DNA of 32,113 nucleotides from contig NZZV01000021.1 in assembly GCA_002698945.1 (NCBI GenBank), positions 1 to 32,113 of the forward strand. Direction: 5' to 3'. This document shows, in pieces, positions 1 to 32,113 of the stretch (position 1 is the first letter of the stretch; each line of letters starts with the position of its first letter). A program made the position numbers and the translations under genes. The notes under the pieces were generated by a model. It saw only the letters and a program-made list of their open reading frames with translations. It ran no database searches and had not been told where the DNA came from. This stretch comes from Acidimicrobiaceae bacterium (GTDB taxonomy: Bacteria > Actinomycetota > Acidimicrobiia > Acidimicrobiales > Ilumatobacteraceae).

Positions 1-40
1 AGCTGGGGCTCGTCGAGCGCGGTGCGCTCGACGGCGGTGA

Positions 41-496
41 TCAGGACTCGTCGTTCGGTTCGGGTGAGTCGGACGAGGTGGCTTCGATCGCGTCGGCGTC
101 GGCGGTGCCGAGTTCGGGCGCCGAGGTGGCGATCTCGATGGTACGGGCCTCGGGCTCGTCGTACGAACCGACTCGGACGGTCAGACGGCCGTCGACGTGG
201 TGGGCGCTGACCTTGTCGGGGTCGAGCCTGCCGCCGAGGCGGAGGCTGCGCTTCCATGTGAGCTCGTCGGTGTCGACGGCGAGGGTGAGCGTCGTGCCGG
301 TGACCTCGACCTGGACGGCGGAGGCGGAGATGCCGGGCAGGTCGACGGTGAGGACGTACTCACTGCCGGACCAGCTGCCGTCGACCACGGGGCCGGTCGG
401 GCGCCGGTTGTCGAAGAACGAGGTGGCGAGTTGGTCGAACGCTCGGTCGAAGCCGAGGTCGAACGCCGAGGGGGCGGTGCGGTGACGAACGATCAT
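41..496 (-). CDS. Small heat shock protein (Hsp20/alpha-crystallin family)
   Basis: A 151-residue cytosolic holdase chaperone that would bind unfolding proteins without ATP. The N-terminus (MIVRHRTAPSAFDLGFDRAF) resembles the short N-terminal arm of actinobacterial Hsp20 proteins. Residues about 38-115 form the alpha-crystallin beta-sandwich, with the family's typical strand pattern (SEYVLTVDLPGI, then VQVEVTGTTLTLAVD). The tail is acidic and Ser/Asp rich. A start 21 codons further upstream is open, but the chosen ATG has AGGAG seven bases before it, and the extra residues would be encoded by the leader between promoter and ribosome site. A strong promoter with an overlapping palindrome lies upstream, consistent with stress regulation. 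The gene is divergent from prfA. The family call is firm; clients are unknown. Confidence 0.9.
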   Translation of the reverse strand: MIVRHRTAPSAFDLGFDRAFDQLATSFFDNRRPTGPVVDGSWSGSEYVLTVDLPGISASAVQVEVTGTTLTLAVDTDELTWKRSLRLGGRLDPDKVSAHHVDGRLTVRVGSYDEPEARTIEIATSAPELGTADADAIEATSSDSPEPNDES

Positions 497-540
497 GTCG
501 TGACTCCTGTTGCGGTTGTTCGATTGCGGTGATGGTGATT

Positions 541-557
541 GCTGAGACCGGCTCAGC
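541..557 (-). promoter_or_regulatory. Hairpin in the hsp20 5' leader
   Basis: GCTGAG and CTCAGC (541-546 and 552-557) are exact inverted repeats around a 5 nt loop. They lie just downstream of the predicted hsp20 transcription start and about 45 nt before the start codon. It could act as an mRNA hairpin or a second operator. No function is shown by the sequence alone. Confidence 0.35.
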
Positions 558-561
558 ACTG

Positions 562-598
562 ATGATGTACATCATACAGAAATCATGAGTCGATGCAA
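562..598 (-). promoter_or_regulatory. hsp20 promoter with overlapping 14 bp palindromic operator
   Basis: Read on the minus strand, TTGCAT (593-598) and TATGAT (571-576) are separated by 16 bp and match -35 and -10 elements. A perfect 14 bp palindrome, ATGATGTACATCAT (562-575), covers most of the -10 box and the expected start point. A repressor bound there would block polymerase. The sequence is neither CIRCE (HrcA) nor the HspR HAIR inverted repeat, so the regulator is unassigned. Confidence 0.6.
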
Positions 599-636
599 CT
601 CAGGATTGACAGGACTGACGAGGCCATGGCCTCGGA

Positions 637-642
637 TAGCCT
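637..642 (+). promoter_or_regulatory. Candidate -10 box of prfA (leaderless)
   Basis: TAGCCT ends 9 nt before the prfA ATG and no Shine-Dalgarno sequence is present, so transcription may begin at or next to the start codon. A TTGACA at 606-611 is too far upstream to pair well; the CTGACG at 615-620, 16 bp away, is a better -35 candidate. Confidence 0.4.
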
Positions 643-651
643 CAAGACGCC

Positions 652-1737
652 ATGCTCGACACCGGTGTCGCCGACCGCCTGACGTCGGCCGGAGAGGAGT
701 TCCGCGAACTCGAGGCGCGCCTTGCCGATCCGGCGACCCACGCCGATCCGAGCGTGCTGCGATCGGTGTCGCAGCGGTACCGCGAGCTCGAACCCCTCGT
801 CGCTGCGTGGTCGGCATATCGCAGCCGCACCGACGACCTCCAAGCGGCGCTCGAGCTGCTCGACGGCGCCACCAGTGCCGACGACCGCGATCTGGCCGGT
901 GTCGAGGTCGCCGAAGCACAGACCGACCTCGAACAGCTCGAGGCGCAGCTACGCGAGCTCCTGCTGCCACGCGACCCGCACGCCGGCCGAGCGGTGATCA
1001 TGGAGATCCGCGGCGCCGAGGGCGGCGAGGAGGCCAACCTGTTCGCCCGTGACCTGTACGACATGTACGTCGCCTACGCCGCAGTGCGCAAGTGGAAGGT
1101 CGAAACGCTGTCGCACGATCCGAGCGACCTCGGCGGTGTCAATCAGGTGGCGTTCGTCGTGCGTGGCGACGACGCGTGGCAGCACCTCAAGTTCGAGGGC
1201 GGTCCCCATCGGGTGCAGCGGGTGCCGGTGACCGAGAGTCAGGGGCGTGTCCACACCTCGTCGGCGACCGTCGCCGTGCTGCCCGAGGTCGACGAGGTCG
1301 AGGTCACGATCGACGACCGCGACCTCGAGATCGACGTCTACCGATCGTCCGGGGCCGGTGGCCAGCACGTCAACACCACCGACTCGGCCGTGCGCATCAC
1401 CCATGTGCCCTCCGGCATCGTCGTGACGATGCAGGACGAGCGCAGCCAGCTCCAGAACCGCGCACGCGCCATGCAGGTGTTGCGAGCCCGGCTCTTCGAG
1501 CAGGCCCAACGCGATCGCGACGCCGAGATGTCCGAGGAACGTCGGTCCCAGCTCGGCGGGGGCGGCCGGAGCGAGAAGATCCGCACGTACAACTACAAGG
1601 AGAGCCGCGTCACCGATCACCGGATCGGATTCACGATCTACCGGCTCGACGACGTGCTCGCCGGCCAGCTCGATCTCGTCGTCGAACCGCTGTTGCGCGA
1701 GGAGCGGGCGCGCCAGCTCGCCGACACTGTCTCATGA
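652..1737 (+). CDS. prfA: Peptide chain release factor 1
   Basis: Class I release factor of 361 residues, the usual RF1 length. It recognises UAA and UAG in the ribosomal A site and triggers hydrolysis of peptidyl-tRNA. The catalytic GGQ tripeptide is at residues 236-238 (SSGAGGQHVNTT). The codon-recognition tripeptide P-V-T is at about 192-194, in a context (RVPVTESQGRVHTSS) that fits RF1 rather than RF2, which carries SPF. The coiled-coil domain 1 covers roughly residues 1-105. The ATG lacks a ribosome binding site and has a -10-like TAGCCT 9 nt upstream, so the message may be leaderless. The stop overlaps the prmC start (ATGA), which couples the factor to the enzyme that methylates its GGQ glutamine. 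Confidence 0.97.
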   Translation: MLDTGVADRLTSAGEEFRELEARLADPATHADPSVLRSVSQRYRELEPLVAAWSAYRSRTDDLQAALELLDGATSADDRDLAGVEVAEAQTDLEQLEAQLRELLLPRDPHAGRAVIMEIRGAEGGEEANLFARDLYDMYVAYAAVRKWKVETLSHDPSDLGGVNQVAFVVRGDDAWQHLKFEGGPHRVQRVPVTESQGRVHTSSATVAVLPEVDEVEVTIDDRDLEIDVYRSSGAGGQHVNTTDSAVRITHVPSGIVVTMQDERSQLQNRARAMQVLRARLFEQAQRDRDAEMSEERRSQLGGGGRSEKIRTYNYKESRVTDHRIGFTIYRLDDVLAGQLDLVVEPLLREERARQLADTVS

Positions 1738-2609
1738 GCGCCGACGCCGATGATGCCGGCGACGCCGCCGACGTGTTGACGCTGCGTCGGCTGTGGCAGC
1801 AGACCGCCGACGTGCTCGGCAGTCGACACGAGGCCCGCTGGATCTGCGAGGTCGCCACGGCGCTCGACGGTGACGAGTTCGAGGCCGCACTCGATCAACC
1901 GGTGACCGAGCGGATGGTGCAGCACCACGACGCAATGGTCGCGCGCTACCGCTCCGGCGAACCGCTCCAGTACGTACTCGGCCGGTGGGGCTTTCGACGC
2001 CTCGACCTCGCCGTCGACCGTCGCGTGCTGATCCCGAGGCCCGAGACCGAGCTCGTCGTCGAGTCGGTGCTCGACCTCGTTCGCGACCTGCCGCACCGGC
2101 GGATCGCCGACCTCGGGACCGGCTCCGGGGCGATCGGTCTCGCGTTGGCGGACGAACTCCCGCTCGACGGGACCGAGATCTGGCTGTCGGACGCCGACGG
2201 CGACGCGCTGGACGTCGCCCGGGCGAACCTGGCCGGCATCGGTCGGGCGGCGCGCAACGTCCGGGTGAACCAGGGCGACTGGTTCGAGGCGCTGCCCGAC
2301 GGCGACCGGTTCGACGTGATCGTCAGTAACCCGCCTTACGTCGCCGACGGCTCGGAACTGCTCGACGCCTCGGTGCGCGAGTGGGAGCCGGCGGTCGCCC
2401 TGTTCGCCGGCGCCGACGGCCTCGACGACTATCGCCGCATCGTGCCCGGCGCATCCGAACATCTCACGACGACCGGGTCGCTGGTGCTCGAGATCGGCAC
2501 CGACCAGGGCGCCGCGGTGCGCTCGATGTGTCTCGCTGCCGGGTTCCGCACCGTCGACGTGCGTCCCGACCTCGCCGGCCACGACCGCCTCGTCATCGCC
2601 ACCCGCTGA
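1734..2609 (+). CDS. prmC: Peptide chain release factor N5-glutamine methyltransferase
   Basis: SAM-dependent methyltransferase of 291 residues that methylates the glutamine of the GGQ motif in release factors, raising termination efficiency. An N-terminal helical release-factor-binding domain spans about residues 1-95 and contains the family sequence PLQYVLGRWGF. The Rossmann SAM-binding domain has the glycine-rich loop IADLGTGSGAIGLALA at about 121-136. The catalytic NPPY motif is at residues 199-202 (VSNPPYVADGSELL). The ATG overlaps the prfA stop codon by ATGA, a classical arrangement for this pair. The gene is followed immediately by the seven-copy tandem repeat array. Confidence 0.96.
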   Translation: MSADADDAGDAADVLTLRRLWQQTADVLGSRHEARWICEVATALDGDEFEAALDQPVTERMVQHHDAMVARYRSGEPLQYVLGRWGFRRLDLAVDRRVLIPRPETELVVESVLDLVRDLPHRRIADLGTGSGAIGLALADELPLDGTEIWLSDADGDALDVARANLAGIGRAARNVRVNQGDWFEALPDGDRFDVIVSNPPYVADGSELLDASVREWEPAVALFAGADGLDDYRRIVPGASEHLTTTGSLVLEIGTDQGAAVRSMCLAAGFRTVDVRPDLAGHDRLVIATR

Positions 2610-2634
2610 CCCGCCCCGTTTTCTGGGCGGCGGT

Positions 2635-3083
2635 GGTGCGGGATGTCGGACGTGTGCCGCCGAGAACCGGGTGGTTACTCGGTGGCGTTCTGGGCGTCTC
2701 GGGTGCGGGATGTCGGACGTGTGCCGCCGAGAAGTCGGCGTGGGTTCGGCCCGTTGCGTTCTTGGCGTCGCTGGTGCGGGATGTCGGACGTGTGCCGCCG
2801 AGAACCGGGGTGGTTGCTCGGTGGCGTTGTGGGCGTCGCTGGTGCGGGATGTCGGACGTGAGCCGCCGAGAAGCTGGCGTGGGTTCGGTCTGTTGCGTTG
2901 TGGGCGTCGCTGGTGCGGGATGTCGGACGTGTGCCGCCGAGAACCAGGGGTGGTTCGGTCTGTGGCGTTCTGGGCGGCGGTGGTGCGAGATGTCGGACGT
3001 GTGCCGCCGAGAACCAGGGGTGGTTCGGTCTGTGACGTTCTGGGCGGCGGTGGTGCGGGATGTCGGACGTGTGCCGCCGAGAA
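2635..3083. repeat. Seven-copy ~70 bp tandem repeat array between convergent genes
   Basis: A nearly invariant 32 bp core, beginning GGTGCGGGATGTCGG and ending GCCGAGAA, occurs at 2635-2666, 2702-2733, 2773-2804, 2841-2872, 2912-2943, 2982-3013 and 3052-3083. The intervening 35-39 bp are themselves repeated in three types arranged A-B-A-B-C-C. The first two pairs therefore arose as ~139 bp dimers and the last two as ~70 bp monomers. The array fills the whole 476 bp gap between prmC and the opposing aldolase gene, and its last core stops 2 bp short of the aldolase stop codon. No credible gene lies here: the open frames on both strands are repeat translations. There are no cas genes, and the spacers are not unique. 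Confidence 0.93.
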
Positions 3084-3085
3084 GC

Positions 3086-3862
3086 TCAGTACATGGCGTC
3101 CGGGGCGGCGTCGTCGTGGTCGCCGGTGGCGGCGGCGACCTCGCGTTCGAAGCCGGATCGCACCGCCAACGCGTCGCTCGCGACGGTGATCATCCGGAAC
3201 CCCTGCTGTCGTCGGCGACCGGCGAGCGAACCGGTCGCATGGATGCCGGCCACGACGTCGTGGCGGGCACACGCGTCGGCGATCGTGGCGAGCGCATCGT
3301 CGAACGCCGGCTCACCGTCGTTGTTCCCCGGTGGGAGGCCGAGGCTCACCGACAGGTCGGCCGGCCCGACATACACGGCGTCGATACCGGGGCACTCCAG
3401 GATCTCGTCGAGGTTCGCCATCGCCTCGACCGTCTCGATCATCGGGATCACGGCGACGTGCTCGCCGGCCCAGCGCTGGTAGTCGTCGCGCCGGAGCCCT
3501 GCCATCATCGGCCCCCAGCTGCGGGCACCGACGGGTGCGTAACGCGCCGCCTGGACGACGGCCTCGGCTTCGGCCCGCGTGTTCACCATCGGGACGATGA
3601 CCCCGTGGGCGCCGGCGTCGAGCGTCTTGCCGATCACACCGGGCTCGTTCCACGGCACACGAGCGATCGGCACGTTGCCGGCCAGCTCGATCGCAGTGAA
3701 GGCGGCGACGCACGTCATCGGATCGTTGACGCCGTGTTGGGTGTCGACACAGACATAGCTCACCGGCTGCCGTGCCGCGATCTCGGCGGTGATCGGCGAC
3801 GGCAGTTGGATCCACAGTCCGAGGGTCTCGTCTCCGGCGGCCCAATGCTGGCGCAAGCTCAT
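3086..3862 (-). CDS. HpcH/HpaI family aldolase/citrate lyase-type protein
   Basis: A 258-residue TIM-barrel metal-dependent class II aldolase of the 2-keto-3-deoxy acid / 4-hydroxy-2-oxoheptanedioate type, which cleaves or forms 2-oxo acids using pyruvate enolate. Visible family signatures are the DTQHG segment near residue 40, the catalytic arginine in IARVPWNEPG, the metal-ligand glutamate in VIPMIETVEAM, and the metal aspartate in VYVGPADLSVSLGLPPG. The length matches the family. The ATG chosen (MSLRQHWAAGDE) gives the expected N-terminus; the much longer open frame upstream runs antisense through other genes. It is divergent from chorismate mutase (100 bp gap) and converges on prmC. The true substrate cannot be read from sequence. 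Confidence 0.88.
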   Translation of the reverse strand: MSLRQHWAAGDETLGLWIQLPSPITAEIAARQPVSYVCVDTQHGVNDPMTCVAAFTAIELAGNVPIARVPWNEPGVIGKTLDAGAHGVIVPMVNTRAEAEAVVQAARYAPVGARSWGPMMAGLRRDDYQRWAGEHVAVIPMIETVEAMANLDEILECPGIDAVYVGPADLSVSLGLPPGNNDGEPAFDDALATIADACARHDVVAGIHATGSLAGRRRQQGFRMITVASDALAVRSGFEREVAAATGDHDDAAPDAMY

Positions 3863-3949
3863 GGTCGGATTCTGGCAGACCGTACCGCCGTCGACGCAGC
3901 CGTCGCCCGGTCGCGCTGAGGCGGTCGGGGACCTCCGGCACCGATCCGG

Positions 3950-3955
3950 TAGGTT
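3950..3955 (+). promoter_or_regulatory. Candidate -10 box of chorismate mutase gene (leaderless)
   Basis: TAGGTT ends 7 nt before the GTG start and no Shine-Dalgarno sequence is visible between them, the same layout as at prfA, ppgK and ccmA. Confidence 0.4.
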
Positions 3956-3962
3956 GCGGCGG

Positions 3963-4247
3963 GTGAGCGACGAGCAACTGGACGGGTACCGGTCGAGCAT
4001 CGACAACATCGACGCAGCGCTGATCCACCTGCTCGCCGAACGGTTCAAGATCACCCAGGCCGTCGGACGGTACAAGGCGGCCGCCGGGCTGCCCGCCGCC
4101 GACCCTGACCGTGAGGCACGCCAGATCGCCCGCCTCCGATCGCTGGCGGAGGAGGCGGGGCTCGATCCGGTCTTCTCGGAGAAGTTCCTCCGGTTCATCG
4201 TCGCCGAGGTGATCCACCACCACCAGCGCATCGCCGAAGAACGCTGA
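3963..4247 (+). CDS. Chorismate mutase, AroQ class
   Basis: A 94-residue all-helical enzyme that converts chorismate to prephenate for phenylalanine and tyrosine synthesis. The active-site residues of E. coli chorismate mutase (R11, R28, K39, D48, R51, E52) are all present here shifted by one: R10, R27, K38, D47, R50 and E51. The three-helix pattern is intact, ending in VAEVIHHHQRIAEER. It stands alone, not fused to prephenate dehydratase, and has no signal peptide, so it is the cytosolic form. The GTG start gives VSDEQLDGYR. It has a -10-like box 7 nt upstream and no ribosome binding site. The longer in-frame extension upstream overlaps the opposing aldolase gene and was rejected. Confidence 0.9.
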   Translation: MSDEQLDGYRSSIDNIDAALIHLLAERFKITQAVGRYKAAAGLPAADPDREARQIARLRSLAEEAGLDPVFSEKFLRFIVAEVIHHHQRIAEER

Positions 4248-4276
4248 CGCCGGGCGGACCGGTGCGGGCGGGTGCG

Positions 4277-4291
4277 GGCCGGTGCCCGGCC
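4277..4291 (+). terminator. Possible terminator hairpin after chorismate mutase
   Basis: GGCCGG and CCGGCC pair around a 3 nt loop, 30 bp after the chorismate mutase stop and 31 bp before the next start. No T-run follows, so it is a stable hairpin rather than a proven intrinsic terminator. Confidence 0.3.
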
Positions 4292-4322
4292 GTGCCAGAA
4301 CGGCGATTGAATCGACCACGTC

Positions 4323-5546
4323 ATGAACGAACGCGTCGACATCGCCGTCATCGGTGGTGGGCCAGCGGGTGCCGCCACCGCGATCCGTGCCGCCCGGCGC
4401 GGCGCGAAGGTGGTCGTGTTCGAGAAGGCGCCCCACGGTCGCGACAAGATCTGTGGCGACGGTCTCACGCCGCGAGCGGTGCAGGCACTCGACGATCTCG
4501 ACATCCCGCTCGCCGACGCACACCTCGTCGACGGCCTCCGGATGATCGCCGGCAAGCGCGAGCGGGAGTTGCCGTGGTCGGACGGTGACCGTTTCCCCGC
4601 CCACGGGGCGGTGTGGCCGCGTCGGCGGCTCGACGCGGCACTGATCGACGCCGCGGTCGGCGCCGGCGCCGACGTCCGGTTCGACACCGAAGCCGAGCCG
4701 CTGTTCGGCGACGGCGGCGCCGTGACCGGCGTGCGCGCCGGCGCCGAGACGTTCGACGCTGCCCTCGTCGTGGCGGCGACCGGAGCTCCGGGCAAGGTCG
4801 CACGCATGCTCGGCGCCGAACGCGACCCGAACGAACCGTACGGTCTGGCGATCCGGTCGTACGTCGAGAGCCCCCGTCACGACGATGCCCTGATCGAGGC
4901 GTGCCTGACGATCAAGGATCAGCACGGCACGTGGGTCCCGGGGTACGGCTGGATGTTCCCGTGCGGCGATGGCACGGTCAACATCGGCGTCGGCGCCCTG
5001 TCGACGATGAAGGGGTTCAAGTCACTCAACCTGAACCACCTGCTCGACTCGTACCGCTCGCTGGTGCACGACTCGTGGGGCATCGGCCCGAATCTCGAAC
5101 GGCCCCGGGCCTGGCGACTCCCGATGAGCGCGATCAAGCGGCACGGACGCGGCTGGGTGGCGATCGGTGACGCCGCGGGCCTCGTCAACCCGATGAACGG
5201 TGAGGGCATCGACTACGGACTCGAGTCGGGGATGCTCGCCGCCGATCTGTTCCTCGACGACCCGGCCACCGCGCCCGCCGAGTACGACCGGCTGATCGGC
5301 GAGCGGTTCGACGACTTCCTCCGCACCGGTCGACGGTTCGCGTTCCTGATCGGCCATCCCGGTCTGATGCGCACCGGCCTCCGCTTCGCCGTCGGCACCG
5401 ACGCGATTGCGAAGATCACCCTGCAGGTCATGGGCAACCTCGTCGACGCCGACACTCCCGGTGCGGCGGGACGGACGATGCGGGCCGCGAGCACGACGTT
5501 GCGGCTCGCCGACCCGGTCCTGCGCAAGACCCGCGCCAGGGCCTGA
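4323..5546 (+). CDS. Geranylgeranyl reductase family FAD-dependent oxidoreductase
   Basis: A 407-residue flavoprotein. The N-terminal dinucleotide-binding motif is GGGPAG at residues 11-16, with the ribose-binding glutamate E34 at the end of the second strand. The family's [12 protein letters not shown] segment (residues 42-53) follows, and the second FAD-contact motif [15 protein letters not shown] begins at residue 282. These three blocks together are typical of the geranylgeranyl reductase / digeranylgeranylglycerophospholipid reductase family. In actinobacteria such enzymes hydrogenate isoprenoid chains, for example of menaquinone. Exact substrate is not determinable here. The ATG start begins directly with [13 protein letters not shown], the expected distance from the FAD motif. 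No ribosome binding site is evident. Confidence 0.88.
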
Positions 5547-5588
5547 CGCCGCGCCGTCCGGCTGGCCTCGCAGCCACCGTCGATCGTC

Positions 5589-5594
5589 TACCGT
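5589..5594 (+). promoter_or_regulatory. Candidate -10 box of ppgK (leaderless)
   Basis: TACCGT ends 7 nt before the ppgK ATG, and no Shine-Dalgarno sequence is present. Confidence 0.35.
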
Positions 5595-5601
5595 CGCTGC
5601 G

Positions 5602-6336
5602 ATGCAGCGCTTCGGGATCGACATCGGTGGTACCGGCATGAAGGCGGCACCGGTCGATCTGGTGACCGGCGAGCTCGCCGCCGCACGTGCCCGCGTCGAC
5701 ACCCCGCAACCGGCCACGCCGGAGCGGGTCGCCGCCGTCGCGCGGCACCTCGTCGAGCATCACGATTGGAGCGGCCCGGTCGGCGTCTGCATGCCGTCGG
5801 TCGTGATGCATGGGGTCGTTCGCAGCGCGGCGAACATCGACGACTCCTGGATCGGGGTCGACGCCGACGCGCTGTTCAGCGACGCGATCGGGGCGCCGGT
5901 GCACGTCCTCAACGACGCCGACGCAGCGGGGCAGGCCGAGATGACCTGGGGCGTCGGCAAGGACCGGTCCGGCGTCGTGCTGTGCCTCACGTTCGGCACC
6001 GGCATCGGATCGGGGTTGTTCGTCGACGGCGTACTGGTTCCCAACACCGAATTCGGCCACGTCGAACTCGACGGCGCCGACGCCGAGGTGTCCGCCGCGG
6101 CGCGTGTCAGGCAGGCCGAGGGGTTGTCGTGGGTCGAGTGGGGCGACCGGGTCAACCGCTATCTGCAACACGTCGCGTTTATCGTGTCACCCGACCTGAT
6201 CATCCTCGGTGGCGGTGCCAGCAAGCGATCGGATCGGTGGCTGTCCCGCGTCCACGTCGAGTGCGACCTTGCGATCGCGGCGCTGGAGAACAACGCCGGG
6301 ATCGCCGGTGCCGCCCTGCACGCCCCGTCCGTCTGA
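5602..6336 (+). CDS. ppgK: Polyphosphate glucokinase (ROK family)
   Basis: A 244-residue sugar kinase of the ROK/ASKHA fold that phosphorylates glucose to glucose-6-phosphate using inorganic polyphosphate and often also ATP. The phosphate-1 loop is IDIGGTGMK at residues 4-12. The phosphate-2 loop is [12 protein letters not shown]. The glucose-binding signature [11 protein letters not shown] and the downstream [26 protein letters not shown] region are those of polyphosphate glucokinases rather than of ROK repressors; there is no helix-turn-helix domain. The length matches the family. It ends inside the first copy of a 4 x 17 bp repeat that separates it from the opposing antiporter gene. Confidence 0.9.
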
Positions 6337-6400
6337 CGTGCAGCACGAGCTGACGTGCAGCACGAGCTGACGTGCAGCACGAGCTGACGTGCAGCACGAG
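6333..6400. repeat. Four exact 17 bp tandem repeats between convergent genes
   Basis: CTGACGTGCAGCACGAG occurs four times without a mismatch (6333, 6350, 6367, 6384). Each unit contains the 11 bp palindrome CGTGCAGCACG. The first unit includes the ppgK stop codon and the array ends 5 bp before the opposing antiporter stop. The last unit with the following CTGCGTC can fold as a GCAGC/GCTGC hairpin, so a bidirectional terminator role is possible, though no T-run is present. Confidence 0.92.
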
Positions 6401-6405
6401 CTGCG

Positions 6406-7497
6406 TCAGATCGAGGTGCGGTCGAGTCGGTGGCTGCGGTAGGCGGCGACGGCGAACGTCAGCACCGTGAGCGGGATCACGAAGTAGAGAATCGCCGCAC
6501 CGAAGCCGTCGGAAGCGTCGTGGTCGCTGCTGTCGAGGACGAGGTACGTGATGTAGCCGGCGTAGTAGGCGAGGAAGATCACGCCTTCCCACCGCATCAG
6601 CGCGTAGCCGTTCCAGAAGATCGGCAGACACGCCACTGCCACCGCGATCATCACCGGGAGGTCGAGCGAGATGGCGCCGTCGGGGATCGGGAGCGACGAC
6701 GGGGACACGGCGGCAGTGATGCCGAGCACCGCCAGGATGTTGAACAGATTCGACCCGACGGCGTTGCCGACGGCGAGGTCGCGTTGGCCGCGAGCGGCCG
6801 CCAGGATCGACGTGGCGATCTCGGGCAGTGAGGTGCCGACCGCGACGACGGTGAGGCCGATCACCAGCTCGCTCACGCCGAGCGACGCGGCGATGTCGGT
6901 GGCCGCTTCCACCAGCGCCGACGAGCCGATCACCAGGAGGACGAGGCCGAGCAGGACGAACCCGACGTCGGCGAGTGCCGAGCTGGTGGCGAGATCGTCC
7001 AGGTCGATCGCGTCGTCGTACTCGGCTTCGATCTCGGCCTCCGACTTCCTGGCGCTGACGACCGTCCAGGTCACATAGCCGATCAGGACGGCGACGAACA
7101 CGACGCCTTCCCAGCGGTCGAGTTCGCCGTCGAGGCCGAGCAGGAAGACGACGATCGACAGCACCACCATGATCGGGACGTCGATCCGGACGATCCGTTG
7201 ATGGACGATCAAACCCCCGCCGACCACTGCCGACAGGCCGAGCACCAGGAGCACGTTGGCGATGTTCGACCCCACGACGTTGCCGACCGCGAGCTCGGCC
7301 TCGTCGTTGATGCCGGCGCCGAGGCTGACCGCGAGTTCGGGCGCGCTCGTGCCGAACGCGACCACGGTGAGGCCGATGACGACGGGGGAGAGTCCGGTTC
7401 GGCCGGCGAGTCGGGCGGCGCCACGAACGAGTGCTTCGGCGCCGATCACCAACCCGGCGACGCCGACCACGAAGAAGATGACGGTCGAGATGTCCAT
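6406..7497 (-). CDS. CaCA family cation antiporter (K+-dependent Na+/Ca2+ exchanger-like)
   Basis: A 363-residue integral membrane protein with about ten hydrophobic segments. It has the two inverted alpha-repeats of the Ca2+/cation antiporter superfamily. Repeat 1 contains GLTVVAFGTSAPELAVSLGA (residues ~42-61) and GNVVGSNIANVLLVLG (~72-87). Repeat 2 contains GLTVVAVGTSLPEIATSI and GNAVGSNLFNILAVLG. The ion-coordinating Glu (in SAPE and SLPE) and Asn (in GSN) residues are present in both halves. An acidic cytoplasmic loop rich in Glu/Asp separates the repeats. It would exchange Na+ or H+ for Ca2+ at the plasma membrane. The start ATG (MDISTVIFF) places the first helix at the N-terminus; a 46-codon upstream extension covers the divergent promoter region and was rejected. 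Confidence 0.9.
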   Translation of the reverse strand: MDISTVIFFVVGVAGLVIGAEALVRGAARLAGRTGLSPVVIGLTVVAFGTSAPELAVSLGAGINDEAELAVGNVVGSNIANVLLVLGLSAVVGGGLIVHQRIVRIDVPIMVVLSIVVFLLGLDGELDRWEGVVFVAVLIGYVTWTVVSARKSEAEIEAEYDDAIDLDDLATSSALADVGFVLLGLVLLVIGSSALVEAATDIAASLGVSELVIGLTVVAVGTSLPEIATSILAAARGQRDLAVGNAVGSNLFNILAVLGITAAVSPSSLPIPDGAISLDLPVMIAVAVACLPIFWNGYALMRWEGVIFLAYYAGYITYLVLDSSDHDASDGFGAAILYFVIPLTVLTFAVAAYRSHRLDRTSI

Positions 7498-7591
7498 GCG
7501 GGTGGTAGGAGTCTGGCGGCGGGAAGTCCCGACGCAAACCTGCACCGAGTCGGGCGTTTCGAGTTGTCGTCCAGAGGGGTACCGGCGTCGC

Positions 7592-8521
7592 ATGGACGAG
7601 CGACCCCGTGTCGGGGTGATCATCAACGAGGGCAAGGACCTTGCCGGCGCCGGACTCGAGGAACTCCGAGCGGCGCTGGCCGATGTCGGTCACGCCGACC
7701 CGCCCTGGTACGAGGTGCCGAAGAGCAAGAAGGCACCCAAGAAGGTGTCGAAGCTGATCGAGGACGACGGCATCGACCGCCTCCTCGTGTGGGGTGGCGA
7801 CGGCACCGTCCGGCGTTGCATCGACCACCTCCTCCACGAGGGCCACGACGGCGTGGCGATCGGTGTGCTTCCCGCCGGTACGGGCAACCTGCTCGCGGTC
7901 AATCTGGGCATCCCGATCGATCTGCTTGGGGCCGTCGACGTCGCAGTGCACGGCCAGCCGCGTCCGATCGACGTGGGTGTCGTCAACGACGAACAGCACT
8001 TCGCCGTGATGGCGGGCACCGGCTTCGATGCGCTGCTCATCCGAGACGCCGACGACAGCGGCATGAAGGACAAGTACGGCCGTCTCGGCTACGTCTGGGC
8101 CGGTGTCAAGAACCGCAACGTGAGTCCGGCGCACATGGAGATCTCCGTCGACGGCGACTCCTGGTTCAGCGGCGATGCGTCGAGCGTCATCGCCGGCAAC
8201 GTCGGCACGTTGATCGGCGGGATCCCTGCCTTCCCCGACGCCTCACCCACCGACGGTCGACTCGATCTCGGCGTGGTCACGGCTCGGTCCGCCACCGACT
8301 GGGCCCGCCTGTTCGGATCGGTGCTCACCCATCGCGTCGACGGGTCGCTGTTCGCCAAGGTCACGACCGCCGAGAAGGTCGTCGTCGATCTCGATCGCAC
8401 CCTGCCGTGGGAGGCCGACGGCGGCGACCGCGATCGAACCGATCACTACGAGATCCGGGTCCTGCCCGCGGCGATCTCGATCTGTCAGCCGCGGCGGGCT
8501 ACCGAGGAGGAACCAGCATGA
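7592..8521 (+). CDS. Diacylglycerol kinase-family lipid kinase
   Basis: A 309-residue protein with a DAGK catalytic domain of the YegS/DgkB type. The nucleotide-binding signature GGDGT is at residues 68-72 (VWGGDGTVRR), followed by the second conserved block GVLPAGTGNLLAVNLGIP. The C-terminal beta-sandwich domain contains GTGFDALL and ends with the usual RVLPAAI segment. It likely phosphorylates diacylglycerol or a related lipid at the inner membrane face. The start ATG (MDERPRVGVI) is chosen because the domain begins immediately. The stop overlaps the next gene by ATGA. Its partners are a DUF1206 membrane protein and a PAP2 phosphatase, the enzyme of opposite direction. Confidence 0.9.
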   Translation: MDERPRVGVIINEGKDLAGAGLEELRAALADVGHADPPWYEVPKSKKAPKKVSKLIEDDGIDRLLVWGGDGTVRRCIDHLLHEGHDGVAIGVLPAGTGNLLAVNLGIPIDLLGAVDVAVHGQPRPIDVGVVNDEQHFAVMAGTGFDALLIRDADDSGMKDKYGRLGYVWAGVKNRNVSPAHMEISVDGDSWFSGDASSVIAGNVGTLIGGIPAFPDASPTDGRLDLGVVTARSATDWARLFGSVLTHRVDGSLFAKVTTAEKVVVDLDRTLPWEADGGDRDRTDHYEIRVLPAAISICQPRRATEEEPA

Positions 8522-9453
8522 CCATCCACTCATCCACCGACACCGGACGATCGCCCGGCACCGACGACGACGTCGGTTCCGACGCCGCGGAGGATTTCAT
8601 CGAGCGCCATCCGGGTGTCGTGAAGTTCGCGCGAGTCGGCTGGGCAGCCAAGGGCGTGGTTTACCTGCTGACCGGCTTCCTCGCCTTCACGATCGCCGCC
8701 GACCCACACGGCGGCGGCTCCAGTGGCGAGGCCGATCCATCCGGCGCGGTCTCGACGATCGCTCGGCAACCGTACGGCACCATCTTGTTGTGGCTGATGG
8801 CCATCGGTCTGTTCATCTACGCCGCGTGGCGCATCGTCACGGTGGTCCTGCCGGCCGACCTCGGCGGCCACGCCATCCTGCGCCGGGTCGGCTATTCGGT
8901 CAGCGCGGCCACCTACATCGTGCTCGGCATCACGGCGGTCTCGCTGGCCACCGCGCCCGGCTCGTCGGGCGGCAACGGCGGCAATGGCGGCAGCGGCGGC
9001 AGCCAGGACTCCCAGGTCACCCAGGCGACACAGACGGTGATGGAGTGGCCGGCCGGGCGTTGGCTCGTCGGGATCGCGGGGATCGTGGTCATCGGCGTCG
9101 CCGCCTACTTCTTCCACAAGGCGTACACGGCGTCGTTCGAGAAGGAGATAGCGCACCGTTCCATCGGGCCGTTCTCGTGGAAGGCGATCCGGACGTTCGG
9201 CCGGATCGGCTGGGTCGGGCGCTCGGTGATGATGGCATTGATCGGTGTGTTCGTCACCCGCGCGGCCATCAACTTCGATCCGGATGAGGCCCAGGGCCTC
9301 GACGACTCGCTGCGCAAGGTCGTCGACAGCGACGTCGGCATGGTGCTCGTCCTGCTCGTCGCCCTGGGTCTCACGCTGTACGGCGCCTTCTGCGTCCTCA
9401 CCGCTCCGGCCCGTAAGGTCGTGGCGACGGATGAGGACACGGTGGCGTCATGA
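8518..9453 (+). CDS. DUF1206 domain membrane protein
   Basis: A 311-residue membrane protein built of three related two-helix repeats, the hallmark of DUF1206. Each repeat opens with a similar motif: ARVGWAAKGVVYLLTGFLAF near residue 38, RRVGYSVSAATYIVLGITAV near 121, and GRIGWVGRSVMMALIGVFVT near 228. A Gly/Ser/Asn-rich linker (about 150-163) follows the second repeat. A strong Shine-Dalgarno sequence GAGGAGG (8504-8510) lies 7 nt before the ATG, which also overlaps the upstream stop as ATGA. The molecular function of DUF1206 is not established. Its position between a lipid kinase and a lipid phosphatase suggests a role in envelope lipid handling, which is inference. Confidence 0.88.
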   Translation: MTIHSSTDTGRSPGTDDDVGSDAAEDFIERHPGVVKFARVGWAAKGVVYLLTGFLAFTIAADPHGGGSSGEADPSGAVSTIARQPYGTILLWLMAIGLFIYAAWRIVTVVLPADLGGHAILRRVGYSVSAATYIVLGITAVSLATAPGSSGGNGGNGGSGGSQDSQVTQATQTVMEWPAGRWLVGIAGIVVIGVAAYFFHKAYTASFEKEIAHRSIGPFSWKAIRTFGRIGWVGRSVMMALIGVFVTRAAINFDPDEAQGLDDSLRKVVDSDVGMVLVLLVALGLTLYGAFCVLTAPARKVVATDEDTVAS

Positions 9454-10250
9454 GCGACATCACCGTTGACGAGCACCCGACCCAACTGCCGGACGTCGAT
9501 CGGTCGTGGGACAACACCTGGCCGGTCGAGTTGGCGGAGTTGAAGTACCTCGTCGTCGCGTTCGTCGCCGTCGTTGCGACGGGGGCGGCGGTGGGACTCA
9601 CCCTCACCGACTGGGCGGCGCCGAACGCGGTCACGCGTCTCGACGACCGTGTCGCCAACTGGTTCGTCGACGGCCGGACCGACGCGCTGAACTCGCTCGC
9701 CCCCTGGGCTGCCGGACCGGCCGACACCTTCATCAAGATCGGGATCTCGACCGTGATCTGTGGGGTGCTGCTCTGGATGTTCCGCCGTTGGGACGAGGCG
9801 GTCTACGTCGCGCTGCCGCTGGTGTTCGAGGCGACCTGCTTCATCACGATCACCCACATCGTCGGCCGTCCTCGACCCGACGTCGAGCGGCTGCTCGAGT
9901 CGACGGTCAACAGCAGCTTCCCGTCCGGTCACGTCGCCGCGGCCACCGTCTACTTCGCCGTCGTGATCGTCGTGTGGCGTCACACCGGCGCGGTGTGGGC
10001 CCGCGCCCTGTCACTCGGGATCTTCCTGGTCATCGAGATCGGTGTGATCTGGGCCCGCCTGTACCAGGGGATGCACTACCTGAGCGACGTCACCGCTGGT
10101 GTCGTGCTCGGCGCGGTGTCGCTGCTGATCACCGACCGGATCCTCACGACGCGGATGGGGACGTTCAGCCACCCTGGTGACGCAGCCGCCGCAGCCAGCT
10201 CTCGGCGTAGCGCAGTCGACGCTCCAGCTGATCGACCGTCGCCGCACTGA
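9450..10250 (+). CDS. PAP2 superfamily membrane phosphatase
   Basis: A 266-residue polytopic phosphatase with about six membrane segments, acting on phosphatidic acid, isoprenyl pyrophosphate or similar lipid phosphates. Motif C2 is PSGH at residues 158-161 (SSFPSGHVAAAT). Motif C3 is R-x5-H-x3-D (ARLYQGMHYLSDV). Motif C1 is VGRPRPD, but the lysine of KX6RP is replaced by threonine (T135). Catalytic His and the nucleophilic His are retained, so activity is plausible. The ATG overlaps the DUF1206 stop (ATGA). The last 28 codons, a low-complexity Ala/Arg/Asp/Ser tail, run antisense through the 3' end of the opposing helicase gene (86 bp overlap). Confidence 0.88.
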   Translation: MSDITVDEHPTQLPDVDRSWDNTWPVELAELKYLVVAFVAVVATGAAVGLTLTDWAAPNAVTRLDDRVANWFVDGRTDALNSLAPWAAGPADTFIKIGISTVICGVLLWMFRRWDEAVYVALPLVFEATCFITITHIVGRPRPDVERLLESTVNSSFPSGHVAAATVYFAVVIVVWRHTGAVWARALSLGIFLVIEIGVIWARLYQGMHYLSDVTAGVVLGAVSLLITDRILTTRMGTFSHPGDAAAAASSRRSAVDAPADRPSPH

Positions 10251-11895
10251 CCTTGGAGATGCCGGCGAGTCGGTTCATCTCGCCCTGCACCCGTGCATGG
10301 TTCCAGCCGGTCATGTCGACCAGACGCTTCGCGACGTCGGCGTTGCGGGTGCGTAGCTCGTCCTTCTGCTCGGCGACGCTCAGCGAACCGAACGGGACGA
10401 GACCGGCCTCGGTCGGGACGTCGGCGAGTTCGACCGACAGCGCAGGATCGTCGGCGAAGTCGGGCACCGGCGGATCGGGCTCGTCGTCGTAGTGCTCGAC
10501 GCCGGTCTCGGTGACGGTGTGGAACTTGACCCCGGTCGCGGTCGATGACACCACCGAGAACAGCGCGAGCTGCTCGGCGACGTCGTCGGCCGCGACCTGC
10601 CGGTCGAGCTCGCCGTTCGGTGACTGATCATCGTCCGCCGCCGGCGGGCGGAGCACGTGACGCCGCGCCTCCGCGATCCGGAACGCGTGATTGCGCAGCC
10701 GTGGGTCGTCCGGCACGTACACGTACGCCTTCTGGGTCGGCCGCCCGGTCTGCCAGCGGACGAAGCGGCCGACGGCCTGGCGGAAGAACAGTTCGGTCGA
10801 CGTCGTGGTCGCGTAGACCCCGACTCGCAGACGCGGGATGTCGACGCCCTCGGACACCATCCGTACCGACACGAGCCACGGTCGATCGGAGGACGCGAAC
10901 TCGGCGATCTTGCGGGATGCCGTCGGATCGTCGCTCACCACCACCTCGGCGGCCGTGTTGAACCGGTTGCGGAGCATGCGGGCGATGCCCTGGGCGTGCT
11001 CCTGGTCGGTCGCGATCACGAGGCCACCGGCGTCGGGCTGTTCGGCGCGGATCTTCCGCAATCGCTCGTGGGCCTGGCCGAGCACGTTGACGATCCAGTC
11101 GCCCTCCAGGCTGAGCGCCGTCCGGAGCCGGGCCGAGACCTGATCGCGGGCGAGCTCGTCGTGGAACGTGGCGCGCAGCACGTCGCCGGACGGGGTGCTC
11201 CACTCCATCTGGCCGTCGACCCGGGGGAAGTAGACCGGCCGGACGACACCACCGTCACGCAATGCGTCGGCGTAGCCGTAGGTGAAGTCGGCGTGGGCCT
11301 GATCGCCTTCGGCGGTGACGTCGTAGCGGACGTACGGGATGCGTGCCGCGTCGCTGCGGAACGGCGTACCGGACAGCGACAGACGCCGCTCGGCATGGGC
11401 GAAGGCACGGCCGATTCCGTCACCCCAGGCCCGTTCGTGGCCGGCGTGGTGAACCTCGTCCAGCACGACCATGCCTTCGGCGGAGAGCCCCTGCAGCTTG
11501 TCGGCGGCGGCGCCGGTGGCGATCTGCTGGTATGTCGTGACCAGGCCGTGGGTGTCGCGGGCGAGGCCGTAGTCCGGCGACCAGTCGGGATCGAGCTGCA
11601 GCCCCATCCGGTGCGCGGCGAGTGCCCACTGCAACTTGAGGTGGCTGGTGGGAGCGACGACGACCAGCCGCCTCGCGGTGCCGTCCGCCGCCCACTTCGA
11701 CAGCTGCGAGCGGGCGCACGTCAGCGCGAACGTCGTCTTGCCGGCCCCCGGCGTCGCGACCGCGAGGAAATCGGGATGCTCGGACGCGTCGAACAGGTCG
11801 AATGCCGCGCGTTGCCAGGGTCGGAGGGTGATCGAAGTCAAAAGGAGGGGTGTTCGGTGGGGGCCTCCGATTCTGGCCCGCCGAAGCCCCGTCAT
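10165..11895 (-). CDS. Superfamily II DEAD/DEAH-type helicase
   Basis: A 576-residue ATP-dependent nucleic acid translocase. The Q-like region LRPWQRAAFD precedes Walker A (ATPGAGKTT, residues 47-55). Motif II is DEVHH at 146-150 and motif III is SGTPFRSD. The second RecA-like domain contains VRMVSEGVDIPRLRVGVYA and the motif VI arginines in FFRQAVGRFVRW. The C-terminal part is specific to this actinobacterial group and ends with a predicted coiled segment (VDQLERRLRYAESWLRRL). The start is uncertain: ATG at 11895 is chosen because further upstream the frame enters a repeat, and a TTG about 18 codons downstream is the alternative. Substrate (DNA or RNA) is unknown. The 3' end overlaps the PAP2 gene. 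Confidence 0.82.
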   Translation of the reverse strand: MTGLRRARIGGPHRTPLLLTSITLRPWQRAAFDLFDASEHPDFLAVATPGAGKTTFALTCARSQLSKWAADGTARRLVVVAPTSHLKLQWALAAHRMGLQLDPDWSPDYGLARDTHGLVTTYQQIATGAAADKLQGLSAEGMVVLDEVHHAGHERAWGDGIGRAFAHAERRLSLSGTPFRSDAARIPYVRYDVTAEGDQAHADFTYGYADALRDGGVVRPVYFPRVDGQMEWSTPSGDVLRATFHDELARDQVSARLRTALSLEGDWIVNVLGQAHERLRKIRAEQPDAGGLVIATDQEHAQGIARMLRNRFNTAAEVVVSDDPTASRKIAEFASSDRPWLVSVRMVSEGVDIPRLRVGVYATTTSTELFFRQAVGRFVRWQTGRPTQKAYVYVPDDPRLRNHAFRIAEARRHVLRPPAADDDQSPNGELDRQVAADDVAEQLALFSVVSSTATGVKFHTVTETGVEHYDDEPDPPVPDFADDPALSVELADVPTEAGLVPFGSLSVAEQKDELRTRNADVAKRLVDMTGWNHARVQGEMNRLAGISKVSAATVDQLERRLRYAESWLRRLRHQGG

Positions 11896-11918
11896 CAACC
11901 GAGCAGACAGATGGTGCA

Positions 11919-12050
11919 GCACAGATGGTGTCGGATCCCTTTCGTGCATCGACGTGGGGGTGGGGCCTGATCTGAAAGGCACGAAAGGGATCCGACACCA
12001 TCTGTGCGTCCGATCTGAAAGGCACGAAAGGGATCCGACACCATCTGTGC
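11919..12050. repeat. Inverted/direct 29 bp repeat element in a divergent promoter region
   Basis: One 29 bp arm (11919-11947, GCACAGATGG...CTTTCGTGC) is followed after 31 nt by its exact reverse complement (11979-12007) and then by a second copy of that reverse complement (12022-12050). The two right-hand copies sit in a 39 bp direct repeat starting GATCTGAAAG (11969 and 12012), with a period of 43 bp. Transcribed rightward, it would form a 29 bp stem with a 31 nt loop in the leader of the ABC-F gene. It lies between the start codons of the helicase and ABC-F genes, so it is not a terminator of either. Confidence 0.93.
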
Positions 12051-12114
12051 CAGACTCGGGGGATGCGTCTGTGAGCTGTGTCATCGTCCGCCCGCTCCCG
12101 AAAGGTCTGCCGTC

Positions 12115-13728
<1,614 letters not shown>

Positions 13729-13809
13729 CCAGAAGGGGTCAGGCACCTTCTGGTGAGCCGACCGGGGTTTCCGTGTGCTCGTTGCCAGAAGGTGCCTGAC
13801 CCCTTCTGG
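13729..13809. repeat. Perfect 25 bp inverted repeat pair between ABC-F and lhr
   Basis: CCAGAAGGGGTCAGGCACC...TGG (13729-13753) and its exact reverse complement (13785-13809) are separated by 31 nt. Each arm is itself palindromic at its ends (CCAGAAGG/CCTTCTGG). The first arm starts directly after the ABC-F stop codon, so the transcript could form a 25 bp hairpin and end ABC-F messages, although no T-run follows. Confidence 0.93.
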
Positions 13810-13846
13810 TGTGACCGTCGCGGGCCGGGGCGTGACACCCCCTGGG

Positions 13847-13852
13847 TAGATT
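13847..13852 (+). promoter_or_regulatory. Candidate -10 box of lhr
   Basis: TAGATT lies 21 nt before the GTG chosen as lhr start and only 6 nt before an in-frame ATT (13859). Given the leaderless pattern seen elsewhere in the window, the real start might be nearer to this box than the GTG. Confidence 0.3.
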
Positions 13853-13873
13853 CGTCTCATTGCTGATCATGCG

Positions 13874-16800
13874 GTGCTCGGGGCGTTCTCGCCGGCGGTG
13901 CGGGCATGGTTCGCGTCGTCGTTTCCCGAACCGACCACGGCCCAGGTGCAGGGTTGGCCGCACATCGCCGCCGGTGAACACACCCTGATCTGCGCCCCGA
14001 CCGGGTCGGGCAAGACGCTGACGGCGTTCATGGCCTCGATCGACCGGCTGGTCACCACCCCGCAACCCGACGAGCGCACCCATCGCACGCGCGTCCTCTA
14101 CATCTCGCCGCTGCGGGCGTTGGCGTTCGACGTCGAGAAAAACCTGCGGGCGCCGCTCACCGGCATCGGCCTCGCCGCCGAACGGATCGGCGAATCGTTC
14201 ACGGCACCCGAGGTGGCGATGCGCACCGGCGACACCCCGTCGAACGAACGCCAGAAGCTGATCCGCCGCCCGCCCGACCTGCTCATCACCACGCCCGAGT
14301 CGCTGTACCTGATGCTGACCTCGTCGGCCGCCGACACCTTGCGCGGCGTCGAGACCGTCATCATCGACGAGATCCACGCCATGGCGACCACCAAGCGCGG
14401 CGCCCACCTGGCGTTGAGTCTCGAACGGCTCGACGAGATCACCGACCGGTCGCCGCAGCGCATCGGCCTGTCGGCCACCCAACGCCCACTCGAGGAGATC
14501 GCCCGCTTCCTCGGCGGCTACGACGACGACGGGTCTGCCCGTCCGGTCCGCATCGTCGATGCCGGCATCCGCAAGACCCTCGAGGTCGAGGTGATCGTGC
14601 CGGTCGACGACATGGGCGCACCGGGCGACGCGGCGACGCCGCTCGGCCAACCGGGTGGTGGCGAGCGCCGGTCGAGCATCTGGCCCAGCATCTACCCGCG
14701 GGTGCTCGACCTGGTGCTCCAGCACCGTTCGACGATCATCTTCTGCAACGCCCGCCGTGGCGCCGAGCGGCTCGCCGCCCAGCTCAACGAGTTGTACGAG
14801 GAGTCGCACGGTGAACAGGCAGAGGAGCTGGTGAAGGCGCACCACGGCTCGCTGGCGCGCGAGCAGCGCGTCGTGATCGAAGACCAGCTCAAGCGTGGCG
14901 AGTTGCGAGCGATCGTCGCGACGTCGTCGCTCGAGCTCGGTATCGACATGGGCGCGGTCGACCTGGTCATCCAGATCGAGTCGCCGGGTGCGGTGAACCG
15001 CGGCCTCCAGCGGATCGGTCGCGCGGGCCACCAGGTCGGCGAACCGAGTAAGGGGACGATCTTCCCGAAGCACCGTGGCGACCTGATCGAGGCGGCGGTC
15101 GTCACCCGTCGGATGCTCGACGGTGAGATCGAGCACTCCCGCTACCTGCGCAACCCGCTCGACGTCCTCGCCCAGCAGATCGTCGCTCATGCCGCCGCCC
15201 GCACCGAGGTGAGCGTCGACGACGTCGCCCGCCTCGTCCGGCGGTGCGCGAACTTCCACGAGATCACCGACGACCTCCTCCACAACGTGCTCGACCTGCT
15301 GGCCGGTCGGTACCCGAGCGAGGAGTTCTCCGAGCTGCGGCCCCGGCTCGTGTGGGACCGTGTGAACGACGTCCTGCGGGCCCGCGACGGCTCGAAGCGG
15401 TTGGCGGTCACCAGCGGCGGCACGATCCCCGACCGCGGCCTGTACGGCGTGTTCCTTCCCGACGGTGCTCGGGTCGGCGAGCTCGACGAGGAGATGGTGT
15501 ACGAGAGTCGGCCCGGCGAGACGTTCGTGCTCGGCGCGTCCACGTGGCGGATCGAGGACATCTCGTTCGAGCGGGTCACCGTCACCCCGGCGCCCGGTGA
15601 GCCGGGCAAGATGCCGTTCTGGCACGGCGATCGCCCGGGGCGGCCGCTCGAACTGGGTCGGGCGCTCGGTCGCTTCCTCCGCGACGTCCGCGAACTCCCC
15701 GACGGCGACGCGCTCGAACGGCTCCAGTCCGACTACGCGCTCGATCCGCTCGCCGCCCAGAACGTGGTGTCGTACCTCGCGGAGCAGGCGGCCGCGACCG
15801 GTGTGGTGCCCGACGACCGGACGATCGTCGTCGAGCGGTTCCGCGACGAGATCGGCGACTGGCGGGTCTGTGTGCTCAGCCCGTTCGGCACCCCCGTGCA
15901 CGCGCCGTGGGCGATGGCGATCGAACGACGCCTCGTCGACCAGTTCGATCTGCCGGTGGAGACGATGTGGGGTGACGACGGGATCGTCATCCGCCTGCCC
16001 GAGTCGGCCGATCACATCGACGCCGACGTGTTCCGGATCGACCCCGACGAGATCGACGAACTGGTGATGTCGTCGTTGCCGCAGACGTCGCTGTTCTCGG
16101 CCCGCTTCCGCGAGTGTGCCGGTCGCGCGTTGTTGCTGCCGCGTCGCCGACCCGACCAACGGACCCCCCTGTGGCAGCAGCGTCAGCGGGCCGCCGATCT
16201 GCTCACGGTGGCATCGAAGTACCCGACGTTCCCGATCCTGTTGGAGACGTCGCGCGAGTGCCTGCAGGACGTCTTCGACGTGCCGGCGCTGAAGGAGGTG
16301 CTCGGCCAGCTCCAGTCGCGCCAGATCCGGCTCGTGCAGGTCGACACCGGCACGTCGAGCCCGTTCGCGTCGAGCCTGCTGTTCAACTGGATCGCCCAGT
16401 ACATGTACGAAGGCGACGCTCCGCTCGCCGAGCGTCGCGCCGCCGCGCTCGCGCTCGACCGTGACCTGTTGCGGGAGCTGCTCGGTTCCGAGGAGTTGCG
16501 CGAGCTGCTCGACCCGGGCGTGCTCGCCGACGTCGAACTCGAACTGCAGCACCTTGCCGACGGTCGCCGCGCCCGGTCCGCCGACGAGCTGCACGACGTG
16601 TTCCGCCGTGTGGGCGACCTCACCATCTCGGAGGTCGACGCCCGTTGCGAGGGGAGTGACGGCCGCGGTTGGGTCGACGAGCTGGTGCGTGAGCGGCGCG
16701 TCATCGAGATCGGCATCGGCGACGACGTGCGCTACGCGGCGGCCGAGGACGCGGCGCGCTACCGCGACGCGTTCGGGTGTTCGATCCCGGTCGGGTTGCC

Positions 16801-18409
16801 GATCGCGTTCACCGATCCGGTGCCGCACCCGCTCGAGTCGCTCGTCGGTCGCTTCGCCCGCACCCACGGCCCGTTCCTCGCCGTCGACGTCGCCCGTCGG
16901 TTCGCGGCCCCGGTCGAACGAATCGAGGGGGCGATCGCGGCGCTGGCCGCCGACGAGCGGGTGGTGCGTGGCGAGTTCCGGCCTGGTGGTGTGCAGCGCG
17001 AGTGGTGCGACGTCGACGTGCTGCGACAGCTCCGGCGACGGTCGTTGGCGATGCTGCGGCGCGAGGTCGAGCCGGTCGAACCGGATGCCCTTGCCCGTTT
17101 CCTGCCGGCTTGGCACGGTTGGGGCCGGACCCGACGCGGTCTCGACGGGCTGGTCGAGTCGATCGGACAGCTCGCCGGTGCACCGATGGTCGCCTCGACG
17201 GTCGAGCGCGACGTGTTGACGGGGCGAGTGCGGGACTTCTCCCCGGCGATGCTCGACGAGCTGTGCACCTCGGGTGAGGTCGTCTGGACCGGAGCCGGTG
17301 CGATCGGCAGTCGCGACGGTCGGATCCGCCTCTGCTTCGCCGACCAGCTCGCGCTGCTGGCACCGGGATGGGACACCGTCGATCCGCCCGACGGCCCACT
17401 GCACGACGCGTTGCGAACCCACCTCGCCGCCAACGGGGCCAGTTTCTGGAATGGCCTGCGTTCGGCGGCACCCGACGCGACCGACCAGGAACTGCTCGTC
17501 GCCTTGTGGGACCTCGCGTGGGCGGGCGAGGTCACCAACGACTCGCTCGCCCCACTGCGTCACCTGCTGAGCGGCGGTGGTGTGAAGGCGCCGAAGCGGC
17601 GCTCGGCGCGGTCCACTCGATCCGGTCGCGCTCGTCCGACCCGGCTCACGCGGCTCGGTCCACCGGCCGCCGCCGGGCGATGGAGCCTGGTCGCGCCACT
17701 CCTCGAACCGGCACCGACCTCGACCGAGGCGGCGCACGCGTCGGCGATGCAGCTGCTGGAGCGCTACGGCGTCGTCACACGCGAGTCCGTGCTGGCCGAG
17801 GGCGTCGTCGGTGGGTACGCCTCGGTGTATCCGGTGCTGAAGGTGCTCGAAGAGCGCGGACGTGCACGACGCGGCTACTTCGTCGCCGGACTGGGGGCAG
17901 CGCAGTTCGCCCTACCGGGAGCGATCGACCGGCTGCGTGCCGAACGCGATGACGGGCTGCGTGCCGAACGCGATGACGGGCTGCGTGCCGAACGCGATGA
18001 CGGGCTGCGTGCCGAACGCGATGACACCGACGCTCAGGCCGACGAGCCCGTGGTGATCGCGGCGACCGACCCCGCGCAGCCCTACGGTGCGGCGCTGGGG
18101 TGGCCGGAAAGTCCGGGTCGTCCGGCACGCACCGGTTCGGCTGTCGTGATCTTGCACCGCGGTGAGCTCGTCGGCTGGTTCGATCGGGCGAGTCACCATC
18201 TGGTCACGTTCGCGACGTCGTCGCCCGACCATCGCTGGGCCGACGGGCTGCGCTCGCTCGTGACCGACGGTCGACAGGCGAGCCTCGAGGTGCGCAAGGT
18301 GAACGGCGAACCGACACCTGGCGAAGTCGCCGACGTACTGGTCGAGCGTGGGTTCACCCAGGGGTACCGCGGGCCCATCCTGCGCGACGGGCCTGCTCGG
18401 CGCCGCTGA
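13874..18409 (+). CDS. lhr: Lhr family ATP-dependent helicase
   Basis: A 1511-residue superfamily II helicase of the 'long helicase-related' type, implicated in DNA repair. The N-terminal core has Walker A APTGSGKT (41-48), motif II DEIH (165-168), LSATQRPL (motif III), a conserved ATSSLELGIDMG block and QRIGRAGHQVG (motif VI). It is followed by the winged-helix and Lhr-specific C-terminal regions, reaching the full family length. The GTG start places FSPAVRAWF at the expected N-terminus; the exact first codon is uncertain. Near the C-terminus, residues about 1354-1385 consist of four copies of an eight-residue charged repeat (LRAERDDG) from an exact 24 bp tandem duplication. It sits just before the conserved VIAATDPAQPYGAALGWP block and probably forms a flexible loop. 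Confidence 0.93.
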   Translation: MLGAFSPAVRAWFASSFPEPTTAQVQGWPHIAAGEHTLICAPTGSGKTLTAFMASIDRLVTTPQPDERTHRTRVLYISPLRALAFDVEKNLRAPLTGIGLAAERIGESFTAPEVAMRTGDTPSNERQKLIRRPPDLLITTPESLYLMLTSSAADTLRGVETVIIDEIHAMATTKRGAHLALSLERLDEITDRSPQRIGLSATQRPLEEIARFLGGYDDDGSARPVRIVDAGIRKTLEVEVIVPVDDMGAPGDAATPLGQPGGGERRSSIWPSIYPRVLDLVLQHRSTIIFCNARRGAERLAAQLNELYEESHGEQAEELVKAHHGSLAREQRVVIEDQLKRGELRAIVATSSLELGIDMGAVDLVIQIESPGAVNRGLQRIGRAGHQVGEPSKGTIFPKHRGDLIEAAVVTRRMLDGEIEHSRYLRNPLDVLAQQIVAHAAARTEVSVDDVARLVRRCANFHEITDDLLHNVLDLLAGRYPSEEFSELRPRLVWDRVNDVLRARDGSKRLAVTSGGTIPDRGLYGVFLPDGARVGELDEEMVYESRPGETFVLGASTWRIEDISFERVTVTPAPGEPGKMPFWHGDRPGRPLELGRALGRFLRDVRELPDGDALERLQSDYALDPLAAQNVVSYLAEQAAATGVVPDDRTIVVERFRDEIGDWRVCVLSPFGTPVHAPWAMAIERRLVDQFDLPVETMWGDDGIVIRLPESADHIDADVFRIDPDEIDELVMSSLPQTSLFSARFRECAGRALLLPRRRPDQRTPLWQQRQRAADLLTVASKYPTFPILLETSRECLQDVFDVPALKEVLGQLQSRQIRLVQVDTGTSSPFASSLLFNWIAQYMYEGDAPLAERRAAALALDRDLLRELLGSEELRELLDPGVLADVELELQHLADGRRARSADELHDVFRRVGDLTISEVDARCEGSDGRGWVDELVRERRVIEIGIGDDVRYAAAEDAARYRDAFGCSIPVGLPIAFTDPVPHPLESLVGRFARTHGPFLAVDVARRFAAPVERIEGAIAALAADERVVRGEFRPGGVQREWCDVDVLRQLRRRSLAMLRREVEPVEPDALARFLPAWHGWGRTRRGLDGLVESIGQLAGAPMVASTVERDVLTGRVRDFSPAMLDELCTSGEVVWTGAGAIGSRDGRIRLCFADQLALLAPGWDTVDPPDGPLHDALRTHLAANGASFWNGLRSAAPDATDQELLVALWDLAWAGEVTNDSLAPLRHLLSGGGVKAPKRRSARSTRSGRARPTRLTRLGPPAAAGRWSLVAPLLEPAPTSTEAAHASAMQLLERYGVVTRESVLAEGVVGGYASVYPVLKVLEERGRARRGYFVAGLGAAQFALPGAIDRLRAERDDGLRAERDDGLRAERDDGLRAERDDTDAQADEPVVIAATDPAQPYGAALGWPESPGRPARTGSAVVILHRGELVGWFDRASHHLVTFATSSPDHRWADGLRSLVTDGRQASLEVRKVNGEPTPGEVADVLVERGFTQGYRGPILRDGPARRR
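17933..18028 (+). repeat. In-frame 4 x 24 bp tandem repeat inside lhr
   Basis: CTGCGTGCCGAACGCGATGA plus CGGG is repeated at 17933, 17957, 17981 and 18005; only the last three bases of the fourth copy differ. The unit length is divisible by three, so each copy adds Leu-Arg-Ala-Glu-Arg-Asp-Asp-Gly without breaking the frame. The near-perfect nucleotide identity indicates recent expansion. Confidence 0.95.
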
Positions 18410-18432
18410 CGCCGGATCGATCCCTTCCGGGC

Positions 18433-19431
18433 TCAGGCCAGTTCGAGTTCGGTCGACGTGGCGTCGACGATGCGGTCGCGCCCGCCGGTCTTGGCGGCGA
18501 TCAGGGCCTTGTCGGCGGTCTCGACCGTGGTGGCGACGTCGGCTCCCGGAATGCTCGCCACACCGACCGAGATCGTGAGGTTGGTCTCGTCGGGCAGCAC
18601 GATCGTGCGTGCCGCGAGGAGGACCCGGTCGGCGACGCCGAGCGCATCGTCGTGGTTGGCGCCGGGCAACAGGATGCAGAACTCTTCACCGCCGTAGCGG
18701 TAGACGACGTCGTCGTAGCGCACGTGCGCCGACAGCATCGCGGCGACACGGCGCAGGACCTCGTCACCCTCCTGATGACCGAAACGATCGTTGACCGACT
18801 TGAAGTGGTCGACGTCGACCATGATGACGGCGACCGGTGCCTTGAGGTCCGGAGCGGCGATGTCCAGATCGAGCCGCCGGCGGTTGGCGAGTCCGGTGAG
18901 GCCGTCGCTCCACGCCATCGCCGCCAGTTCGTCGTCGGACTCGCGGCGCCGCAACGAGTTGCCGAGTGCGGCGGCACCCAGGACCAGCAGCGACATCGCG
19001 GCGACGGCCAGGAGACCGAGTGCGGGGCCGTTGGAGCCGGAGTCGGACGGGAGCGCAGCGGTCGGCGTCGCCGAGATGCGCATCAGATCGTCGAGTGCGG
19101 CGTCGTACACCTGAGCCGGCGGGGCGAAACCCTCGCCGTCGACCGGCAGGGGGCTGAGCACCGCACGTGTGGCGGCGGTGAGTTGGATGCCCATCTCGTC
19201 GAACTGTTCGAGCACCATCGCGCCGGTGCCGTCGACGACTCGCAGGCGAGCGGTCGACGTCGCAGCGGCGTCGTCGTCGAGGAGGGCCTGTTCTTCGGCG
19301 ACCAGTTCGGCGGCGTCGTCGGCGAGTTCGCGCACCGCATCGTCGGACTCGTCCGGGCCGGCGCTTGCGGTGGACGGTACGGCGACGACCGCCAGCACCG
19401 TGGCCAGGAGAGCGAATCGGAACGTCTTCAC
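18433..19431 (-). CDS. Membrane-anchored GGDEF diguanylate cyclase
   Basis: A 332-residue protein predicted to make cyclic di-GMP. A signal peptide (residues 1-24, cleavage likely after TASA) is followed by an acidic, periplasm-facing region (25-135) of no recognised family that may sense a signal. A transmembrane helix (about 136-158) leads to the cytosolic GGDEF domain (170-332). The catalytic motif is GGEEF at 247-251. The product-inhibition I-site RxxD (RYDD, 238-241) lies exactly five residues before it, so both activity and feedback inhibition are expected. Metal and substrate residues in VDVDHFKSVNDRFGHQEGD are intact. The start is GTG (MKTFRFALL). No EAL or HD-GYP partner is in the window. 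Confidence 0.9.
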   Translation of the reverse strand: MKTFRFALLATVLAVVAVPSTASAGPDESDDAVRELADDAAELVAEEQALLDDDAAATSTARLRVVDGTGAMVLEQFDEMGIQLTAATRAVLSPLPVDGEGFAPPAQVYDAALDDLMRISATPTAALPSDSGSNGPALGLLAVAAMSLLVLGAAALGNSLRRRESDDELAAMAWSDGLTGLANRRRLDLDIAAPDLKAPVAVIMVDVDHFKSVNDRFGHQEGDEVLRRVAAMLSAHVRYDDVVYRYGGEEFCILLPGANHDDALGVADRVLLAARTIVLPDETNLTISVGVASIPGADVATTVETADKALIAAKTGGRDRIVDATSTELELA

Positions 19432-19493
19432 GTCATTCTCATCGGCGCCTCGTGGGCCGCCTTGAGCAGATTCGCCTCGACGTGGGGGTCGGT

Positions 19494-20087
19494 TCAGCGG
19501 CGTTCGCGGTCGACGGCGCGAAGACCCGCCCAGGCGAGCTGGCTCACGACGCGGGCGATCTCGTCGGGGTCGAAGCTCTCCCCCGCGCCGACCAGACGGC
19601 GGCTGGCGCCCTCGGCCAGACCCACCAGGCCGTGGGCGATGGTCTCGCGATGGGCCGGGTCGAGATCGACGTCGATCAACCCGGCGATCGCGGTGGCGGC
19701 CGCCTCGTTGATGCGTCGGATCTGAGCCGCGAACTCACCCTCCTGGCGGGCGCTGCCACCGAACAGGAGGGTGAACTCCAGATGGTGGTCGGCGACCCAG
19801 CCGAAGTAGGCGGCGAACCCGCGCTCGGTGCGTTCGCGCCCGTCGGCGGCATCGGTCGTGGCCTTGGCGATCGTCTCGAGCAACCGCGTGCCCACCTCGT
19901 CGAGCAGGGCGCGGTAGAGGTCGGCCTTGCTGTCGAAGTGTTGGTAGAGCACCGGCTTGGTGACACCGGCGGCCTCGGCGATGTCGTTCATCGAGGTGCC
20001 GAAGTACCCCGAGCGCCCGAACTCGTCGATCGCGACGTCGAGGATCTGTTGGCGTCGTGCGTCAGCGGTGAGGCGGGGCGAGCTCAT
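19494..20087 (-). CDS. TetR family transcriptional regulator
   Basis: A 197-residue dimeric repressor. The N-terminal helix-turn-helix is clear: ILDVAIDEFGRSGYFGTS, then MNDIAEAAGVTKPVLYQHF (about residues 15-57), then SKADLYRALLDEVG. The C-terminal ligand domain is divergent and gives no ligand clue. An inverted repeat GTTACC-N4-GGTAAC lies 2 bp upstream of the ATG and overlaps the -10-like TACCCT, so the protein probably represses itself. Neighbours on the same strand are a small membrane protein upstream and the diguanylate cyclase downstream. The enoyl-CoA hydratase gene, transcribed the other way, may be a further target, as many TetR regulators of this type control acyl-CoA genes; that is inference. 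Confidence 0.9.
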   Translation of the reverse strand: MSSPRLTADARRQQILDVAIDEFGRSGYFGTSMNDIAEAAGVTKPVLYQHFDSKADLYRALLDEVGTRLLETIAKATTDAADGRERTERGFAAYFGWVADHHLEFTLLFGGSARQEGEFAAQIRRINEAAATAIAGLIDVDLDPAHRETIAHGLVGLAEGASRRLVGAGESFDPDEIARVVSQLAWAGLRAVDRERR

Positions 20088-20089
20088 GA

Positions 20090-20105
20090 GTTACCGAAGG
20101 GTAAC
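20090..20105 (-). promoter_or_regulatory. Operator-like inverted repeat at the TetR gene start
   Basis: GTTACC (20090-20095) and GGTAAC (20100-20105) are exact inverted repeats around GAAG. On the minus strand the repeat contains TACCCT (20098-20103), a -10-like box ending 10 nt before the TetR ATG. Binding here would occlude the promoter. Confidence 0.65.
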
Positions 20106-20143
20106 CGATCGTGCCGGGGTCCGGTCGGTTCGGTGGGTGGCCC

Positions 20144-20437
20144 TCAGAAGCCCCGTTCGACGTCGTCGCGTTCGGCGGCCTTGACGGCGTAGCCGAGGAC
20201 GATACTGGGCGCGAGCAGGATGAACGACACCACGAGCGATCCGATGATCAGGCTCGCCATCGTCGGGCTGAACCCGAACGCGAAGGCGATGACGAACAGC
20301 GCCATCGCGAGCGCCAGGAGGAGGTAGCCGACCCGGTTGGCGAGCAGTGTCCACTTGGCGAACTGCGCCCGGCGTCGCCGAACCGGGTCGTCATCCGGGG
20401 CGCTGTTCGATGCGGGCGTCGGCGGGCGGCTGCTCAT
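20144..20437 (-). CDS. Small two-helix membrane protein of unknown function
   Basis: A 97-residue protein not assigned to a known family. Residues 1-25 are polar and basic (PTPASNSAPDDDPVRRRR). Two hydrophobic helices follow (about 32-54, LANRVGYLLLALAMALFVIA; and about 58-84, with LIIGSLVVSFILLAPSIVLG), joined by a tight GFSPTM turn. The C-terminus is short and charged (KAAERDDVERGF). Both ends should face the cytosol by the positive-inside rule. The ATG is 12 bp from the divergent enoyl-CoA hydratase start, leaving no room for a ribosome binding site. The TetR gene follows 56 bp downstream on the same strand, so co-regulation is possible. Confidence 0.75.
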   Translation of the reverse strand: MSSRPPTPASNSAPDDDPVRRRRAQFAKWTLLANRVGYLLLALAMALFVIAFAFGFSPTMASLIIGSLVVSFILLAPSIVLGYAVKAAERDDVERGF

Positions 20438-20455
20438 AGTGTGCGGCACATGGTA
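20435..20455. promoter_or_regulatory. Divergent start region with interlocked -10-like boxes
   Basis: Plus strand: TAGTGT (20437-20442) ends 7 nt before the hydratase ATG at 20450. Minus strand: TACCAT (complement of 20450-20455) ends 12 nt before the small membrane protein ATG (20435-20437). Each box overlaps the other gene's start codon, so the two promoters should exclude each other if both are used. Confidence 0.4.
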
Positions 20456-21184
20456 CGGGTGGACGAGCGCGACGACATCGGCACCGGCGTGGTGGTGATC
20501 ACGCTCGATCGGCCCGACCGGCGCAATGCGGTCGACCACGAGACACTCCTCGCGTTGCTCGCCGCGCAGCGAGCCCACCGTGATGCTCGGGTGATCGTGC
20601 TCACCGGCGCCCCGCCGGCGTTCTGCGCCGGCGCCGACCTGCAAGGGGTGCGCGAGGACGTCTTCTCGGCCGACCTGCGACGGGTCCTGCACGGGTTCAC
20701 CGAGTTGCCGTGCCCGGTCGTGGCGTCGATCGACGGCCCGGCATTGGGCGCCGGTGCGCAACTCGTCGCCGTGGCCGACCTGCGGATGTCGACGCCCGGC
20801 TCGGTCATCGGCATCCCCGCCGCCAAGCTCGGTCTCGTCGTCGAGCAGTGGACGATCGACCGGATCGCCCGCGAGTTCGGTGCCTCGGTCGCACGCGGCA
20901 TGTTCGTCGGGGCGGAGATGTATCGCGGCGAGCGGCTCCACACGATGGGCGCCGTCCACCGGCTCGGGCACCTGGACGACGCGCTCGAATGGGCCGGTGA
21001 GCTGGCACGCCTCGCTCCGTTGAGCCTGGCCGGGCACAAGGTCGCACTGGAGGCGATCGCCGCCGGCCGCACCGACGATGCGGCGGCTACCGCGGCGCGC
21101 GAGCGAGCCTGGGCGAGCGACGACGCCGCCGAGGGACGTCAAGCGTTCCTCGAGAAGCGGTCGCCCGAGTTTCGCGGCCGGTAG
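20450..21184 (+). CDS. Enoyl-CoA hydratase/isomerase family protein
   Basis: A 244-residue crotonase-fold protein. The strand-helix start VVVITLDRPDRRNAVD is typical. The two oxyanion-hole segments are present: FCAGADLQGV and IDGPALGAGAQLVAVADLRM. The segment that normally carries the catalytic GxGGTQRL loop instead reads KLGLVVEQWTIDRI, so hydratase activity is uncertain and another crotonase reaction is possible. The start is ATG at 20450; a GTG three codons later is the alternative. No ribosome binding site is present and a -10-like TAGTGT lies 7 nt upstream. Proteins of this size with a rearranged catalytic loop are often annotated only as enoyl-CoA hydratase-like. Confidence 0.85.
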   Translation: MVRVDERDDIGTGVVVITLDRPDRRNAVDHETLLALLAAQRAHRDARVIVLTGAPPAFCAGADLQGVREDVFSADLRRVLHGFTELPCPVVASIDGPALGAGAQLVAVADLRMSTPGSVIGIPAAKLGLVVEQWTIDRIAREFGASVARGMFVGAEMYRGERLHTMGAVHRLGHLDDALEWAGELARLAPLSLAGHKVALEAIAAGRTDDAAATAARERAWASDDAAEGRQAFLEKRSPEFRGR

Positions 21185-21198
21185 CGCTGACGCCCACC

Positions 21199-21795
21199 GT
21201 GCGCGACAATCACATCGTGATCAGCGACGCGGAGCGCGACGAGCTCATTCGGCGAGCCGAGGCGACCCCGAAGGTGCACGGCCGTCCCGCGGTGGTCTAC
21301 CACTACAGCGAGGACGGCACGATCACTCGCTTCACACCGCAGCGGGCGCCGTCGAATCCGAGCCACCCGCCCGCGGTGTGGACGATCGACGCCGAGCACG
21401 CGCCGCTCTACTGGTTCCCGCGGCACTGTCCGCGCATCAGCGTGTGGGCCTACGACGACGAGCAGCAGCAGCGCCTGTCCGAGCTGTTCCAGACCGAGGC
21501 CTCGCGCGTCTGTGCCACCGAGACGATCTGGATCGACCCGATGCGGGCGGCCCATCTGTACGAATACCGCTTCGATGCCGCGAGGTTCGCGCCGTGGGCG
21601 GGTGCCGACGGTCAGTACATCGTCGGCGAGGTCGTGCGCCCCGACGAGGTCGTCGTGCTCGACGATCTGTTGTCGCTCCACGCCGACGCCGAGGTCGAAC
21701 TGCGCTTCACACCCAAGCTGGGTCGCCTGATGGACGACATGCTCGCCTCCGGTCTGCCCTTCGGCTTCGTCCGCATCCGCGACGCCCGCCGCTAG
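21199..21795 (+). CDS. DUF6886 family protein
   Basis: A 198-residue soluble protein. The start of the domain (VVYHYSEDGTITRFTPQRAP), the WTIDAEHAPLYWFPRHCPRI block, the YEYRF strand and the closing LPFGFVRIRDAR resemble DUF6886 proteins as I remember them. The function of the family is not known. The opening 'H-x-SEDGxIxxFxP' pattern and the FPRxCPRI motif look like a small-molecule or nucleotide-binding fold, but this is only an impression. The GTG at 21199 follows the hydratase stop by 14 bp; a GTG at 21217 is an alternative start. It may be co-transcribed with the hydratase gene. Confidence 0.7.
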   Translation: MRDNHIVISDAERDELIRRAEATPKVHGRPAVVYHYSEDGTITRFTPQRAPSNPSHPPAVWTIDAEHAPLYWFPRHCPRISVWAYDDEQQQRLSELFQTEASRVCATETIWIDPMRAAHLYEYRFDAARFAPWAGADGQYIVGEVVRPDEVVVLDDLLSLHADAEVELRFTPKLGRLMDDMLASGLPFGFVRIRDARR

Positions 21796-21807
21796 TCGGT
21801 GGAGCTC

Positions 21808-21963
21808 GTCGGTTGAGGTCAGACCCCAACCGACGAGCCTGATGTGGTCTTCCGGACCTTGTCGGTCGGTTGGGGTCTGACCTCAACCGACCATCCAACC
21901 GACGAGCCTGATGTGGTCTTCCGGACCTTGTCGGTCGGTTGGGGTCTGACCTCAACCGACCAT
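21808..21963. repeat. Inverted 27 bp near-palindromes with an exact 69 bp tandem duplication
   Basis: A 27 bp near-palindrome (21808-21834, GTCGGTTGAGGTC-A-GACCCC...) is followed after 30 nt by its exact reverse complement (21865-21891) and by a second copy (21934-21960). Positions 21826-21894 and 21895-21963 are identical 69 bp direct repeats. Each 27-mer has only one mismatch between its own halves. The element lies between convergent genes, ends 7 bp before the sortase stop codon, and could form hairpins in transcripts from either side. Confidence 0.94.
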
Positions 21964-21970
21964 CAGGCGC

Positions 21971-23665
21971 TCAGAGGCCTGGTGGGAGCAGGCGGTTGAC
22001 GTTCTGGAAGAAGAAGTAGAGGGCGACGAGGAACGGGAAGATCCCGACCATGAATCCGACCGAGTCGTGGCGGGTCTTCTTGCTGAGTTGGTAGGCGAGC
22101 AGCGAGATGAGCGTCAGCACGCTGCCCCACAGCGCGATCTGGGGCCACGCCTCGTCGTCGTCGAACCAGCCCTCGCTGAAGGCGTCGATCTCGGCGTCGG
22201 CCGGATCGGCCACGGCCGCGTCCTCGACGGAGTCGTCGATGGCTTGGTCGTCGTTGGCCTGGTCGTCGATGGCTCGGCCGGACGCGTCGTCCGTGGCCGG
22301 CTCGTCGGCGTCGTCGGACGGGTCGTCGGACGGGTCGGACGTCGGATCGAGGAAGACGGCGTCGGTGCGGTCGTCGGCATCGGCGTCCGGATCGGGCACT
22401 GCCGTCTGTTCGTCGTCGAGTGACTTCGCTCCCGTGGCGCCGTCGTCGCCGTCGTCACCGGTGTCGCGACCGGTGTCGAACGTCGGATCGTCGCCGGTGG
22501 GACGCTCGTCGGCTTCGACGGCGACCTCGCGGGTGCCGGCATCCCAGAACTCGGCCTGGCCGACCCGGGCCGACTGCTCGGGCACCAACACGCTGTGGAT
22601 CACGAGACGGTCGCGGGCGGTGTACTTCGGGTGGCAGGTGGTCAGGGTGAGCTCGGCAACGTTCGGATCGCGCGTTCCGATCACCCACGAGTCCGCCGCG
22701 GTCACGACCTGCGAACCGGTGACGGCGTACACGAACCGGTCACCGGTGACCATCGTGACGATGATCTCGTCACCAGGCTGGAGCTGATCGACGTCGAAGA
22801 ACGGGGCGCCGTAGGTGGTGCGGTGCCCCGCGATCGACGCGTTCCCGAGCTGTCCCGGGAGCGGGGTGTCGGGATAGTGGCCGGGGCCCGTCTTGAGGTC
22901 ATCGAGCGTGACGCCCTGCACGACGTACTCCTCGACGCCGATGCGGGGGATCTCCATCTTGGCGATCGGATCGCCTTCCGGGACGATCGGCACATTCTGG
23001 ACGACGGCCTCGCCGGACAAGTCGACCCCGCCCGGGACGACCTCGCTCGGTGCACTGCCACCGACCCCGGTGGACTGCTCGAGGTCGTCGCCCGTCGTCG
23101 CGCCGCTCTCGCCGTCGGTGTCGGTGTCGGTGTCGGTGTCGTCGACCGCGGTCGAGTCGTCGACCGGCACGGTGGCGACCGGTGTGTCCGGCTCGGCAGC
23201 ACTGTCGGTGTCGACCGCGCCATCGGAGTCGTCCGGCTCGGCGGCGTCGGCCGTCTGGTTGGCCGCGACGGCCGCTTCGAACGTGTTCTCCAGCGCGTTC
23301 TGGGCGCGGGCGTGCTCGATGCCCGTGCCCCAGAGCTGGTAGGCGACGAAGCCGAACATCAAGATGCCGGTGGCGATCAGCACCTTGCCGAGCGTTCCGA
23401 CGAAGTAGCGCCAGTCCTTCGGGTCGGGCGGTCGGTCCCACTTGCTGATCCGGTTGCGGCGCCGCTCACGCCAGCGCGACCACGCCGAGGGCGTTGCGCC
23501 ATCACCTGCGATCTCCTCGCCGGCAGTCTCGTCACCCACGGCGGCGTCAACCGGGGCGTCGCCCGAGCTGTTCGCGTCGGTCGGCTCGTTGTCGTGATCG
23601 TCTGCCCGGGCGTCGCCAGCGCTCGACGTGTCGTCGGTGTCGTGGCCGAGCAGGTGGTCCGTCAC
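21971..23665 (-). CDS. Class E sortase with long acidic linkers and extra C-terminal membrane helices
   Basis: A 564-residue membrane transpeptidase predicted to attach surface proteins to the cell wall. The N-terminal 85 residues are cytosolic and acidic, then basic. A transmembrane anchor spans about 90-112. A low-complexity Asp/Thr/Ala linker covers about 135-205. The sortase beta-barrel (about 220-365) has catalytic His281 (SIAGHRTTYG), Cys344 (LTLTTCHP) and Arg353 (RDRLVI). A second very acidic linker (about 385-505) follows, then two hydrophobic helices (508-526 and 537-555). Typical class E sortases stop soon after the barrel, so the C-terminal half is unusual. The GTG start has -10-like TAACCT 7 nt upstream; no substrate gene is nearby. 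Confidence 0.87.
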   Translation of the reverse strand: MTDHLLGHDTDDTSSAGDARADDHDNEPTDANSSGDAPVDAAVGDETAGEEIAGDGATPSAWSRWRERRRNRISKWDRPPDPKDWRYFVGTLGKVLIATGILMFGFVAYQLWGTGIEHARAQNALENTFEAAVAANQTADAAEPDDSDGAVDTDSAAEPDTPVATVPVDDSTAVDDTDTDTDTDGESGATTGDDLEQSTGVGGSAPSEVVPGGVDLSGEAVVQNVPIVPEGDPIAKMEIPRIGVEEYVVQGVTLDDLKTGPGHYPDTPLPGQLGNASIAGHRTTYGAPFFDVDQLQPGDEIIVTMVTGDRFVYAVTGSQVVTAADSWVIGTRDPNVAELTLTTCHPKYTARDRLVIHSVLVPEQSARVGQAEFWDAGTREVAVEADERPTGDDPTFDTGRDTGDDGDDGATGAKSLDDEQTAVPDPDADADDRTDAVFLDPTSDPSDDPSDDADEPATDDASGRAIDDQANDDQAIDDSVEDAAVADPADAEIDAFSEGWFDDDEAWPQIALWGSVLTLISLLAYQLSKKTRHDSVGFMVGIFPFLVALYFFFQNVNRLLPPGL

Positions 23666-23672
23666 CCGCGCC

Positions 23673-23678
23673 AGGTTA
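23673..23678 (-). promoter_or_regulatory. Candidate -10 box of the sortase gene (leaderless)
   Basis: TAACCT on the minus strand ends 7 nt before the GTG start, and no Shine-Dalgarno sequence lies between. This supports choosing that GTG over the longer open frame. Confidence 0.4.
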
Positions 23679-23780
23679 CTGGCCGGGTGGTGTCGTGCCC
23701 CGTCGGTGACGCCGTCGCCGGGTTTGACCGGCCGACCGACCGGAGATGTACTGGGAACAGCCGACCCGGGGAGCACCACA

Positions 23781-25133
23781 GTGGACGTGATCACGATCGA
23801 GACGCCGTCGCTCGGCGACCGGACCTATCTCGCCCACGACGGTCAGGTGGCCCTCGTCGTCGACCCCCAACGCGACATCGACCGGGTCGAACGCGCCGCG
23901 GCCGACGCAGGCGTGCGCATCACCCATGTCGTCGAAACCCATGTCCACAACGACTACGTCAGCGGGGGTCTCGTGCTGTCACGTGTCACGGGTGCTCAGT
24001 ATCGGCACGCCGCCGACGAAGCGCTGCCGTTCGACCATGTCGGCGTCCGCGACGGTGACCGGTTCGCGGTCGGGTCGCTCGATGTCCAGGTCGTCCACAC
24101 GCCGGGCCACACGCCGCACCATCTCAGCTATGTAGTTCGCCGGGGCGATGAACCCGCAGCGGTGTTCACCGGCGGCTCGATGCTGTACGGCACGGTCGGG
24201 CGTACCGACCTGATCGATCCGGACGCCACGGCCGATCTGACGCGATCGCAGTACCGGTCGGTGCAACGACTCGTCGAGCTGGTCGGCGACGACGCACGGG
24301 TGTATCCGACCCACGGGTTCGGCAGCTTCTGTGCGAGTGCCTCGAGCGACGACGAGTCGGACGGCACGATCGGGGGCGAACGCGAGGTGAACCTCGCGCT
24401 GACGGCCGACGACGAGGACGCGTTCGTCGAACTGCTGCTCGCCGGACTCGACCAGTACCCGAAGTACTACGCCCACATGGATCCGCTGAACCGGGCCGGG
24501 GCCGGCCCGGTCGATCTGAGCCCGCCGGCCGAGGTCGACCCGCCGGAGCTGGCGCGTCGCATCCACCGCGGCGAGTGGGTCGTCGACCTGCGCGAACGGC
24601 GTGCGTTCGCCGACAACCACGTGTCGGGCACGATCAACGTGCAACTCGCCGACGCGTTCGCCACCTACCTCGCGTGGACACTGCCGTGGGGCATGCCGGT
24701 CACGCTGCTGGCCGACGAACCCGACGACATCGTCGAGGCGCAGCGGCAGCTCGCCCGGGTCGGCATCGACCGGCCGACCGGCGCGGCGGACGGCGGGGTC
24801 GACCGCTGGTCGGGAGCGTCCGACCGTTCCGCGTACGAGGTCATCGAGTTCGCCGATCTGGCACACCGCGACGACCTGAGGGTGCTCGACGTCCGACTTC
24901 GCGGCGAGTACGAGGAGTCGCACGTGACCGGTGCGGTCAACGTGCCGATCGGCGATCTGGTCGGGCGGCTCGACGAGGTGCCCGGCGGCCCCGTCGCCGT
25001 CCACTGTGCGAGCGGCTACCGGGCGAGCATCGCGGCGTCCCTGCTCGATCGAGCCGGCCGCGCGGTCGTCCTGATCGACGACGACGTCGAGCACGCCGCA
25101 GCGGCCGGCCGCGGCATGACCGAACGCACCTGA
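23781..25133 (+). CDS. Metallo-beta-lactamase fold hydrolase with two rhodanese domains
   Basis: A 450-residue protein related to persulfide dioxygenase/rhodanese fusions of sulfur metabolism. The MBL domain (1-240) has the metal motif THVHND (53-58: H54, H56, D58) and HTPGHTPHH. The aspartate found in ETHE1 (FTGDALL) is replaced by glycine in VFTGGSMLYGTVGRTDL, so metal binding differs from ETHE1. The first rhodanese domain (about 255-335) lacks a catalytic cysteine. The second (about 350-445) has C409 in the loop HCASGYRAS and should be active. The GTG start has GGGGAG seven bases upstream (23768-23773), which decides it over the longer frame. It is divergent from sortase and 80 bp upstream of ccmA. 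Confidence 0.85.
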   Translation: MDVITIETPSLGDRTYLAHDGQVALVVDPQRDIDRVERAAADAGVRITHVVETHVHNDYVSGGLVLSRVTGAQYRHAADEALPFDHVGVRDGDRFAVGSLDVQVVHTPGHTPHHLSYVVRRGDEPAAVFTGGSMLYGTVGRTDLIDPDATADLTRSQYRSVQRLVELVGDDARVYPTHGFGSFCASASSDDESDGTIGGEREVNLALTADDEDAFVELLLAGLDQYPKYYAHMDPLNRAGAGPVDLSPPAEVDPPELARRIHRGEWVVDLRERRAFADNHVSGTINVQLADAFATYLAWTLPWGMPVTLLADEPDDIVEAQRQLARVGIDRPTGAADGGVDRWSGASDRSAYEVIEFADLAHRDDLRVLDVRLRGEYEESHVTGAVNVPIGDLVGRLDEVPGGPVAVHCASGYRASIAASLLDRAGRAVVLIDDDVEHAAAAGRGMTERT

Positions 25134-25198
25134 GAATCCGCTGATAGTCACGAACTGCTGCCCGTCGACGGCAGTTCTCGGGGCGGACGGCCGCCGCC

Positions 25199-25204
25199 TA
25201 GCGT
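25199..25204 (+). promoter_or_regulatory. Candidate -10 box of the ccm operon (leaderless)
   Basis: TAGCGT ends 9 nt before the ccmA ATG; no Shine-Dalgarno sequence is visible. It would drive the whole ccmABCDEFGHI run. Confidence 0.4.
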
Positions 25205-25213
25205 GTCGGCAAC

Positions 25214-25864
25214 ATGTCCGCGCCCGCTCAACCCGTCGTCGAACTTAGCGACGCCGTCGCCGTACTCGGTGGCTTCCCGGTGTTGGCCGGCGCGACCCTC
25301 ACTGTCGACTCGGGCGAGATCGTCCTGCTCCACGGGCCGAACGGCGCCGGAAAGACGAGCTTGCTGCGTCTGTGCGCGGGGTTGCTGCCGCTCGAGCGCG
25401 GCGAGGGTCGGGTCTTCGGGCTCGACCTCACCAGCCAGCAGGTGGCGATCCGGCCGCGTGTCGGTCTCCTCGGCCACCACAACGGGCTGTACCGCGACCT
25501 CACGGTCGCCCAGAACGTGCGGTTCTGGGGTGCCACCGTCGGCGCCACGGATGCCGAGATCGACGCAGCGATGGAACGCCTCGGCGTACGGGGCCGACTG
25601 GCCGACGTCGGGGTGGCCCGACTCTCGGCCGGACAGAAGCGCCGTACCGCACTGGCCTGCCTCGTCGCCCGCCGTGCCGAACTCTGGCTGCTCGACGAAC
25701 CCCACGCCGGACTCGACGCCGCCGGGCGCGACGAGCTCGACGACACGCTGCGCGAGGCCGCCGCGGCCGGTGCGACGATCGTCGTGTCGAGCCACGAACA
25801 CGAGCGCGCGGCCGCGCTCGCGACCCGTCAGGTCGGCGTGGTCGGCGGACAGGTGGCGGCGTGA
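25214..25864 (+). CDS. ccmA: Heme exporter ATP-binding protein CcmA
   Basis: A 216-residue ABC ATPase that with CcmB, CcmC and CcmD drives release of holo-CcmE in System I cytochrome c maturation. Walker A is GPNGAGKTS (41-49), the signature is LSAGQKRR, and Walker B is LWLLDEPHAGLD. Length and the short C-terminus match CcmA rather than larger ABC exporters. Identification rests mainly on the neighbours ccmB and ccmC. The stop overlaps the ccmB GTG (GTGA), so translation is coupled. The gene heads the operon and has a -10-like box just upstream of its ATG. Confidence 0.93.
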   Translation: MSAPAQPVVELSDAVAVLGGFPVLAGATLTVDSGEIVLLHGPNGAGKTSLLRLCAGLLPLERGEGRVFGLDLTSQQVAIRPRVGLLGHHNGLYRDLTVAQNVRFWGATVGATDAEIDAAMERLGVRGRLADVGVARLSAGQKRRTALACLVARRAELWLLDEPHAGLDAAGRDELDDTLREAAAAGATIVVSSHEHERAAALATRQVGVVGGQVAA

Positions 25865-26577
25865 ACCGCTGGTCGATCGCCCGCCTCGTCGCCGCGAAGG
25901 ATCTCCGGATCGAGCGACGCAGCAAGGTGCTCACCAATCAGGTGATCCCCTTCGCCGGTGTGACGATGGTGATCTTCGCGTTCGCGCTCGACGCCAAGTC
26001 GGCGCGGACCGACGACGGCTTCGTCCCATTGCTCGAACTGGTCGCCCCCGGATTGGTGTGGCTCGCAGCGCTGTTCAGCCTGCTCCTCCTGGTGCAGCGG
26101 GCGTTCGCGATCGAAGCCGACGACGGCGCGCTCGACGCATTGCGGGTCGCCGGCGTCGATCCCGTCGCCATCTTCTGGGGAAAATCGGCTGCGCTCGCCG
26201 TGCAGCTGGCCGTGCTCGACATGGTCCTGCTCGGTGCTGCCGTGCTGCTCTACGGCGCCGACGTTCCCGCAGGCGGGCTGGTGCTGCTCGTCGTGACGTT
26301 GGTCGTCGCGACGTGTGGGCTCGCTTGCGTCGGTACGCTCTACGGAGGCCTCACCGCCGGGTTCAGCGGCCGCGAGACACTGCTCCCGCTGCTGGTGCTC
26401 CCCGTGGTGGCGCCCGTCCTGATCGGGGCGACACGAGCCGTCGAGTCGGCGCTCGGCACCGGCGGGGTGGCGCTTTCGGAGGGCTGGCCGTGGATCGGCC
26501 TGCTCACCGTGTTCGCCATCGCCTTCGGCGTCGGTGGCGCATTGGCGTTCGGCCCCCTCATCGACGAAGCAACCTGA
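25861..26577 (+). CDS. ccmB: Heme exporter permease CcmB
   Basis: A 238-residue membrane protein with six hydrophobic segments, the permease partner of CcmA. The N-terminal AAKDLRIERRSKVLTNQVIPF block is the conserved cytosolic start of CcmB. The loop RAFAIEADDGALDALRVAGVDP, which contacts the ATPase, and the GRETLLPLLVLPVVAPVLIG segment are also characteristic. The GTG start overlaps the ccmA stop by four bases. The stop is followed by the ccmC start after 11 bp. Confidence 0.93.
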   Translation: MNRWSIARLVAAKDLRIERRSKVLTNQVIPFAGVTMVIFAFALDAKSARTDDGFVPLLELVAPGLVWLAALFSLLLLVQRAFAIEADDGALDALRVAGVDPVAIFWGKSAALAVQLAVLDMVLLGAAVLLYGADVPAGGLVLLVVTLVVATCGLACVGTLYGGLTAGFSGRETLLPLLVLPVVAPVLIGATRAVESALGTGGVALSEGWPWIGLLTVFAIAFGVGGALAFGPLIDEAT

Positions 26578-26588
26578 GACGAGATGCG

Positions 26589-27359
26589 ATGACGACCACC
26601 ACTCCTGCCCCCGCCACGACCCCGACCCGGACGCGTGGCACCGGGACCACGGCCACCCGCCTGCTCGGCATCGCCACGGTGGTGATGCTCGGCTGGCTCG
26701 TGGCGTTCGGGCTCGGCTTCTCGCCGGCCGACCGCGATCAGGACGAAGCGGTCCGCATCATGTACGTCCACGTCCCGACCGTGTGGGTGGCGTACGTCGC
26801 GCTGGGCGTCACGGCGCTGTGCTCGGCGCTGTACCTCTTCACCAAGAAGCACTCGCTCGGCTTCGACCGGTTCGCCGGCGCCAGCGCCGAGATCGCCGTC
26901 GTGTTCATGGCGCTCACCCTCGTGTCGGGCATGTTGTGGGGCAAGATCACCTGGGGTGTGTACTGGGCCTGGGACGCCCGCCTCACCTCGTTCGCACTGC
27001 TGTTCATCAGCACGATCGGCTACCTCGCGGTGCGCAGCCTCGGTGGATCGCACCAGCAGCGCGCCAAGCGCAGCGCGATCGTCGGCCTGCTCGTCGTGCT
27101 CGAGATCCCGCTCGTCCACTGGTCGGTGCGGCTCTGGAACAGCCTCCACCAGGAACCGTCGGTGCTCGACACGGACGGCGACGTGAGTATCGAAGGGCTG
27201 ATGCTGTTCTCGCTCTTCGTCGGTGTGATCGCGTTCACCCTGCTCTACGTCTGGCTGTTGCTGCACCGCACCCGTTCGATGGCGATGGCCGACCTGCTCG
27301 ACGATGTCGGTCTCGATCAGGCGCTCGCCGACCGCCGAGCCGAAGGAGCCTCGTCATGA
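26589..27359 (+). CDS. ccmC: Heme handling protein CcmC
   Basis: A 256-residue integral membrane protein that binds heme outside the membrane and loads it onto CcmE. The tryptophan-rich WWD-type motif is TWGVYWAWDARLTS. The two flanking histidine-containing segments that ligate heme are YVHVPTVWVAY and VHWSVRLWNSLHQ. Six membrane helices are expected. A Thr/Pro/Arg-rich N-terminal tail of about 20 residues precedes the first helix. The ATG at 26589 is chosen because it is in frame; another ATG five bases upstream is out of frame. The stop overlaps ccmD by ATGA. Confidence 0.95.
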   Translation: MTTTTPAPATTPTRTRGTGTTATRLLGIATVVMLGWLVAFGLGFSPADRDQDEAVRIMYVHVPTVWVAYVALGVTALCSALYLFTKKHSLGFDRFAGASAEIAVVFMALTLVSGMLWGKITWGVYWAWDARLTSFALLFISTIGYLAVRSLGGSHQQRAKRSAIVGLLVVLEIPLVHWSVRLWNSLHQEPSVLDTDGDVSIEGLMLFSLFVGVIAFTLLYVWLLLHRTRSMAMADLLDDVGLDQALADRRAEGASS

Positions 27360-27514
27360 TCGCCACCATCATCATCGGCATGGACAATGCGTTCGAGATC
27401 CTCGGGAGTTACGTCATCACGTTCGCCGTGATCGGTGGGTTCACCTGGCGGGTCCTGCGACAGGGGCGCCGCCTCGCCGATCAGGTCGACGACGATCAGA
27501 AGTACTGGACCTGA
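27356..27514 (+). CDS. ccmD: Small heme exporter subunit CcmD
   Basis: A 52-residue single-pass membrane peptide, the right size and place for CcmD, which stabilises the CcmABC complex and helps release holo-CcmE. The sequence reads EILGSYVITFAVIGGFTWRV, then a basic stretch (RQGRRLADQ) and ends in KYWT, resembling the usual CcmD end (Trp-Thr after an acidic patch). The ATG overlaps the ccmC stop (ATGA) and the stop is one base before ccmE. It is short enough to be missed by gene finders. Confidence 0.82.
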   Translation: MIATIIIGMDNAFEILGSYVITFAVIGGFTWRVLRQGRRLADQVDDDQKYWT

Positions 27515-27515
27515 C

Positions 27516-28004
27516 ATGACCGACCTCACCCCCCGCACTCGGCCCGACGGCGAACAGCCGGCGCCGCGCACGCGCCGGAAGTGGTTGCCGATGGTCCTGA
27601 TCGCCGCCGTGCTCGTCGCCGGTGGCGTGATGGTCACCCAGTTCCTCCGGTCGGCGATCGACTACTACTGCAACGTGGACGAGATCGGCGAGCGATCCGG
27701 CTGCGACACCGACCGGCGGCTCCGCATCCAGGGCGTCGTCGACCAGGGTTCGGTCGAGTCGGCCGGCGGCGACACCAGCTTCACCGTGTCGTTCAACGAG
27801 GCCACCGTCCCCATCTACTACGACGGTGAACCGGGCGGCATCTTCAAAGAGTGCATCCCGGTCGTCGTGCACGGCACCTTCGACGAGGCGGGCACCACGT
27901 TCCTCGGCGACCGCGTCGAGGTCAAGCACTCCGACGAGTATGTCTCCGTCAACGACGAACGACTCGACGAGGCCGACGATCTCGCCGTCGACTGCGCGGC
28001 ATAG
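27516..28004 (+). CDS. ccmE: Heme chaperone CcmE
   Basis: A 162-residue membrane-anchored OB-fold protein that carries heme covalently to the CcmF/H ligase. One transmembrane helix (about 23-42) follows a basic N-terminus. The conserved YY-x-VDEI start and RLRIQGVVDQGSVE strand match CcmE. The heme-binding site is H138 with Y142 (KHSDEY), the His-x3-Tyr spacing of bacterial CcmE, rather than the Cys-type variant. Unusual features are C52 and C63 flanking an insertion (YCNVDEIGERSGCD), plus C113 and C160. These suggest disulfides on the outer face. The tail after Y142 is short and acidic. Confidence 0.92.
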   Translation: MTDLTPRTRPDGEQPAPRTRRKWLPMVLIAAVLVAGGVMVTQFLRSAIDYYCNVDEIGERSGCDTDRRLRIQGVVDQGSVESAGGDTSFTVSFNEATVPIYYDGEPGGIFKECIPVVVHGTFDEAGTTFLGDRVEVKHSDEYVSVNDERLDEADDLAVDCAA

Positions 28005-28007
28005 GCC

Positions 28008-30110
28008 ATGGGCACGGTCGCGGTCAGCTTCAACGGTGCGCTCGGTCACGCCGGGCTGCTCCTGGTGCTCGGCGCATCGCTCGTCGGGGCGTTGTCGACC
28101 GCGTTCGCGATCCGCTCGGGCAACCGCGTCGGTCTCCGCCAGACGCCGGTCTACGCCTGGCTGATCCTCGCCGGTGCACTGATCTCGACCGTGGCGATGC
28201 AGCGGGCGCTCGAGGTACGCGATTTCTCGCTGTCGTTCATCCAGCAGGTCGGCTCGTACACCACGCCGGGCATCTACAACGTCGCCGCGATGTGGAGCGC
28301 GCTGGAGGGGTCGATCCTGCTCTGGGTGCTCGTCCTCGCCGGGTACACCGCCGCGATGGCGTGGCGTTTCCGCGACCGGTTCGACGACGAACTCGTCGCC
28401 TGGGCGATGGTCGTCATGTTCGTCATCTGCACCTTCTTCGCGATCGTGGCCTTCGGACCGGCGAATCCGTTCTCGGCCGGCCCGCCGTGGCCGATCGGAC
28501 AAGACGGGCCCGGCCCCAACCCGCTCCTCCAGGACCACATCCTGGTGCTGTTCCACCCGCCGATGCTGTACCTCGGCTACGTCGGTTTCTCGGTGCCGTT
28601 CGCGTTCGCGATCGCCGCCCTCATCACCGGTCGGGTCGGCGAGGGCTGGTTGATGGAGACCCGCCGCTGGGCGCTGTTCGCGTGGGGGTTCCTCACGATC
28701 GGCATCCTGCTCGGCGGGTGGTGGAGCTACGAGGTGCTCGGCTGGGGCGGCGTGTGGGCGTGGGACCCGGTCGAGAACGCGTCGTTGCTGCCGTGGCTGA
28801 CCGGCACCGCCTACATCCACTCCGTGCTGGTCCAGCAACGGCGCGGGATGCTCCGCGTCTGGAACCTGAGCCTGCTGATCGCCACGTTCGCACTGACGAT
28901 TCTCGGCACGTTCCTGACCCGTTCGGGCGTGATCAACAGTGTGCACGCGTTCGCCGCCGGCCAGGTCGACGGTTACTTCCTCGGCTTCTTCGCGATCGTG
29001 GTCGTCGTGTCGCTCTCGTTGATCGCGTGGCGTGGCGACCGGCTTCGCGCACCGGGCGTGATGGACTCGCCCGTGTCACGTGAAGGGGCGTTCCTCGCCA
29101 ACAACGTGATCTTCTCGGTCTTCGCGTTCATCGTGCTGCTCGGCACGGTCTTCCCTCTGATCGTCGAGGCGCTGCAGGATCGTCGCACCGTCGTCGGCGC
29201 CCCGTACTTCGACCGGCTCTCGATCCCGATCGGGATCACGCTGCTGTTCCTCATGGCGGTGGCCCCGGTGCTGCCGTGGCGCAAGGCGTCGGGCGAGCTG
29301 CTGCGCGAGCGGCTGTTCTGGCCCGCCTGGTGCGGCGTGGGCGCGCTGGCGGTCGCGCTCGCCGTCGGTGCCGACGGCTTGTGGCCGCTGATCGGCTTCG
29401 CGCTCGGCGGGTTCGCCGGTGGTGCCGCGCTCCGCCAGATCGTGCTCGCCACCCGGCGCCAAGGGTGGCGTGGTCTGGTCGGCCGGGCCAACGGCGGGAT
29501 GATCGTGCACCTCGGCGTCATCATGATCGCCGTTGCGATCGTCGCGTCGAACGCCTACACGAGCTCGACCGACCTGCTGCTCGCCCAGGGGGAAGAGGTC
29601 GAGTGGAACGGCCACACGTTCGAACTGGTCGACGTCGTCGCCGAGACCGACGCCCGCGCCGACGCCATCGTGGCGAACGTGCTGGTCGACGGTGTGCCGC
29701 GCGGCCCCGCGATCACGACGTACCTGCGCATGGGCCAGGCGATCGGCACCCCGAGCGTCGCGACCAGCCTGACCAACGACGTCTACCTCACGATCGCCGG
29801 TACTCAGGCGCCGCAGCCGGGGGCGACCGAGGTCCGTATCGAGGCCTACTCGAAGCCGTTGATCGTCTGGTTGTGGATCGGCGGCGCGCTGATGGCGGTC
29901 GGCACGGTGCTCGCCGCCTTCCCGGGCCGCCGACGTCGCAACCCGATCGACCCGGTCTCGTCCCCGATCCCGTCCGACGACACGGACACCGACACGGACG
30001 CGAAGCCGGGCACGCCTCGAGGTCGCACTGACGACGACACGCCCGACTCGGCGGCGCACCCGGATGACGCATCCGGGCGGAACGATTCGCAGGAGGTCGC
30101 CGGTGTCTGA
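28008..30110 (+). CDS. ccmF: Heme lyase subunit CcmF
   Basis: A 700-residue polytopic membrane protein, the core of the System I cytochrome c heme ligase. The WWD signature is intact (GGWWSYEVLGWGGVWAWDP, then ENASLLPWL). Neighbouring conserved segments include FHPPMLYLGYVG and LGTFLTRSGVINSVHAF. About 14-15 membrane helices are expected, with a large outer domain near residues 520-620. The last 50 residues, after the final helix, are a hydrophilic Asp/Thr-rich tail and look like a lineage-specific extension. The ATG follows the ccmE stop by three bases. The 3' end overlaps ccmG by eight bases and contains its ribosome binding site. Confidence 0.95.
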   Translation: MGTVAVSFNGALGHAGLLLVLGASLVGALSTAFAIRSGNRVGLRQTPVYAWLILAGALISTVAMQRALEVRDFSLSFIQQVGSYTTPGIYNVAAMWSALEGSILLWVLVLAGYTAAMAWRFRDRFDDELVAWAMVVMFVICTFFAIVAFGPANPFSAGPPWPIGQDGPGPNPLLQDHILVLFHPPMLYLGYVGFSVPFAFAIAALITGRVGEGWLMETRRWALFAWGFLTIGILLGGWWSYEVLGWGGVWAWDPVENASLLPWLTGTAYIHSVLVQQRRGMLRVWNLSLLIATFALTILGTFLTRSGVINSVHAFAAGQVDGYFLGFFAIVVVVSLSLIAWRGDRLRAPGVMDSPVSREGAFLANNVIFSVFAFIVLLGTVFPLIVEALQDRRTVVGAPYFDRLSIPIGITLLFLMAVAPVLPWRKASGELLRERLFWPAWCGVGALAVALAVGADGLWPLIGFALGGFAGGAALRQIVLATRRQGWRGLVGRANGGMIVHLGVIMIAVAIVASNAYTSSTDLLLAQGEEVEWNGHTFELVDVVAETDARADAIVANVLVDGVPRGPAITTYLRMGQAIGTPSVATSLTNDVYLTIAGTQAPQPGATEVRIEAYSKPLIVWLWIGGALMAVGTVLAAFPGRRRRNPIDPVSSPIPSDDTDTDTDAKPGTPRGRTDDDTPDSAAHPDDASGRNDSQEVAGV

Positions 30111-30717
30111 GCTCACCGATCCCCACGTCGACGCGGCGAATGACGACTCGGGCACTGACGGTGGCGCCCGGCGCCGGCGCGTCGCACCGCTCATCGCCGG
30201 TCTCGTCGCCGTTGTCGTGGTCGCACTCTTCGCCGTCCTGGTGATGGCCGACTCCTCGCAGGACTCGACGGCCGGCTCGCCGCTGCTCGGCAACCTGGCG
30301 CCCGACGTCAGCGCCGAGCACGAGAACGGCTCCACGTTCGAGTTGTCGCGCCGCAAGGGGAGTTGGGTGGTGCTGAACTTCTTCACTCACGACTGTGTGC
30401 CGTGCGTGCGCGAGCACCCGGAGCTGATCGAGTTCGTGGCCCAGCAGGATGGTCTCGGTGTCGAAGGTGCCGAGTTCTACTCCGTCGTGCGCGACTCGAC
30501 ACGCGACGAGGTCGAGGCGTTCTTCGCCGAGCGGGGTGGTGACTGGCCGATCGTGTACGACACCGACTACGAGTTCGTGAACGGGTTCGGTGTCGCCCAA
30601 GTGCCCGAGACGTGGATCGTCGACCCGAACGGCTTCGTGCGTCGTCGGTACATCGGCGAGGTCACCGCCGCCGGGCTGAGCGGCACGCTGCAGGCGATGC
30701 GGGAGGGCGCGGCGTGA
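30103..30717 (+). CDS. ccmG: Thiol-disulfide oxidoreductase CcmG (DsbE/TlpA-like)
   Basis: A 204-residue membrane-anchored thioredoxin that reduces the CXXCH cysteines of apocytochrome c before heme attachment. A transmembrane anchor spans about 28-49. The thioredoxin active site is C98-V-P-C101 (FFTHDCVPCVREHPEL). The cis-proline loop is VAQVPETWIVDPNG. A GTG start is chosen because AGGAGG (30091-30096) lies six bases upstream; an ATG 13 codons earlier would sit inside ccmF without such a site. The stop overlaps the ccmH GTG (GTGA). Confidence 0.92.
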   Translation: MSELTDPHVDAANDDSGTDGGARRRRVAPLIAGLVAVVVVALFAVLVMADSSQDSTAGSPLLGNLAPDVSAEHENGSTFELSRRKGSWVVLNFFTHDCVPCVREHPELIEFVAQQDGLGVEGAEFYSVVRDSTRDEVEAFFAERGGDWPIVYDTDYEFVNGFGVAQVPETWIVDPNGFVRRRYIGEVTAAGLSGTLQAMREGAA

Positions 30718-31256
30718 GCGTCAATCGCCGGCTGAAGGGTTGGCCCGGGTGGGTGCTGCTCGCACTCGTGGTGGTCTCGTTGCTCGCCGTCGGAGCCACT
30801 CGCGACACCGGACCCCGCACACCCGACGAACGGATCGAGGCGATCTCGAAGCGACTGGCGTGTCCGATCTGTCAGGGCGAGAGCGTCTACGAGTCGCGCA
30901 ACACGGCGTCGGTGCAGATCCGCGAAGCGATCAAGCGAGACGTCAACGACGGCATCAAGTCCGACGAGCAGATCATCCAGGACATCGTCGACGCCTACGA
31001 CGGTGAGGAGTTGCTGGTGCCCACCGCCGATGGTGTCGAAGCCTTGGCGTGGGCGCTGCCCGCCGCCGCGTTCGTGATCGGTGTGACCGGTCTCGGGTTC
31101 GCGTTCCGTCGCTGGCAGCAGAGCGCGCGTGCGCTCGGCGACGCCAGCGAGGACGACTACGCGCTCGTCGCCGGCGCAATGGCTCGATTCGACGAACACG
31201 AACCGGAGTCCGTCCCGGCGCGACGCGAGGCGACCGACGATGGCGACGACTCGTAG
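30714..31256 (+). CDS. ccmH: Cytochrome c maturation protein CcmH
   Basis: A 180-residue membrane protein that handles apocytochrome thiols with CcmG and CcmF. An N-terminal hydrophobic segment (about 12-27) serves as signal or anchor. The conserved three-helix domain contains C50-P-I-C53 in KRLACPICQGESVYESRN, the CcmH LRCxxCQ motif. A second helix (about 105-124) follows the GEELLVP segment. The C-terminus is an acidic cytosolic tail. The GTG start overlaps the ccmG stop. The 3' end overlaps ccmI by 17 bases. Confidence 0.93.
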   Translation: MSVNRRLKGWPGWVLLALVVVSLLAVGATRDTGPRTPDERIEAISKRLACPICQGESVYESRNTASVQIREAIKRDVNDGIKSDEQIIQDIVDAYDGEELLVPTADGVEALAWALPAAAFVIGVTGLGFAFRRWQQSARALGDASEDDYALVAGAMARFDEHEPESVPARREATDDGDDS

Positions 31257-32010
31257 CGGCGTGCGCCACCGCGCTGGTGGCGTCGATCCGGACCGGCTCG
31301 CCGAACTGGAGGAGGAACGACGGTTCCTCCTCCGGTCGTTGAACGACCTCGAGCGCGAGTACCGCGCCGGTGACATCGACGAGGTCGACTACCGAGAGCT
31401 CCGCGACGGCTACACCGTCCGGGCCGCCGCGACGCTCCGGGCGATCGAGGACGGCAAGTCGACGCTGCCGGCGAAGCCGCCGGTCGACTGGAAACGGCGG
31501 ATCGTGAGCGGCGTCGCGGTCGTCGCCCTGATCGGGATCGTGTGGTGGGCCCTGGCCGCGTGGTCGGCCCAACGACTCCCCGGCCAGACCGCGACCGGTT
31601 TCGATCCGCGCGACGAGAACACCGTCCTCGTCGCCCAGGCCCGCGCCGTCATGTTCGACCAGCCGGGCGCCGCCGCGGCACTGTACGACGAGGTGCTCGA
31701 CAACGACCCCGACCATGTCGAGGCGTTGACCTACCGGGGGTGGACGCTCGCGTTGTCGACCAGGGCGATGGAGGACTCGTCCGAGGTCACCGATGCGCTC
31801 AAGTCGTCGATCGACTCGCTGGGGCGTGCCGTCGAGCTCGACCCCGAGTATCCCGACGCCCACTGCTTCCTCGGCATCATCCAGATCCGGTTCCTCCAGT
31901 CGCCGTCCGGTGCCGTGCCATACCTCGAGCGGTGTCTCGAGCAGAACCCACCGGCCGACGTCCGCGTCCTCGTCGAGCCCCTCCTCGACGAAGCCCGCAC
32001 CGAGTCCTGA
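31240..32010 (+). CDS. ccmI: CcmI/CycH-like TPR protein
   Basis: A 256-residue protein predicted to present apocytochrome c to the heme ligase. The N-terminal half has the CcmI pattern: an acidic coiled region (RFLLRSLNDLEREYRAGDID) followed by a helix from about 88 to 108 containing WWALAAW. The C-terminal half has tetratricopeptide repeats (ARAVMFDQPGAAAALYDEVL, DPDHVEALTYRGWTLAL, AVELDPEYPDAHCFLGIIQI). It is shorter than proteobacterial CcmI, lacking most of the later region. The ATG overlaps ccmH by 17 bases; a longer frame upstream lies wholly within ccmH and was rejected. It is the last gene of the operon visible here. Confidence 0.82.
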   Translation: MATTRSGVRHRAGGVDPDRLAELEEERRFLLRSLNDLEREYRAGDIDEVDYRELRDGYTVRAAATLRAIEDGKSTLPAKPPVDWKRRIVSGVAVVALIGIVWWALAAWSAQRLPGQTATGFDPRDENTVLVAQARAVMFDQPGAAAALYDEVLDNDPDHVEALTYRGWTLALSTRAMEDSSEVTDALKSSIDSLGRAVELDPEYPDAHCFLGIIQIRFLQSPSGAVPYLERCLEQNPPADVRVLVEPLLDEARTES

Positions 32011-32021
32011 CCCTCATGAAC

Positions 32022-32041
32022 GGTCGGTTGGGGTCAGACCC
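32022..32041. repeat. Single arm related to the 21808-21963 repeat
   Basis: GGTCGGTTGGGGTCAGACCC begins 11 bp after the ccmI stop and shares GTCGGTTGGGGTC with the 27 bp arms at 21865 and 21934. The partner arm, if any, lies at or beyond the window edge; the closing GGTCGGGGTC at about 32095 is only loosely similar. Confidence 0.6.
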
Positions 32042-32113
32042 GGATATTGCAGTGGTGGGTTGTGGTGGGTTCGTTGTTGGTTGATCGGGTCGTCGGTCGG
32101 GGTCTTGGGTTGG

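Follow-up and report, generated by a model that had tools for sequence, protein, structure and literature searches.

A candidate minimal bidirectional promoter with interlocked -10 boxes and start codons between a small membrane protein gene and an EchA6-like hydratase gene of Ilumatobacteraceae

The start codons of a small membrane-type protein gene and of a divergently oriented EchA6-like hydratase gene lie only 12 bp apart in a 32,113-nucleotide stretch of DNA from Ilumatobacteraceae (hereinafter the window), which raises the question of how both genes could be transcribed and translated from so short a region. From position 20435 the sequence reads CAT AGTGTGCGGCAC ATG GTA CGG, with GCTGCT just 5' of it (features in Table 1). 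No Shine-Dalgarno-like run is found in the 12-bp gap, which has no room for such a sequence on either strand. A preliminary description had proposed that the gap is too small for two ordinary promoters and ribosome sites, and that each gene has a -10 box overlapping the start codon of the other. The start codons are indeed spaced as described, the gap, which is too short for two such promoters with their ribosome sites, is maintained in type-A relatives, and the reciprocal overlap is both real and conserved. The plus-strand box TAGTGT stops 7 nt short of the plus ATG; its first T is paired with the A of the minus start codon and its last T with the predicted minus start A20442. The minus-strand box TACCAT spans the plus ATG and codon 2 (GTA) and is 12 nt from the minus ATG; it does overlap the plus start codon, although it begins in codon 2 and ends in the ATG rather than beginning there as had been stated. 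In the window these are two separate -10 boxes with 7 bp between them, not a shared pseudo-symmetric -10 element, and the predicted start sites are 8 bp apart.

Table 1. Features of the divergent locus and related sites (window positions unless a genome or locus is named)
Feature	Position	Strand	Basis or remark
Gap between start codons	20438-20449	none	12 bp; 11-13 bp in type-A relatives
Small membrane-type protein gene, 97 aa	20144..20437	-	ORF; ATG at 20437-20435
EchA6-like crotonase/enoyl-CoA hydratase-family gene	20450..21184	+	ECH_1; ATG 20450-20452; predicted leaderless
Predicted hydratase -10 box TAGTGT	20437..20442	+	Conserved TANNNT spacing and genome-wide peak
Predicted membrane-gene -10 box TACCAT	20455-20450	-	TANCAT kept in 48/60 adjacent loci
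Predicted plus transcription start, A of ATG	20450	+	Inferred from leaderless spacing rule
Predicted minus transcription start A, leader ACACT	20442	-	Inferred, 7 nt after TACCAT
TetR-family gene, FasR-like	19494..20087	-	TetR_N; NCBIfam FasR 122 bits
Probable TetR operator GTTACCGAAGGGTAAC	20090..20105	none	GTTACCN4GGTAAC; outside divergent promoter
Further GTTACCN4GGTAAC sites	G001 C1:745410, 1039740, 3269895; G021 C1:2147820, 3908104, 4207896; G009 C1:3814990, 4333491		
Mini-ORFs 5' of hydratase	L010, L011, L025, L111-L114, L116, L117, L156-L158, L160, L161, L164-L166, L168		

We consider it probable that a pair of facing -10 boxes, 6-8 bp apart (7 in the window), makes up a minimal bidirectional promoter in this region. 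A polymerase oriented towards the plus gene would use TAGTGT and start at A20450, yielding a leaderless hydratase mRNA with a 5' AUG, and one in the minus orientation would use TACCAT and start at about A20442, yielding a membrane-protein mRNA with the leader ACACU directly before its AUG. Ribosomes would load at the 5' end of each mRNA with no Shine-Dalgarno sequence. As each start-site A would be paired with the last T of the opposite -10 box, the promoters would interpenetrate and only one is expected to be open at a time; the predicted melted regions also cover the same DNA, so that two polymerases presumably could not open it at once. Such an arrangement would need no more than 21 bp for the two promoters and both translation starts, with single bases belonging at once to a start codon and a -10 box and marking a transcription start.

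The pattern CATANNNTN{5,9}ATG matches once in the window against 0.15 expected, and the stricter CATANNNTN{5,9}ATGGTA matches once in the 4.36-Mb genome, at the divergent site, with no match to the reversed control. We sampled 90 membrane-gene loci from the family, 60 of them with an adjacent hydratase gene and 27 with none nearby. The block CATANNNTN6-8ATG[GC]TA is present in 48 of the 60 adjacent loci, across 13 genera of Ilumatobacteraceae, versus 3 of the 27. This conservation, together with the genome-wide uniqueness, rules out a chance origin. Among the other 12 adjacent loci, that of G013 lacks the TA only, so that the plus side is present and the minus TANNNT absent; nine (eight of g22, one of g13) are leaderless in some other arrangement, and the remaining two show no such arrangement. 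Of the 60, 58 have a plus-side TANNNT that is followed after 6-8 nt by the start codon. Of the three hydratase-less loci carrying the block, L017 (G035) keeps the first codons of the hydratase, followed by sortase-gene-like sequence, and is likely a deletion fossil; the other two are L159 and L163. Across the family CATANNNTN5-9ATGGTA occurs in 81 of 221 genomes and 17 of 27 genera, a count that includes chance matches in the AT-richer genomes. Members of the genus with the block at the divergent locus carry it once per genome, and since CATANNNTN6-8ATGNTA is mostly confined to that locus, a class of sites that recurs throughout the genome in precisely this geometry can be rejected; one further case with a 12-bp gap (G001, about 118942) has the plus box only. 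Placed on a tree built from the membrane and TetR proteins, the element occurs in both of the deep divisions of the family and is missing here and there, a distribution that fits an early origin and repeated loss. The orthologous divergent locus shows three architectures in all, namely the interlocked form, a shared symmetric TAGCGTA -10 box in some g13 relatives (L013, L118), and mostly canonical leaderless GTG starts set further apart in g22 (L024, L131-L137).

In 52 aligned elements the spacer between the facing boxes is 6 bp (n=23), 7 bp (n=17) or 8 bp (n=12), and the only invariant positions are those expected of two TANNNT boxes and two start codons, the rest of the gap varying freely. 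This pattern bears on the idea that the block is mainly the binding site of an unknown regulator, for which the inverted repeat formed by TGTGCGGCACA within the gap of the window might speak; given the free variation of the gap in relatives we regard this as very improbable. No conserved -35 element was detected on either side of the aligned elements, and the weak signals in the flanks, considered as candidate -35 boxes, sit in codons of the neighbouring protein sequences.

The plus side of the proposed bidirectional promoter conforms to a pattern seen elsewhere in these genomes. Leaderless genes of Actinobacteria (Cortes 2013, PMC3898074; Shell 2015, PMC4633059) have TANNNT, no conserved -35 element and transcription starting at the AUG or GUG. 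In 400 kb of the same-genus genome G001, used as background, TANNNT precedes coding-like ATG codons 9, 15 and 6 times at spacings of 6, 7 and 8 nt, as against about 0.5 per other spacing, and GTG codons 3, 11 and 3 times; with a less refined gene set, 53 leaderless-like starts were counted versus 2.7 expected from control spacings. This peak suggests the use of leaderless promoters like those mapped in Mycobacterium tuberculosis (PMC3898074). With TANNNT 7 nt before its ATG, the hydratase gene falls within the 6-8 nt range that defines leaderless starts here, and its mRNA is predicted to be leaderless.

The possibility that both genes are leaderless hence survives for the hydratase, as a prediction from a spacing at the genome-wide peak, and fails for the membrane gene, whose -10 box precedes the ATG by 11-13 nt in all type-A relatives, outside the 6-8 nt range, so that a strictly leaderless minus gene is rejected. 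The spacing instead points to a likely transcript with a constant 5-nt leader, ANNNT-AUG, which would still fit the 5-bp definition of leaderless in PMC3898074. Since one end of each box falls on the start codon of the other gene, the minus spacer always equals the plus spacer plus 5; the A at the minus start owes its invariance to its pairing with the final T of the plus -10 box. Spacings of 11-13 nt to the start codon are unenriched in the 400 kb of G001 (2, 0 and 1 cases), and it is thus the divergent locus that suggests the leader. In g23 and most of g25, where the membrane gene occurs without the hydratase, a TANNNT of its own precedes it by 6-8 nt, which makes the 5-nt shift specific to the interlocked form.

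Codon 2 of the hydratase is NTA (GTA or CTA) in 48 of 49 type-A loci with an adjacent hydratase, a fairer figure than one from the 52-element set, which was picked by a pattern containing TA. GTA makes up 1.0% of valine and CTA 0.4% of leucine codons, NTA amounts to 0.15% of codons, and NTA is absent from codon 2 in all 53 other leaderless-like genes; Val-to-Leu changes at this position keep the TA. As mycobacterial reporter libraries revealed no downstream sequence preference in leaderless translation (PMC4633059), translation does not account for this codon choice, and given its rarity the minus -10 box appears to be selected as DNA. In g22, with its different geometry, codon 2 is not NTA, and in G007 it is ATC, the hydratase being present and the membrane gene not found in a genome that is 74% complete. 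A change of GTA to GTC, silent in the hydratase, turns TACCAT into GACCAT on the minus strand and should remove one promoter while leaving both proteins untouched, and the element would thereby lend itself, in Actinomycetota, to a clean natural experiment on competition between polymerases at a bidirectional promoter.

The codon argument is weakened by G003 and G008, in which the hydratase gene has moved away from the membrane gene and ATGGTA is still kept; according to the tree the two share one separation event, and the sequence may be residual. The retention of ATGGTACGGGT in these genomes would also suit a reading in which the plus promoter alone is real, ATGGTA is kept for the Met-Val-Arg N-terminus of the hydratase and transcription of the membrane gene begins at some other place, as would the membrane genes of g11, g9 and g15, which are located after a sortase gene and have no TANNNT at 5-14 nt. 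We judge this reading unlikely, given that GTA and CTA are so rare, that the amino acid varies while the TA stays, and that nothing other than the divergent hydratase gene lies 5' of the membrane gene in the window. Against it also stands the retention of ATGGTA in loci where it lies outside the hydratase frame and starts no more than a mini-ORF. Such drift of the N-terminal frame is seen in 18 loci from six genera (g6, g8, g13, g17, g18 and g21), where the conserved ATG is the first codon of an ORF only 6-26 codons long. In nearly all of them, G163 being less clear, the stop codon of this ORF and the start of the hydratase gene overlap (ATGA, TGATG or GTGA). The same kind of overlap, GTGA, occurs on the membrane-gene side in G001 and G004 (L002, L003). 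This organization predicts translational coupling of the mini-ORF and the main gene, the start codon being kept as the frame drifts, and argues that both conserved ATGs are in use. The preservation of start codons as overlapping mini-ORFs thus offers evidence of leaderless ribosome loading in a little-studied family.

Compared with known systems, the proposed minimal bidirectional promoter is closest to the bacterial bidirectional promoters described by Warman and Grainger (PMC12825309, PMC10268837), in which one short stretch likewise recruits polymerase facing either way, binding in one direction excludes binding in the other and starts lie within or beside elements of the other promoter. 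Those promoters share one -10 box, with common start-site distances of 18, 10 and 23 bp; unlike them, the present site has two separate facing -10 boxes built into start codons, and the predicted distance in relatives is 7-9 bp if transcription starts 6-8 nt past the box both ways. The TANNNT boxes and the want of a conserved -35 element are shared with the leaderless genes of Actinobacteria, among which small leaderless ORFs also occur (PMC3898074, PMC4633059); unlike in those genes, the leaderless start codon here doubles as part of the opposite promoter. The M. tuberculosis pair Rv1130/Rv1129c is likewise divergent, with both transcripts leaderless; the available text of PMC3898074 describes no reciprocal overlap of start codons and -10 boxes in it. 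Two divergent pairs of G001 (C1 about 433790, L107, and 458180, L108) have leaderless-type TANNNT boxes for both genes and gaps of 24-27 bp, but their boxes are back to back between the starts and do not interpenetrate. On comparative grounds the interlocked site is a conserved divergent-promoter candidate, expected to operate as known bacterial bidirectional promoters do, and would be a very compact variant among bacterial bidirectional promoters, the facing start-codon boxes being its new feature. The bolder proposal of a novel class of bidirectional promoter, with facing -10 boxes in start codons, starts 7-9 bp apart, exclusive initiation setting the ratio of the two proteins and family-wide selection, is one that we put forward only tentatively.

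Whether exclusive initiation amounts to regulation is a separate matter. The preliminary description envisaged an either/or switch, in which binding in one direction represses the other, so that membrane protein or hydratase is made, with the adjacent TetR protein biasing the outcome. The overlap does make simultaneous open complexes implausible on geometric grounds, and in E. coli strong activation in one direction can repress the other (PMC12825309). However, none of the five E. coli bidirectional promoters tested had enough basal activity for polymerases to compete (PMC12825309), the flanks of the boxes hold no additional conserved site, and the arrangement has been lost or relaxed in several lineages; the switch is left unsupported and we consider it doubtful. 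Nor does the TetR gene lend it weight. Its product is a homologue of FasR only (122.4 bits against the equivalog cut-off of 330 in NCBIfam), and the gene neighbours the membrane gene at almost every locus examined, whether the hydratase is present or not. GTTACCN4GGTAAC or a near form occurs at the tetR start in many loci, in the window about 340 bp from the divergent promoter; no such site lies inside that promoter even with two mismatches allowed, so that its control by TetR is likewise unsupported. In ten genomes the exact motif occurs 1-4 times per genome, with no reversed-control matches. Other sites are located next to genes that resemble those of acyl-CoA dehydrogenase, crotonyl-CoA reductase, thiolase and methylmalonyl-CoA mutase. 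The sites probably constitute the regulon of the FasR-like protein, and their position at tetR and acyl-CoA genes, not at the divergent promoter, again speaks against the switch.

The plus protein matches ECH_1 of Pfam (E 3.3e-36), and its best PDB match is echA6 (3he2, E 3e-41); with 217.8 bits against a cut-off of 237 for the EchA6-type equivalog NF005891 of NCBIfam it is a close relative only. The 97-aa minus protein has no Pfam family match, and its homologues occur in 192 of 221 genomes of the family and in all 27 genera. It bears a weak resemblance to NADH dehydrogenase subunit A (24.6 bits, below the cut-off of 101). Elsewhere in the window, two near-identical direct copies with GGTTGGGGTCTGACCTCAACC-type inverted repeats lie at about 21813-21962, between a DUF6886 gene and a sortase gene, and an in-frame tandem repeat of GLRAERDD, in about four copies, is found at about 17900-18130 near the C-terminus of an Lhr-type helicase.
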